From the NCBI RefSeq assembly GCF_000010525.1, contig NC_009937.1, forward strand, positions 1,989,501-2,053,500: a stretch of 64,000 nucleotides of DNA. The letters run 5' to 3'. Numbering within the stretch: position 1 is the stretch's first letter; each line of letters opens with the position of its first letter. This DNA comes from Azorhizobium caulinodans ORS 571. Its GTDB lineage: Bacteria > Pseudomonadota > Alphaproteobacteria > Rhizobiales > Xanthobacteraceae. Below are positions 1 to 64,000 of this stretch, piece after piece. The notes under the pieces were generated by a model. That model worked only from the letters and a program-made list of their open reading frames with translations. It made no database searches and had not been told where the DNA came from. The translations under genes and the position numbers were made by a program.

Positions 1-55
1 GCCGGCATGACGGCGAGGGGCGCCCGGCCATCCGGTCTGCGGCGGAGCCGATTTC

Positions 56-1393
56 ATGCATGACATCAAGTGGATTCGCGAGGAGCCCGAGGCTCTGGTG
101 CGCGCGCTCGTGCGCCGTCAGGTGGCGAAGGACGAGGCGGTCGCCCTGCGCGACAAGCTCCTTTCCCTCGACACCGCCCGCCGCGAGACGCTGACCAAGC
201 TGGAAGGCCTGCTCGCCCGCCGCAACGCCGCCTCCAAGGAGATCGGCCAGGCCAAGGCCGCCAAGGACGAGGCCCGCGCGGCCGCTCTGATGGACGAGGT
301 GGCGAAGCTGAAGGTGGACGTGCCGGAACTGGAGCAGTCCGCCAAGGCCATCGAGGGGGAACTGGACGGCCTGCTCGCCGCCATTCCCAACGTGCCGCTT
401 GAAAGCGTGCCGGAGGGCAAGGACGAGCACGACAATGTCGAGCTGAAGGTCGTCGGCACCAAGCGCAACTATGCCTTCACGCCGAAGCAGCATTTCGAGC
501 TGGGCGAGGCGCTCGGCCTCATGGACTTCGAGACCGCCTCGAAGCTCTCGGGCGCCCGTTTCGTGGTGAACAAGGGGCCGCTCGCCCGTCTGGAGCGCGC
601 GCTCGGCCAGTTCTTCCTCGACATGCATGTGGAGCAACACGGCTACACGGAAGTGAACCCGCCGCTGCTGGTGCGCGACGAGACCATGTATGGCACGGCG
701 CAACTGCCGAAGTTCTTTGACGACCAGTTCGCCGTTTACGCCGGCTCCACCCAACGGGCGATCGGGGATGAAACCGATGCCGAGCGCTACTGGCTCATCC
801 CCACGGCCGAAGTGCCCCTGACCAATCTGGTGCGAGACTCGATCCTCTCCGAGGACGAACTGCCGCTGCGCTTCACCGCCAATACGCCTTGCTTCCGCGC
901 CGAGGCGGGATCGGCGGGGCGTGACACACGCGGCATGATCCGCCAGCACCAGTTCACCAAGGTGGAGATGGTCTCCATCACCACGCCGGAGACCTCGGAG
1001 GAGGAGCATCACCGCATGCTCGCCTGCGCCGAGGCGGTGTTGCAGAAGCTCGATTTGCATTATCGCGTGGTGACGCTGTGCACCGGCGACATGGGCTTTG
1101 CCTCGCGCAAGACCTTCGACATCGAGGTCTGGCTGCCCGGCCAGAACGCCTATCGCGAGATTTCGTCCTGCTCCGTCTGCGGCGACTTCCAGGCCCGGCG
1201 CATGAATGCCCGCTACCGTCCCGCCGAGGGCAAGGGGCCGCGCTTCGTTCATACGCTGAACGGCTCCGGCGTCGCCGTCGGCCGCGCGCTGGTGGCGGTG
1301 CTGGAGACCTATCAGCAGGAGGACGGCTCCATCGTCGTCCCCGACGTGCTCCAGTCCTACATGGGCGGCGTGACGGTCATCGCGAAGGCGTGA
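56..1393 (+). CDS. serS: Seryl-tRNA synthetase
   Basis: Charges tRNA-Ser with serine in the cytoplasm. The 445-residue length is normal for the family. Residues about 1-110 form the Lys/Glu/Ala-rich antiparallel coiled-coil arm that grips the long variable arm of tRNA-Ser. The class II core follows, with a motif 2-like stretch containing [14 protein letters not shown] and QHQFTKVEM, and a C-terminal motif 3 region with [14 protein letters not shown]. The ATG at 56 gives the canonical N-terminus beginning MHDIKWIRE. The next gene lies beyond a 400-base repeat-filled gap, so co-transcription is uncertain. Identification is firm. Confidence 0.97.
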
Positions 1394-1433
1394 TCCGAAG
1401 GGCGTTGCTGTTGTGCAGCGACTGCGAGGCCAA

Positions 1434-1679
1434 CTCCCCTTGCGGGGGAGGGCTGGGGAGGGGGGTAATGCCCTCTCCACCTGAGCGTCCCATGAGCACC
1501 GCGGGGTGCGTTCCGGCGCACCCGGTCGCGGTCGCGTGTACCCCCCTCCCAACCCTCCCCCGCAAGGGGGGAGGGCTTTTGCGCGGCGCGACACATCCTA
1601 ACGTCCTGCTTCATCGGCTCGTTGGCAGCTCCCTCCCCCCTTGCGGGGGAGGGTTGGGGAGGGGGGTAATGCCCTCTCC
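1434..1679. repeat. Three GC-rich palindromic repeat copies in the serS-ftsB gap
   Basis: The 400-base gap after serS holds three copies of one element at about 1434-1477, 1538-1577 and 1628-1679. The core is CCCTCCCC-TTGC-GGGGGAGGG followed by a GGGGAGGGGGGTAATGCCCTCTCC arm, given here in parts. The middle copy is in the opposite orientation. The same element recurs at about 21.05, 24.84-25.12, 36.2-36.57 and 40.55-40.67 kb. Apart from these repeats I see no gene in the gap. Confidence 0.85.
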
Positions 1680-1794
1680 GTCCGAGCAAGCGCCAAAGGT
1701 CCCCCAACTCGCCTCGGCCGCACTGCGCAGCAGGAGCTGGCGCGAACCCCGCCCTTAACCGCGCTTCAACCTTGCTGGGCCACACTTGCCGCCC

Positions 1795-2118
1795 ATGCAG
1801 ACCCGTTCGCGCATCCGTGCCTTCTTCTTCGCCCTGCTACTCTATGTCGTGGCCGGCGGGGTGATCGGCTATTTCGCCTATCACGCCTACAATGGCGACC
1901 ATGGGCTCATGGCCAAGCGGAACTACGAGCAGGACGTGGTGCGGCTGGAGACTGAACTCGCCGCCCTGAAGTCCCAGAGGCAGGCGTTGGAGCACAAGGT
2001 CTCCCTGCTTGATCCCCGATCCATCGATCCCGATCTGCTGGATGAAGAAGGGCGCAAACAGCTCGATTTCATCAATGCGAAGGACCTCGTATTGATCAAA
2101 GGGGAGAAAATGAACTGA
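1795..2118 (+). CDS. FtsB/DivIC-type septum formation initiator protein
   Basis: Small bitopic membrane protein expected to act in the FtsB-FtsL-FtsQ subcomplex of the divisome. An N-terminal membrane segment at about residues 9-28 (FFFALLLYVVAGG) is followed by a Glu/Leu-rich coiled coil (residues about 38-70). The C-terminal part carries the LDEEGRKQLDFI signature seen in alphaproteobacterial septum formation initiators. At 107 residues it has normal length. I start at the ATG at 1795; a TTG nine bases upstream is also in frame. Placement directly before pdhA is a common alphaproteobacterial arrangement. The stop codon lies within an inverted repeat (2109-2159). Confidence 0.85.
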   Translation: MQTRSRIRAFFFALLLYVVAGGVIGYFAYHAYNGDHGLMAKRNYEQDVVRLETELAALKSQRQALEHKVSLLDPRSIDPDLLDEEGRKQLDFINAKDLVLIKGEKMN

Positions 2119-2159
2119 CAATAAGTTCATATCCCAAATGAACTTAAACGCAGTTCATT
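2109..2159. promoter_or_regulatory. Nested inverted repeat between ftsB-like gene and pdhA
   Basis: Outer arms AATGAACTG (2109-2117) and CAGTTCATT (2151-2159) enclose inner arms TAAGTTCAT (2122-2130) and ATGAACTTA (2138-2146) with a 7-base loop. The unit ATGAACT occurs four times in alternating orientation. The structure includes the stop codon of the upstream gene. It could be a transcript-end hairpin or a two-site operator for the pdh operon; there is no T-tract. Confidence 0.6.
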
Positions 2160-2276
2160 CCAGCAAAATCAAGCATTTGCAACGTGTTGCGGTGCAGCAA
2201 AGCACTTTTTCCGCTTTGGACTGTCCCTGAGGTGCGCTAGAGGAGAGGCCGGCTCTAGCGTTTCCTGAGGAAGTCG

Positions 2277-3290
2277 ATGGCAGCGAGAAAACCTTCCGCC
2301 CGGGCAGAGGCGGCTCCGGCCGGCGTACCGACCTTCACCAAAGAGCAGGAATTGCTCGCCTATCGCGAGATGCTGCTGATCCGGCGTTTCGAGGAGAAGG
2401 CCGGCCAGATGTACGGCATGGGCCTCATCGGCGGCTTCTGCCACCTCTACATCGGCCAGGAAGCGGTCGTCGTCGGCATGCAGATGGCGATGAAGCAGGG
2501 CGACCAGGTGATCACCGGTTACCGGGATCACGGCCACATGCTGGCCACCGGGATGGAGTCGCGCGGCGTCATGGCCGAGCTGACCGGCCGCAAGGGCGGC
2601 TACTCCAAGGGCAAGGGCGGCTCGATGCACATGTTCAGCATCGAGAAACAGTTCTTCGGCGGCCACGGCATCGTGGGCGCGCAGGTGTCGCTGGGCACCG
2701 GCCTCGGCTTCGCGAACCACTATCGCGAGAACGGCTCCGTCTCGGTCACCTATTTCGGTGACGGCGCGGCCAACCAGGGCCAGGTCTACGAGAGCTTCAA
2801 CATGGCCGAGCTCTGGAAGCTCCCGGTCGTGTACGTGATCGAGAACAACAAGTACGCCATGGGCACCGCGGTGAGCCGCGCCTCCGCCCAGACGGACTTC
2901 TCCAAGCGCGGCCAGTCCTTCAACATCCCCGGCGAGCAGGTGGATGGCATGGACGTGCGCGCCGTCAAGGCCGCCGGCGAGCGCGCCCTTGAGTTCGCCC
3001 GCTCCGGCAAGGGCCCCTACATCCTCGAGATGCAGACCTACCGCTATCGCGGCCACTCCATGTCCGATCCGGCCAAGTACCGGTCGAAGGAGGAGGTGCA
3101 GAAGATGCGGACCGAGCACGATCCCATCGAGCAGGTGCGCAACCGCCTGCTGGAGGCCGGCCTCGTCACCGAGGACGAACTGAAGAAGGTGGATGCGGAG
3201 ATCCGCGACATCGTCAACGATGCCGCCGATTTCGCCACCCACGATCCGGAACCCGATCCGTCCGAGCTGTACACGGACATCGTGCGCTGA
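2277..3290 (+). CDS. pdhA: Pyruvate dehydrogenase E1 component, alpha subunit
   Basis: With E1 beta it forms the thiamine-diphosphate enzyme that decarboxylates pyruvate and reductively acetylates the lipoyl groups of E2. The ThDP-binding motif is visible as GDGAANQGQ followed about 25 residues later by ENNKYAMGT. GGHGIVGAQV and the YRYRGHSMSDPAKYR loop are also typical of alpha subunits. The length (337 residues) is normal for the short alphaproteobacterial form. A GAGGAAG ribosome-binding site precedes the ATG at 2277. It heads a cluster with a small membrane protein, pdhB, pdhC and lpdA. Confidence 0.97.
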   Translation: MAARKPSARAEAAPAGVPTFTKEQELLAYREMLLIRRFEEKAGQMYGMGLIGGFCHLYIGQEAVVVGMQMAMKQGDQVITGYRDHGHMLATGMESRGVMAELTGRKGGYSKGKGGSMHMFSIEKQFFGGHGIVGAQVSLGTGLGFANHYRENGSVSVTYFGDGAANQGQVYESFNMAELWKLPVVYVIENNKYAMGTAVSRASAQTDFSKRGQSFNIPGEQVDGMDVRAVKAAGERALEFARSGKGPYILEMQTYRYRGHSMSDPAKYRSKEEVQKMRTEHDPIEQVRNRLLEAGLVTEDELKKVDAEIRDIVNDAADFATHDPEPDPSELYTDIVR

Positions 3291-3300
3291 CGAGCTGCCC

Positions 3301-3648
3301 GTGGCGGTCGTGGCCCTCATCGTCCTCTTTCTTGCGCTGGCGAGTGCCGTCGCCAGCTGGGGCGTTGCCGTGACCGAGGGATTGAAGGCGAAGGGGGCCG
3401 CGGAGGCGGCCGGCGGATCCCACGGCTCCGTCTCCATGGCCCATCTGGTGCTGTGGCCCTTCGCCGCCCGTCTGCTTTCCGGACCCGCCGCCGATCCTGC
3501 GCGCCGGGTGGGCAAGGCCCAGGTGGCCTTCATCGCAGCCTTGATGATCGCGGTTGCCGCGGTCTCCGTTTACACCAACCTTTCGGCCGTGCGCCCGCCG
3601 TCTGCCGCTCCGGCAGCCCCGGGAGCCGCTCCGTCCAGCAAGAGCTGA
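3301..3648 (+). CDS. Small two-segment membrane protein between pdhA and pdhB
   Basis: Unrecognised protein of about 115 residues. The GTG start at 3301, ten bases after the pdhA stop, gives an N-terminal hydrophobic segment ([18 protein letters not shown]). A second one lies near residues 77-93 ([16 protein letters not shown]), followed by an Ala/Pro-rich tail. It ends five bases before pdhB, so it is almost certainly co-transcribed with the pyruvate dehydrogenase genes. The reading frame is open further upstream inside pdhA, so the exact start is uncertain. No function can be assigned. Confidence 0.65.
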
Positions 3649-3653
3649 CAGCC

Positions 3654-5054
3654 ATGCCCGTCGATATTCTCATGCCGGCCCTGTCTCCGACCATGGAGAA
3701 GGGCAACCTCACGAAGTGGGTGAAGAAGGAAGGCGACACGGTCAAGGCCGGCGACGTCATCGCCGAGATCGAGACCGACAAGGCCACCATGGAAGTGGAG
3801 GCCGTGGACGAGGGCATCCTCGGCAAGATCCTGATCCCGGAAGGCACGCAGGACGTGGCCGTGAACACCCCCATCGCCGTGATCCTTGGCGAGGGTGAGG
3901 ACGCCTCCGCAGCCAGCACGCCGGCGCCGCAGCAGAAGGTCGCCGAGAGCGCCGCCCCGGCCTCCCCGGTGGCCGCCGCCGCCCCGGCGCCGCAGGCGAG
4001 CGTGCCCTCCGCCGTCGCCAACCCGCCGGTCGTCACCTCCCAGCCTGATCCGGAAGTGCCCGCGGGCACCGAGATGGTCACGATGACCGTGCGCGAAGCG
4101 CTGCGCGACGCCATGGCCGAAGAGATGCGCCGCGACGGCGACGTCTTCGTGATGGGTGAGGAGGTCGCCGAATATCAGGGCGCCTACAAGATCACCCAGG
4201 GCCTCCTGCAGGAATTCGGCGCCAAGCGCGTGGTGGACACCCCCATCACCGAACACGGCTTCGCCGGCATGGGCGTGGGCGCCGCCATGGCGGGCCTCAA
4301 GCCCATCATCGAGTTCATGACCTTCAACTTCGCCATGCAGGCGATCGACCAGATCATCAACTCCGCCGCCAAGACGCTCTACATGTCCGGCGGCCAGGTG
4401 CAGTGCTCGGTGGTGTTCCGCGGCCCGAACGGCGCCGCCGCCCGCGTCGCCGCCCAGCACAGCCAGGATTATGCGGCCTGGTACAGCCACATCCCCGGCC
4501 TCAAGGTGGTGGCGCCTTATACGGCGGCAGACGCCAAGGGCCTGCTCAAGGCGGCCATCCGCGATCCGAACCCGGTCATCTTCCTTGAGAACGAGATCCT
4601 CTACGGCCACTCCTTCGAGGTGCCGAAGCTGGACGATTACGTGCTGCCCATCGGCAAGGCCCGCATCGCCCGCGCCGGCAAGGATGTGACGCTCGTCTCC
4701 TGGTCCATCGGCATGACCTATACGCTGAAGGCGGCCGAGGAACTGGCCAAGCAGGGCATCGAGGCGGAGGTCATCGACCTGCGCACGATCCGTCCCATGG
4801 ACGTGCCCACCATCATCGAATCGGTGAAGAAGACCGGCCGCTGCGTCACCGTCGAGGAAGGCTGGCCGCAGTCCGGCGTCGGTTCCGAGATCGCCGCCCA
4901 GCTCATGGAAAAGGCGTTCGACTATCTCGACGCTCCCGTGCTGCGCGTGACCGGCAAGGATGTGCCCATGCCGTATGCCGCCAATCTCGAAAAGCTCGCG
5001 CTGCCGAACGTCGCCGAGGTGATCGAGGCGGTGCGCGCGGTCACCTATCGCTGA
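3654..5054 (+). CDS. pdhB: Pyruvate dehydrogenase E1 component, beta subunit with N-terminal lipoyl domain
   Basis: Beta half of the E1 heterotetramer. Residues 1-78 are a complete lipoyl domain with the modification lysine in [11 protein letters not shown] (Lys43), then an Ala/Pro-rich linker to about residue 130. The transketolase-like pyrimidine-binding domain ([16 protein letters not shown]) and C-terminal transketolase domain follow. A lipoylated E1 beta is an established feature of rhizobial-type PDH. The ATG at 3654 starts the lipoyl domain exactly; an in-frame extension upstream merely overlaps the small membrane protein gene. The lipoyl-domain DNA is nearly identical in places to that of pdhC. 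Confidence 0.96.
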
Positions 5055-5069
5055 GCGGGAGGAGCAGAC

Positions 5070-6449
5070 ATGCCCATCGAGATCCTGATGCCGGCCCTGT
5101 CTCCCACCATGGAGAAGGGCAACCTCGCCAAGTGGCTCAAGAAGGAAGGTGACAGCGTCAAGTCCGGCGACGTCATCGCCGAGATCGAGACCGACAAGGC
5201 CACCATGGAAGTGGAGGCCGTCGACGAGGGCGTCCTCGCCAAGATCGTGGTGCCGGAAGGGTCGCAGGACGTGCCGGTGAACCAGCTCATCGCGGTTCTG
5301 GCCGGCGAGGGCGAGGATGTCGCCGCGGCTGCGGCCTCCGCCGGCTCCGGCGGCGCCAAGCCGGCCGCGGCGCCCGCTCCGGCGGCGGCCCCGGCTGCGG
5401 CTCCCGCCGCTGCCCCGGCGCCTGTGGCGGCTCCGGCTGCGGCCCCCGCTCCGGCGGCCGCGCCTGTCGCTGCCGCCCCCACCGGTGGCCGCGTGTTCGC
5501 CTCGCCGCTGGCCCGTCGCCTCGCGAAGGAGAAGGGCATCGATCTCGCGGCGCTGGCGGGCTCCGGTCCGCGCGGCCGCATCATCGCCCGCGACGTGGAA
5601 GGGGCGAAGCCCGGTGCGGCTCCGGCTGCCGCCGCTGCGGCCCCGGCCGCTGCCGCGCCCGCTCCCGCTCCCAAGGCGACTGCGGCTGCCGCGCCCGCCG
5701 TCTCCGGCCCGACCGCCGATCAGGTCAAGGCGCTGTTCGCCGAGGGCACCTATGAGGAGGTGCAGCTCGATGGCATGCGCAAGACCATCGCCAAGCGCCT
5801 TGTGGAGAGCGAGCAGCTCACGCCCACCTTCTACCTCTCGGTGGATTGCGACATCGACGACCTGATGAAGCTGCGCGAGACGGTCAACGCCTCCGCGCCG
5901 AAGGACAAGGACGGCAAGCCCGGCTTCCGCGTCTCGGTCAACGACTTCGTCATCAAGGCGCTGGCGCTGGCGCTCCAGAAGGTGCCCGCCGCCAATGCCG
6001 TGTGGGCCGAGGACCGTATCCTGCGCCTCAAGCACTCGGACGTGGGCGTCGCGGTGGCCATCGACGGTGGCCTGTTCGCGCCCATCGTGAAGAAGGCGGA
6101 GCAGAAGACGCTCTCGGCCATCTCCAACGAGATGCGCGACCTCGCCACCCGCGCCCGCACCAAGAAGCTGAAGCCCGACGAGTATCAGGGCGGCTCCACC
6201 TCGGTGTCGAACCTCGGCATGATGGGCGTGCGCGACTTCGTGGCCATCATCAACGCGCCGCAGTCCTCGATCCTGGCGGTCGGCGCCAGCGAGCAGCGGC
6301 CGGTGGTGCGTGGCGGCGAGATCAAGATCGCCACCCAGTTCACCGCCACCATCACCTGCGATCACCGCGTGATGGATGGTGCGCTGGGCGCCGAATTGCT
6401 CGCCGCGTTCAAGGGCTTCATCGAGAACCCCATGTCCATGCTGGTGTGA
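5070..6449 (+). CDS. pdhC: Pyruvate dehydrogenase E2, dihydrolipoamide acetyltransferase
   Basis: Core of the PDH complex; transfers acetyl from lipoamide to CoA. Domains in order: one lipoyl domain (residues 1-78, Lys43 in [11 protein letters not shown]), a long Ala/Pro linker, a peripheral subunit-binding domain (about 143-178, [16 protein letters not shown]), a second Ala/Pro linker, and the catalytic domain from about 225. The active-site motif DHRVMDG is at about 431-437. The 459-residue length fits the one-lipoyl class. It starts 15 bases after pdhB. A strong hairpin sits eight bases after the stop. Confidence 0.97.
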
Positions 6450-6457
6450 CCGTCTGG

Positions 6458-6480
6458 CCGGGGGCGCCCCGCGCCCCCGG
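6458..6480 (+). terminator. Hairpin after pdhC
   Basis: Arms CCGGGGGCG (6458-6466) and CGCCCCCGG (6472-6480) pair perfectly over nine bases with a five-base loop, directly after the pdhC stop. No U-tract follows, so it may attenuate or stabilise the transcript rather than end it outright. Confidence 0.5.
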
Positions 6481-6596
6481 TTCCGCGCGGCCCGGTTCTG
6501 TCCCTGCGGCAGATCAAATCGCGGGGCGGCGGGACAGTGTAGCTGCTGGTGCCAGAGGCGGTGCGCCGCCTCAGCCAACACAGGAGGACGCTTCCC

Positions 6597-6833
6597 ATGA
6601 GCCACACCCCGCACGAGATCCTCGCCGAGTTCCCCGAGCACGCGGACAAGATCCACGCTTTGCGGCAGGCGAACGCTCATTTCGCCCGTCTCTATGACGA
6701 GTATCACGAGGTCAACCGCTCGGTTCACCGGGCCGAGACCGATCTGGAGCCGCGCTCCGACGCCGACGTGGAAAGCCTCCGCAAGCAGCGGATGCGGCTC
6801 AAGGACGAGATTTACGCCCTGCTGACGCACTGA
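6597..6833 (+). CDS. DUF465/YdcH-family small protein
   Basis: Cytoplasmic protein of 78 residues, rich in charged residues and predicted mostly helical. The pattern with FPEHADKIHALRQANAHFARLYDEYHEVN near the start (quoted in part) and a closing LKDEIYALL is characteristic of the YdcH/DUF465 family, whose function is unknown. The ATG at 6597 follows an AGGAGG ribosome-binding site; the upstream in-frame ATG at 6549 lacks one. It lies between pdhC and lpdA, an arrangement I cannot tie to PDH function. Confidence 0.85.
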   Translation: MSHTPHEILAEFPEHADKIHALRQANAHFARLYDEYHEVNRSVHRAETDLEPRSDADVESLRKQRMRLKDEIYALLTH

Positions 6834-6952
6834 TCCGGCGCACCGGGGCCGAGCCTGACCTCAGGCTCCGCTCCGGCCGCGCATGCGGGAGGATCAGCAG
6901 GAAGACCCCATCGACCCACCGGCCGCGCGCGGCGGAAGGGGAGGAGAGACCC

Positions 6953-8371
6953 ATGGCTGAGACTTCCTACGATGTGATCGTGATCGGCGGCGGCCCCGGC
7001 GGCTATGTGGCCGCCATCCGCGCCGCGCAGCTCGGATTCAAGACCGCGGTGGTGGAGAAGAAGCACCTCGGCGGCATCTGCCTCAACTGGGGCTGCATCC
7101 CCACCAAGGCCCTGCTGCGCTCCGCCGAAATCTATCACTATATGGAGCACGCCAAGGACTACGGCCTCTCCGCCGAGAAGATCGGCTTCGACATCGGCGC
7201 GGTGGTGAAGCGCTCGCGCGGCGTGTCGCAGCAGCTGAACACCGGCGTCGGCTTCCTGATGAAGAAGAACAAGATCGACGTGATCTGGGGCTCGGCCACC
7301 CTGACGGCGCCGGGCAAGATCAAGGTCGAGGCGGCCCCCGATGCCCCCAAGGGCGCACTCGGCGGCGGCGACTATCTCGGCAAGCACATCATCGTCGCCA
7401 CCGGTGCCCGCCCGCGCGCGCTGCCCGGCATCGAGCCCGACAAGAAGCTCATCTGGACCTATTTCGAGGCCATGGTGCCCGACCGCATGCCGAAGTCGCT
7501 GCTGGTCATGGGTTCCGGCGCCATCGGCATCGAGTTCGCCTCCTTCTACAAGACCATGGGCGCCGATGTGACCGTGGTCGAGGTGATGCCGCAGATCCTC
7601 CCCGTGGAGGATGAGGAGATCGCCGCCCTCGCGCGCAAGCGCTTCGAGAAGCAGGGCATGAAGATCCTCTCCGGCGCCAAGGTGACGGGCGTCACCAAGC
7701 AGGCGGACAGCCTCACCGTGCACGTGGAGGATTCCAAGGGCGCCAAGCAGGACTTCCAGGTGGAGCGCATGATCTCCGCCGTGGGCGTGGTCGGCAATGT
7801 GGACGGCCTCGGCCTCGAGAACCTCGGTGTGAAGATCGAGCGCGGCATCATCGTCACGGACGGCTACGGCCGCACCAACGTGCCGGGCGTCTATGCCATC
7901 GGCGACGTGGCGGGGGCGCCCATGCTGGCCCACAAGGCCGAGCATGAGGGCGTGATCTGCGTCGAGACCATCAAGGGTCTCCACACCCACCCAATGGACA
8001 AGGCCAAGATCCCCGGCTGCACCTATTGCACGCCGCAGATCGCCTCCGTCGGCCTCACCGAGAAGAAGGCCCGCGAGCTCGGCCGTGACATCCGCGTCGG
8101 CCGCTTCCCCTTCATCGGCAACGGCAAGGCCATTGCGCTGGGCGAGCCGGAGGGTCTGGTCAAGACCATCTTCGACAAGAAAACCGGCGAGCTGCTGGGC
8201 GCCCATCTCATTGGTGCGGAAGTGACCGAGCTGATCCAGGGCTTCGTCATCGCCATGAACCTTGAGACCACCGAGGAAGAGCTGATCCACGCGGTGTTCC
8301 CGCATCCCACGCTCTCCGAGACCATGCACGAGAGCGTGCTGGACGCCTACGGGCGCGTGATCCACACCTGA
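6953..8371 (+). CDS. lpdA: Dihydrolipoyl dehydrogenase (E3)
   Basis: Flavoenzyme that reoxidises dihydrolipoamide on E2 with NAD+. The N-terminal FAD-binding motif [10 protein letters not shown] is followed by the redox disulfide in [16 protein letters not shown] (Cys43 and Cys48). An NAD-binding motif occurs at [12 protein letters not shown]. The C-terminal [12 protein letters not shown] supplies the catalytic His-Glu pair of the partner subunit. Length 472 is typical. Its position in the pdh cluster marks it as the PDH-dedicated E3, though other E3 copies may exist elsewhere in the genome. A short hairpin lies just after the stop. Confidence 0.97.
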
Positions 8372-8372
8372 T

Positions 8373-8388
8373 CGGGCGCCAGCGCCCG
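8373..8388 (+). terminator. Short GC hairpin after lpdA
   Basis: CGGGCG (8373-8378) and CGCCCG (8383-8388) can pair with a four-base loop immediately downstream of the lpdA stop. There is no T-run, so termination is only suggested. Confidence 0.35.
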
Positions 8389-8516
8389 GGCGGCACTGTC
8401 GCGCCCGGCGCATTCCTCGTTTGCGGCGCGGCGCCTCGACGCTGGCGGCGGCCGCAGCTAAGACATATGTGAATGACGGCCCGGCTCGGGGCCGGCTCGA
8501 AACAGATGCGGTCCCC

Positions 8517-9470
8517 ATGGTCACGGTCGTCAACACGCTGAACCGGCCCCGTCATCCGGAAAAGCAGAACCGTCCGGAAACGGAAGTCCTGCGCAAGCCG
8601 GACTGGATCCGCGTGAAGGCGCCGGGCTCCGCCGGCTGGTCCAACACGGCCGGCATCGTGCGCGCCAATGGCCTGCACACGGTGTGCGAGGAAGCCGGCT
8701 GCCCGAACATCGGTGAGTGCTGGGAGAAGAAGCACGCCACCTTCATGATCATGGGCGACACCTGCACGCGCGCCTGCTCTTTCTGCAACGTGCGCACCGG
8801 CATGCCCAAGGCGCTCGATCTCGACGAGCCGCAGAAGGTGGGCGAGGCGGTGGCCAAGCTCGGCCTTTCCCACGTGGTCATCACCTCGGTGGACCGCGAC
8901 GACCTCACTGACGGCGGGGCCGAGCATTTCGCCCGCACGATTGCGTCCATCCGCAAGCTCAGCCCCGGCACCACCATCGAGATCCTGACCCCGGACTTCC
9001 TGCGCAAGCCGGGGGCCATAGAGGTGGTGGTCGCGGCCCGCCCCGACGTCTTCAACCACAATCTGGAGACGGTGCCGGGCAAGTATCTGACGGTGCGACC
9101 CGGCGCGCGCTACTTCCATTCGCTCCGCCTGCTCCAGCAGGTGAAGGAACTCGACCCGTCCATCTTCACCAAGTCCGGCATCATGGTCGGGCTCGGCGAG
9201 GAGCGGAACGAGGTGCTCCAGCTCATGGATGACCTGCGGGCGGCGGAAGTCGACTTCATGACCATCGGCCAGTATCTCCAGCCCACCCGCAAGCACCACA
9301 AGGTGGAGCGCTTCGTGACGCCGGACGAGTTCAAGGCCTATGAGACGGTGGCCTATGCCAAGGGCTTCCTGATGGTCTCGTCCAGCCCGCTCACCCGCTC
9401 GTCGCACCATGCGGGCGACGATTTCGCCAAGCTCAGGGCCGCCCGCGAGGCGAAGCTCGGCCGGATCTGA
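8517..9470 (+). CDS. lipA: Lipoyl synthase
   Basis: Radical-SAM enzyme that inserts two sulfurs into octanoyl groups on lipoyl domains, which here means those of PdhB and PdhC. Two iron-sulfur sets are visible: the auxiliary cluster cysteines in [13 protein letters not shown] and the radical-SAM CxxxCxxC in CTRACSFCN. The C-terminal [16 protein letters not shown] supplies the conserved serine region. The ATG at 8517 gives the usual N-terminus ([11 protein letters not shown]) and 317 residues. Proximity to pdh and lpdA makes functional sense. Identification is firm. Confidence 0.97.
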
Positions 9471-9474
9471 TCGC

Positions 9475-9933
9475 GTGCCCTCCTTCTCGACCAAGAGGGT
9501 GGTGCGCCACTCGCCGCTCAACATGTTCGATCTCGTGGCGGATGTGGAGCAGTATCCGGAGTTCGTGCCTCTGTGCGAGGCGCTGCGGGTGCGCCGCCGG
9601 ACTCAGAGCGGCGAGGGCGTCGAGATTCTCGTCGCGGACATGACGGTCGCCTACAAGCTCATCCGCGAGACCTTCACATCCCGCGTGACGCTGGACCGCC
9701 CGCGCCGGGTGATCCATGTGGAATATCTCGACGGCCCCTTCAGCCGCCTCGACAACCGCTGGGAGTTCCTTACGGCGGGCGATGGGCAGTGCGAGGTGCG
9801 CTTCTCCATTTCCTATGAGTTCCGCTCGCGCACGCTGGGCCTGCTGATGGGCGCCATGTTCGACGCCGCCTTCCGCCGTTTTGCGGATGCCTTCGAGAAG
9901 CGCGCCGACGAGGTCTACGGCAAGGCCGCCTGA
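9475..9933 (+). CDS. RatA/Coq10-type START-domain protein
   Basis: About 152 residues with the polyketide-cyclase/START-like fold signature: an opening FSTKRVVRHSPLNMFDLVADVEQYPEFVPLC and a closing helix with MFDAAFRRFADAFEKRA (both quoted in part). Bacterial members are annotated RatA (reported ribosome-association toxin in E. coli), while mitochondrial Coq10 binds ubiquinone; which applies here is not decidable from sequence. The GTG at 9475 is four bases after the lipA stop, indicating translation coupling. Earlier in-frame ATGs lie inside lipA. Confidence 0.85.
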   Translation: MPSFSTKRVVRHSPLNMFDLVADVEQYPEFVPLCEALRVRRRTQSGEGVEILVADMTVAYKLIRETFTSRVTLDRPRRVIHVEYLDGPFSRLDNRWEFLTAGDGQCEVRFSISYEFRSRTLGLLMGAMFDAAFRRFADAFEKRADEVYGKAA

Positions 9934-10086
9934 GGCGTTTGGCAGGTGAGCGCGGCCGGGCCAAGGCGGGCGATGTTGGATTGGGCGTCGGCCAGTGGTG
10001 CCCGTTCGGGGCGCGGCCTTATCTTCCCGACTGCATAACGCATCCGAACCGTCATTGACGCTCGCGCCCGTGATGTCCCTCGAGGA

Positions 10087-10197
10087 CCGTCATGCCCGGA
10101 CTTGATCCGGGCATCCACGGGCTCCGGCTTGGCGCGCCTTGAGAGGTCTGTGCTGTCGGCGCGGCGTGGATGCCCGGGACAAGCCCGGGCATGACGG
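10087..10197. repeat. Inverted-repeat intergenic element (CCGTCATGCCCGG type)
   Basis: Left arm 10087-10118 runs from CCGTCATGCCCGG to GGGCATCCAC; right arm 10166-10197 runs from GTGGATGCCCGGG to CCCGGGCATGACGG. The two 32-base arms are near-perfect reverse complements with a 47-base centre, and each contains its own smaller palindrome. Such CGTCATGCCCGG elements are widespread in rhizobial-type genomes. It occupies the 315-base convergent gap between the RatA-type gene and aroC, where I see nothing else. Confidence 0.8.
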
Positions 10198-10248
10198 CCG
10201 AGGGAGCGAAGGAGTGGCCCCAATGCAGTGATGGGCAGGGCCGCCGCA

Positions 10249-11364
10249 TCAGCCCCGCTGGAACGGCCACACGGGGGTCGTGCCGACCTGCCCGCGATGG
10301 CGCAGGAGGTGGTCGGCCAACACGCACAGCATCATGGCTTCGCCAACGGGCACGGCGCGGATGCCGACGCAGGGGTCGTGGCGGCCCTTGGTGATGAGGT
10401 CTTCCTCGGTGCCGAACTTGTCCACCGTCCGGCGGGGCGTGAGGATGGAAGAGGTGGGCTTCACCGCGAAGCGCGCCACCACGGGCTCGCCGCTGGAGAT
10501 GCCGCCGAGGATGCCGCCGGCGTGGTTGGAGAGGAAATACGGCCGGCCGTCATTGCCGGTGCGCATCTCGTCCGCATTCTCCTCGCCGGTGAGGCGGGCG
10601 GCGTTGAAGCCCTCGCCGATCTCCACGCCCTTCACGGCATTGATGCTCATGAAGGCGGCGGCAAGGTCCGCATCCAGCTTGCCGTAGATGGGCGCGCCGA
10701 GGCCCGCCGGCACGCCTTCCGCCACCACTTCGATCACCGCGCCGACGGACGAGCCGCGCTTGCGGATGCCGTCGAGATAATCGGTCCACACCGGCACCGT
10801 CTCCGGGTCCGGACAGAAGAAGGGGTTCTCGCTCACCTGCGCCCAGTCCCAGCGGGCGCGGTCGATCTCGATCTCGCCGATACGGGTGAGAGCGGCGCGC
10901 ACGGTCACGCCGGGCAGTACCTTGGCGGCGATGGCGCCGGCCGCGACGCGCATGGCCGTCTCGCGGGCCGAGGAGCGCCCGCCGCCGCGATGGTCCCGCA
11001 GGCCGTATTTCAGGTCATAGGTCACGTCCGCATGGCCGGGGCGGTAGCTGCCGGCGATGTCGGCATAGTCCTTGGAGCGCTGGTCCACATTCTCGATGAG
11101 CAGGCCGATGGGCGTGCCGGTGGTGACGAGGCCACCCTCCGGATGGTCCATGGTGCCGGAGATGACGCGCACCTGGTCCGGCTCGCGCCGCTGGGTGGTG
11201 AAGCGCGACTGGCCGGGCCGGCGCCGGTCGAGCGCAGCCTGCACCTCATCAACGGTAAAGCGCAGGCCGGGCGGGCAGCCGTCCACCACGCAGCCGATGG
11301 CCGGGCCATGGCTCTCGCCGAAGGTGGTGACACGGAACAGGTGCCCGAACGTGTTGAACGACAT
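10249..11364 (-). CDS. aroC: Chorismate synthase
   Basis: Final shikimate-pathway enzyme, converting EPSP to chorismate with reduced FMN. Signature stretches include [16 protein letters not shown] near the N-terminus, [14 protein letters not shown], and the arginine-rich [18 protein letters not shown]. The start at 11364 gives [16 protein letters not shown], the usual N-terminus, and 371 residues. Divergent from the CBS-domain gene that follows. Identification is firm. Confidence 0.97.
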
Positions 11365-11557
11365 GAGGCTGGCTTCTCTAGAGATTGGCGCGCGGCGGGC
11401 CGGTTGATGCTCTGTAGAGCAGATGCCGCCGGGCTGGCAACGCAATGGCCATGCCCACAAGCACTGTCGCACCTCAAACGGGCTTTTGACCGGCTGTCAC
11501 GCACAGACGGGGCGAGCTGTGTTATGGAGGAGGTGACGGAAGGTCCAACACTCTCCC

Positions 11558-12895
11558 ATGCCCATTCTCGAAATCGCGATTGTTCTTTTTCTTGTTCTCT
11601 TGAACGCCCTTCTCGCCGCGGCTGAGCTGTCCATCGTCTCGGTGCGTCCGGCGCGGCTCAAGGCCCGTGCGGATGCCGGCCACCGGGGCGCCAAGGCTGC
11701 CCTGCTGCTCGGCGCCGAACCGGGGCGCTTCCTCTCCGTGGTGCAGATCGGCATCACCCTCATCGGCATCCTCGCCGGCGCCTTTTCCGGCGCCAGCCTC
11801 GGCGCCTATCTGGCGGAGGTCTTCGTGGGGGCCGGTCTGCCCCATTCGGCCGCCGATCCCCTGGGGTATGCCGTGGCGGTGGGCGGCATCACCTATGTCT
11901 CGCTCATCATCGGCGAGCTGATTCCCAAGCGCCTCGCCCTTCAGAACCCCGAGCGCCTCGCCTGCGTGCTGGCGCCGTTGATGCTTAGTCTTTCCAAGTT
12001 CGCGGCGCCGGCGGTGTGGGTGCTCGATGCCTCTGCCCGTGGCGTGCTGCGCCTGCTGGGCGAGAAGGACAGCAAGAAGGAAGCGGTCACCGACGAGGAA
12101 ATCCGCGCCATCATCACCGAGGCGGAGACCGCCGGCGTGATCGACCCGGCCGAGCGGCGGATGATCTCCGGCGTCATGCGCCTCGCCGACCGCCCGGTCA
12201 CCGCCATCATGACCCCCCGTCCGGATGTCGAATGGGTGGATGTGACGGCCGATCCTGAGGAGATTCGCCAAATCCTGCTGGAGACGCCGCACAGCCGCGT
12301 GCCTGCCTGCGAGGGCTCGCCCGAGGAGACCGTGGGCGTCATTCAGGCCAAGAAGCTGCTGAACGCCTATCTCCGCGGCGAGACGCCGGATCCGCGGACC
12401 TTCGTGGAGGCGGTGCCCTTCGTGGTGGAAACCATCGGCGCGCTGGAGGCCATGCGCGTGCTGCGCGGGGCCAGCGTGCCCATGGGCATCGTCGTGGACG
12501 AGTATGGCGATATGGTCGGCGTCGTCACCGGCTACGACCTGCTCGCCGCCATCACCGGCACCATTCTGGAGCAGGGGGATGAGGCCACCATCGTGCTCGA
12601 TGGCGACGAACCCCATGTGGTCCAGCGCCTCGACGGCTCCTATCTGATCTCCGGCGAGATGCCCATCGACGACCTGCACGACGTGCTGGGCGTGGAAATT
12701 CAGGTGGATGGCCGCTTCAATACGGTGGCGGGCTTTGCGCTGGCGCACCTGAAGGAGATGCCCAAGGTGGGCACGGTGTTCGACGCGCTGGGCTGGCGCT
12801 TCGAGATCGTGGACATGGACGGGCGGCGCATCGACAAGCTGCTGATCTCCCGCCCGCCGGTCCTGCACCGGCAGAAGACGCTCCGGACGGCCTGA
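11558..12895 (+). CDS. CNNM/CorC-type CBS-domain membrane protein (hemolysin family)
   Basis: Integral membrane protein of 445 residues. The N-terminal DUF21/CNNM region has hydrophobic segments near residues 1-20, 58-80, 95-120 and 130-150 and includes AAELSIVSVRPARLK and GELIPKRLAL. A pair of CBS domains covers about 205-330 (TAIMTPRPDVEWVDV, MGIVVDEYGDMVGVVT), followed by a CorC/HlyC transporter-associated domain (VQRLDGSYLISGEMPI). Family members are linked to magnesium or cobalt efflux and were historically called hemolysins; haemolytic activity should not be assumed. Confidence 0.88.
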   Translation: MPILEIAIVLFLVLLNALLAAAELSIVSVRPARLKARADAGHRGAKAALLLGAEPGRFLSVVQIGITLIGILAGAFSGASLGAYLAEVFVGAGLPHSAADPLGYAVAVGGITYVSLIIGELIPKRLALQNPERLACVLAPLMLSLSKFAAPAVWVLDASARGVLRLLGEKDSKKEAVTDEEIRAIITEAETAGVIDPAERRMISGVMRLADRPVTAIMTPRPDVEWVDVTADPEEIRQILLETPHSRVPACEGSPEETVGVIQAKKLLNAYLRGETPDPRTFVEAVPFVVETIGALEAMRVLRGASVPMGIVVDEYGDMVGVVTGYDLLAAITGTILEQGDEATIVLDGDEPHVVQRLDGSYLISGEMPIDDLHDVLGVEIQVDGRFNTVAGFALAHLKEMPKVGTVFDALGWRFEIVDMDGRRIDKLLISRPPVLHRQKTLRTA

Positions 12896-12917
12896 GGGCC
12901 GTCCCGGGGACCAACGC

Positions 12918-13508
12918 CTAGTCCTTCACCTCGAAGGCGCCGTCGCTCAGCACATAGATGGCGCCCTGGCGGATCGGCACCACGGCAGCCTCGTTGGCCG
13001 GCATGCCGGCCCTGGCGTGCAGCAGGGCGCGGATGACGCCGCCATGGGTCACCACCACGCCATCACCCTTGATGCGGTCGATGGCGGCACCGGCCCTGTG
13101 GGCAAGGCCGGCATAGCTCTCCCCCTCCGGCGGCACGAAACTCCAGGGATCGCGCTCGCGGGTGCGCACCCCTTCTGTGTCGCGGCGGCGGATCTCGGGC
13201 CACGTCATGCCTTCCCACTGGCCGAAGGAGAGTTCGGCCAATTGCGGGTCATGGGCGAAGTCGGAGGCCGGCAGGTTCATGGTGGTGCGCAGGATGCGCA
13301 TGGTCTCCAGCGCCCGCCCGAGCGGGCTGGAGACGAAATGCAGGCCGGAGGCCTCACCCGCGAGCTGCGGCAGCACACGGCCGACGCGCGCCGCCTGGGC
13401 ACGCCCGAGGCTGTTAAGAGGGATGTCGCGCCGCCCCTGGAGCCGGCCGGCCACGTTCCAGTCGGTCTCGCCATGCCGAACGAGAAAGAGGCGGCGCCGA
13501 CCCGTCAT
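12918..13508 (-). CDS. Histidine phosphatase family protein (phosphoglycerate mutase-like)
   Basis: About 196 residues with the catalytic LVRHGETDWN motif at the N-terminus, the second arginine in SSPLGRALETM, the ELSFGQWEG motif, and the second histidine in VVVTHGGVIRALL. These identify the branch-1 histidine phosphatase superfamily. The substrate cannot be read from the sequence; broad-specificity phosphatases such as CobC or GpmB-like enzymes share the pattern. The start codon at 13508 overlaps the stop of the upstream secreted-protein gene, so the genes are translationally coupled. Confidence 0.88.
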   Translation of the reverse strand: MTGRRRLFLVRHGETDWNVAGRLQGRRDIPLNSLGRAQAARVGRVLPQLAGEASGLHFVSSPLGRALETMRILRTTMNLPASDFAHDPQLAELSFGQWEGMTWPEIRRRDTEGVRTRERDPWSFVPPEGESYAGLAHRAGAAIDRIKGDGVVVTHGGVIRALLHARAGMPANEAAVVPIRQGAIYVLSDGAFEVKD

Positions 13509-13927
13509 CGCGCCGGCAGCGTCAGATAATGATCGTACCACTGGCCGAGCGGCGGGTAGGCCACGCGGATGTGGGCCTTGCCCGTGCCGCTGCCGCGCAC
13601 GACGACGCCGGGCAGCTTTCTCCCGAGGCAGACGAGATAGCCATAATCGGTGCCGGTCACCGTGTAGGTGCCGGGCTCGACGGAGAGCTTCACGCCCGGC
13701 GAGGTGCTGACCACCGTGATGGTGGGCAGGCCGAGGTCGGTGCACTGCTGGTTGGCCGTGCCGGCGGCGAACAGAACGCCGCCCGAGCCGCCGCCGGTGT
13801 AATAGTTCACCACATAGGCGTCGGGGTCATTGTCCATGTGCTCGCCGGCACGGGACGCGGTGGCGCCCGCCGCCAGAAGCCCCAGCGCTGCCGCCAAGAC
13901 GCGGCCGAAATGTCCGTTGCCCCTCAT
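13505..13927 (-). CDS. Secreted protein, paralogue 2 of a tandem pair
   Basis: Unrecognised 140-residue protein with a signal peptide (MRGNGHFGRVLAAALGLLA, cleavage probably after ASRA). The mature part has a single Cys pair and ends VAYPPLGQWYDHYLTLPAR. It resembles its neighbour: both share FAAGTA followed by a Cys, PTI-V, KLSV/KVSV-PGT, and a terminal YP-LG-WYDH motif, so they probably arose by tandem duplication. Expected in the periplasm or envelope. The stop overlaps the start of the phosphatase gene. Confidence 0.75.
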   Translation of the reverse strand: MRGNGHFGRVLAAALGLLAAGATASRAGEHMDNDPDAYVVNYYTGGGSGGVLFAAGTANQQCTDLGLPTITVVSTSPGVKLSVEPGTYTVTGTDYGYLVCLGRKLPGVVVRGSGTGKAHIRVAYPPLGQWYDHYLTLPAR

Positions 13928-13962
13928 GGCTGCCTCCGGTTCCGGGCTGGCGTTCGTGGCGA

Positions 13963-14496
13963 TCAGTTGCCCGGCACGTGGACGACGTGATCGTACCAGG
14001 CCCCGAGATAGGGATAGGTCACGCGGAGCGTTACGGCACCGCCGCCGCGCGGCGGACGGCCGGCATAGCGCACGATGGCGCCGCCGACGGGCTGGCCGAG
14101 GCACTTGGTGGTCGCGCCGCCGTCGATGCCGGTCGCGACAAAGGTGCCGGGCGACACGCTCACCTTCGCGCCAGCAGGAGCCGAGATCACCTTGATGGTG
14201 GGCCGCTGGCCGGTCTGGCAGTTGAAGTCGGCCGTGCCGGCCGCGAAGATCGCGACGCCGGGGCCTCCCGCCTTGGTGGGCCCGGCGAGCGTCGGACCGG
14301 CGGCGATCATGTAGGAGAGGCCGCCTTCGGACGGCATGGAATAATTGGGGAAGACGGCGCCGCCCGGGCCGAAGAAGCGATCCCGCAGCGGGTACTGCTC
14401 CAGCGTCGGCGGGATGTCGGACCCGGCGAAGGCGGGAAGGGCGGAAGCGGCAAGGAGAAGGGCCGAGAGGGCAGGGCGCAGCATCCGCTTCATCAA
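13963..14496 (-). CDS. Secreted protein, paralogue 1 of a tandem pair
   Basis: 177 residues with a clear signal peptide (LSALLLAASALPAFAG). The mature protein includes FAAGTADFNCQTGQRPTIKV and a C-terminal VTYPYLGAWYDHVVHVPGN, matching the paralogue 36 bases downstream. It is about 35 residues longer, the extra part being an N-terminal insert rich in Pro, Gly and Tyr. I do not recognise the family. Co-transcription with the second paralogue and the phosphatase is likely. Confidence 0.75.
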   Translation of the reverse strand: MMKRMLRPALSALLLAASALPAFAGSDIPPTLEQYPLRDRFFGPGGAVFPNYSMPSEGGLSYMIAAGPTLAGPTKAGGPGVAIFAAGTADFNCQTGQRPTIKVISAPAGAKVSVSPGTFVATGIDGGATTKCLGQPVGGAIVRYAGRPPRGGGAVTLRVTYPYLGAWYDHVVHVPGN

Positions 14497-14563
14497 TCGT
14501 CTCCTGATGTTCGTTCCGGCCTGCCGCTCCGGGCAGGCCGCTTGCCGGTCACACCTTCCGCGC

Positions 14564-15391
14564 TCAGTCCCGCACGAGGGCGAGGTCCGGTGCGTCGGGG
14601 TGCTTCATGCCGACGATATGATAGCCCGCATCCACGTGCTGCACCTCGCCCGTAACGCCGCGGGAGAGATCGGAGATCAGGTAGACACCCGCATCGCCCA
14701 CTTCGTCGGTGGTGACTGTGCGGCGCAGCGGCGAATTCAGCTCGTTCCACTTCAGGATGTAGCGGAAATCGCCGATGCCGGAGGCGGCGAGCGTCTTGAT
14801 GGGGCCGGCCGAGATGGCATTGACGCGGATGTTCTTGGGGCCGAGGTCGGCGGCAAGATAGCGCACGCTGGCCTCAAGGGCCGCCTTGGCCACACCCATC
14901 ACGTTGTAATGGGGCATCCACTTCTCGGCGCCGTAATAGGTAAGGGTCACCAGCGAGCCGCCGTTCGGCATCAGCTTCTCCGCGCGCTGGGCCAGCGCCG
15001 TAAAGGAGTAGCAGGAGATGAACATGCTCTTGGTGAAATTGTCCGCCGTGGTGTCCACATAGCGGCCATCCAGCTCGTCCTTGTCGGAGAAGGCGATGCA
15101 GTGGATGAGAAAGTCGATGGAGCCGAACAGCTTCTCGGTCTCGGCGAACACCGCGTCGATGGTGGCGGGATCGGTGACGTCGCAATGGCCGACGATATGG
15201 CCGCCGAGTTCGGCGGCGAGCGGTTCCACGCGCTTCTTCAGCGCTTCACCCTGATAGGTGAGGGCGATCTCCGCGCCCTGCGCGCGCGCCGCCTTGGCGA
15301 TGCCGTAAGCGATGGATCGGTTGTTGGCGACGCCGAAGATCAGCCCGCGCTTGCCCTTGAGGAGACCGCTCGCGCTGTCATTGGTCACCAT
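14564..15391 (-). CDS. fabI: Enoyl-[acyl-carrier-protein] reductase (NADH)
   Basis: Reduces enoyl-ACP in the last step of each fatty-acid elongation cycle. The short-chain dehydrogenase fold shows the FabI-type nucleotide motif GVANNRSIAYGIAKA and the catalytic Tyr-x6-Lys spacing in YNVMGVAKAALE. The substrate-loop signature ISAGPIKTLAASGI is also present. I start at the ATG at 15391 (MVTNDSASGLLKGK), giving 275 residues; an in-frame ATG 36 bases upstream is possible. A FabI rather than FabV or FabK enzyme implies triclosan-type target chemistry. Confidence 0.95.
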   Translation of the reverse strand: MVTNDSASGLLKGKRGLIFGVANNRSIAYGIAKAARAQGAEIALTYQGEALKKRVEPLAAELGGHIVGHCDVTDPATIDAVFAETEKLFGSIDFLIHCIAFSDKDELDGRYVDTTADNFTKSMFISCYSFTALAQRAEKLMPNGGSLVTLTYYGAEKWMPHYNVMGVAKAALEASVRYLAADLGPKNIRVNAISAGPIKTLAASGIGDFRYILKWNELNSPLRRTVTTDEVGDAGVYLISDLSRGVTGEVQHVDAGYHIVGMKHPDAPDLALVRD

Positions 15392-15491
15392 GTCCACGTA
15401 CTCCGTCGCTCGATCGTTGGCCCGCACCGGGCGGCGCTTCCTATGGCACGCGCGCGTTGGGGGTTCAAGCGAGGGCTGTGTGAGAACGCCC

Positions 15492-15520
15492 TTGCATGTG
15501 CGGACAGCGGCGTGCTAGAG
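15492..15520 (+). promoter_or_regulatory. Candidate promoter of the first tRNA-Pro gene
   Basis: TTGCAT (15492-15497) and CTAGAG (15515-15520) are separated by 17 bases, about 15 bases before the mature tRNA starts. The spacing fits a vegetative promoter. A similar GCTAGAG box precedes pdhA near 2237. Confidence 0.4.
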
Positions 15521-15535
15521 GCAGCGCCCTGAGTT

Positions 15536-15612
15536 CGGAGTGTAGCGCAGTCTGGTAGCGCACCACGTTCGGGACGTGGGGGTCGCAGGTTCAAATCCTG
15601 CCACTCCGACCA
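15536..15612 (+). tRNA. tRNA-Pro (anticodon CGG), copy 1
   Basis: A 77-base cloverleaf with encoded CCA end. The acceptor stem pairs CGGAGTG with CACTCCG, followed by A and CCA. The anticodon stem CCACG/CGTGG encloses the loop TTCGGGA, giving anticodon CGG, which reads the proline codon CCG. The T-arm has the standard GGTTCAAATCC. The flanks match those of copy 2. Confidence 0.96.
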
Positions 15613-15791
15613 GCATCCTCCGGATCATCCATCTTCTTCAGTGTTCCGCCCGCGGTCCTCGGCGACTCGCGACGGCGTTCTGCGCGGTCACCGAGGCTGG
15701 CGATCTGCACAAACTGGGGAGAACGTCCATTTGCCGGCTTCTTGCCCATTCCCACCGACGGGAGCGCGTGCTACTCCGCCGCCACTGAGTT

Positions 15792-15868
15792 CGGAGTGTA
15801 GCGCAGTCTGGTAGCGCACCACGTTCGGGACGTGGGGGTCGCAGGTTCAAATCCTGCCACTCCGACCA
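15792..15868 (+). tRNA. tRNA-Pro (anticodon CGG), copy 2
   Basis: Base-for-base identical to the copy 256 bases upstream, with anticodon CGG and encoded CCA. The identity extends slightly beyond the tRNA on both sides (15785-15876 equals 15529-15620), showing a recent local duplication. The cloverleaf is intact, so it is not a pseudogene. The 179 bases between the copies hold no recognisable gene. Confidence 0.95.
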
Positions 15869-16002
15869 GCATCCTCTCCGACTTTCTCCCCCTTTGCCGT
15901 TTTGCCCGCTGGTGGCGCCGCCCGGCGTTGCGGCTCGATCGTGGCAGGAACAGAGTGCGCTGCCGCGCGGTTGTTCCTCAGGACTGCGCAAGGAGGAGAA
16001 AC

Positions 16003-16254
16003 ATGTCCCAAGCCGATCTTGAGCGCCTGAAGGCGGACGCGTCGGGCAACACCGGCCTTGCCGAAGTGCTGGCTGAGTCGCTGTCGGACTTCGCCTCGCC
16101 GGAGGATGCGGTGAACTTTCTGGCCTCGCGCGGATTCGACATCTCCGTGCGCGAACTCACCGACGCTGCGGCCGAGGAAGCCCGTAGCAGCGAGGGTGTC
16201 GGCCGCAACGAAGGCGCCTACGGCGCTCTGCTCCGCTTCATGGTCAATCACTGA
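16003..16254 (+). CDS. Nif11-domain small protein
   Basis: 83 residues, preceded by a strong AAGGAGGAG ribosome-binding site. The sequence has the Nif11 layout: an opening MSQADLERLKADAS, a hydrophobic helix, a central SPEDAVNFLASRGFDISVREL, then a polar tail. The pattern of an aspartate-rich 'ED-A-AREAGFDI-EEL' helix is typical of the Nif11 family, found near nitrogen-fixation genes and as leader regions of some ribosomally made peptides. The tail ends RNEGAYGALLRFMVNH and has no Cys or double-Gly core, so I do not call it a natural-product precursor. It stands alone between tRNA-Pro and mgtE. Confidence 0.7.
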   Translation: MSQADLERLKADASGNTGLAEVLAESLSDFASPEDAVNFLASRGFDISVRELTDAAAEEARSSEGVGRNEGAYGALLRFMVNH

Positions 16255-16272
16255 CGCGGCGCGTGGGCACCG

Positions 16273-17634
16273 TCAGAGGATGGTGCCCTTGAGGATCAGA
16301 TAGGCGACGCTGAAGTAGATCATCAGCCCGGTGACATCGACCAGCGTCGCCACGAAGGGCGCCGACGCGCTTGCGGGATCAAAGCCCACCCGTTTCAGGA
16401 TGAAGGGCAGCATCGACCCGGCCAGCGAGCCGAAAGTGACGATGCCCACCAGCGCCGATGCGATGGTGATCGCGAGCAGCTGCCAGTGCGGGCCGTAATC
16501 GAACAGGCCCAGCCCCTGCCAGACCATGATGCGGATCATGCCCAGCACTCCGAGGATGCCGCCGAGCATCATGCCGGTGGGGATTTCGCGCAGGGCGACC
16601 CTGAACCAGTCCTTCAACTGCACCTGACGCAGGGCCAGCGCGCGGATGATGAGGGAGGTGGCCTGCGAGCCCGAATTGCCGCCCGAGCTCATGACCAGCG
16701 GCACGAACAGGGCGAGCACGATGGCCTTCTCCAGTTCGTCCGAAAACACCTGCATGGCGCTGGCGGTGAACATCTCCGAGACGAAAAGGATGCAGAGCCA
16801 GCCGGCGCGCTTCTTGATCATCTCCGTGAAGCTGATCTGCATGTAGGGCTCGTCGATGGCCTCCATGCCGCCCATGCGCTGCACGTCCTCGGTCTGCTCC
16901 TCGATCATGGCATCGATGACATCGTCGAAGGTGCAGATGCCGATGAGGTGACCGGTCGAATCGACCACGGGAATCGCCAGCAGGTCGTATTTGGCGATCA
17001 GTCGGGCCACATCCTCGCGATTGGCCATCGGCGTCGTGGTGATGGGCGCATAAGGCTGCGCCACGGAGGCGATCGGCGCGGCCGGATCGCCCGAGATGAG
17101 GCGGCGCAGCGTCACGATGTTCTGGAGGCGCTTGGTCGCCGGATCGAGCACATAGATGGCGTAGATGGTCTCGCGCGTGCGCTCGACGGCCCGGATGTGG
17201 TCGAGCGTCTGGCCGACCGTCCAGGTGGAGGGCACCGTGACCATCTCCGTGGTCATCAGGCTGCCGGCGCTGTCCTCGGGATAGGTGAGCAGGTGCTCGA
17301 TGGCATTGCGGGCCTCCGGGGTGAGGCGGGCGCTCAGCGTGGCGTGGATTTCCGGATCGACCCAGCGCAGCACGTCGGCCGCCCGGTCGGTGGACATGCC
17401 CTCGAGGATGGCGACGGCCTTGTCGGCGGGCAGCATCTCGAGCATTTCCGACGCCCAGGCGAAGGGCGGCTGGTCCATCACCTCCACGGCCCAGTCGGGG
17501 GGCAGGCGGGAGACGAATTCCGCCGCCTCCTCGGGCGTCTTGCCGTTCAGGAATTCGACGGTGTCGGCCACATGGGCGCCGCCGAGGCGCGTCAGCGGCA
17601 GCAGTCCCGAAGGAAGGGCGGTTTCGATGTTCAT
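16273..17634 (-). CDS. mgtE: Magnesium transporter MgtE
   Basis: Dimeric Mg2+ channel of the inner membrane. The N-terminal superhelical domain (residues about 20-130, TPEEAAEFVSRLPPDWAVEV) is followed by two CBS domains (SLMTTEMVTVPSTWTV and LLAIPVVDSTGHLIGICTFDDVIDAM, quoted in part) that sense magnesium. Five membrane segments occupy about 285-453 and include the pore motif PLVMSSGGNSGSQ. I start at 17634 (MNIETALPSG), giving 453 residues. Identification is firm. Confidence 0.95.
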   Translation of the reverse strand: MNIETALPSGLLPLTRLGGAHVADTVEFLNGKTPEEAAEFVSRLPPDWAVEVMDQPPFAWASEMLEMLPADKAVAILEGMSTDRAADVLRWVDPEIHATLSARLTPEARNAIEHLLTYPEDSAGSLMTTEMVTVPSTWTVGQTLDHIRAVERTRETIYAIYVLDPATKRLQNIVTLRRLISGDPAAPIASVAQPYAPITTTPMANREDVARLIAKYDLLAIPVVDSTGHLIGICTFDDVIDAMIEEQTEDVQRMGGMEAIDEPYMQISFTEMIKKRAGWLCILFVSEMFTASAMQVFSDELEKAIVLALFVPLVMSSGGNSGSQATSLIIRALALRQVQLKDWFRVALREIPTGMMLGGILGVLGMIRIMVWQGLGLFDYGPHWQLLAITIASALVGIVTFGSLAGSMLPFILKRVGFDPASASAPFVATLVDVTGLMIYFSVAYLILKGTIL

Positions 17635-18000
17635 GCGCGGTCCCCCGGCGCTGTCGTCAGTCTTTCGTCCCACCGGCGGGGCCGGAAGGGACTGCTCGAT
17701 TCTCGTCCTTCGTGGTGGCGGCCGGGATGAAACCAGTGCGAACCCGCCCGGTCCCGCCGGGCGGCCAATCGACCTTGGAAGCCCGATCCGTCGCCTTCCG
17801 GAAGGGGATTTCCGGCGCGCGCATTCGAGTCATCCCGCATGCTGCTCGTCGGCATAAAGCGGAAACCGCCCGGCAAGACAATCCTGAACCGTTCGGAATC
17901 TGGCAGCGATCACCGGGTGCGGAAAGCCGCGCGCAAGGTTGCGGAACGTCAGCGGGGCAGGCGCGTTGAGAAGGAGAACTCACCTGTGGAGGATTTCCCC
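17635..18000. other. Gap upstream of mgtE
   Basis: I find no convincing gene, known riboswitch or repeat in this 366-base divergent region. Promoters for mgtE and for the small membrane protein presumably lie here, but no clear boxes stand out. Confidence 0.5.
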
Positions 18001-18078
18001 ATGCGCGGCTTCGTTCTCTGGCTTCTCGGCGTGCCCTTTTCCGTGATCGTGCTGCTCTATCTCTTCAACGTGCTCTGA
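18001..18078 (+). CDS. 25-residue single-pass membrane peptide
   Basis: Encodes MRGFVLWLLGVPFSVIVLLYL plus four residues, essentially one hydrophobic helix with a positively charged N-terminus. A GGAGG ribosome-binding site sits nine bases upstream of the ATG. Peptides of this size and shape recur in alphaproteobacterial genomes as uncharacterised small proteins. The frame is open further upstream (GTG at 17986), but the ribosome-binding site favours 18001. Confidence 0.5.
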   Translation: MRGFVLWLLGVPFSVIVLLYLFNVL

Positions 18079-18115
18079 TCGGCGGCACGCCATCCGACGC
18101 CGAACGCGCCTTGCT

Positions 18116-19264
18116 TCAGGCGTCGGGCTCCTTGCGGCCCAGGAGGCGGCGCACGCCGCTCCTGATCCGCATCTCCGCGAGCAGGCCCACCGCTCGCGCC
18201 GTCTCCAGCGTCAGCTGGGAGGGGGCGAGGGGGTGGGGCGTCAAGAGCGGACTGATGTTCTCGAGAACCGCCCACATCTGAGGAAAGCTCGGCAGGGCCG
18301 CGAGCTTGAAGGCATCCACGGGCGAGATGCGCAGGGTTGAGGCCCAGTTCGTCACCGTCCAGAGCTGGCCGGCGCCGAAGGCGCGCCGCATGGTACGGCG
18401 CAGACGCGCCCGGCGCACAACCTGCGCCACCGGCTCGAGACCGAGCGTGTCAAAAGCCACCTGTCCCTCGCTCCAGGCGCGGAACTGTCCGCCGATGCCG
18501 GCCGGATCCAGCCGCCAGGAGGCTGCGACCTGCACATCCGGATCGTGGCGGACGGAATGTCCGGTTCGCGTGAGGGCGCCGAGGAGGCCGCTGGCGGCCG
18601 CCGAGGCTGAGGTGGGAATGCCGCCGGCCTTCACATAGGCATCCACCGACACGGCGAGGCTTGCGGAGGAAGCTTCCCGGTGCGTCGGCCAGGGACTGCC
18701 ATGCTCGCCGTCAATCAGATGGTCCACCTCGTTCAGGAGGCGGGCGTACCGATGGGCGCCCTGATAACGGCGCCACAGGCCCTTCGGGAGCGACTGGTTG
18801 GCGTCCATCTCCACACGCCCCGCCACGGCATCCGCACCAAGGGCGATGTCGGCCACGTTGGCCGCGACCCAGTTGGGGGCGGGGCGGGCGTCGGCCTCGG
18901 TGGTGAGTATGATGCCTTTCGGCAGGCCGGAGGTGACGAAGAGAGACGCCGCCGCATCCATGACATGGCGGCGTGCCCAGGATGCGCCCGCCTTGTCCGA
19001 GGCCAGCTCGATAGAGAGGATGCGAAGGGGCAGGGGAAGCGTCTCCCCGGCCTGGATCGCCACCTGCTCGGTGCGGTCGAGGCAGTTGTGCAGGAGGACG
19101 ATGGTCGCGAAGTCGGGCGCGTCACGCTGGGCCGCGAGCGCCTTCAGGCACTCCAGCAGGCGCACTTCTTCATCCTTGACCGGAATGGCCACGATCGCCT
19201 TCGGCGCCACAAGGGCGCGGCGCGGCGGCGCGACCACGCGGAAGGATAAGGGTTGATCCGCCAT
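18116..19264 (-). CDS. Family 2-type glycosyltransferase
   Basis: 382 residues. Starts with a nucleotide-sugar-binding region (VAIPVKDEEVRLLECLKAL) followed by TEADARPAPNW, which carries the acidic metal-binding position of GT2 enzymes. The remainder has no strong membrane segment. The substrate is unknown; no polysaccharide gene cluster surrounds it. The start at 19264 (MADQPLSFRV) is chosen because the upstream extension runs into the promoter region and has unusual composition. Confidence 0.72.
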   Translation of the reverse strand: MADQPLSFRVVAPPRRALVAPKAIVAIPVKDEEVRLLECLKALAAQRDAPDFATIVLLHNCLDRTEQVAIQAGETLPLPLRILSIELASDKAGASWARRHVMDAAASLFVTSGLPKGIILTTEADARPAPNWVAANVADIALGADAVAGRVEMDANQSLPKGLWRRYQGAHRYARLLNEVDHLIDGEHGSPWPTHREASSASLAVSVDAYVKAGGIPTSASAAASGLLGALTRTGHSVRHDPDVQVAASWRLDPAGIGGQFRAWSEGQVAFDTLGLEPVAQVVRRARLRRTMRRAFGAGQLWTVTNWASTLRISPVDAFKLAALPSFPQMWAVLENISPLLTPHPLAPSQLTLETARAVGLLAEMRIRSGVRRLLGRKEPDA

Positions 19265-19641
19265 GCTCCTCGTCCCACCCACCTCACGAGGCCATTTGCC
19301 CCTGCCGTCGGCACGTCCGGCGGAATAAACAAGCAGATTGGGAGGCGGCACCGGCAAGTCAACCCGAAGCCTTTCCATTGTGGCGTATTCGGGCGCCGTG
19401 CCACGCGGGCGCGCAATCCTCGCGAAAGCCTGCCTGCCTCTGTGCGACCCAGCGGAAGGGGGCTGCCATGGTGGCGCGAGCGATACAGGCGGGAGCCGGG
19501 TAGCTCAAACGGCGCTTTGGCCCGATCTTTATGCCTAAATTATAGTCAATCGCATTCGAAATGGTCTCAGTGTCGCCATGTGCCTGCGTTTTGAGCGCTA
19601 TAACCGGCGCGTATACAATCATTCGGTGCCCTTCGCGGACA
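19265..19641. other. Regulatory gap upstream of urtA
   Basis: Somewhat AT-richer than the neighbours around 19530-19625. It contains no gene I can support. Activator sites for the sigma-54 promoter at 19642 would be expected here, but I could not identify a clear NtrC dyad by eye. Confidence 0.5.
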
Positions 19642-19657
19642 TGGCACGCTGCTTGCT
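19642..19657 (+). promoter_or_regulatory. Sigma-54 (RpoN) promoter of the urt-ure block
   Basis: TGGCACG-CTGC-TTGCT matches the -24/-12 consensus TGGCACG-N4-TTGCW completely. It sits 54 bases before the urtA ATG, putting the expected transcription start near 19668. RpoN promoters are activated by enhancer proteins such as NtrC under nitrogen limitation, which fits a urea import gene. Confidence 0.85.
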
Positions 19658-19710
19658 GATCTCCCTGCCGCTGGCACAGCGCCAGCCCATTTTCATCGGG
19701 GAGAGAGCGG

Positions 19711-21015
19711 ATGCTCGGTTTGCTGGGAAGAGCGGCTAAGGGACTTGGCGCGATGGCGGTAGCCGCCGCGGTTGCCGGTTCCATGGGGACGGCCGCCGCG
19801 CAGGAGACGATCAAGGTCGGCGTGCTTCACTCGCTGTCCGGCACCATGGCGATCAGCGAGACCACGCTGAAGGACGCCGTGCTCATGATGATCGAAGAGC
19901 AGAACAAGAAGGGCGGCGTGCTCGGCAAGAAGCTCGAGGCGGTGGTGGTGGACCCGGCGTCCAACTGGCCGCTGTTCGCCGAGAAGGCCCGCGAACTCAT
20001 CACCAAGGACAAGGTGTCCGTGGTGTTCGGCTGCTGGACCTCGGTGAGCCGCAAGTCCGTGCTGCCGGTGTTCAAGGAGCTGAACTCCATCCTCTTCTAC
20101 CCCGTTCAGTATGAGGGCGAGGAGAGCGAGCGGAACGTGTTCTACACCGGCGCCGCGCCGAACCAGCAGGCGATCCCGGCGGTGGATTACCTCGCCAAGG
20201 AAGAGAAGGTGGAGCGCTGGGTGCTTGCGGGCACCGACTATGTCTATCCCCGCACCACCAACAAGATCCTTGAGGCCTATCTGAAGTCCCGCGGCGTGAA
20301 GGCCGAGGACATCATGATCAACTACACGCCCTTCGGTCACTCCGACTGGCAGACCATCGTCGCCGACATCAAGAAGTTCGGCTCGGCCGGCAAGAAGACC
20401 GCTGTGGTCTCCACCATCAACGGCGACGCCAACGTGCCTTTCTACAAGGAACTGGCGAACCAGGGCATCAAGGCCACCGACATCCCGGTCGTGGCCTTCT
20501 CGGTGGGCGAAGAAGAGCTCGCCGGCATCGACACCAAGCCGCTCGTCGGCCATCTCGCTGCCTGGAACTACTTCGAGTCCATCAAGACCCCGGAGAACGA
20601 CGCCTTCATCAAGGCCTGGCAGACCTTCACCAAGAACCCGAAGCGCGTGACCAACGACCCCATGGAAGCCACCTATATCGGCTTCAACATGTGGGTTAAG
20701 GCCGTGGAGAAGGCCGGCACGGTCGATCCGGACAAGGTGATCGCCACCCTGCCGGGCACCAAGCAGCCGAACCTCACCGGCGGCGTCTCGGAGATGCTCC
20801 CGAACCACCACATCACCAAGCCCGTCTTCATCGGCGAGATCCAGGGCGACGGCCAGTTCAACGTGGTGTGGAAGACGGACGATCTGGTGCCCGGCGAAGC
20901 CTGGTCCAAGTATCTCGAAGGCTCCAAGAACCTCGTTGCCGACTGGGTGAAGTACAACTGCGGCAACTACGACACCACCAAGAACACCTGCCTCGGCGCC
21001 ACCGCCGCCAAGTGA
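19711..21015 (+). CDS. urtA: Urea ABC transporter, substrate-binding protein
   Basis: Periplasmic binding protein of 434 residues that delivers urea to UrtBC. A signal peptide covers about residues 1-30 (AVAAAVAGSMGTAAAQ). The mature protein begins TIKVGVLHSLSGTMAISE, the standard type 1 periplasmic-binding fold opening, and contains VFGCWTSVSRKSVLPVF and PVQYEGEESERNVFYTGA, both characteristic of UrtA. First gene of urtABCDE and directly downstream of the sigma-54 promoter. Confidence 0.95.
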   Translation: MLGLLGRAAKGLGAMAVAAAVAGSMGTAAAQETIKVGVLHSLSGTMAISETTLKDAVLMMIEEQNKKGGVLGKKLEAVVVDPASNWPLFAEKARELITKDKVSVVFGCWTSVSRKSVLPVFKELNSILFYPVQYEGEESERNVFYTGAAPNQQAIPAVDYLAKEEKVERWVLAGTDYVYPRTTNKILEAYLKSRGVKAEDIMINYTPFGHSDWQTIVADIKKFGSAGKKTAVVSTINGDANVPFYKELANQGIKATDIPVVAFSVGEEELAGIDTKPLVGHLAAWNYFESIKTPENDAFIKAWQTFTKNPKRVTNDPMEATYIGFNMWVKAVEKAGTVDPDKVIATLPGTKQPNLTGGVSEMLPNHHITKPVFIGEIQGDGQFNVVWKTDDLVPGEAWSKYLEGSKNLVADWVKYNCGNYDTTKNTCLGATAAK

Positions 21016-21053
21016 GCAGCAATGTGAGCTGAGGCGGCTCGGTCCTTGGGAAA

Positions 21054-21110
21054 AGCCCTCTCCCGCTTGCGGGGGAGGGAACCTGTCCGGAGCGGGGAGG
21101 GCGCACTCTT
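21054..21110. repeat. Palindromic repeat copy between urtA and urtB
   Basis: Contains CCCTCTCCCGCTTGCGGGGG and the adjacent AGGG arm of the same family as 1434-1679. It lies in the 210-base urtA-urtB gap, inside what should be one transcript. Confidence 0.75.
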
Positions 21111-21225
21111 GTCTCTCCGCTTGACTGACTGTCGCAGCGCCTTTCGCCGTTCGGCCAGCCCGACCCTTGAAGGTCGCAGAAGCGCCGGTGCCTTTGCCGC
21201 CCGCGCGCCGTGGGAAACGTCCCTG

Positions 21226-22857
21226 ATGAGCCTGATCCGCCGCCTGCTGTCCGCCGCGCTGCTGCTCGCAGCCGCGCTTCTTCTCGCCTGGGCCGCGCCA
21301 TCGGGCGTGCGCGCCCAGACCGCCGCCGGTGATCTTGCCCCGGCGCTCGCCAAGATTGCCGCCGACAGCTATTCCGACACCGAGGCCGCCCTCGGGATGC
21401 TGGCCACCAGCACCAATCCGCAGGCCGCCGTCATCGTCGCGGCGATCTCCGACAACCGCCTGCTGTTCGATCCGGCCTCCAAGGCCATCTATGTGCGCGC
21501 CAAGGATGGCAGCTTCACCGACGCGGCCACCGGCGCCGCGGTGAGCGCCGCGCCCGCCGGCCTCAAGCCCGTGCGCCTCAACAATCGCGTGCGTCGCGCC
21601 GCCGACGCTGCTGCCGGCGCCCTCTCGCTGCTCAATCCCGATCCGGCCAAGCGGCTTGAGGCGGCGGCCGCTGTCTTCAAGTCGCGCGATGCAACCGCCC
21701 TTCCGACCCTGGATGCGGCGCTCGCCAAGGAAAGCGTCGCCAATGTGCGCGCCGCGCTGGAGCAGGCGCGCGCCGCCATCGTGCTCACCTCCGCCACCTC
21801 CGGCGAGGCCGATCGGCTCGCGGCTGTGAACCTCATCGCCGCGCGCGGGGATCAGGAGGCGCTGGCGCTGCTCGCCAACGTGCCCGCCGATGCGCCGGCC
21901 TCCGTGAAGGCGGCGGCGGCCAACGGCACGGCCAAGATCAATCGCTCGCTCGCCATGTGGAACGTGGCCCAGAACGTCTGGTACGGCCTCTCCCTCGGCT
22001 CCGTGCTGCTGCTGGCGGCCATCGGTCTTGCCATCACCTTCGGCGTGATGGGCGTCATTAACATGGCCCATGGCGAGATGGTGATGCTCGGCGCCTACAC
22101 CACCTATGTGGTGCAGGACATCATCCGCACCTCCTATCCCGGCCTCTTCGGCTGGTCGCTCGCCATCGCCCTGCCGCTGGCCTTCCTGTTCACGGGCCTC
22201 GTGGGCATCATCATCGAGCGCACGGTCATCCGCTTCCTCTATGGCCGGGCCTTGGAGACCCTGCTCGCCACCTGGGGCATCTCGCTCATGCTGCAGCAGG
22301 CGGTGCGCAGCATCTTCGGCCCCACCAACAAGGAAGTGGGCGCGCCGTCCTGGATGTCGGGCGCCTTCGACGTGGGGCAGCTGTCCATCACCTACAACCG
22401 GCTCTGGATCATCGTCTTCGCGCTGCTGGTCTTCTTCGCGCTGCTGGTGGTGCTCAAGCGCACCTCGCTCGGCCTCTATGTGCGCGCGGTGACGCAGAAC
22501 CGGCGCATGGCGGCGGCCATGGGCATCCGCACCGGGCGCATCGATGCGCTCACTTTCGGCCTCGGATCGGGCATCGCGGGCATCGCCGGCGTCGCCCTCT
22601 CGCAGATCGACAATGTGAGCCCGAACCTCGGGCAGGGCTACATCATCGACAGCTTCATGGTGGTGGTGTTCGGCGGCGTGGGGAACCTCTGGGGCACGCT
22701 GGTGGGCGCGCTGACGCTCGGCGTCGCCAACAAGCTGCTGGAGCCCTTCGCGGGCGCGGTGCTCGGCAAGATCGCGCTCCTCGTCTTCATCATCCTCTTC
22801 ATCCAGAAGCGCCCGCGCGGCCTGTTCGCGCTCAAGGGCCGGGCGGTGGAAGCGTGA
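21226..22857 (+). CDS. urtB: Urea ABC transporter, permease UrtB
   Basis: Inner-membrane permease of the branched-chain-amino-acid-type ABC class. The ATG at 21226 gives a signal-like first helix (LLSAALLLAAALLLAWA), then the long periplasmic domain of about 200 residues that distinguishes UrtB from LivH. The membrane part follows from about residue 250 with GVMGVINMAHGEMVMLGAY and many hydrophobic segments. Total 543 residues, normal for UrtB. The stop overlaps the urtC start. Confidence 0.94.
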   Translation: MSLIRRLLSAALLLAAALLLAWAAPSGVRAQTAAGDLAPALAKIAADSYSDTEAALGMLATSTNPQAAVIVAAISDNRLLFDPASKAIYVRAKDGSFTDAATGAAVSAAPAGLKPVRLNNRVRRAADAAAGALSLLNPDPAKRLEAAAAVFKSRDATALPTLDAALAKESVANVRAALEQARAAIVLTSATSGEADRLAAVNLIAARGDQEALALLANVPADAPASVKAAAANGTAKINRSLAMWNVAQNVWYGLSLGSVLLLAAIGLAITFGVMGVINMAHGEMVMLGAYTTYVVQDIIRTSYPGLFGWSLAIALPLAFLFTGLVGIIIERTVIRFLYGRALETLLATWGISLMLQQAVRSIFGPTNKEVGAPSWMSGAFDVGQLSITYNRLWIIVFALLVFFALLVVLKRTSLGLYVRAVTQNRRMAAAMGIRTGRIDALTFGLGSGIAGIAGVALSQIDNVSPNLGQGYIIDSFMVVVFGGVGNLWGTLVGALTLGVANKLLEPFAGAVLGKIALLVFIILFIQKRPRGLFALKGRAVEA

Positions 22858-23987
22858 ACATCATGCGCGGCTCAGGCATTCTCGATCGCCGCGGGGCGAT
22901 CTTCATCATCCTCGTGCTGGCGGCGGGCGTGCTGGTGCCGGCCGGCAATCTGCTGGCGCCCGTCGGCAGCCCCTTCCATGTCTCGGACTATCTGGTGCCG
23001 CTGCTGGGCAAGTATCTGTGCTACGCGCTGCTGGCCGTGGCGGTGGATCTGGTCTGGGGCTATTGCGGCGTGCTCTCGCTCGGCCACGGCGCCTTCTTTG
23101 CGCTCGGCGGCTATGCCATGGGCATGTATCTCATGCGCCAGATCGGCCCGCGCGGCGTCTATGGCAATCCCGTCCTGCCCGACTTCATGGTGTTCCTGAA
23201 CTACAAGGAACTTCCCTGGTTCTGGCTGGGCTTCAACCATTTCCCCTTCGCCGCGCTGATGGTGCTTGTGGTGCCGGGGCTGCTGGCCTTCGCCTTCGGC
23301 TGGTTCGCCTTCCGCTCGCGCGTTACGGGCGTCTATCTGTCCATCATCACGCAGGCCATGACCTTCGCGCTCATGCTCGCCTTCTTCCGCAATGACATGG
23401 GTTTCGGCGGCAACAACGGCCTCACCGATTTCAAGGACATCCTCGGCTATTCCATCACCGCCGGCACGACCCGCGGGGCGCTGTTCTTCGCCTCTGCCGT
23501 GGCGCTGGTGCTGGGCTATCTCATCTGCCGGGCGCTGGTCGTCTCGAAATACGGCAAGGTGCTGGTGGCGGTGCGCGATGCGGAAAGCCGCACCCGCTTC
23601 CTCGGCTACAAGGTGGCCAACTACAAGCTCGTCGCCTGGACGCTCTCCGCCATGCTGGCCGGTGTCGCCGGTGCGCTCTACGTGCCGCAGGTGGGCATCA
23701 TCAATCCGGGCGAGTTCGCGCCGGCCAATTCCATCGAGACGGTGATCTGGGTGGCGGTGGGCGGTCGCGGCACGCTGGTGGGCGCGGCGCTCGGCGCGCT
23801 GGTGGTGAATGCGGGCAAGACTTGGTTCACAGGCGCACTGCCCGAGGCGTGGCTGTTTGCCCTCGGTGCGCTGTTCGTGGTGGTGACGCTGTTCCTGCCG
23901 CGCGGCATCATCGGCCTGTGGGGGGATCTCTCCTCCCGCTTGCGCAAGTCCGCCGGCCCCGTGCCCGCGCCCAAGCCTGCGGAGTGA
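22854..23987 (+). CDS. urtC: Urea ABC transporter, permease UrtC
   Basis: Second permease subunit, LivM-like, 377 residues with eight to ten hydrophobic segments. Typical stretches are VDLVWGYCGVLSLGHGAFFALGGY and VAVRDAESRTRFLGY (quoted in part). The GTG at 22854 overlaps the urtB stop by four bases; an ATG at 22863 is the alternative. Followed six bases later by urtD. Confidence 0.94.
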   Translation: MNIMRGSGILDRRGAIFIILVLAAGVLVPAGNLLAPVGSPFHVSDYLVPLLGKYLCYALLAVAVDLVWGYCGVLSLGHGAFFALGGYAMGMYLMRQIGPRGVYGNPVLPDFMVFLNYKELPWFWLGFNHFPFAALMVLVVPGLLAFAFGWFAFRSRVTGVYLSIITQAMTFALMLAFFRNDMGFGGNNGLTDFKDILGYSITAGTTRGALFFASAVALVLGYLICRALVVSKYGKVLVAVRDAESRTRFLGYKVANYKLVAWTLSAMLAGVAGALYVPQVGIINPGEFAPANSIETVIWVAVGGRGTLVGAALGALVVNAGKTWFTGALPEAWLFALGALFVVVTLFLPRGIIGLWGDLSSRLRKSAGPVPAPKPAE

Positions 23988-23993
23988 GACGAC

Positions 23994-24743
23994 ATGGAAC
24001 CCGTCACCCAGTCGCTGCTCTATCTCGACAACATCTCCGTGGTGTTCGACGGTTTCCGGGCGCTCAACAAGCTCTCGCTGACCATCGAGGAAGCAGAGAT
24101 GCGCGCCATCATCGGACCCAACGGCGCCGGCAAGACCACGATGATGGACGTCATCACCGGCAAGACGCGCCCCACCGCGGGCGAGGCCATGTTCGCCGGC
24201 ATCCACGACCTCACCACCATGGATGAGGCGGACATCGCCCAGCTCGGCATCGGTCGCAAGTTCCAGACGCCCACCGTGTTCGACATGCACACGGTGGAGG
24301 ACAATCTGCTCCTCGCGGTGAAGTCCGACCGCCGGGCTTTCGCCAACATCACCTGGCGGCGCACGGCCCATGAGCGCGCGCGCATCGACGAGCTTCTGGA
24401 GCGCATCCGCCTCAAGGACCAGCGCCACCGGCAGGCGGCCGAGCTTTCTCACGGCCAGAAGCAATGGCTGGAGATCGGCATGCTTCTGGCGCAGGAGCCG
24501 CGCCTCCTGCTGGTGGACGAGCCGGCTGCCGGCATGACCGATCAGGAAACCGCCGACACCGCCGAACTGCTGCGTGACATCGCGAAAACGCGCTCCGTGG
24601 TGGTGGTCGAGCACGACATGCAGTTCGTGCGCGACCTCGGCGTGAAGGTGACGGTTCTGCACGAGGGCTCGGTTCTGGCGGAAGGCTCCCTCGATCAGGT
24701 GAGCGCCAACGAGCGCGTCATCGAAGTCTATCTGGGGCGGTGA
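23994..24743 (+). CDS. urtD: Urea ABC transporter, ATP-binding protein UrtD
   Basis: Cytoplasmic ATPase of 249 residues. Walker A is GPNGAGKTTMMD, the signature motif is the degenerate LSHGQKQWLEIGM, and Walker B is LLLVDEPAAGMT. The LSHGQ variant in place of LSGGQ is typical of UrtD and LivG. Co-transcribed with urtC. The next gene, urtE, is separated by an unusually large gap filled with repeats. Confidence 0.94.
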   Translation: MEPVTQSLLYLDNISVVFDGFRALNKLSLTIEEAEMRAIIGPNGAGKTTMMDVITGKTRPTAGEAMFAGIHDLTTMDEADIAQLGIGRKFQTPTVFDMHTVEDNLLLAVKSDRRAFANITWRRTAHERARIDELLERIRLKDQRHRQAAELSHGQKQWLEIGMLLAQEPRLLLVDEPAAGMTDQETADTAELLRDIAKTRSVVVVEHDMQFVRDLGVKVTVLHEGSVLAEGSLDQVSANERVIEVYLGR

Positions 24744-24836
24744 GGATGGCGTCCTCGTCTCGGTCCCGGCCTGCCCCCTCCGGACCTATCCGCGCTGGCG
24801 AGCTAGGGCTTGGGGGCGCATCCTCTCCGTTCGCTT

Positions 24837-25125
24837 TCCCTCCCCCCTTGAGGGGGAGGGCAGGGAGGGGGGTAACGCCCTCTCCGTCTTCGCGGCGTTG
24901 GGTTTTTGGCGGTCGCGGCGTCTTGTCCTGGGGCGCTCCAGCGGATGGCGCGTGTACCCCCCTCCCCAACCCTCCCCCGCAAGGGGGGAGGGGGTTAGAG
25001 GGTGCGCCGGGCGGCGACCATGCTCGCTCGACTGAGGGGTCCCCTTCCGCCGGCATAACCGGCGCGCTCGCCCCGCGCGCCGCGGGCTCCCTCTCTCGCC
25101 TGCGGGGGAGGGCTGAGGAGGGGGC
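24837..25125. repeat. Three palindromic repeat copies between urtD and urtE
   Basis: The 469-base gap contains copies at about 24837-24886, 24951-24995 (opposite orientation) and 25086-25125. The first two form a head-to-head pair separated by about 65 bases, the same arrangement as near serS and mutA. I see no gene in the gap. Confidence 0.8.
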
Positions 25126-25212
25126 ATGGCGGGTGCCATCGACCCGCGGACCGCACCTCATCAAACCCCACCCCACACAGACGCCAGTCCGAAAAATGAG
25201 CGGAGCCTCATC

Positions 25213-25908
25213 ATGCTGAAGGTCGAGAACCTCGATCTCTATTACGGCGCCGCCCACACGCTGCGCAAAGTCTCGCTGGAAGCGGTGAAGGGGCAGGTGA
25301 CCTGCGTGCTCGGCCGCAATGGCGTGGGCAAGACCTCACTCCTGCGGGCCATCGTCGGCCAGCGCGCCATCGCGGGGGGCAGCGTCTCCTTCAACGGGCA
25401 GGACATCACCAAGATGCGCACCTATGACCGGGCGGCGCTCGGCATCGGCTTCGTGCCGCAGGGGCGCGAGGTGTTTCCGCTGCTCACCGTGAAGGAAAAT
25501 CTGGAAACGGGCTACGCGCGCCTCGCCCGCAAGGACAAATATGTGCCGGACGAGGTGTTCGAGCTGTTCCCGGTGCTGAAATCCATGCTGGGCCGGCGGG
25601 GCGGCGATCTCTCCGGTGGGCAGCAGCAGCAGCTCGCCATCGGCCGCGCCCTCGTGACCCGCCCGAGCCTCCTGGTGCTGGACGAGCCCACCGAGGGCAT
25701 CCAGCCCTCCATCATCAAGGACATCGGTCGCGCCATCTCCTATCTGCGGGACAAGGGAGACATGGCCATCGTGCTCGTGGAGCAGTATTTCGAGTTCGCG
25801 CGCGAGCTGGCCGATTCCTTCATCCTGATGGAGCGCGGCGAAGTGGTGGCGCGCGGCGACAGGAGCGGGCTTGATGGGGACGACGTCCGCCGCCTCATGG
25901 CCATCTGA
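25213..25908 (+). CDS. urtE: Urea ABC transporter, ATP-binding protein UrtE
   Basis: Second ATPase of the transporter, 231 residues. It begins MLKVENLDLYYGAAHTLRKV, with Walker A GRNGVGKTSLLRA, signature LSGGQQQQLAIGRAL and Walker B LLVLDEPTEGIQPS, the last being typical of LivF/UrtE. I start at the ATG at 25213; upstream in-frame codons fall in repeat DNA. The 3' end overlaps the ureD start, joining transport and urease genes. Confidence 0.94.
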   Translation: MLKVENLDLYYGAAHTLRKVSLEAVKGQVTCVLGRNGVGKTSLLRAIVGQRAIAGGSVSFNGQDITKMRTYDRAALGIGFVPQGREVFPLLTVKENLETGYARLARKDKYVPDEVFELFPVLKSMLGRRGGDLSGGQQQQLAIGRALVTRPSLLVLDEPTEGIQPSIIKDIGRAISYLRDKGDMAIVLVEQYFEFARELADSFILMERGEVVARGDRSGLDGDDVRRLMAI

Positions 25909-26737
25909 GGCGGCAGCAGGAGTGGCCGGTGCCCCGCGCCGGCAGCGGGCGGTGGGGCGCGTGCGCCTCGGCGTCAACGCCATCGCCGGCAAAAGCCGCG
26001 TCAGCGATGTGGCGGAAGCCGGCTCCCTGCGGGTGCGGATGCCGCGCGTCGACGGCCCGGCGGTGGAAGGCGTGCTCGTCAACACGGCGGGGGGCGTTGC
26101 CTGCGGCGATCATTTCACCATCGAGGTGAAGGCCGAGGCGGGTGCCCACGCGGTTGTCGCGACCCCCGCCGCCGAAAAGATCTATCGGTCCGACGGCGAG
26201 ACCGCCCGCATCGACGTGGCGATCACGGTGGAAGCTGGCGCGCAGGTGGACTGGCTGCCGCAGGAAACCCTGCTCTATGACGCCGCACGCCTCGCCCGCC
26301 GTTTCACCGTGGATCTCGCACCCGACGCCACCTTTCTCGCCTTCGAGGCGATCGCCTTCGGCCGCGTGGCGCGGGGCGAGGAGATGCGCACCGGGCATCT
26401 GGAGGACCACTGGCAGGTCACCCGCGGCGGCGGCCTCATCTATGCCGATGCGGTGCGCGTGTCCGGCCCCTTGGGCGAGCTGCTGCGCCGCCCCACGGTT
26501 GCGGCTGGCAACCGGGCGTGGGCGACTTTGCTTTATGTGGCACCCGATGCCGAAGCGCGACTGGACGAAGCGCGTGCGCTCATGGAATCTGCGCGCAGTG
26601 AATGCGGTGCCAGCGCGTGGAACGGCCTTCTGGCCGCCCGCTGGCTGGCGCCCGATATCGAAACCCTGCGACGGGACGCCGTCGCATTCCTGAATGCCTT
26701 TCGGGGGGCGCCGCTGCCCCGCGTCTGGGCCCTGTGA
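25874..26737 (+). CDS. ureD: Urease accessory protein UreD
   Basis: Scaffold of the UreD-UreF-UreG complex that delivers nickel to apo-urease. About 287 residues. Family traits include [20 protein letters not shown] (mid-N), [12 protein letters not shown], and [14 protein letters not shown] with GHLEDHWQV. The ATG at 25874 overlaps urtE by 35 bases; GTG codons around 25923 could be the true start, so the N-terminus is uncertain. Eleven bases separate it from the fused ureAB gene. Confidence 0.92.
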
Positions 26738-26747
26738 GGAGACTGCC

Positions 26748-27368
26748 GTGCTGCTGACGCCGCGGGAGAAGGACAAGCTCTTTATCGCCATGGCCGCCGA
26801 AGTGGCGCGCAAGCGCCTCGCGCGCGGCGTGAAGCTCAACCATCCGGAGGCGGTGGCGCTCATCACCGATTTCGTGGTGGAAGGCGCCCGCGACGGTCGC
26901 ACCGTCGCGGAGCTGATGGAGGCGGGTGCCCGCGTCATCACCGCAGATCAGGTGATGGAGGGCATCGCCGAGATGATCCATGACATCCAGGTGGAGGCGA
27001 CCTTCCCGGATGGGACGAAGCTGGTCACGGTGCACAACCCCATTCGCGGACAGGCGTCCGAGGACGTGCCCGGCGAATTTGTGACGCCGGACGGCGAGAT
27101 CGTCTTCAATGAGGGCGCCGAGCGGGTGACGCTCTCGGTGGCCAATACGGGCGACCGCCCCATCCAAGTGGGCAGCCACTACCATTTCTATGAGACCAAT
27201 CCGGGCCTTGCCTTCGAGCGCGAGAAGGCGCGCGGGATGCGCCTCGACATCGCGCCCGGCACGGCCGTGCGCTTCGAGCCCGGCGCCACCCGCGAGGTCA
27301 CGCTGGTGCCGCTGGGCGGCAAGCGTGAGGTCTATGGGTTCCGTGGCGACGTGATGGGCAAGCTCTGA
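26748..27368 (+). CDS. ureAB: Urease gamma-beta fusion subunit
   Basis: One 206-residue polypeptide containing both small urease subunits. Residues 1-100 are the gamma domain ([40 protein letters not shown]); residues about 105-206 are the beta domain ([43 protein letters not shown]). Most bacteria encode these separately; Helicobacter is the best-known case of a fusion. The GTG at 26748 gives the usual gamma N-terminus. It binds the UreC alpha subunit to form the enzyme. The stop overlaps the next gene by one base. Confidence 0.94.
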
Positions 27369-27724
27369 TGGCACTCCAGCATTATTCCGGCAGCTGCCAG
27401 TGCGGCGCGGTGGCCTTCGAGGCCGATCTTGATCTGGACCGCACGGCCACCTGCAACTGCTCCCGCTGCCGGCGCGTGGGCGGCATCCTCTCCTTTGCTT
27501 CGCCGGAAGGTTTCAGGCTGAATCAGGGCGAGGAAAAACTGACTGAATATCGCTTCAATACCGGGCGGATCAGCCATTTCTTCTGTGCCACCTGCGGCAT
27601 CGAGCCCTTCGGCCGTGGCCTTGCGCCGACCGGTGAGTTCAAGGTGGCGGTGAACGTGCGCTGCCTCGACGGCGTGGACCTGAAAGCGCTGACCCCCCGC
27701 GAATTCGACGGCGCGAGCCTCTGA
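27368..27724 (+). CDS. GFA/CENP-V-family zinc protein inserted in the urease operon
   Basis: 118 residues with the cysteine pattern of the glutathione-dependent formaldehyde-activating family: CQCGAVAF near the start, CNCSRCRR at about 33-40, and [14 protein letters not shown] at about 77. These bind zinc. Actual biochemical roles in the family are mostly unproven, so I do not assign formaldehyde chemistry. It starts on the ureAB stop (TGATG overlap) and ends ten bases before ureC, so it is translated as part of the urease operon. Its presence there is unexplained. Confidence 0.88.
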
Positions 27725-27734
27725 AGGATACGCC

Positions 27735-29450
<1,716 letters not shown>

Positions 29451-29494
29451 CCGGGCGCGACCGCCTTCGCCGGCCGCTGCCTCGGGAGCCTCAC

Positions 29495-30121
29495 ATGATC
29501 CGTTCGACCAAGATCGTCCGGCACCTCGCGGTGCGTCCCGACCGGGTGGTGGACACCATCACCCTCGACCATCACGCCCGCCACCGTCGCCGGGTGGCCA
29601 TGACCGCCGACGGCGGGCTGGAGTTCCTGCTGGATCTCGACCGCGCCGCGGTGCTGGACCATGGCGATGCGCTGGAACTGGAGGACGGCCGCCTTGTGCA
29701 GGTGAAGGCGGCGGACGAGCAACTGGTGGAGATCACCACCTTCAATCCCGTGCGCCTGATGCGGGCCGCCTGGCACATCGGCAACCGGCACATTCCGGCG
29801 GAGATCACCGAAGAGGCGATCTATATCGTTCAGGATCCCGTGCTGGAGGCCATGCTGCGCGGCCTCGGCGCGGCGGTGAAGCCGGTGGTGCGTCCCTTCA
29901 AGCCCGAGCGCGGCGCCTATGAGGCCGCCGAGGCCCACGGCCATGGCCAAGCCCACGCGCATGACCATCATGATCATGACCACCATGACCATGGGCACGA
30001 CCACGCCCATCACGATCATGCGCACCATGACCATGCGCACGACCACCACGGGCATGACCACGCCCACGATCACGCCCATGGCGCCTCCTGCGGCTGCGGC
30101 CATACGCACCACCATGACTGA
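29495..30121 (+). CDS. ureE: Urease accessory protein UreE, long histidine-rich tail
   Basis: Nickel chaperone that passes Ni2+ to UreG. Residues 1-145 form the two UreE domains, with [22 protein letters not shown] containing the metal-site histidine (quoted in part). From about residue 149 to 208 the protein is a tail of repeated HDH, HAH and HGH units, ending [10 protein letters not shown]. Such tails store nickel in several bacteria. This one is long, roughly 60 residues with about half of them histidine. Confidence 0.95.
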
Positions 30122-30142
30122 CGCCGGGACCGGGCGGCGGCC

Positions 30143-30841
30143 ATGACGATGGCGGAAACGGGCGCGCCGCCGAGCGCGCTCGCGCTCTTTGCCTGGCTGT
30201 CTCCCGGCTTTCCCGTGGGGGCCTATGCCTATTCCCACGCGCTGGAATGGGCGGCGGAAGCGGGCGATATCACCGATGAATCGAGCCTCGAAAGCTGGCT
30301 GCGCGATCTCATGCTGCTCGGCTTCGGCCGGGCCGATGGCATCCTCCTCGCTCATGCCTACGGGGCGGGCGCGGCCGGGGATGTGCCAGCGCTGGCGCAG
30401 GTGAATGCCCGCGCGGTCGCCCTCTCGCCCACCGCCGAACTGCGGCTGGAGACCTGCCAGCAGGGCCGCAGCTTCCTTGATGCCGTGCGCGCCGCATGGC
30501 CCCACGGCGGGTTGGACGCGGCGGCGGCGCATCTGCCGCCTGATGTCGCCTATCCGGTGGCGGTGGGCTATGCAGCGGCGCTGCATGGCGTGCCCCGCGC
30601 GGCGGTGCTGGAAGCGTATCTCTTCGCCGTCACGCAGACGCTGGTTTCCGCCGCGCTGCGCATCGCGCCCATCGGCCAGACGGCCGGCACCCGCGTGGTG
30701 GCCCGCCTCATGCCGGCCGTGCAGGCGCTGGCGGGTGACATTCCGACCCTCACGCTCGACGATCTCGGCACCGCCACCTTCCGGGCCGACCTCGGCAGCA
30801 TGCGACACGAAACCCAATACACGAGGCTGTTTCGATCATGA
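30143..30841 (+). CDS. ureF: Urease accessory protein UreF
   Basis: Helical protein of about 232 residues that bridges UreD and UreG. Typical stretches: [23 protein letters not shown] near the N-terminus (quoted in part), [14 protein letters not shown], and the C-terminal [14 protein letters not shown]. The ATG at 30143 is used; one at 30149 is possible. The stop overlaps the ureG start (ATGA). Confidence 0.94.
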
Positions 30842-31452
30842 CCAGCAACGGACCCTTGCGGGTTGGCATCGGCGGGCCGGTGGGCTCTGGCAAGACGGCG
30901 CTGATGGAAGCGCTCTGCAAGACCTTCCGCGCCCGCTACAACATCTGCGCCATCACCAACGACATCTATACCAAGGAGGACGCTCGCCTCCTGACGGTGG
31001 CCGGCGCGCTGGAGCCCGAGCGCATCCTCGGCGTGGAGACCGGCGGCTGCCCGCACACCGCCATCCGCGAGGACGCCTCCATCAACCTGCGCGCCGTGGC
31101 CGACATGCAGGCGAAATTTCCCGGCCTCGAGATCGTGCTGATCGAGAGCGGCGGCGACAATCTCGCGGCCACTTTCTCGCCGGAACTGGCGGACATCACC
31201 ATCTATGTGATCGACGTGGCCGGCGGCGAGAAGATCCCGCGCAAGGGTGGGCCGGGCATCACCCGCTCCGACTTCCTCGTGGTGAACAAGACCGATCTCG
31301 CCCCGCTGGTGGGCGCGGACCTCTCCATCATGGAGAGCGACACCCAGCGGATGCGCGGTACGCGGCCTTATGTCTTCGCCGCCATCCGCCATGGCAAGGG
31401 CGTGGAGGACGTGGCCGCCTTCATCGAGAAGGCGGGCGGCCTCGCGGCCTGA
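30838..31452 (+). CDS. ureG: Urease accessory GTPase UreG
   Basis: SIMIBI-class GTPase, 204 residues, that powers nickel insertion into urease. P-loop [15 protein letters not shown] at the N-terminus, metal-binding CPH in [13 protein letters not shown], and the guanine-specificity NKTD in [13 protein letters not shown]. Last gene of the urt-ure block. A methyltransferase gene follows after 21 bases. Confidence 0.97.
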
Positions 31453-31473
31453 AGCGGCGCGAAAGGGAAGGCG

Positions 31474-32118
31474 ATGAGCAATTCCGTGCCTGACGCGCTG
31501 CCTGCGGCCGCCACCGGCCCGGATGGGCGCCTCGCCGCGCCCGCTGTCGCCCGCAACCGCGATGTCATTCTCGACGTGCTGCGGCCGCTTTTGCCGGCGA
31601 GTGGGCAGGTGCTGGAGATCGCCAGCGGCACGGGCGAGCATCTGGTGCATTTCGCCCGCGCTCTGCCGGGCCTCACGTGGCAGCCATCCGACCCTTCTCC
31701 CGCCGCCCGCGCGTCCATCGCGGCGTGGGCCGGGGCGGAGGGCCTTTCCAACGTGCTGCCGCCGCTGGACCTCGATGCGGCGGCGGCCGAATGGCCGGTG
31801 ACGCAGGCGGACGCCATCGTCTGCATCAACATGATCCACATCAGCCCTTGGGCCTCGACGCAGGGCCTGCTCGCCGGGGCGCAGCGCCTGCTGCCGTCGG
31901 GCGGCGTACTCTATCTTTACGGCCCCTACCGGCGCGCCAACGTGCCCACTGCCCCCAGTAACGAAGCCTTCGATGCGGACCTCAAGCGCCGCAACCCGGC
32001 CTGGGGCCTGCGGCTGCTTGAGGACGTGGCCACATTGGCGGGCACGCACGGGCTCATCCTGGAGCGCGTGGTGGAGATGCCCGCCAACAATCTTTCGGTG
32101 GTGTTCCGCCGCGCGTGA
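31474..32118 (+). CDS. DUF938 SAM-dependent methyltransferase-like protein
   Basis: 214 residues with the DUF938 pattern: ARNRDVILDVLRPLLPASGQ, the SAM-binding glycine motif EIASGTGEHLVHFA, then WQPSDPSP, and a terminal VVEMPANNLSVVFRR. The substrate is unknown. It is likely co-transcribed with ureG but I know of no urease link. Confidence 0.85.
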   Translation: MSNSVPDALPAAATGPDGRLAAPAVARNRDVILDVLRPLLPASGQVLEIASGTGEHLVHFARALPGLTWQPSDPSPAARASIAAWAGAEGLSNVLPPLDLDAAAAEWPVTQADAIVCINMIHISPWASTQGLLAGAQRLLPSGGVLYLYGPYRRANVPTAPSNEAFDADLKRRNPAWGLRLLEDVATLAGTHGLILERVVEMPANNLSVVFRRA

Positions 32119-32123
32119 GGCCG

Positions 32124-33008
32124 TCAGGAGGCCTCGGTGACGGCCGCAAGGTTCTGCCGGTGCACCGCTTCATAGGGCGCGAAATAGCCGATGGCGCCAG
32201 AGGCGAAGTCTTCCGGCACGAAGGCGCGCAGATCGCGGGCGGCGAGGCCCGGATCGGTGCGGGCGGCGATGAGGCGCTCCACATAGCGGCGGGTGGCGGC
32301 GATGAGGTCCGGCTGATAGCCGCCCGCAGCAATCACCTCGGCCGATCCGTGATTGGGCAGGATGCGGGAGAGCGGCCAGCGGGCCATCTCGGCTAGCCCC
32401 TCCAGATGGATTGCCAGGCGCTCGGGCTCGTCCACATAGGTGATCGGATCTTCCAGCGTGTCGCCGGCGAGCAGCAGCCCATCGGGCAGCAGGACCACCG
32501 TGCCGTCGCAGCTGTGGATGTCCATCTGGCGGAGCGTGACGGGCAGGGCGCCGACCTGAAGCGTGATCTCGCCCGAGAAGGTGCGGTTCGGCAGGATGAG
32601 CGGCCGGATGGGCGGATCGCCACTCTCCAGCTTCGCCTGCTTATCGCGGAGGATGTCCGCCGTCAGCGCGTTGGCGAGGATTTCGCAGTCCGCGAAGACT
32701 TCGTTTCCCGCCACATGGTCATCATGCCAATGGCTCAGCACCACGCGCATGTGCCGCACGCCCATCTCTTCCAGCGTGCGGCGGATGAAGCGGGCGTGGG
32801 GCAGCGAAATATGCGTGTCATAGACCAGCGCCTCCGCCCCCTCCAGGATGGCGTAAGAGGCGATGCCCAGCGCATAGGCGCCATCGTCCAGCCAGTTGGG
32901 CTCCTCGCTCCAGAGCCGGGTGTCCGGCACGCGCCCATCATAGAACGCGAGCACGTGCGGGGCCGGCCGTAGCATGCGCAGGGTTGAGCCCATGGGGGCG
33001 AGGGGCAT
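32124..33008 (-). CDS. MBL-fold metallo-hydrolase
   Basis: 294 residues with the metallo-beta-lactamase zinc motif HWHDDHVAGN, a downstream GDTLEDP aspartate and a later ILPNHGSAE histidine, so both metals could be bound. No signal peptide is seen, arguing against a periplasmic beta-lactamase. Function unassigned. It ends five bases from the convergent DUF938 gene. Confidence 0.82.
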   Translation of the reverse strand: MPLAPMGSTLRMLRPAPHVLAFYDGRVPDTRLWSEEPNWLDDGAYALGIASYAILEGAEALVYDTHISLPHARFIRRTLEEMGVRHMRVVLSHWHDDHVAGNEVFADCEILANALTADILRDKQAKLESGDPPIRPLILPNRTFSGEITLQVGALPVTLRQMDIHSCDGTVVLLPDGLLLAGDTLEDPITYVDEPERLAIHLEGLAEMARWPLSRILPNHGSAEVIAAGGYQPDLIAATRRYVERLIAARTDPGLAARDLRAFVPEDFASGAIGYFAPYEAVHRQNLAAVTEAS

Positions 33009-33028
33009 TGGGTGTTTCCAGCTGGAGC

Positions 33029-33936
33029 TTAGCGTCTGGCGGGGTAAACTCGTTCAGGTTCCGGCTTGAAACTTGATCTGGTATTGCGATCCGACATTTG
33101 CCTTACTACCTCGGCGGCGATGAATTGGGCTCCCATAGCTAGATTTCCTACTTCGATTCGAGTAGGTTGAGTGCTGAATATCTGATATCTGTGTATTTCG
33201 GCTGGGTAGAAAGAACGTAACTGGCGCGGCTGATGTCGAAATTTTCCCAATTATCTTCTAAAAATTTACAGGCACGTAAGGTGTCGTGACCGTATTTATT
33301 TCGAATTTGATTTTCAGATTTACCAAGTGCCGCTAAGGCTGCCTTCAATGCGAGCTCCGTGGCCAACAATGACGACTGTATCGCGCTCCGGTGGTCGTAA
33401 CCGGCAGTCAGCACTGCGGCGGCTCCATGCAGGTGAAGGCGCGATAAATTAAGATATCGACGGACCAGCTCAATATCGGAGTAGCATTTATTTAATTCTC
33501 TTATGCCATAATGAATATCCGTTACATCAATAAATTGATCTAAATACATAGAAATTTGTTCGGGTTCAGTCTGTATAATTCTCTTTTGTATTTCCGTTAA
33601 TTCAACAAAATCAAAAGGATTTATTGAAATTTTCCCATATATTATAGGAGTTCTTATTTTTGCAAAAGTATCTCTATACATAAATATTCCAACATGATCT
33701 TGTGCTGAAAGGTCGTGTTTATTGTATATTTTTCTAAAAATGTCTTCTATTCGGTTTAGCAGCTGAGATTTGCCGTATCCTGCAATCACGAATGATTGAT
33801 GTCCCAGCTTCCGCATAACGGTCCTTGGCACTTCAAAATATCTCTGACGAATATCCATTCCGGAATCAAATAGTTGCTTGTCTGTTGTTCCTATGATGTA
33901 AGGGAGGGCTTCATCGTCAATTTGAGCGCTATTCAT
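33029..33936 (-). pseudogene. AT-rich gene with HEPN-like C-terminus, apparent frameshift near its 3' end
   Basis: The main frame (33148-33936) encodes 262 residues starting MNSAQIDDEALPYIIGTTDK. The C-terminal third contains YDHRSAIQSSLLATELALKA and YGHDTLRACKFLEDNW, resembling HEPN-type helical bundles. It stops at ESK, yet the next frame continues immediately as VGNLAMGAQFIAAEVVRQMSD to a stop at 33029. That looks like the rest of the same helical protein, so a one-base indel around 33150-33160 is likely. The DNA is strikingly AT-rich against its neighbours, suggesting transfer. No transposase or integrase is nearby. Function unknown. Confidence 0.5.
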
Positions 33937-33954
33937 TTTCCTAGGTTTCGGCGC

Positions 33955-36120
<2,166 letters not shown>

Positions 36121-36221
36121 CCTACCTCATTTCGGGTGCGCGTTGGCGCGGCCCGTTCCATCCCGTTCCATTGGCCTTCGCGGCTCTTGTTGGGGCGCGG
36201 CCCTGTTTTCCTGTCGCGGCC

Positions 36222-36573
36222 CGCTCCCTCCCCCCTTGAGGGGGAGGGCTGGGGAGGGGGGTAAACCGGGCGTGCCCTCTGGTCTTCCCCGTTCCCCAGC
36301 GTGCCCTTTCGGAGAGGGCATTACCCCCCTCCCAACCCTCCCCCGCAAGGGGGGAGGGCTTTGAGCGTCCGTTCAGCCTTCAGGTCGCTCTCACGGTTTC
36401 CTGTCAGGCCCATATCCGCCAGTGCCTCTGGCTCCCTCCCCCCTTGAGGGGGAGGGTTGGGGAGGGGGGTACGACCGGGGGGCAGCCCTTGATTTTCCCC
36501 GTTCCCCAGCGTGCCCTTTCGGAGAGGGCATTACCCCCCTCCCAACCCTCCCCCACAAGGGGGGAGGGCTTTG
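36222..36573. repeat. Four palindromic repeat copies, duplicated as a unit, between mutA and mutB
   Basis: Copies lie at about 36222-36264, 36312-36362 (inverted), 36430-36471 and 36512-36573 (inverted). The stretch 36285-36363 recurs at 36495-36573 with one visible mismatch, and the preceding copies are also spaced by about 208 bases. So a head-to-head repeat pair of about 140 bases has been tandemly duplicated. No gene is visible in the 460-base gap. Confidence 0.85.
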
Positions 36574-36580
36574 CCAGATT

Positions 36581-38413
36581 TCACCCGATCCCCAGCGCCC
36601 CGTGTGCTTTCTTCAGTACCGACAGCACGTCGCAGCCGGCGAAGATGAAGTCGTCCACGCCCGCTGCGCGCCACGTCGCCTCAAGATCGCCGCCCCGGCC
36701 CGCGAGCCACACCTGCCGGGCGCCCGCGGCCTTTAGCGCGGCCGCGATGGTGGCGGCCTCCGCTTCGTAGATCTCGTCGGAGGAGGCGATGCAGGCGATG
36801 GCCGTGCCGGAAGCCTTGAACGCGGCGATGAGAGCATCGAAATCCGCATAACCGTCGGTCACGGTCACGGCGAGGCCGCCAGCCTCGAACAGCGCCTTGG
36901 CGAAAGTGGCGCGGGCGGTGAAGGCGGCGATGGGTCCGAGGGTCGCGAGGAACACCTGAGGCGTACCCGTCGCCTCGGCCGCATCGCGGAGCGCCTCGAA
37001 AGGCTCCGCGAGCCGCTGGGGCGCGAGGGCGAGATCGTTCGGCGCTTCTTCCCGCGCGGGGACGGGGGCGAGCACCTCCGGCACGCTCTGGCCGAGGATG
37101 GGGAATTCCGACGTGCCGGTGAGCGGCTCCCTGCGTGTGGCGATATCCTTCGCCCGCTTGGCGCGGGTCGCCGCCAACTCGCCCTGCCACCAGCCGGAGG
37201 CCAGCGCCTCGGCGAGCCCACCCTTGCCTTCGATGGCGCGGAAGAGATCCCACGCGGCAGCCGCAAGGCCATCCGTATGCGCTTCTACCGCGCCCGCGCC
37301 GGCACCGGGATCGGCCACGCGGTGGAGCTGGCTTTCCTCCAGCAGGATGAGCTGCGTGTTGCGGGCGAGCCGCCGCGCCTGAGCATCCGGCAGGCCGAGG
37401 GCCTGCGTGAAGGGCAGGACGGTGAGGCCGTCCGCTCCGCCCACGCCGGCCGCGAAGGCGGCGATGGTGGCGCGCAGCAGGTTCACATAGGGATCGCGCC
37501 GGGTGAGCGAGCGCCACGCCGTGGTGGCGTGGACCTTCAGCGGCCCGGCCCCGATGCCGGCCTCCCGCAGCACCGCGCCCCACAGCAGGCGGATGGCGCG
37601 GACTTTCGCGAGCGTTGCGGTCTGGTTCACGTCCGCCGTCAGCGCCACCTCGATACGGCCGGCGGCCTCCTCCAGCGAGAAGCCGGCCTTCTCCAGCGCC
37701 CGCAGATAGGCGACAGCCGCCGCCAGCACCGCCGCCAGCTCCTGCGCATCGCTGGCACCGGCCGCATGGTGGATGGCGCCGTCCGCCCGCAGCAGCGGCC
37801 CGGTGAAGCCGCGCGCCTTGAGGATAGCGGCGCTTTCCGCCACCCGCTCGGCAAGGCCCGGCCAAGGCATGGGTGCGCTGCCGCGCGCGGCCATGTCCGC
37901 GAGCGGATCAAGGCCGAAGGAAACGCTCACACGCGCCGGATCGAGCCCGCGTGCCGCGATGAAATCAGCGAAGGCGAGGGCATTCTCGCGGCCCTTGAAG
38001 GCTCCGCTCTCCAGCCGCGTCTCGATGAGGTCCGGCATCACGCTGGCGAGCAGCGTCTCCAGCGCCGCGCCGTCCGGCAGGCCGAAGCCGTGGGCGGAGG
38101 GAGACGAGGCATAGACGAGGGTGAGGCCGGAGGCGCCATTTTCCAGATCATCGAGGATCTGGGCATTGGCGGCGGCAAGGTCCGGCTGGTCGACGCGCGC
38201 GCTGATCGTCCACGGCGCACCTGCCGCCCGTCCGGCGATGGGGACGGCCTCTTCCCTGCGCGGTGGGAGGGCGTCCAGCGCAAGGCCCTCAGAGGTGCGG
38301 GTCACGAGGCGCTTGTCATAGGGCGCGCCTTTCAGCACGCCTTCCACCAGCGACAGCCAGTCCGCCCGGGTTACCGGGCCCGCCTGCGTCACGAAGGGCA
38401 GGGTTGCGGTCAT
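36581..38413 (-). CDS. mutA: Methylmalonyl-CoA mutase, small subunit
   Basis: 610 residues, homologous to the large subunit but non-catalytic. The N-terminal barrel region is recognisable (DWLSLVEGVLKGAPYDKRLV), and the C-terminal B12-like domain lacks the DxHxxG cobalt motif, as expected for a beta subunit. It pairs with MutB to form the heterodimeric enzyme. It starts 25 bases after the pccA stop. Confidence 0.92.
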   Translation of the reverse strand: MTATLPFVTQAGPVTRADWLSLVEGVLKGAPYDKRLVTRTSEGLALDALPPRREEAVPIAGRAAGAPWTISARVDQPDLAAANAQILDDLENGASGLTLVYASSPSAHGFGLPDGAALETLLASVMPDLIETRLESGAFKGRENALAFADFIAARGLDPARVSVSFGLDPLADMAARGSAPMPWPGLAERVAESAAILKARGFTGPLLRADGAIHHAAGASDAQELAAVLAAAVAYLRALEKAGFSLEEAAGRIEVALTADVNQTATLAKVRAIRLLWGAVLREAGIGAGPLKVHATTAWRSLTRRDPYVNLLRATIAAFAAGVGGADGLTVLPFTQALGLPDAQARRLARNTQLILLEESQLHRVADPGAGAGAVEAHTDGLAAAAWDLFRAIEGKGGLAEALASGWWQGELAATRAKRAKDIATRREPLTGTSEFPILGQSVPEVLAPVPAREEAPNDLALAPQRLAEPFEALRDAAEATGTPQVFLATLGPIAAFTARATFAKALFEAGGLAVTVTDGYADFDALIAAFKASGTAIACIASSDEIYEAEAATIAAALKAAGARQVWLAGRGGDLEATWRAAGVDDFIFAGCDVLSVLKKAHGALGIG

Positions 38414-38438
38414 TGTGCGGCCCTTCCGTGTTTCGTCG

Positions 38439-40466
<2,028 letters not shown>

Positions 40467-40548
40467 TTATGTCTCCTGCGCCGATGGCGCGTATTTCTGC
40501 GTCCGCTTGTTCCGTCCTCGGCTCAACAGCCCTGCCGCCACTCCAGGT

Positions 40549-40672
40549 CCCTTCCCCCTCCCCAACCCTCCCCCGCAAGCGGGAGAGGGAGCTAGGTCTC
40601 GCCATCGCGACAGCTTCGTCCGGGCGGGGGAACCCTCTCCCGCTTGCGGGGGAGGGCAGGGAGGGGGCAGGC
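40549..40672. repeat. Two palindromic repeat copies between pccA and pccB
   Basis: Head-to-head copies at about 40549-40594 and 40626-40672 with cores CCTCCCCCGCAAGCGGGAG and CTCCCGCTTGCGGGGGAG. They occupy most of the 228-base gap inside the operon. No gene is seen there. Confidence 0.8.
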
Positions 40673-40694
40673 GGGGCGTTGTCCCGGCTATGGC

Positions 40695-42227
<1,533 letters not shown>

Positions 42228-42403
42228 CTGATACCCCCGCCGGTTTCCCTGCGGTCCTCACTCTAGCGATGGGGAACCCGAGAGGGAAAGACCACTCAGG
42301 GTTTCAGGCGCAAAGAATACTCCACTGCGGAGCGGACTCGTTGCGCCATCTCAACGGGGTAGCAGGTGCAAAGCGAATACCGAAGATGTAAAAGAACCAT
42401 TCG

Positions 42404-42423
42404 GCGAATTGTAAAAAATTCGC
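42404..42423. promoter_or_regulatory. Candidate operator: inverted repeat GCGAATT-N6-AATTCGC
   Basis: GCGAATT (42404-42410) and AATTCGC (42417-42423) are perfect seven-base arms with a six-base centre, directly upstream of the regulator's ribosome-binding site. Related half-sites TGCAAAGCGAATAC (from 42368) and CGCAAAGAATAC (from 42309) occur nearer pccB. The layout suggests autoregulation and control of the divergent pcc operon. Confidence 0.6.
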
Positions 42424-42438
42424 AATTGAGGAGGGGCC

Positions 42439-43860
42439 ATGCGCCAGAAGGTCTTCGCCGGCCACGCGGTCCGCCGCCTGCGCGAAAAATTCAACCTGAA
42501 GCAGACGGAGCTGGCGGCCCGCCTTCAGGTCTCGCCCTCCTACATCAACCAGATCGAGAGCAACCAGCGCCCGCTCACCGCGCCGGTTCTCATCGCCATC
42601 AGCCGGGCCTTCGGCGTCGACATCACCACCTTCGGAGCCGAGGATCTCGACCGTATCGTCGCGGACCTGCGCGAGAGCGCGGCAGATCCCATGTTCCGCG
42701 ATCTCGATCTCGGCCTTCAGGACATGAAGGCGGTGGCCAATCTCTCGCCCGCCTTCGCCCATGCTTTCCTCCGGATGCATGTGGCTCTGCGCCGCACCGC
42801 CGAATGGCGCGCCTCCCTCGACGACATGCTCACCGCCGGCGGGGACGGGGCGGACGAGGCCAAGCTCATCCCCTATGAGGAGGTGCGCGACTATTTCCAC
42901 TACATCGACAATTACGTGGATGACCTCGACCGGGCGGCCGAGGAACTGGCCGAGCGGCTGGGCGTGCTCGCCGGCAGCGATCCGGCCGGCGTCTTTGCCG
43001 AGCATCTGTCGCGCGTTCGCGGCGTGCGGGTGGAGGTGGGGGCGGCCGACCCCGGCGCGCCGCTCTCCGCCCTCGACGCGCGGACCAAGCGTCTGGTCCT
43101 GTCCGGCGCCCTGTCCCCGCAGGCGCGGGCCTTCCGCCTCGCCGCCACCATCGCGCAACTGGAGCAGGCCGACCTCGTGGAGGGGCAACTCGCCCGTGCC
43201 GCCTTCCGCAGCCCCACCGCCCGCGAGATCGCCCGTCTTGCGCTGTTCAATTACGTGGCTGGGGCGCTGATCCTGCCCTACAGCCGCTTCCGGGCGCTGG
43301 CGCGCGAGCGGCGGCATGATCTCGACCGGCTGGTGCTGGAGACGGGGGCGAGCCTCGAACAGGTGTGCCACCGGCTGTCGACCCTCCAGCGGCCCGGTGC
43401 GCGCGGCGTGCCTTTCTATTTCGCCAAGGTGGACCGGGCGGGAAACATCACCAAGCGCCACAGCGCCACGCGCTTCCAGTTTGCCCGCCACGGCGGGGCC
43501 TGCCCGGTCTGGAACGTGCATCAGGCGTTCGAGGCGGGCGGGCAGACGCTGGTGCAGATCGGCGAGATGCCGGACGGCGTGCGCTATCTCTGTCTCGCGC
43601 GCGCCATCACCGTGCCGACGCTGCGCTACGGGCAGGCGCCCCGCGCCTATGCGCTGGGGCTCGGCTGCGAGGTCTCGTTTGCCGACGACATGATCTATGC
43701 GGACGGGCTCGACCTGAAGGCCGCACCCGCGGCGCGGCTCGGCGTCTCCTGCCGCATCTGTCCGCGGCGGGATTGCGACCTGCGCGCCTTCCCGCCGCTG
43801 GACCGCGATATCCGCACCGACCCTGCGGTGCGGGGCGTCATCCCCTTCGAGATCCTTTGA
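42439..43860 (+). CDS. Short-chain acyl-CoA-type transcriptional regulator (XRE + ImmA/DUF2083; PccR/ScfR family)
   Basis: 473 residues. Residues 10-65 are an XRE helix-turn-helix (RRLREKFNLKQTELAARLQV and SPSYINQIESNQRPLT). The middle is an IrrE/ImmA-like region without an obvious HExxH. The C-terminal DUF2083 domain ends with a cysteine-rich CRICPRRDCDLRAFP. Related regulators PccR (Rhodobacter) and RamB/ScfR control propionyl-CoA or acetate genes. The divergent position before pccB makes the same role likely here. The 3' end overlaps the convergent glycosyltransferase by 23 bases. Confidence 0.88.
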   Translation: MRQKVFAGHAVRRLREKFNLKQTELAARLQVSPSYINQIESNQRPLTAPVLIAISRAFGVDITTFGAEDLDRIVADLRESAADPMFRDLDLGLQDMKAVANLSPAFAHAFLRMHVALRRTAEWRASLDDMLTAGGDGADEAKLIPYEEVRDYFHYIDNYVDDLDRAAEELAERLGVLAGSDPAGVFAEHLSRVRGVRVEVGAADPGAPLSALDARTKRLVLSGALSPQARAFRLAATIAQLEQADLVEGQLARAAFRSPTAREIARLALFNYVAGALILPYSRFRALARERRHDLDRLVLETGASLEQVCHRLSTLQRPGARGVPFYFAKVDRAGNITKRHSATRFQFARHGGACPVWNVHQAFEAGGQTLVQIGEMPDGVRYLCLARAITVPTLRYGQAPRAYALGLGCEVSFADDMIYADGLDLKAAPAARLGVSCRICPRRDCDLRAFPPLDRDIRTDPAVRGVIPFEIL

Positions 43861-45274
43861 GGGCCCGACGCTCCGCCCGCAGTGTCTCGATGCGTGCGGC
43901 GATCGCCGCGCCCACCGCGTCCACGCCGTATGTGCTGCGGATCAAGGCTGCGCCGGCGGCGGCGCGGGCATCTGCGGCCGGGCCGTCGAAATAGGCGGCA
44001 CGCAGCGCGGCCACCGCCGAATCGTGGCGCGGCTCGGCCCAAACCTGCCCTTCGGACCAGGAATAGTCGCCCGCCGCCACCGGAACGAGGTCGTACTCGA
44101 CGGGATAGCCGGTCTCTTCCGTCAGGAAGTCGGTGTTGCCGGAGAAGTTGGTGCCGACCACCCGTCGCCCGAAGAGCAGGGCTTCCGCCATGCCGGAGCC
44201 GAAGCCTTCCGACCGATGAAGCGAGACGTAGCAGTCGCAGGCGCGGATCAGGCTCACCATCTGCTGGCGCGGGATGTCCTGATGGATGATATGAATCCGC
44301 GGGTCGGCCTCAGCCGCCTGCTGCAGGGCGTCGTGCGTCGCCTGATGCAGCGTATGATCGCCAATGGTCTTGATGATCAGTCGGACATCGCGGTTCGCCT
44401 GCGGAAAGGCCTCCGTGAAGGCGCGCACCACGGCCAGGGGATTCTTGCGTGCCGTGGATGAGTGGTAATCGAACGAGAACAGGACGTAGAAGGCCTCCGG
44501 GGACAGGCCAAGGTCGGCGCGCTCCAGGAAGGGGCCGTCCGTAACGTCCACGCAGGGCGGAACCACATGGATGGCGCCCGAGAAAATGGGCCGGAAGGCA
44601 TCGCCCACGAAGCTGTTCGGCACCCAGATCTCGTCGATCGGCTCCAGCAGCGCGCCCCAGGCCTGGGGCGCGGCCGGCAGCTCCCAGAAGGTGCGCAGGA
44701 CGACGTAGCTGTCCTTCAGGAGCATCTGGCTGATGTGCCCATAGAGATGGGGCAACTGGTCCGTCGCCAGATCCAGCACCGTGACCTCATAGCGGCGGAA
44801 CAGATCGTAATGCTCGGGCAGGTAGGGCCCGATCATCCGCCTCTCGATGCCGAGCCGGAACGGATAGATGGAGAAGCACCGGCTGTACTGGGCATAGGCC
44901 CGGATCTGCGTACGCAGGGTGTGCCCGAGGCCAAGGCTTCCTTCCACATAGCCGAGGAAGCGCACGCCGCGTCTGGGCGGCAGGGGCAGGTGGGTGCTCA
45001 ACCAGGTCCGGGCCAGAATGTAGCGGGCGCTCCAGCGGGCGCGGCGGCGGGCCCATCGCGCGCCCGTCATGCTCTGTCCCAGCCGTTCAACGCCGCGCTT
45101 CAGCGCGCGCACCCACGCGCTCGCGCCCTGTGCTGCGCGGTCGCCGGGCTGTTCGTGGAAGATGCGAACCGGACGCCGGGCTGCAGGCGCCTCATCCTCG
45201 CGGCCCAAAGCAATCCGGCCGCCATCGAGGACGGCGGGGATTGCAGAGGAATACCGTTCAAAGTTGTTTGCCAT
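43838..45274 (-). CDS. Group 1 (GT4-type) glycosyltransferase
   Basis: 478 residues. The C-terminal half carries the retaining-GT signature SEGFGSGMAEALLFGRRVVG, with conserved acidic residues that bind the sugar nucleotide. VLFSFDYHSSTARKNP and IKTIGDHTLHQ fit the same Rossmann domain. The N-terminal 100 residues are arginine-rich and poorly conserved-looking. Probably acts in envelope polysaccharide synthesis, but no partner genes are present to define it. Confidence 0.82.
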   Translation of the reverse strand: MANNFERYSSAIPAVLDGGRIALGREDEAPAARRPVRIFHEQPGDRAAQGASAWVRALKRGVERLGQSMTGARWARRRARWSARYILARTWLSTHLPLPPRRGVRFLGYVEGSLGLGHTLRTQIRAYAQYSRCFSIYPFRLGIERRMIGPYLPEHYDLFRRYEVTVLDLATDQLPHLYGHISQMLLKDSYVVLRTFWELPAAPQAWGALLEPIDEIWVPNSFVGDAFRPIFSGAIHVVPPCVDVTDGPFLERADLGLSPEAFYVLFSFDYHSSTARKNPLAVVRAFTEAFPQANRDVRLIIKTIGDHTLHQATHDALQQAAEADPRIHIIHQDIPRQQMVSLIRACDCYVSLHRSEGFGSGMAEALLFGRRVVGTNFSGNTDFLTEETGYPVEYDLVPVAAGDYSWSEGQVWAEPRHDSAVAALRAAYFDGPAADARAAAGAALIRSTYGVDAVGAAIAARIETLRAERRALKGSRRG

Positions 45275-45635
45275 TCGCCAACCTTGCGGGGCGCTCCCGC
45301 ATCAGCGCCACGTCAAACTGGAGGTAAGAGCCCCATCTCCGTGCACCCACCCACGTTCCTCTCCGTTTGACCGCAAGGAGAGGAGGACGCAAGTCACAAA
45401 TCTGTTCATGCCTCCACCAAGCTGCAGAATATAAAAGATAAAAAGTAAACGAAGAGATGTTGCTGAATGAAAGCGAATGTGGCCGAGAACCTTCCCGTGC
45501 GTCCGTCAAACCCATGCGTGCGGCCCTGAACCGCGGCTTCACGGATTCCTCTTCGGCATGCCCGAATGCGGCCATGCTCTCGGATGACAAAGGATATTCA
45601 ATAAGGTGCAGGCCGAAGAGCGGGGCAAGCGGACG
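45275..45635. other. Gap between glycosyltransferase and SH3b protein genes
   Basis: Divergent 361-base region. A short AT-rich stretch around 45425-45480 (ATATAAAAGATAAAAAGTAA) is the likeliest promoter zone. No gene or repeat recognised. Confidence 0.5.
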
Positions 45636-46430
45636 ATGGGTTGGTGGCGTAAGGCCGGGGCGGCCGTTTGTTTCTGGATCTGCGGTGTGGGAGCGGCGCT
45701 GGCCGCACCCGGCTTCACCACCGGCAATGTGAACATGCGCGCCGGGCCGGACACCGCCTATCCGCGCGTGACGGTGATTCCCCCCGGACAGCCCGTCGAG
45801 ATTGTCGGCTGCCTCTATAATCAGTCCTGGTGCGACGTGATCTGGGGGCGGGCACGCGGCTGGGTCTATGGCGAATATCTGGGCTTCGCCTATCAGGGCC
45901 GCACCGTGCTCGTGCCGGAATATGCGCCGGTGATCGGCATTCCGGTGGTGGGCTTCAACTTCAACAATTACTGGGGGACCTATTACCGGGGCTCGCCCTG
46001 GTGGGGCCAGTATGGCCGGTGGCAATATTACCAGCCGCGCCCGCGTCCCGGCTGGGGCCCGCCGCCTCCGGGGCCGGGGCCGCGTCCGCCGGGCTGGTGG
46101 CATGGCGGTCCAGGACCGCAGCCCTATTATCGCGGCCAGCCGGGCTGGAACGGCGGCTACGGCCGCCCGCCAGGACCGCCTCCGGGTCCTCCGCCCGGCC
46201 AGTACGCTCCGGGGCACTACCCGCAGGGCCAGTATCCGCTGGCGCCCAATGCGCCCCGCCCCAACCAGTATCAGGTGGCGCCGCCCCCGCAGCGTCCGCC
46301 GCCGCAGCAGTATCAGACGGCGCCCAACCCGCCGCGTCTGCAGCCGCAACTGGTGAACCCGCAGGGGCAGTATCCCCGCGCGCCCAACGCTCCGCCGTGC
46401 CCGCCGCAAGGCTGCCCGCCGGGGCAGTGA
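45636..46430 (+). CDS. Secreted SH3b-domain protein with Pro/Gly/Tyr-rich tail
   Basis: About 264 residues from the ATG at 45636. A signal peptide (AVCFWICGVGAALAAP) precedes a bacterial SH3 domain at about residues 28-85 (GNVNMRAGPDTAYPRVTVIP). The remaining 170 residues are low-complexity PPGP, QYPLAPNAP and similar repeats. SH3b domains often bind peptidoglycan or envelope partners, so an envelope role is inferred. A GTG at 45606 is an alternative start. Confidence 0.78.
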   Translation: MGWWRKAGAAVCFWICGVGAALAAPGFTTGNVNMRAGPDTAYPRVTVIPPGQPVEIVGCLYNQSWCDVIWGRARGWVYGEYLGFAYQGRTVLVPEYAPVIGIPVVGFNFNNYWGTYYRGSPWWGQYGRWQYYQPRPRPGWGPPPPGPGPRPPGWWHGGPGPQPYYRGQPGWNGGYGRPPGPPPGPPPGQYAPGHYPQGQYPLAPNAPRPNQYQVAPPPQRPPPQQYQTAPNPPRLQPQLVNPQGQYPRAPNAPPCPPQGCPPGQ

Positions 46431-46552
46431 GGGCGAAGGACCTGCCGGGGAACCGACCGTTCCCCGTGCTTGCGGCTTGAGACGTTTTCGCCGGACGGTG
46501 CCCCGACCGAGGCGGTGGCCTTCCGGCGGCCGCCGCTCTATAGCGTCGGCCC

Positions 46553-47908
46553 ATGCCCTACACGCCGCCCCCCGTATTCCGTTTCGCTCCCTCGCCCACC
46601 GGCCTCATCCATGTGGGCAATGCGCGCACCGCCTTGCTGAACGCGCTGCTGGCCCGGCGGGCTGGCGGCACTTTCGTGCTGCGCTTCGACGATACCGATG
46701 CGGTCCGCTCCCGCGCCGAATTCGCGGAGGCTATCGCTCAGGATCTCGTGTGGCTGGGCATTCCGCCGGACCACACGGTCCGGCAGTCCGACCGCCTGCG
46801 GCTCTACGAGGCGGCGGTCGAGCGGCTGAAGGGCATGGGGCGGCTTTATCCCGCGTACGAGACAGAGGAAGAGCTCGACCTCAAGCGCGGCCTGCAGCGG
46901 GCCCGTGGCCTGCCGCCGGTCTATGACCGGGCGGCGCTGGCACTCAGCGCGGCCGACCGGGCGCGGCTGGAGGCGGAAGGACGCCGTCCCCACTGGCGCT
47001 TCCGGCTGGACCAGCGGTTGGTGAGCTGGATCGATGGCGTGCGCGGCCCGCAGCAGGTGGACACGGCGAGCCTCTCCGATCCGGTTCTTGTGCGTGCCGA
47101 CGGCAGCTTCCTCTACACGCTCCCCTCCGTGGTGGACGATCTCGACATGGGCGTCACCGACGTGGTTCGCGGCGAGGATCATGTCACCAACACCGCCGTC
47201 CAGATCGAGCTGTTCGAGGCGCTGGGCGGCACGGCCCCGCGCTTTGCCCACCACAATCTCCTGACGCTGCCGAATGGCGAGGGCCTGTCCAAGCGCCTCG
47301 GGCATCTGTCCCTGAAGGCGCTGCGCGAGGCGGGCGAGGAGCCGCTCGCGGTGGCGGCGCTGGCGGTGCTCGTGGGCACGTCCGAAGCGGTCGCGCCGGT
47401 GGAAAGCCTTGATGCGCTCACCGCCAAGGTGGACCTCGCCCGCATCTCCCGCGCACCGGCGCGGTTCGATCCGGCCGATCTGCCGGGCCTCACCGCGCGC
47501 ACGCTCCATCTCCTGCCGTTCGCGGCGGTCAAGGCGCGTCTGGCGGAACTGGGCCTTGCCGCCGACGAAGCCTTCTGGCTGGCGGTGCGCGGCAATCTTG
47601 AACGCCTCGCCGACGCGCGGGGCTGGTGGGACGTCTGCCGGTCCGACATGACGCCGGCCATCGCCGACGACGACCGGGCCTTCCTCGCCGTGGCCGCAGA
47701 CGTGCTGCCGCCGGAGCCATGGGACGGAACGACCTACAAGGGCTGGATCGCGGCGGCCAAGGCAGCCGGCGGGCGCAGCGGCAGGGCGCTGTTCCATCCT
47801 CTGCGGCTGGCGCTGACGGGGCGCGAGACGGGGCCGGAGCTGGCGGCCTTGCTGCCGCTGATGGGCCGGGCCCGCGTCGAGGGCCGGCTGCGCGGGCGCA
47901 CCGCCTGA
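46553..47908 (+). CDS. gltX: Glutamyl-tRNA synthetase
   Basis: Class I synthetase of 451 residues. The HIGH-type motif is [19 protein letters not shown] and the KMSKS-type motif is [11 protein letters not shown]. The FDDTD glutamate-binding region and [19 protein letters not shown] are typical of the GluRS/GlnRS family. Many alphaproteobacteria encode two GluRS enzymes, one acting on tRNA-Gln, so this could be either. The C-terminal anticodon-binding part is present. Confidence 0.92.
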
Positions 47909-47930
47909 GACCCTCCGGGCGCGGCGCAAA

Positions 47931-47956
47931 CAAAAAGGGCGGGGAAGCCCCGCCCT
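47931..47956 (-). terminator. Rho-independent terminator for the DUF2865 gene
   Basis: A perfect nine-base stem, AGGGCGGGG (47936-47944) with CCCCGCCCT (47948-47956) and a three-base loop. Read on the minus strand it is followed by a TTTTT run (47932-47936). It lies 20 bases beyond the stop of the minus-strand gene. Confidence 0.85.
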
Positions 47957-47975
47957 CCGTCATGCCGCCGGCAGA

Positions 47976-49151
47976 TCAGTAATTGCCGGTGCCGCCGGTG
48001 GAAGGCACCACGCGGACCGGTCGCTGCCCCGGCTGCTCGGAGGCGGGGGCCAGCGGGGCCGCATTGGTGGCCGAGGTGGCGTCCAGTTGGTTGCCGCCGC
48101 TGCTGCGCGAGGAGGCGTTGCGGTTGCTGCGGCTCGACGCGGCGTTCTGGTCGCCCATCGGGCGGGGCTGGGACATGGCCTTCGCCTGTTCCTCGGTGAC
48201 GAGGATGTCGCCCTTTTCCAGAGTGGACTGGTCGTCGAGGCCGGCAAGCGCCTGCGCCCAGGACTGGCCGGGGGCGCGGCAGGAGCAGCCCGAGACCATC
48301 TGCTTGCGATAGAGCAGGGCCGTCGGCAGCGACATGTAGGGCTTGCCGGTGACCGAGGTCGCCTGCTGGATGTCCTCGCCGGGATTGCGATAGGTGTAGA
48401 GCTGGGCTTCCGCCGCCGGGCACAGGCGGTGGCAGAGCGCGTCATCGCTGGCGAACTTGGCCGGGATGGTGGCGTAGGAAATCGGGAAGAAGAAGCCGTC
48501 GCAGGTGCGCACGCACACGGTGCGGTAGGTCGAGGACTTCGGCAGGTCCATCGGCTGGACGTCGACGCCGGGCGCTTCCTCCGGCTCGCTGTTCACCGGA
48601 CCGCCGAACAGGGTCTCGAAGAAGCCGCGCGGACGGGCCGCCTGACGCTGCTGTTGAGGCTGCGGCGCAACGATGTTCTGGGCGGCGGCGCGGTACTGCG
48701 GCCCGCAATTGTTCTGGGCGAGGGCCACGATGAGCTGGCGGCGCTGGCCGTCCTTGTCGCCGTTGGCCCGATCAAGGCTGGCGATGGACGCACGCAGGCG
48801 CGAGATCTGGTCGTCCACCTGATCGCACTGGGCGGGGCGGGGCGGGCCCTGGAAGATGAAGAAGCCGCGCGGGGCATCGCAATTCATGCCCTTGGCCTGC
48901 GAGACCAGCTGGTCCAGCTGGAGGCGCATCTGCTGGGCCTGCTGGGCACGCTGCTGGGCGGCCGGGTCGCCGCCGCGATCGATCTGGGCGAGCGCCCCTT
49001 CGAGCTGCATGCAGGAGGGGCCCGGACCCTGGGCCTGGGTCTGAACGGGCTGTCCCTGCGCCTGGGCCGGCATCACCGCCTGGGCCCCGGCCGCCACCGG
49101 CGCGAAGGCGAGCGCCGCCACCGCAAGGCTAATCCACCGCACTGCTGTCAT
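47976..49151 (-). CDS. DUF2865 secreted protein
   Basis: About 391 residues with a signal peptide (ISLAVAALAFAPVAAGAQA). A Gln-rich coiled region (QRAQQAQQMRLQLDQLVSQA) precedes the conserved core with FFETLFGG, STYRTVCVRTCDGFFFPISY, DDALCHRLCP and EAQLYTYRNPGEDI, the DUF2865 signature with paired cysteines. The C-terminus is Ser/Asn-rich. Function unknown; envelope location expected. Start 49151 has the better ribosome-binding spacing; 49157 is possible. Confidence 0.85.
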   Translation of the reverse strand: MTAVRWISLAVAALAFAPVAAGAQAVMPAQAQGQPVQTQAQGPGPSCMQLEGALAQIDRGGDPAAQQRAQQAQQMRLQLDQLVSQAKGMNCDAPRGFFIFQGPPRPAQCDQVDDQISRLRASIASLDRANGDKDGQRRQLIVALAQNNCGPQYRAAAQNIVAPQPQQQRQAARPRGFFETLFGGPVNSEPEEAPGVDVQPMDLPKSSTYRTVCVRTCDGFFFPISYATIPAKFASDDALCHRLCPAAEAQLYTYRNPGEDIQQATSVTGKPYMSLPTALLYRKQMVSGCSCRAPGQSWAQALAGLDDQSTLEKGDILVTEEQAKAMSQPRPMGDQNAASSRSNRNASSRSSGGNQLDATSATNAAPLAPASEQPGQRPVRVVPSTGGTGNY

Positions 49152-49303
49152 TCTCATTCCCGCGCGCGGAGGTCTTGCGCCCGATCCCGTCGGGCCGGCA
49201 TGCCTCCACGCCATGTCACGTGTCGCGCTTATAGCGCCCATGGGGCACGTGAACGATGTCCAAAGTTAGGACCCCAACAAAATCTGCGTGAGCAGAAATG
49301 CGA

Positions 49304-49330
49304 TGGCCGGGGAGTGAGGCTCCCCGGCCA
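49304..49330 (-). terminator. Hairpin after TRAP binding protein gene
   Basis: TGGCCGGGGAG (49304-49314) and CTCCCCGGCCA (49320-49330) form an 11-base perfect stem with a five-base loop just beyond the minus-strand stop. The following minus-strand bases are only weakly T-rich. Confidence 0.6.
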
Positions 49331-49338
49331 CGGCACCA

Positions 49339-50436
49339 TCAGTTCCGGCCGCGCATGCGGATGGAGAAGCTGTCGTAGGAGTATTCGGCGATCTGCCACC
49401 ACACGAGCTGCTCGTTGCGCATCGCCAGCATGCTGTCGAGCGCCTTCTTGAAGCTGGGGTTCTGGGCCGCCAACTCGTGATAGAGCTCGAAGGAGGCCTT
49501 GTAGCCCGCCTCCATGATCGGCTGCGGGAAGGCCCGCAGCTCCGCGCCCTGCTGCACCAGACGGCGCAGGGCGGGCGGGTTCACCGCGTCATACTTCGCC
49601 AGCATCCAGTTGTTGGCCGCCTCGCAGGCGTTGCGCAGAATGGCCTGATAGTGCTTGGGCAGCTTGTCCCACTGCTCCTGGTTGATGATGAGGTGCAGCA
49701 TGGCGCCGCCCTCCCACCAGCCGGGATAATAATAATACTTGGCCACCTTCACGAGGCCGAGCTTCTCGTCGTCATAGGGGCCGACGAATTCGGCCGCATC
49801 GAGCGTGCCGCGCTCCAGAGCCGGATAGACGTCGCCGGGGGCGAGTTGCTGCGGCACGACGCCGAGCTTGGCGAGAACCTGACCGCCGATGCCGCCGATG
49901 CGGAACTTCAGGCCCTTCAGGTCGTCCAGCGTATTCAGCTCCTTGCGGAAGAAGCCGCCCATCTGGCAACCGGAGTTGCCGGCCGGAATGCCGAGGACGT
50001 TGTAGTTCTTCAGCACGCTGTTGATGATTTCATCGCCGCCGCCGAAGAACCACCAGGAGTGCTGCTGGCGCGAATTGAAGCCGAAGGGCACGCCGGTGCC
50101 GAAGGCGAGCGTCGGATCCTTGCCGATGTAGAAATAGGTGCCGGTGTGGGCGCATTCCACCGAGCCGTTGGACACGGCATCGAGCGCCTGCAGGCCGCCG
50201 ACGATCTCGCCCGCCGGGAAGGTCTGGATCTGGAACTTGCCGTCCGTGGCGTCGGAAACCATCTTGGCCAGCGTCTGGGCGGTGCCGTAGATGGTGTCCA
50301 GCGAGCGCGGGAAGGACGACGTCAGGCGCCACTTCACCTCGGGGCTCGTCTGGGCGATGGCCGGCATGGCGACCGTCGTCGAGGCAAGGGCGGCCGTGGC
50401 AGAGGCGCCGAGGAACCGGCGGCGTTGGCGATCCAT
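49339..50436 (-). CDS. TRAP transporter solute-binding protein (DctP/TakP-like), Tat signal
   Basis: 365 residues. The N-terminus MDRQRRRFLGASATAALAST has a twin-arginine export motif. The mature protein shows the DctP fold with WRLTSSFPRSLDTIYG, FPAGEIVGGLQALDAV and KFRIGGIGGQVLAKLGVVPQ. YYYYPGWWEGGAMLHLIIN resembles TakP, a 2-oxoacid binder, so a 2-oxoacid or related carboxylate ligand is my inference. No membrane TRAP subunits (DctQ/M) are adjacent. Confidence 0.86.
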   Translation of the reverse strand: MDRQRRRFLGASATAALASTTVAMPAIAQTSPEVKWRLTSSFPRSLDTIYGTAQTLAKMVSDATDGKFQIQTFPAGEIVGGLQALDAVSNGSVECAHTGTYFYIGKDPTLAFGTGVPFGFNSRQQHSWWFFGGGDEIINSVLKNYNVLGIPAGNSGCQMGGFFRKELNTLDDLKGLKFRIGGIGGQVLAKLGVVPQQLAPGDVYPALERGTLDAAEFVGPYDDEKLGLVKVAKYYYYPGWWEGGAMLHLIINQEQWDKLPKHYQAILRNACEAANNWMLAKYDAVNPPALRRLVQQGAELRAFPQPIMEAGYKASFELYHELAAQNPSFKKALDSMLAMRNEQLVWWQIAEYSYDSFSIRMRGRN

Positions 50437-50601
50437 GGGAACTCCTGGGGCTTCCTTAGTCTTGTTGGCGGGCTTGGTGTCATGCCGCGCGCGCGCCGTC
50501 AACGCTTCGTCACCTGAATGCGCGATCGCCGTCGCCGCAGCCCTTATCCCGTCGCATCCGCCGGCTTATATGACGTGCGCATCTGGAGGCGTGCCTTGCC
50601 C

Positions 50602-51141
50602 ATGACCCCGTCCGTTTTCCGTTCCCTTCGCGGCGCCGCTCTCTTCGCGGGCGCCCTCCTGCTGGGACTGTCCGCCATCAGTGCGGAAGCCGCCTCCCAG
50701 GAGCCGGATCCCATCTTCAAGAAGTCCACCGTGTGGAAGTTCATGACGCCGGACGACAAGCTCGCCGTCTATGGCATCGACGACCCGGTGGTGAACGGGG
50801 TGGCCTGCCATTTCACGACGCCTGAGAGGGGGGGCGTGAAGGGCATGATCGGCATTGCCGAGGAGGTGTCGGATATCTCGCTCGCCTGCCGGCAGATCGG
50901 ACCCATCACCATCAAGGAGAAGTTTGAGCAGGGGGACGTCGTCTTCCGCCAGTCGCGATCGCTCTTCTTCAAGAAGATGCAGATCGTGCGCGGCTGCGAC
51001 ACCAAGCGCAACGTGCTCGTCTATCTGGTCTATTCGGACAAGCTGATCGAAGGCAGCCCGAAGAATTCCACCTCGACCGTGCCCATCATGCCCTGGGGCA
51101 CATCGGGCGACGTTCCGCGCTGCGCGGATTACGTGAAGTAG
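50602..51141 (+). CDS. creA: CreA family protein
   Basis: 179 residues with a signal peptide (ALFAGALLLGLSAISAEAAS). The CreA pattern is visible: KSTVWKFMTPDDKLAVYGID, VNGVACHFTTPERGGVKG, EEVSDISLACRQIGPI, and a closing DVPRCADYVK. CreA is a conserved protein of unknown function. The ATG at 50602 starts the signal peptide. Convergent with the following small gene. Confidence 0.88.
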   Translation: MTPSVFRSLRGAALFAGALLLGLSAISAEAASQEPDPIFKKSTVWKFMTPDDKLAVYGIDDPVVNGVACHFTTPERGGVKGMIGIAEEVSDISLACRQIGPITIKEKFEQGDVVFRQSRSLFFKKMQIVRGCDTKRNVLVYLVYSDKLIEGSPKNSTSTVPIMPWGTSGDVPRCADYVK

Positions 51142-51157
51142 ACGTCTGGCGCAAAAG

Positions 51158-51183
51158 GCCGCCCGCGCCCTGAGCCGGGCGGC
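51158..51183 (-). terminator. Hairpin between creA and the small secreted-protein gene
   Basis: GCCGCCCG (51158-51165) and CGGGCGGC (51176-51183) form an eight-base stem. On the minus strand the stem is followed after one base by TTTT (51153-51156), making it a candidate terminator for the gene ending at 51211. Confidence 0.6.
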
Positions 51184-51210
51184 GGCGCACTGGGAAACGG
51201 GGCAGGTGCC

Positions 51211-51579
51211 TCAGCGGGTGCAGGCGATGGCGACCACGGGCTTGCAGGCCGGGCCGGTGCAGGCCTGCCCGGCCTCGGAAGAGGGCTTGCTGGCGCTGCC
51301 GGTCGAGCCGGTCACCGCGATGCGGCCGAAATCCAGAGCCCGGCCGTAATCATGGGTGCGGCACCAGGCGTTGGCGACTTCCGTGCCACAGGGCTCGCCA
51401 TTGGCGAGGCAGGAATCGACGCCGTAGCCGTCCGAATTCTCGATCAGGAAGATGCGCGTGTCGGACGCCTTTGCGGGTTCCGCCGCCACGGCCGGGCCGG
51501 ACGCGAGAAGGGCAAGGCCGCATGCGGCCGTCAGCAGGCGCGGCATTACGCGCGCGATCCTAGAATAAGGCTTCGTCAT
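51211..51579 (-). CDS. Small secreted cysteine-containing protein
   Basis: 122 residues with a signal peptide (LLTAACGLALLASGPAVAAE). The mature part has SDGYGVDSCLANGEPCGTEVA and ANAWCRTHDYGRAL, and ends ACTGPACKPVVAIACTR, giving six cysteines likely paired in the periplasm. I do not recognise the family beyond a general alphaproteobacterial secreted protein. Confidence 0.72.
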   Translation of the reverse strand: MTKPYSRIARVMPRLLTAACGLALLASGPAVAAEPAKASDTRIFLIENSDGYGVDSCLANGEPCGTEVANAWCRTHDYGRALDFGRIAVTGSTGSASKPSSEAGQACTGPACKPVVAIACTR

Positions 51580-51771
51580 GAGGATGAAGGGCGACCTCTG
51601 ATCGGAAGGGGGAGCCTTCTCGCGTGGATCGAACCGCCCGTTCCATCACCCGCGGCGAATCCGCCCGCGCATGTGTCCCGTGCAGTGCAGCACGGGCATA
51701 ACCTCGGCGAGGTGTCACGGTCAATCCTGCCGATGGGGGAGAACGGAGGCGGGCGGGCGCAGCGAAAAGTC

Positions 51772-51800
51772 TTGACGGCGCCACGGCCGCCCACCATTGT
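51772..51800 (+). promoter_or_regulatory. Promoter placing transcription at the leader-peptide ATG
   Basis: TTGACG (51772-51777) and CATTGT (51795-51800) are 17 bases apart. The expected start of transcription is about seven bases later, at the ATG at 51808, which would make the leader peptide message leaderless. Confidence 0.55.
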
Positions 51801-51807
51801 CCGCGCC

Positions 51808-51861
51808 ATGAACGGCCTTCAGATCATGTCCGGCATTTGCCTGCCGATTATTTGCGGTTAG
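51808..51861 (+). CDS. Candidate 17-residue cysteine leader peptide of cysS
   Basis: Encodes [17 protein letters not shown] then TAG. Two TGC cysteine codons sit near its 3' end. Upstream is a promoter that would start the RNA at this ATG; downstream, 55 bases after the stop, is a terminator-like hairpin, then cysS. This is the layout of a transcription attenuator that senses charged tRNA-Cys. It is inferred from arrangement alone. Confidence 0.5.
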
Positions 51862-51880
51862 CCCGAAAAGCTGGCCGCGG

Positions 51881-51948
51881 CCGTCCCTTGCTGCATCCCT
51901 GACGAGGAAGAATGGACGCTCCGGCCTGCGGGACGGGAGCGTGTGTTT
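51881..51948 (+). promoter_or_regulatory. Candidate attenuator: terminator and competing stem before cysS
   Basis: Terminator-like stem ACGCTCC (51916-51922) with GGAGCGT (51936-51942), followed by GTGTTTT. An upstream segment CCGTCCC (51881-51887) can instead pair with GGGACGG (51930-51936), which uses the loop and first base of the terminator's right arm, so the two structures compete. Confidence 0.45.
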
Positions 51949-52024
51949 TCATAATGCCGTGACAGCGGCACGTCTGCCCGCCGGCCCCGTGCGCCGGATG
52001 CGGCGCCAGAGGGAGAGCGGACCT

Positions 52025-53413
52025 ATGGAGCTGCGGCTCTACAACACCCTGACGCGGTCGAAGGATGCCTTCCGCCCGCTCGATCCCAATCTCGTGCGCC
52101 TCTATGTGTGCGGCCCCACGGTCTATGACCATGCCCACATCGGCAACGCCCGTCCGGTCATCGTCTTCGACGTGCTGTTCCGCCTGCTGCGGCGGCTCTA
52201 CGGCGCCGACCATGTGCGCTATGTGCGCAACATCACGGACGTGGACGACAAGATCAACGCCCGCGCGGCCGAGCGCAGCATCTCCATCCGTGAGCTGACG
52301 GAAGAGACCTATGCCTGGTTCCGGGACGACACGGCGGCCCTCGGCTGCCTGCGGCCGGACGTGGAGCCCCGCGCCACCGAGCACATCCTTGAGATGCAGG
52401 CGCTGATCGAGCGGCTGGTGGCGAGCGGCCATGCCTATGTGGCCGAGGAGCACGTGCTCTTCCATGTGCCGTCCATGCCGGAATACGGCAAGCTCTCCCG
52501 CCGCCCGCTGGACGAGATGCTGAATGGCGCCCGCGTGGATGTGGCCCCCTTCAAGCGCGACCCGATGGATTTCGTGCTATGGAAGCCCAGCACCGAAGGC
52601 CAGCCGGGCTGGCCCTCGCCCTGCGGCATCGCGACGCCCGGCCGTCCCGGCTGGCATATCGAGTGCTCGGCCATGTCCTGGCGGCATCTGGGCGAGACCT
52701 TCGATATCCATGGCGGCGGCATCGACCTCGTGTTCCCGCACCATGAAAACGAGATCGCCCAGTCGCGCTGCGCCTTCGACAGCGGGTCCATGGCGCAGGT
52801 GTGGATGCACAACGGCTTCCTGCTGGTGGAAGGCGAGAAGATGTCGAAGTCGCTCGGCAACTTCGTCACCATCCGCGAACTTCTGACTGACTGGCCGGGC
52901 GAAGTGCTGCGCCTCGCCATGCTCTCCACCCATTATCGCCAGCCCATCAACTGGACCCGGCAGGGCATCGGTTTCGCCGCCAAGACGCTCGACAAGTGGT
53001 ACCGCGTCATCGGCGACGTGGAAGCGGAGACGGGGGAGGGCAATCCGTTCGAGAGCGAGATCGCCGACCGGCTGGGCGATGATCTCAACTCGCCCTCGGC
53101 CATTACCCACCTGCACCATCTGGCGGACGTGGCCGAGCATGAGGACGCCTCCTCAGCGCTGAAGCGGCGCTTCAAGAGCGCGGCCAATCTCATGGGCCTC
53201 CTGCACGAGACGGAGACCGAGTGGCGCGCCCGCCAGCGGGCTGCCGTCTCCGTGGACCCGGATGCCATCGCCGCGCTGATCGCCGATCGCAACGCCGCCC
53301 GCAAGGCGCGCGACTTCGCCACCGCCGATCATATCCGCGAGCAACTGGCCTCGCAGGGCATCGTGCTGATGGACAATAAGGACGGAACCACCTCCTGGGA
53401 GCTGACGCGATGA
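52025..53413 (+). CDS. cysS: Cysteinyl-tRNA synthetase
   Basis: Class I synthetase of 462 residues. The zinc-site cysteine and HIGH-type motif are in [18 protein letters not shown]; the other zinc ligands are in [11 protein letters not shown] and the HHENEIAQS region; KMSKS is intact in [11 protein letters not shown]. The ATG at 52025 gives the normal N-terminus ([11 protein letters not shown]). The stop overlaps the GNAT gene start (ATGA). Confidence 0.96.
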
Positions 53414-53901
53414 GCACCACGGCCCTGCGCCCCGCCTTGCCCGGCGACACCTCCATGCTCGCCTCCATCTTCCGCTCGTCCATCTTCGAGCTGACGGAGG
53501 AGGATTATGACGACGACCAGCAGGAAGCCTGGGCGGAGGCCGCCGATGACGAGGAGGCCTTCGGCACGCGCTTGGCTGACCAACTGACACTGGTGGCGAC
53601 ACGCGACGGCGAGCCCGTTGGCTTCGTCTCTGTGAAGGACAATGCCGTCATCGACCTGCTCTATGTCCGCCCGGACGTGGCGGGGGAGGGCGTCGGCACA
53701 CTTCTGTGCGATGCCGCCGAGAAGCTGGCGGAAGCCCGTGGCGCCAAGAGCCTGAAGGCGGATGCGAGCGACACGGCGCTCGGCTTCTTCCAGGCGCGTG
53801 GCTACGTGCCCCAGCGGCGCAACACCGTGCCGCTGGGCGAGGTGTGGCTCGCCAACACGACAGTCGAGAAGACCTTCGGCCCCGGGAGCGCCATGCAATG
53901 A
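53410..53901 (+). CDS. GNAT-family N-acetyltransferase
   Basis: 163 residues with the acetyl-CoA-binding pattern [20 protein letters not shown], a compact form of the Q/RxxGxG/A loop (GEGVGT), and a C-terminal [11 protein letters not shown]. The substrate is unknown. Translation-coupled to both cysS (four-base overlap) and cimA (four-base overlap). Confidence 0.86.
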
Positions 53902-55511
53902 CCGCTGCCAGCCCCGCCGCGCGCGAACGGCTCTATCTGTTCGACACCACCCTGCGCGACGGGGCGCAGACGAACGGCGTGGATTTCACGCTGGCGGACA
54001 AGCTCAACGTCATCGGCCTCCTGAACCGGCTGGGCGTCGATTATGTGGAGGCCGGCTATCCCGGCGCCAATCCCACCGACACGCAGCTCTTCGCCCAGAA
54101 GCGACCCTCGGCCGCCAGGGTGACGGCCTTTGGCATGACCAAGAGGGCCGGCCGCTCGGTCTCGAATGATCCGGGTGTGGCCGCGCTGCTGGCGGCGGAG
54201 GCGGATGCCATCTGCTTCGTCGCCAAGGCTTCCGCCTTTCAGGTGCGGGTGGCGCTGGAGACCACGGAAGAGGAAAACCTCGCCTCCATCCGCGAGAGTG
54301 TCGCGGCGGCGGTCGCCGCCGGCCGCGAGGCGCTGGTGGATTGCGAGCATTTCTTCGACGGCTTCAAGGAAAATCCGGATTTCGCTCTCGCCTGCGCCGA
54401 GGCCGCCTATCAGGCCGGTGCCCGCTGGGTGGTGCTGTGCGACACCAATGGCGGCACGCTGCCCCATGAGGTGGAGGCGATCGTCGCCCGCGTGACGGCG
54501 CGCGTGCCGGGTAGCCACGTGGGCATCCACGCCCATAATGACACCGAGCAGGCGGTGGCCAATTCGCTCGCCGCCGTGCGGGCTGGCGCCCGGCAGATCC
54601 AGGGCACGCTGAACGGCCTGGGCGAGCGGTGCGGCAATGCCAATCTGTGCTCCCTCATCCCCACTCTGCTGCTGAAGGGCGACTATGCGGAGCGCTTCGA
54701 GACCGGCGTGAGCCGGGAGGCGCTGGCGGAGATCGGCGTCGTGTCCCGCACGCTGGATGAGATGCTCAACCGCTCACCGGATCGTCATGCGCCTTATGTG
54801 GGCGAGAGCGCCTTTGCCACCAAGGCGGGCATCCATGCCTCGGCGATCCTGAAAGACCCGGCGACCTACGAGCATGTGCCGCCCGAGGCGGTGGGCAACC
54901 AGCGCCGCGTGCTGGTCTCCGATCAGGCCGGGCGCTCCAATGTGCTGGCGGAGCTGGAGCGCCTCGGGGTGCCGGTGGACCGGGCCGATCCGCGTCTCGC
55001 CCGCCTTCTGGATGAGGTGAAGGAGCGCGAGGCGCTCGGCTATGCCTATGAGGCGGCCGACGCCTCCTTCGCGCTACTGGCGCGGCGCATGCTGCACAGC
55101 GTGCCCGACTTCTTCACCGTGGAGCGCTTCAGCGTGAAGGTGGAGCGCCGCTATAATGCCAAGGGCGAGATGACGACGGTGGCCGAAGCCATCGTGAAGG
55201 TGCGGGTGGGGGATGAGGTCTTCATCTCAGCTGCCGAAGGCAACGGCCCCGTGAACGCCCTCGACGTGGCGCTGCGCAAGGATCTCGGCAAATATCAGCC
55301 CTATATCGCCGGCCTGCGGCTGACGGACTATCGCGTCCGCATCCTCAATGGCGGCACCGAGGCCGTGACCCGCGTGCTCGTGGAGAGCACCGACGAGAGC
55401 GGGGCGCGCTGGACGACCGTGGGCGTCTCGCCCAACATCATCGACGCCTCATTCGAGGCATTGCTCGACTCCATCACCTGGCAGCTTCTGCGCAGCGGCG
55501 CGCCGGGCTGA
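53898..55511 (+). CDS. cimA: (R)-citramalate synthase
   Basis: Condenses acetyl-CoA with pyruvate to citramalate, a threonine-independent route to 2-oxobutyrate and isoleucine. The 537-residue protein has the HMGL-like TIM barrel (YLFDTTLRDGAQTNGVDFTL) with metal-binding HAHND and the glycine loop LNGLGERCGNANL. The C-terminal LeuA-type regulatory domain ends with an isopropylmalate-synthase-like WTTVGVSPNIIDASFEAL. The alternative would be 2-isopropylmalate synthase, but the length and motif order fit the CimA (TIGR00977-type) group better. Confidence 0.88.
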   Translation: MTAASPAARERLYLFDTTLRDGAQTNGVDFTLADKLNVIGLLNRLGVDYVEAGYPGANPTDTQLFAQKRPSAARVTAFGMTKRAGRSVSNDPGVAALLAAEADAICFVAKASAFQVRVALETTEEENLASIRESVAAAVAAGREALVDCEHFFDGFKENPDFALACAEAAYQAGARWVVLCDTNGGTLPHEVEAIVARVTARVPGSHVGIHAHNDTEQAVANSLAAVRAGARQIQGTLNGLGERCGNANLCSLIPTLLLKGDYAERFETGVSREALAEIGVVSRTLDEMLNRSPDRHAPYVGESAFATKAGIHASAILKDPATYEHVPPEAVGNQRRVLVSDQAGRSNVLAELERLGVPVDRADPRLARLLDEVKEREALGYAYEAADASFALLARRMLHSVPDFFTVERFSVKVERRYNAKGEMTTVAEAIVKVRVGDEVFISAAEGNGPVNALDVALRKDLGKYQPYIAGLRLTDYRVRILNGGTEAVTRVLVESTDESGARWTTVGVSPNIIDASFEALLDSITWQLLRSGAPG

Positions 55512-55525
55512 GGTGTCCGTAGGCG

Positions 55526-56185
55526 TCAGGCGGTCTCCTCGATCGGGAAGGGCGTCGGCTGCCAGTATTTTTCGACGCCATAAACCTTGGCAGAACTCTC
55601 TTCCCAACTGCGCAGGACGGCGGCGATCCCCTCGCGATCGTCGCGCGCGATCAGTGGCCCCAGCTTCTGCGGAATTTCAAGAACACCGTCCTGTGGCGGT
55701 GGGTCGAGGTTGATGATGTCGGGGTGCCAGAGGCGGCAGCAGGCGCGGCGCGCGGCGTCCAGATCGCCCATAGCCGCCTCGAAGATCATACGACGGACAA
55801 AGCGTCCGTCCGCAGGCTCTCCAATGCCCATGAGTTTCATATAATCCCGGATTGTGCGAATGGGCTCAAGGAGCGGCAGGGCTTTTGCTTCGATCTGGTC
55901 GGCGAGCTCCTCGCCGATCCCCGGTTCCTCGAAATTCCAAAGTCCCGGCTCGCGGCGTCGGACGCGCTCCGACCAATGGAAGCCGAGAATGGTGCGCGGG
56001 AAAAACATATGGGCCGCACTCGGGTGGACGAAGAAAACGTCCTTCGTGCTCGCGCTCATGAGATGAATGCCGCAAATGATGTGCTCAACGGGCAGCCGCA
56101 CGAGCACCCGGCCGACCAGCGCGAAATTTGGATTGCGATCCAGAAATGGCTTGGTTATATGTTTGATTTTAGTCAGGCGTTTCAT
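55526..56185 (-). CDS. Putative immunity protein partner of the toxin gene
   Basis: 219 residues, unrecognised family. It starts within the last 17 bases of the upstream toxin gene, which ensures coupled translation. No signal peptide or membrane segment is obvious, so it is expected in the cytoplasm, where a nuclease toxin would need to be neutralised. The C-terminal half has GC-rich codon use, the N-terminal part is AT-richer. Immunity function is inferred only from position and the toxin-like neighbour. Confidence 0.55.
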   Translation of the reverse strand: MKRLTKIKHITKPFLDRNPNFALVGRVLVRLPVEHIICGIHLMSASTKDVFFVHPSAAHMFFPRTILGFHWSERVRRREPGLWNFEEPGIGEELADQIEAKALPLLEPIRTIRDYMKLMGIGEPADGRFVRRMIFEAAMGDLDAARRACCRLWHPDIINLDPPPQDGVLEIPQKLGPLIARDDREGIAAVLRSWEESSAKVYGVEKYWQPTPFPIEETA

Positions 56186-57311
56186 TTTTTGGCCTTACCT
56201 CCGCAATTATTATGTTTTTCGTATTTTTATTTAAAAGGAATGCGTGTTGCGCGATTTCAAGCATTCTCGCCTTCGAGAGGGAACTTTTTCCGGTCTTTAT
56301 ATCGTACACGCAAACGGTGTCGTTGCTTGCATTTTCCAGAACGTCAACGCGTATGCTCCCTTTTCTGCCATAGCCGGCTTCCTTAATTTCTTCTTTTTCT
56401 TTTACATATGATCGTTCGGCGACCAGATTTGGGATGTCTAATTTTTCAACGGATTCTTTGACGCGAACGTGAACAGCCGTTCCGTAAGTGGCGGCTGACA
56501 CGTAATTGGCGCGATCACCTGCATTCACTGATGCGGTGTTTGTTATTTTATTGACTTCATCAAAATATTTGCAGGCCTGATTCACTCGTTGATAGCTTGC
56601 TGTTCCGACGCGTCGGAGTGAAATGCTTTCATTTTGATCGCCGGAAAATTCCGCCGCATTTAGAGATATATAAGGTGCGCGGGATTCCTCCACACGGCGG
56701 GTCGCCATATAAGTATAGAGAATAAGTCCGAGCTCTACAGTGGCGATGGCTGCTTCTGGTGCGAGAACGATGAGCGGAAGGAAAGCCGGTTGCACCACGG
56801 GTTCGGATTCGATTCCGGTCTTGCTCCAGGTGGTTCGGCTGATCGGCTGCCCCTGACCATCGTAAATCGTCTGCGTGCTGCCGCTGTTCTCGACAAACAG
56901 GACGTTTCCGTCGGCGCCTTCTACGAGGTAGCGGCTATCCCACGGCAGGCCGCTCTGCTCCGTTGCAGTCTGCGCGAAGACGCGGCTGCCGTTGGGACCT
57001 GCCGCCATCTCCCAAAAGGCCCCGTTGGCGTCGCGGCCCGAACCAACGGAGCGCCACGGATCTTCGTTCTGTATGGCCGACGGCGGATTGTCCTCCGCAG
57101 GATGCAAGGACGACGGAATAAGGTCGTTACCGTCGGGGGATACGCTATCGATCCACTGTCCCCCAGAGGGCGAGCCGGCAGGCGCCCGCGGCTGATCCAC
57201 CCGATAGCGCTGCTCCAGACCGAAGCGCAGCAGCTTCAATTGGAGCGCCGCGTAGCTGATCTCGCTCCGCACCCGGTGAAGTTCGCGATCTTCAAACTGC
57301 TCCCAGGCCAC
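56169..57311 (-). CDS. Probable polymorphic toxin with PD-(D/E)xK-like nuclease C-terminus
   Basis: 380 residues from a GTG start with a GGAGAG ribosome-binding site. Residues 41-53 are PRAPAGSPSGGQW, a pattern I associate with the N-terminal part of rhizobial toxin-like proteins. A hydrophobic stretch spans about 173-205. The C-terminal 110 residues are AT-rich in the DNA and contain RVDVLEN, then VYDIKTGK 14 residues later (Asp323, Asp337, Lys339), matching the D-x-n-(D/E)xK core of restriction-endonuclease-fold enzymes, and end with IIIAEVRPKN. No classical signal peptide or secretion domain is seen, so the delivery route is unknown. Confidence 0.6.
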   Translation of the reverse strand: MAWEQFEDRELHRVRSEISYAALQLKLLRFGLEQRYRVDQPRAPAGSPSGGQWIDSVSPDGNDLIPSSLHPAEDNPPSAIQNEDPWRSVGSGRDANGAFWEMAAGPNGSRVFAQTATEQSGLPWDSRYLVEGADGNVLFVENSGSTQTIYDGQGQPISRTTWSKTGIESEPVVQPAFLPLIVLAPEAAIATVELGLILYTYMATRRVEESRAPYISLNAAEFSGDQNESISLRRVGTASYQRVNQACKYFDEVNKITNTASVNAGDRANYVSAATYGTAVHVRVKESVEKLDIPNLVAERSYVKEKEEIKEAGYGRKGSIRVDVLENASNDTVCVYDIKTGKSSLSKARMLEIAQHAFLLNKNTKNIIIAEVRPKNETPD

Positions 57312-57555
57312 GGCTCTCTCCCAATCCGATGTGACGGGAGACAGTATGTAGGAAAAAATACCTAGGGAGATAACTTGGGTACCGGCGGGCCGGTTGGCCG
57401 GTGGCTTCAGTCGTAAAGTCGAGATTTATCTGAGCCTTGATCGCAGGCCGCAGGATTTCACGGCGCGGGACGGTCCAGATTTATCCCCCCGCGCGGATGA
57501 CCGTTCTGCTCCGCCTCACGGAAGCGGCGGGCCTTCGCCCGCCGCTCCAAACCCC

Positions 57556-58983
57556 TCACCCCCAGCCGATGGCGCCCTTGATCTCAAGGAAATCGTGAAT
57601 GCCCCAGTCGGCATATTCGCGGCCGTTGCCGGACTGCTTGTAGCCGCCGAAGGGGGCGAATGTGTCCCAGGCGGGATAGTTGATCTGCACCGTGCCGGCT
57701 CGCATCCGCCGTGCCACCGTGCGGGCGTGGTCGATGTCCTGCGATTGCACGTAAGCGGCGAGGCCATAGATGGTGTCATTGGCCATTTCGATGGCCTCTT
57801 CCTCGTCGCCATAGGAGAGGATGGAGAGCACCGGGCCGAAGATTTCCTCCCGCGCGATGGTCATGTCCTGCGTCACATGGCCGAAGACGGTCGGGCGCAC
57901 ATAATAGCCGCGGTTGAGGCCCTCTGGCCGGCCGGGGCCGCCGGTGACGAGGGTCGCGCCCTCCTTGATGCCGGTCTCGATCAGCGCCTGGATCTTGTCG
58001 AACTGGATTTCGCTCACCACCGGGCCGAGTAGCGTGTCCTCGGCGCGCGGATCGCCCACCTTCACCCGCTCGGCGGTGGCCTTGGCGATGGCGAGCGCTT
58101 CCTCGTGCCGCTCGGCCGGCACCAGCATGCGGGTCGGCGCATTGCAGGACTGGCCGGAATTGCCGAAGCAGCCGAGCACGCCCTTTGTCACCGCCTTCTC
58201 GAAAGCGGCATCGCGCAGGATGATGTTGGCGGACTTGCCGCCCAGTTCCTGGGAAACCCGCTTCACCGTGTCCGCCGCCGTCTTGGCGACGATGATGCCG
58301 GCACGGGTGGAGCCGGTGAAGGACACCATGTCCACGTCCTTGTGGCCGGCCATCACCTGGCCCACGTCCGGGCCGTTGCCGTTCACCAGATTGAACACGC
58401 CGGCCGGCGTGCCGGCGGCTTCCATCACCTCGGCGAAGATAAGCCCGGTGATGGGTGCGATCTCGGAAGGCTTCAGCACCATGGTGCAGCCGGCGGCAAT
58501 CGCCGGGGCGACCTTGCAGGTGATCTGGTTGAGCGGCCAGTTCCAGGGCGTGATGAGGGCGCACACGCCCACGGGCTCATACAGGATGGTGGTGGTGCCA
58601 CGCGTCTGTTCCAGCTCCATCTGCTCGAAGGCGGTGATGGTCGCCTCGATATGGGCGCGGCCGGAGGAGACCTGCGCATTGCGGGCGAAGGCGAGCGGCG
58701 CGCCCATCTCGCGGCTCACCGCCTGGGCGATGTCCTCGAAGCGGTCGTTATAGGCGGCGAGGATGCGCTTCAGCAGGGCAAGGCGCTCGGCCTTGGAGGT
58801 CTGCGAAAAGGACGTGAAGGCCCGCTTGGCCGCCGCGACCGCCTTGTCCACGTCCGCCGCGGTGCCCATGGCGATCTCCGTGAAGGCTTCCTCGGTCGAG
58901 GGATCAATCACCGCCAGCCGGCGCGGCTCCACCGGCTCAACCCACTGGCCGTCGATATAGAACTGGAGATGGTGGCTCATCAT
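57556..58983 (-). CDS. NAD(P)-dependent aldehyde dehydrogenase family protein
   Basis: 475 residues. The nucleophilic cysteine is in FGNSGQSCNAPTR, the general-base glutamate in SQELGGKSANI, and the cofactor motif in SFTGSTRAG. The C-terminal FGGYKQSGNGREYADWG is typical of broad ALDH members. Substrate not determinable. Start could be 58983 or 58980 (double Met). Divergent from the Ldh-family gene. Confidence 0.9.
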   Translation of the reverse strand: MMSHHLQFYIDGQWVEPVEPRRLAVIDPSTEEAFTEIAMGTAADVDKAVAAAKRAFTSFSQTSKAERLALLKRILAAYNDRFEDIAQAVSREMGAPLAFARNAQVSSGRAHIEATITAFEQMELEQTRGTTTILYEPVGVCALITPWNWPLNQITCKVAPAIAAGCTMVLKPSEIAPITGLIFAEVMEAAGTPAGVFNLVNGNGPDVGQVMAGHKDVDMVSFTGSTRAGIIVAKTAADTVKRVSQELGGKSANIILRDAAFEKAVTKGVLGCFGNSGQSCNAPTRMLVPAERHEEALAIAKATAERVKVGDPRAEDTLLGPVVSEIQFDKIQALIETGIKEGATLVTGGPGRPEGLNRGYYVRPTVFGHVTQDMTIAREEIFGPVLSILSYGDEEEAIEMANDTIYGLAAYVQSQDIDHARTVARRMRAGTVQINYPAWDTFAPFGGYKQSGNGREYADWGIHDFLEIKGAIGWG

Positions 58984-59287
58984 GCGTCCTCGGCTGTTGC
59001 CGCTCGAAGGGCGGGGCCTGCCGCCCCGTCGGAGTGCGTCATCTGAACCGGTTCGCCCGCCGCTGCCAAGCTTGAAAGGTGGGCTGCCGCACCGCGGTGC
59101 GGTTCCGAAGCATTTGCAACGGCTTGGCGTGTGCCTTAGGCTGGTGTCCGCGTCAGCGGGTCCGCCCCATGAGGCCTGCGACGGCTTGGGAGAAGAGCCA
59201 TGGTAGCACTCGCGGCCAGCGCCCTGAGGGCGCGTCCGGGCACGGCTTTATGCCGTGCCGCGCATCGCACGCGGGAGGTCCGGCACC
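58984..59287. other. Divergent gap between ALDH and Ldh-family genes
   Basis: 304 bases without a gene. A hairpin GGCACGGC-N5-GCCGTGCC lies at 59239-59259, about 30 bases before the Ldh-family start. No clear promoter boxes. Confidence 0.45.
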
Positions 59288-60385
59288 ATGGCTGAGCCGC
59301 GCTCCCCCATCCCGGTCTATGCCGCCCGCTATCGCGAGGCGGACCTGTCCGCCTTCTGCGAGGCCGCGTTGCGCGCTGCCGGTGCCGATGCGCCGACCGT
59401 CGATGCGGCGACGCGCGCCATGATGCACGCCTCCCGCCTGGGCGTGGACAGCCACGGCGTGCGGCTGCTCAACCATTATGTCTCGGCGCTGGAGGGCGGG
59501 CGCGTCGCCCGCGCGCCGCATCTCACCTATGTGCGCGAGACGGGTGCGGTGGCGACGCTGGATGCCGGTGCCGCCCATGGGGCCCTTGCCGCCTATACGG
59601 CAATGGACCGGGCCATGGATCTCGCGAGCGGCTTCGGCATCGGAGCGGTGGCCATCCGCAATTCCTCTCATTTCGGGCCGGCGGGGGCCTTTGCCCTGGC
59701 AGCGGCAGAGCGGGGGTTCGTCGGGCTCGCCTTCTGCAATTCCGACAGTTTCGTGCGTCTTCATGAGGGCGCCGAGCGCTTCCACGGCACCAATCCCATC
59801 GCCGCCGCCGCGCCCGTGCGCGGTGCCCGGCCGTGGCTGTTCGACATGGCGACCAGCTCCGTGCCGTTCAACCGCGTGCTGCTCTACCGCAGCCTCGACA
59901 TTCCGTTGCCGCGCGACGCCGCCTCGGACGCTGAGGGGGTGGATACGCAGGATGCGAATGCGGTGGACATGCTGGCGCCGCTTGGAGGAGCGTTCGGCTT
60001 CAAGGGCGCCGGGCTCGCAGGCCTCGTGGAGATATTCAGCGCGCTGCTTTCCGGCGCGCTTCTCAGCTTCGACATCGCGCCCATGGTCGGGCCGGACATG
60101 GCGACGCCGCGCAATATCGGAGCCTTCGTGCTGGCGGTGCGCCCCAGCGCCTTCCTGGAGCCGGAGGTCTATGAGGAGGGCATGGCGCGCTATCTGCGCA
60201 CGCTGCGCCGCTCCCGCCCCACCGCCGGCGGCGAGGTGCTGGCTCCCGGCGACCGTGAATGGCGCGAGGCGGACAATCGGGCGCGCATGGGCATTCCCGT
60301 GGACCCGGCGACGGCGGAGGCCTTCGCCCAACTCTCCCTGCGCTATGGCCTTTATCTGCCCGAGACGCAGTCCACCGCGTACTGA
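59288..60385 (+). CDS. Ldh-family NAD(P)-dependent 2-oxoacid oxidoreductase
   Basis: 365 residues of the malate/L-sulfolactate/ureidoglycolate-dehydrogenase (Ldh_2) family. Family marks: MMHASRLGVDSHGVRLLNHY with the catalytic His, VAIRNSSHFGPAGAFALAA, and GTNPIAAAAPVRG, PWLFDMATSS. The physiological substrate is uncertain; ureidoglycolate or other hydroxy acids are possible. The ATG at 59288 is used. Confidence 0.87.
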   Translation: MAEPRSPIPVYAARYREADLSAFCEAALRAAGADAPTVDAATRAMMHASRLGVDSHGVRLLNHYVSALEGGRVARAPHLTYVRETGAVATLDAGAAHGALAAYTAMDRAMDLASGFGIGAVAIRNSSHFGPAGAFALAAAERGFVGLAFCNSDSFVRLHEGAERFHGTNPIAAAAPVRGARPWLFDMATSSVPFNRVLLYRSLDIPLPRDAASDAEGVDTQDANAVDMLAPLGGAFGFKGAGLAGLVEIFSALLSGALLSFDIAPMVGPDMATPRNIGAFVLAVRPSAFLEPEVYEEGMARYLRTLRRSRPTAGGEVLAPGDREWREADNRARMGIPVDPATAEAFAQLSLRYGLYLPETQSTAY

Positions 60386-60463
60386 ACGGCCGATCACAGA
60401 CGGGATGTGACGTCGCCCGCCTTGCGGCGCCGGCGCGCCGGGCGTTCAATGCCGTCGTCAGGC

Positions 60464-61267
60464 ATGGGGAACGTGGTGACGGCGGGAAAGATCGACGCCC
60501 TTCTGGCGCTGAAGAGCGATGGCCGGCTGCTGGTCGGGCGCGACCGCATCCGGCTGCTGGAAGCGGTGGCGGAGCATGGCAGCATCACCCGGGCGGCAAA
60601 GGCCACGGGCTTCAGCTACAAGACCGCCTGGGAGGCGGTGGATGCCATCAACAACCTGCTGCCGACGCCCGCCTTCATCACCCGCACCGGCGGCAGGGCG
60701 GGTGGGAATGCGGCTATTACCGACGAGGGGCGGCGGCTGATCGCCACTTTCCACCGGCTGGAAAGCCGGCTCGCCGCCCTCTCCAGCCTCATCGCCGAGG
60801 ATGGGCTCGATGGCCTGAGCGAGACGCTGCTCTGGACCGTGGGCGTGCGCATCTCGGCCCGGAACATGTTCCAGACCGAGATCACCCGCGTGCAGCGCTG
60901 GCCCGTGGACGTGGAGGTGAGCCTGAAGGTGAGCGAGAGCGTCTGTCTGTGCGCCGTCGTTACCAATTCCGCCGTGGAGGAACTGGACCTCAAGCCGGGG
61001 AGGCGGGTGCTGGCGCTGGTGAAGGCCTCCTTCGTGCATGTGCATGCCCCCGATGCCGTGCCGCCCGAGGCGCGCAACCGCTTTCCCGGCATCATCGCCG
61101 CACGCACCGATGCGGAGGTGAACAGCGAGATCCAGCTCGACATCGGCAATGGCAAGACCATCACCGCCGTCGTGCCACGTCGGCTGGTGGAAGCAGCAGG
61201 TTTCGCGGAGGGCGATGCCGCCGCCGCCACCTTCGATCCGGACCATGTGATCCTCGCCGGCGATTAG
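60464..61267 (+). CDS. modE: ModE-type molybdate-responsive regulator
   Basis: About 267 residues from the ATG at 60464 (ATG 60449 and GTG 60407 are alternatives). The N-terminal LysR-like winged helix has LEAVAEHGSITRAAKATGFSYKTAW (quoted in part). Two Mop/TOBE domains follow: ISARNMFQTEITRVQRWPVD with VKASFVHVHAP, and then FPGIIAARTDAEVNSEIQLD with VPRRLVEAAGFAEGD. The SARN signature is typical of molybdate-binding Mop domains. When molybdate is bound such proteins usually repress molybdate uptake and activate or repress molybdoenzyme genes. Confidence 0.88.
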   Translation: MGNVVTAGKIDALLALKSDGRLLVGRDRIRLLEAVAEHGSITRAAKATGFSYKTAWEAVDAINNLLPTPAFITRTGGRAGGNAAITDEGRRLIATFHRLESRLAALSSLIAEDGLDGLSETLLWTVGVRISARNMFQTEITRVQRWPVDVEVSLKVSESVCLCAVVTNSAVEELDLKPGRRVLALVKASFVHVHAPDAVPPEARNRFPGIIAARTDAEVNSEIQLDIGNGKTITAVVPRRLVEAAGFAEGDAAAATFDPDHVILAGD

Positions 61268-61410
61268 GACCGCGTGGCCTGTCGCTTTCTCGACAGGCGG
61301 CTGTCGGCGTGCAGGACGTTATGTTGTGAAGCTGACGGCAGGAGGCTGCGAAGGTTGTCCGTTTCAGCCTGCAACAGCGTCAATCGCAATTGGCCCCGCG
61401 TTTGCTTCAT

Positions 61411-61441
61411 CCTCATTATGTAATCGTCTTACATAATGAGG
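61411..61441. promoter_or_regulatory. Palindrome resembling a ModE (Mo-box) operator
   Basis: CCTCATTATGTAA (61411-61423) and TTACATAATGAGG (61429-61441) are perfect 13-base arms with a five-base centre. The TATGTAA/TTACATA core fits the A/T-rich dyads bound by ModE. The right arm supplies the GAGG ribosome-binding site for the gene starting at 61447, so occupancy would block transcription or translation directly. modE is the adjacent upstream gene. Confidence 0.75.
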
Positions 61442-61446
61442 CGGCA

Positions 61447-62289
61447 ATGGATGGGACAGCGGCAGCCTTTCTGCGCAGCCGGCCGGAAGTGGCGATCGTG
61501 CTCGGCACGAACGAGATCGCATCCGCCGTGGCGATTCACCTTCACCGGACGGGCTATGCGGTGGTGATGTCCCACGATGCCGCACCGCCGGTGATCCGCC
61601 GCCGCATGGCCTTCCATGATGCGCTGTGGGGCGATCCCGCGCCTGTGGAGGGCCTCGAGGCGGTTCCGGTGGAGCGCGTGAGCGAACTCTTTGCCATCTT
61701 CACGCACGGCGGGCGCCTCGCGATCACGCGCATGGGGCTCGTCGAACTGATGGTGATCGCGCCCTTCGCGCTGCTGATCGACGCCCGGATGGACAAGTAT
61801 GCGGTGAAGCCGGATCTGCGGCATCTGGCGGATGTCACCATCGGTCTCGGGCCGGGCTTTGCCATCGGCCGCAATTGTGATGTGGCTGTGGAAACCCACC
61901 CCCGGCTCACCGGGCAGGTCGTGGCCGAGGGCGAGACGCAGGCGGGCGACCGTGTATCCCGCCGCCTGGGCAATTCCGGTGCGGAGCGCTTCGTCTATGC
62001 CGGCCTGCCCGGCCGCTGGCATACGGCCCACAGCATCGGCTCGCGGGTCTTCCGGGGCATGGTCCTCGGCCATCTGGAGCGGACGCCGGTGCTGGCGCCT
62101 CTCGACGGCGTGCTGCGTGGTCTCGCGCGCGACGGCATCGAGGTGCCCGGCGGCGTGAAATTGCTGGAGATCGACCCCCGCAACCGCTGGCAGGCCCGCT
62201 TTACCGGCATGGACGAGCGTGGCCGCGCCATCGCCGAGGCCACGCTCGCCGCCGCACGCGCCCACCGGGCACCGGCACCGCTGCACTGA
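61447..62289 (+). CDS. YqeB/EF2563-family molybdenum hydroxylase maturation protein
   Basis: About 280 residues. The sequence shows the layout of selenium-dependent molybdenum hydroxylase system proteins (YqeB/EF2563): a Rossmann-like opening, GTNEIASAVAIHLHRTGYAVVM, GGRLAITRMGLVELMVIAPFALLIDARMDK and GLGPGFAIGRNCDVAVET (all quoted in part). Family members are thought to act in maturing molybdenum hydroxylases such as xanthine dehydrogenase. The ATG at 61447 follows the Mo-box-like palindrome. Annotation by recognition only. Confidence 0.78.
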   Translation: MDGTAAAFLRSRPEVAIVLGTNEIASAVAIHLHRTGYAVVMSHDAAPPVIRRRMAFHDALWGDPAPVEGLEAVPVERVSELFAIFTHGGRLAITRMGLVELMVIAPFALLIDARMDKYAVKPDLRHLADVTIGLGPGFAIGRNCDVAVETHPRLTGQVVAEGETQAGDRVSRRLGNSGAERFVYAGLPGRWHTAHSIGSRVFRGMVLGHLERTPVLAPLDGVLRGLARDGIEVPGGVKLLEIDPRNRWQARFTGMDERGRAIAEATLAAARAHRAPAPLH

Positions 62290-62589
62290 GCCGCCACGCT
62301 GCCGCTGCTTCGGTAGCCGTCGCCCGCGCCATCCCTGAGCGTGCTTTGCCGGCTCTGGCGGGTCATCGGCGCCCGTGCGCCACGGCGGCTTGCGGCCGCG
62401 ACGCTTCGCTCAAAGCCGGCTGCGCTTTCTCTGAGGCGCGCGGTCTGCCGTCAGACACCTCATCTATTTCTGCGCGGATCGAAAGTTCTTCCTCGAACAT
62501 TCCGGGGCGTGCAAAGGCACGAGATTCGAGGCATGATCGGCAATACTGCCCCGCTCGCCTCGATACGCGCGCATCTTGAGGAACATGGG
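62290..62589. other. Gap upstream of carbonic anhydrase gene
   Basis: 300 bases. The carbonic anhydrase frame is open further upstream (ATG at 62533 and earlier), but the usual protein begins nearer 62590. No repeat, RNA or separate gene recognised. Confidence 0.5.
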
Positions 62590-63300
62590 ATGATCGACGA
62601 CAGTCATACGGGTGATACTCCGTCCGCGTGCGCCGCCGAATGCCGGGATGTTGATCATCTTCTTGAGGGTGTCCGCCGCTTCAAGGCACGCTTCTACGAC
62701 GAAGCGCCTGCGCTGATGCAGGGGCTGGTCGAGAAGGGCCAGAAGCCGGCGGTCCTGATGATCTCCTGTTCCGACTCGCGCGTCGATCCTGCGCTCCTGA
62801 CGGGGGCCCTGCCGGGCGAACTGTTCGTCGTGCGGAACGTCGCCAATCTCGTGCCCGCCTATGCCCCGGACGACGGGCTGCACGGAACAGGCGCGGCGCT
62901 GGAATATGCGGTGCGTGACCTCGGCGTCGATCACATCGTGGTGCTGGGGCACGCCCATTGCGGGGGCATCAAGGCGATGCTGGCGACCGCCGGTGGCGAG
63001 CGCCCGCCGCGCGAGTTCGTGGGGCCGTGGGTGGAGATGGCGCTCGCCGCCAGCCGCCTGCATCTGCCCGCCGAGGATGGCGAACAGCGCGAGATGCCCC
63101 TCGACCATCTCAAGGCCGTGCCCTTCCTTGCCGAGCGTGCCTCAATCCTCGGCTCGCTGGACAATCTCATGACCTATCCCTGGGTCCGCGAGCGCGTCGA
63201 GGCCGGATCGCTGAGCCTGCACGGCTGGTGGTTCGATCTCGAAAGCGGTGACCTCTGGGTCACGGATGCTCCCGGAACGCCTCTGATGCCGGCCACCTGA
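62590..63300 (+). CDS. Beta-carbonic anhydrase
   Basis: About 236 residues. Zinc ligands are visible as the Cys and Asp of ISCSDSRVD and the His and Cys of VVLGHAHCGGIKAM. VRNVANLVP and GTGAALEYAVRDLGVDHIVV are standard for the bacterial beta class. It interconverts CO2 and bicarbonate in the cytoplasm. The ATG at 62590 has an AGGA ribosome-binding site eight bases upstream. The NCS2 permease gene follows after 12 bases, so the two are likely one transcript. Confidence 0.93.
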   Translation: MIDDSHTGDTPSACAAECRDVDHLLEGVRRFKARFYDEAPALMQGLVEKGQKPAVLMISCSDSRVDPALLTGALPGELFVVRNVANLVPAYAPDDGLHGTGAALEYAVRDLGVDHIVVLGHAHCGGIKAMLATAGGERPPREFVGPWVEMALAASRLHLPAEDGEQREMPLDHLKAVPFLAERASILGSLDNLMTYPWVRERVEAGSLSLHGWWFDLESGDLWVTDAPGTPLMPAT

Positions 63301-63312
63301 GCCGGCCCCCCC

Positions 63313-64000
63313 ATGCGCAAACCCCAGAATCTCGTCTATGGCGTGGACGATCTGCCGCCCGCGCGCGTCGGCCTTTTGAGTGCGCTCCAGCAGGTGGCCT
63401 TCCTCAGCGCGCTGCTGAGCGTGCCCAGCATCGCGCTCGCAAACCTCGGGCTCGATGACGACCAGTTCCTGCGCCTGGCAGCGGCGACCCTGTTCTGTTC
63501 CGGCTTCGTGCTGGTCCTCCAGGGCTTTGGCATCGGCGGGGTCGGCGCCCGGCTGTTCTATCCGCTCCAGTGCACCACGGCGGCCATTCCAGCGCTCGTC
63601 TATGCCTCGTCCGCCGGCCTGTCGCTCGCCGAGAACTTCACCATGGTCGGCATGGTGGGCGTGTCCCAGGTGCTGTTTTCCTTTGTCATCTTCCGCCTGC
63701 GGGCGATCTTCACGGTGGAGGTGGCGGGGCTCGCGGTATTTCTCATCGGTGTCGGACTCGGCCAGCAGGGCCTCTTTCTCGTGCTGGACCTGCCGCCGGA
63801 CAGGCCCGACGCCATCGCCCATCTCACCATCGTCGGGGTGACGCTGGCGACGCTGGTCATCCTGCATGTGTATGTGCAAAGCCGGTTAAGGCTGTTCACC
63901 AACCTCATCGGCCTCTGCGTGGGGATGGTACTGAGCGTCGCGCTGGGCCAACTCGATCCCCATGACCTGCGCCTGTTCGCGGATGCGCGCGTCGTGGATT
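63313..64000 (+). CDS. NCS2-family nucleobase (xanthine/uracil) permease, 3' end beyond window
   Basis: Open reading frame from the ATG at 63313 to the window edge without a stop, about 229 residues visible. It starts MRKPQNLVYGVDDLPPARVG, the usual opening of xanthine/uracil permeases, and has at least five hydrophobic segments. VYASSAGLSLAENFTMVGM and LFTNLIGLCVGMVLSVALG fit the family. Presumably imports a purine or uracil with protons. Next to the molybdenum maturation and ModE genes this points to purine catabolism. Partial gene. Confidence 0.82.
   Translation, partial: MRKPQNLVYGVDDLPPARVGLLSALQQVAFLSALLSVPSIALANLGLDDDQFLRLAAATLFCSGFVLVLQGFGIGGVGARLFYPLQCTTAAIPALVYASSAGLSLAENFTMVGMVGVSQVLFSFVIFRLRAIFTVEVAGLAVFLIGVGLGQQGLFLVLDLPPDRPDAIAHLTIVGVTLATLVILHVYVQSRLRLFTNLIGLCVGMVLSVALGQLDPHDLRLFADARVVD

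Follow-up and report, generated by a model that had tools for sequence, protein, structure and literature searches.

A palindrome at the predicted start of a sigma-54 promoter is a likely ModE operator before a nitrogenase-associated yqeB-like gene of Azorhizobium caulinodans

We analysed a 64,000-nucleotide stretch of the Azorhizobium caulinodans ORS 571 genome (hereafter the window), in which a gene for a ModE-type regulator is followed, 179 bp after its end, by the start of a yqeB-like gene. The genes and the elements between them are as follows (positions counted from the first base of the window):

60464–61267, + strand: ModE-type molybdate-responsive regulator with a helix-turn-helix (HTH) and two TOBE/Mop stretches (Pfam, TIGR models, alignment to 1b9m)
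61280–61295, + strand: NifA-type upstream activating sequence (UAS) TGTCGCTTTCTCGACA, of the form TGT-N10-ACA (motif scan)
61317–61324, + strand: CGTTATGT, a possible but weak single ModE half-site (alignment, also in A. doebereinerae; scan score 13.1 out of 20)
61390–61406, + strand: sigma-54 −24/−12 element TTGGCCCCGCGTTTGCT (score 23.5 out of 25.5)
61411–61441, no strand: perfect dyad, proposed ModE operator (Mo-box-like), at about −6 to +25 of the predicted start, with its core position kept in three relatives
61417, + strand: predicted sigma-54 transcription start (by the −24/−12 rule, 12 bp after the GC of the −12 element)
61438–61441, + strand: Shine-Dalgarno GAGG, the end of the second dyad arm (sequence)
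61447–62289, + strand: yqeB-like gene, 280 aa, with a predicted Rossmann-like part and a predicted biotinyl/lipoyl-like barrel (TIGR03309; structure model)

The product of the upstream gene matched Pfam HTH_1 (37.5 bits), Pfam TOBE (100.3 bits) and TIGR00638 (95.5 bits), all over their cut-offs, and its residues 11–265 align to the solved ModE 1b9m, so that it has the HTH and the two Mop/TOBE domains of a ModE. It scored under the NCBIfam cut-offs of TIGR00637 (91 vs 98.5 bits) and NF007957 (139.6 vs 369 bits) and is therefore named ModE-type here; with that wording, the ModE gene that the first-pass annotation had placed before the palindrome was borne out. The downstream gene had been called YqeB-type, which stood as far as homology to TIGR03309 YqeB goes; at 156.5 bits it falls under the 220-bit equivalog cut-off, making it a relative and not YqeB proper. 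A structure model of the protein reached a mean pLDDT of 88. A YqeB profile found no significant relative among the sequences of solved structures (best E 0.27), and Foldseek gave one match at E < 0.001, with TM-scores near 0.24. In a second fold comparison the barrel resembled 5gu9 (Z 10.6, rmsd 1.3, 65 aligned) and the Rossmann-type part 4pcv (Z 10.6, rmsd 3.1, 128 aligned); these likenesses of a predicted model imply no function.

The palindrome, CCTCATTATGTAA-TCGTC-TTACATAATGAGG, was confirmed as a perfect dyad with 13-bp arms, a 5-bp spacer and the Shine-Dalgarno sequence in its second arm, 5 nt 5′ of the yqeB-like ATG. No other perfect dyad in the window combines arms of 13 bp or longer with a spacer of at most 10, such dyads being absent from 20 of 20 shuffles, and allowing up to 3 mismatches there was no other match in the window and no second copy in the organism's own 5,369,772-base genome. 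The palindrome covers both the ribosome-binding site and the predicted start of the sigma-54 promoter. A terminator reading was rejected on sequence, as the dyad is A/T-rich and a T-run is absent.

The predicted promoter consists of the TGT-N10-ACA at 61280 and, 110 bp further on, the element at 61390, which resembles the sigma-54 consensus TGGCACG-N4-TTGCW (PMC4999443). The −24/−12 rule puts the start at about 61417 and the dyad therefore spans about −6 to +25. This is the sole such pair in the window at a score of at least 20, and A. doebereinerae has TGTCGGGTTCCGGACA at the position matching the UAS. The genome encodes a NifA (TIGR01817, 848 bits vs a cut-off of 528.85). When 309 kb of own-genome loci, which were chosen and not random, were scanned at a score of at least 21, 11 pairs were returned, one being the window yqeB promoter again. 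The other ten represent eight promoters. Five belong to the two nifH regions, two of these being some 0.2 kb ahead of a nifH gene, and the nifH promoters serve as a positive control. Two more diverge from the interval between ahpC and the genome's other yqeB-like copy (yqeB2, genome position 1181733), next to nifA, and the last is roughly 1 kb beyond a MoCoBD_1 match. At the divergent site (G000:C1:1181375-1181594) an ahpC-like gene, named by eye, and yqeB2 are divergent around a single TGTCGGCTTTCCGACA site, and a sigma-54 element points in each direction; nifA is further along, and modD follows yqeB2.

Upstream regions of yqeB were compared in 84 non-identical sequences (79 of the 80 named relatives, the window and 4 order-level loci; L174 was excluded for too little upstream DNA and a fifth order-level locus, L013, for being identical to a named one). 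These sequences are related and therefore the counts are not independent events. TGT-N10-ACA was found in 62 regions (shuffles 4.5%) and was missing from 22, the stricter TGTC-N8-GACA was found in 50 (shuffles 0.44%) and a sigma-54 element scoring at least 20 in 62 (shuffles 8.9%). A UAS together with a sigma-54 element (at least 19.5, at −20 to −90) was present in 59 of the 84 regions vs 4 of 4200 shuffles. Where yqeB belongs to the fixR-nifA cluster, the UAS before it may also be that of fixR. In one order-level genus (g33, L013–L016) neither a UAS nor a sigma-54 element was found before yqeB, though all four genomes have nifH.

The distribution of the gene also follows nitrogen fixation. 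In 198 genomes of the family, drawn from a larger group, yqeB matches of any strength occurred in 53 and strong ones (E at most 1e−30, a threshold chosen after inspecting the list) in 47, that is in 47 of the 51 nifH-positive genomes vs 0 of the 147 others. The genomes with NifQ are the identical set of 51; YqeB as a NifQ replacement was rejected, NifQ being present in all 47 strong-yqeB genomes. The nifH model, TIGR01287, also detects Fe proteins of alternative nitrogenases; its family cut-off was passed by 45 of the 198 genomes, two more (G199, G306) have large matches below it, and the count of 51 includes four (G244, G321, G336, G374) with only short nifH pieces, one of which in G244 and in G336 lies at a contig start, and with NifQ in all four. 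The 47 strong-yqeB genomes comprise 41 that pass the nifH cut-off together with these two and these four. Five nifH-negative genomes gave weak yqeB matches (E 2.6e−27 to 5e−4), and four nifH-positive ones lacked a strong match (G035, G274, G339 and G171, the last having yqeB pieces only). These pieces, at G171:C142:18498-19015, include one with two internal stop codons. Outside the family, all 9 order-level yqeB-positive genomes, the only ones covered by the nifH search at that level, have nifH over the cut-off.

Around the gene, the DNA retrieved for 48 of the 80 named loci contains nifA, nifB or nifH (the NifH query came from L098, presumably an AnfH, and its matches were 58–60% identical); next to yqeB there is a presumed fixR (a short-chain dehydrogenase) in 31 of 80 and nifA in 26 of 80. 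In A. caulinodans the window yqeB lies about 880 kb away from the nearer nifH, and linkage alone therefore does not explain its presence. The first-pass annotation had proposed a maturation factor for a molybdenum hydroxylase, with xanthine dehydrogenase expected downstream. That proposal was not supported: no such gene was seen by eye among the ORFs of at least 150 aa in the next 16.4 kb, the nearest of the genome's 8 MoCoBD_1 matches lies about 28 kb after the window, and the gene tracks nitrogenase and has a NifA/sigma-54 type promoter. It looks like a nitrogen-fixation gene and not a xanthine dehydrogenase factor.

We then scored the dyad as a Mo-box. It reached 18.8 out of 20, the top score in the window, which is not independent support because the weights were chosen with this site in view and allow its two departures from the E. 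coli-type operator, ATCGNTATATA-N6-TATATANCGAT (PMC545781). Its half-site is 8/10 like that consensus, counting N as a match, and the half-sites are spaced by 7, as in A. doebereinerae, where the E. coli-type operator has 6 between TATATA halves; the spacing of 6 was found at the organism's own modA and at five other loci described below (L122, L147, L152, L192, L017). Across the 84 upstream regions, window included, a Mo-box of at least 14 was present in 13 (shuffles 1.1%), the other 71 scoring below 14, and one of at least 15 in 6 (shuffles 0.08%). Of 79 loci, 16 have a ModE-type gene no more than 5 kb from yqeB; among the 63 scored without one, 20 are shortened by contig ends. Mo-boxes were more frequent where such a gene is present, with the caveat that the sequences are related: 10/16 vs 8/63 at a score of at least 13 (p = 1.2e−4), 6/16 vs 5/63 at 14 or more (p = 0.007) and 4 loci vs 2 at 14.5 (p = 0.014).

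The first-pass annotation had made the presence of further sites near molybdenum genes a test of its reading; one was found, at modA, and none of note at hydroxylase loci. In 13 own-genome loci the scan returned, besides the window, modA at 14.7 and three sites at 14.0–14.1 (L087:19628, L091:14089, L007:17815), where about 0.2 sites per 20 kb are expected by chance at 14, and 0.04 at 14.5. The modA Mo-box (G000:C1:2696085-2696110, L087:8586-8611) has the classical spacing and lies 17 bp before the modA start codon; about 2.7 kb beyond it, on the opposite strand, is a short ModE-type gene. This second ModE-type HTH protein has 130 aa and scores 74.8 bits against TIGR00637, under the cut-off of 98.5. 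The modA site, CTATATATGAGGAGATATAA, is unlike the yqeB dyad and lies near the short gene, and therefore the two regulators may read different sites. Genome-wide near-matches to the dyad were about as frequent as those to a control pattern (10 vs 8 and 25 vs 17), and a wider regulon did not emerge. The shorter spacing gave exact matches at modA, 3350141 and 5134547, and no molybdenum gene was seen in the 3-kb loci around the last two.

The start-site dyad is common to the window, A. doebereinerae (L120), Pinisolibacter (L137) and a Phyllobacteriaceae MAG (L198). Its TGTAAT starts, by eye, 13, 14, 14 and 14 bases after the −12 TTGC in these loci, respectively; the Pinisolibacter and Phyllobacteriaceae sequences keep only the core TGTAAT...TTACA, and in Pinisolibacter the start-site dyad (13.4) is weaker than another candidate at −218 (14.7). 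A full-length ModE gene lies just upstream in all three dyad loci with readable DNA, at 83% identity in A. doebereinerae and 64% in Pinisolibacter, the Phyllobacteriaceae sequence ending before this region. A. doebereinerae has, along a single strand and in this order, DUF2478, short ModE-type, ModE, yqeB, NMT1-like binding protein, permease, ATPase and a molybdate-binding protein (291 bits, cut-off 264). Taken together, half-site likeness, kept position, linkage to ModE and the molybdate-transport genes of the congener support the suggestion that molybdate, through a ModE-type protein, would control the yqeB-like gene, and make the dyad a likely ModE operator.

After yqeB, an ABC transporter that includes an NMT1-like binding protein is encoded at about 10850–13434 of L120 and at L198:1158-2972, and an ATPase 56–63% identical is found downstream of yqeB also in L137, L157, L173 and L198; the substrate of this transporter is possibly a molybdenum species. 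DUF2478 proteins are encoded near yqeB and ModE-type genes in L060, L068 and L120, with modD also in L060. No paper linking DUF2478 with molybdenum was found in the open literature searched.

Five family genomes, including A. caulinodans itself, contain both a copy of at least 53% identity (or the window's own) and one at 44–47% (G000, G211, G242, G282, G381; the second copy of G381 was matched in two pieces, and the other multi-match genomes, G216, G239, G352, G383 and G171, fall outside this split and were left out). The first copy is beside a ModE-type gene in all five (in G282 via L185, at the same position) and the second is about 9–12 kb from a nifH match in all five. In an order-level two-copy genome, G027, the second copy and nifH are on different contigs. 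The first-copy upstream regions of the three Rhodopseudomonas genomes (G242, G282, G381) are without TGT-N10-ACA, and in G242 the first copy follows a DUF2478 gene, with a 14.7 Mo-box between that gene and a divergent modD. The two-copy split is consistent with a division of labour, the ModE-linked copy being the one that responds to molybdenum.

A second layout was found in a Methylocystaceae MAG, two Methylosinus, a Hyphomicrobiales MAG and an order-level genome (L122, L147, L152, L192 and L017), where TGT-N10-ACA lies inside the Mo-box as TGTTATAT-N5-ACAATAYA, with two copies in L017. The looser TGTTATAT-N5-ACA occurred in 0 of 4200 shuffles, and no other TGT-N10-ACA was found in the upstream regions of these loci. 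ModE would here cover the NifA site, and direct competition of the two regulators is possible on this arrangement of bases; alternatively, the TGT-N10-ACA could occur within the Mo-box by accident.

We consider it probable that a ModE-type repressor uses the A. caulinodans dyad as its operator, at the start point of a promoter that depends on NifA and RpoN and drives a nitrogen-fixation-linked yqeB-like gene. Under nitrogen-fixing conditions NifA would bind TGT-N10-ACA at 61280 and activate sigma-54 RNA polymerase at 61390. With ample molybdate, molybdate-loaded ModE from the gene just upstream would bind the start-site dyad and block transcription, so that yqeB would be expressed when the cell fixes nitrogen while short of molybdenum. 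The elements, their conservation, the co-occurrence with nif and the linkage to ModE-type genes were found by computation; from these we infer ModE binding and repression, NifA as the activator and a YqeB that aids molybdenum supply to nitrogenase.

The same bases could serve in RNA, a leader hairpin hiding the ribosome-binding site and controlling translation. A transcript started upstream, for example by read-through from modE, would fold the full 13-bp stem including GAGG, and the hairpin of 61405–61470 is predicted at −19.1 kcal/mol (z −2.03, 8 of 200 shuffles as good). However, a start at 61417 would leave a 7-bp A/U stem with GAGG outside, the left arm is broken at two positions in A. 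doebereinerae, and the outer arms of L137 and L198 are out of register by eye, all of which makes such a switch improbable. A site for some other DNA-binding protein is a little easier to entertain, though still unlikely: the dyad has two differences and one extra spacer base relative to the E. coli-type consensus as quoted above, and the core alone is kept in two of the four loci, whereas a full-length ModE adjoins the dyad wherever the upstream DNA is readable, the half-site is largely consensus-like and Mo-box-like sites occur at yqeB in other genera.

If ModE is the protein bound, it might act the other way round, the gene being made when molybdenum is ample, and ModE is indeed an activator of some operons in E. 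coli. A site at about −6 to +25 of the predicted start is, however, where a bound protein would block, and the closest precedent, morAB, is Mo-repressed (PMC6925177), so we regard activation as very unlikely. There is a modest chance that the dyad is bound by the short ModE-type protein whose gene lies near modA, or by this protein and the full-length one together. The genome does have this further ModE-type HTH gene, various relatives carry short ModE-type genes next to yqeB, and in R. capsulatus either MopA or MopB suffices (PMC6925177); against this, the start-site dyad accompanies full-length ModE in 3/3 readable loci. Repression by the full-length ModE-type protein encoded next to the dyad remains our preferred reading.

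Among the matches listed in the open literature, no paper on ModE control of a yqeB-like gene was found, YqeB and ModE never having been joined in one query; YqeB with nitrogen fixation returned Clostridiales only, and selenium-dependent molybdenum with nitrogenase returned methanogens only. The Mo control of yqeB, the nif co-occurrence count and the five loci with a NifA site in the Mo-box are apparently new. A wider picture is possible, if somewhat short of likely: the alphaproteobacterial YqeB-like proteins may be nitrogenase-dedicated molybdenum-handling factors, of which Azorhizobium would have two, one beside nifA and one made only when fixation meets Mo shortage via a NifA-ModE gate. 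This gate would take two forms. In Azorhizobium and Pinisolibacter it would be a roadblock at the start site, and in Methylosinus, the Methylocystaceae MAG and two others a NifA enhancer within a Mo-box, so that both regulators would contend for one set of bases. The majority of nitrogenases depend on molybdenum, and to our knowledge the allotment of the scarce metal to them is not well understood. A gene named for selenium or xanthine chemistry tracks nitrogenase almost one to one in the family, and a single promoter bearing both nitrogen-fixation and molybdenum signals makes it possible to test directly, by genetics, for a missing molybdenum-handling step.

Several known systems resemble parts of this arrangement. 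A 2016 study predicted NifA sites before 'xdhC', modABCD and ahpC/ahpD in Alphaproteobacteria (PMC4999443); its entry 'xanthine dehydrogenase (xdhC)' is described there as a gene without a known nitrogen-fixation link, the section mentions no ModE site for it, and these 'xdhC' genes may be the yqeB-like family. The clostridial sigma-54 regulon DioR includes yqeB (PMC6615313) and is alike in placing yqeB under a sigma-54 enhancer-binding protein; it differs in its activator and in belonging to Firmicutes, and its pathway is given there as unknown. TIGR03309 YqeB, of selenium-dependent molybdenum cofactor biosynthesis, is homologous over about 253 residues, whereas the 5 members tested here score 143.9–162.1 bits, below 220, and are linked to nif and mod genes. 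The E. coli-type ModE operator, as represented in PMC545781, shares the A/T-rich half-sites (TCATTATGTA in the window vs TCGNTATATA) and the adjoining ModE-type gene, whereas the window half-site differs at two positions (A for G and G for A), the spacing is 7 and not 6 and the promoter is of the sigma-54 type. R. capsulatus morAB encodes transporter parts and not a yqeB-like protein; as reported in PMC6925177, it is NifA-dependent and Mo-repressed by the ModE-like MopA/MopB, and it thus has in common with the promoter proposed here a NifA-type activator and a ModE-type repressor on one Mo-related promoter.
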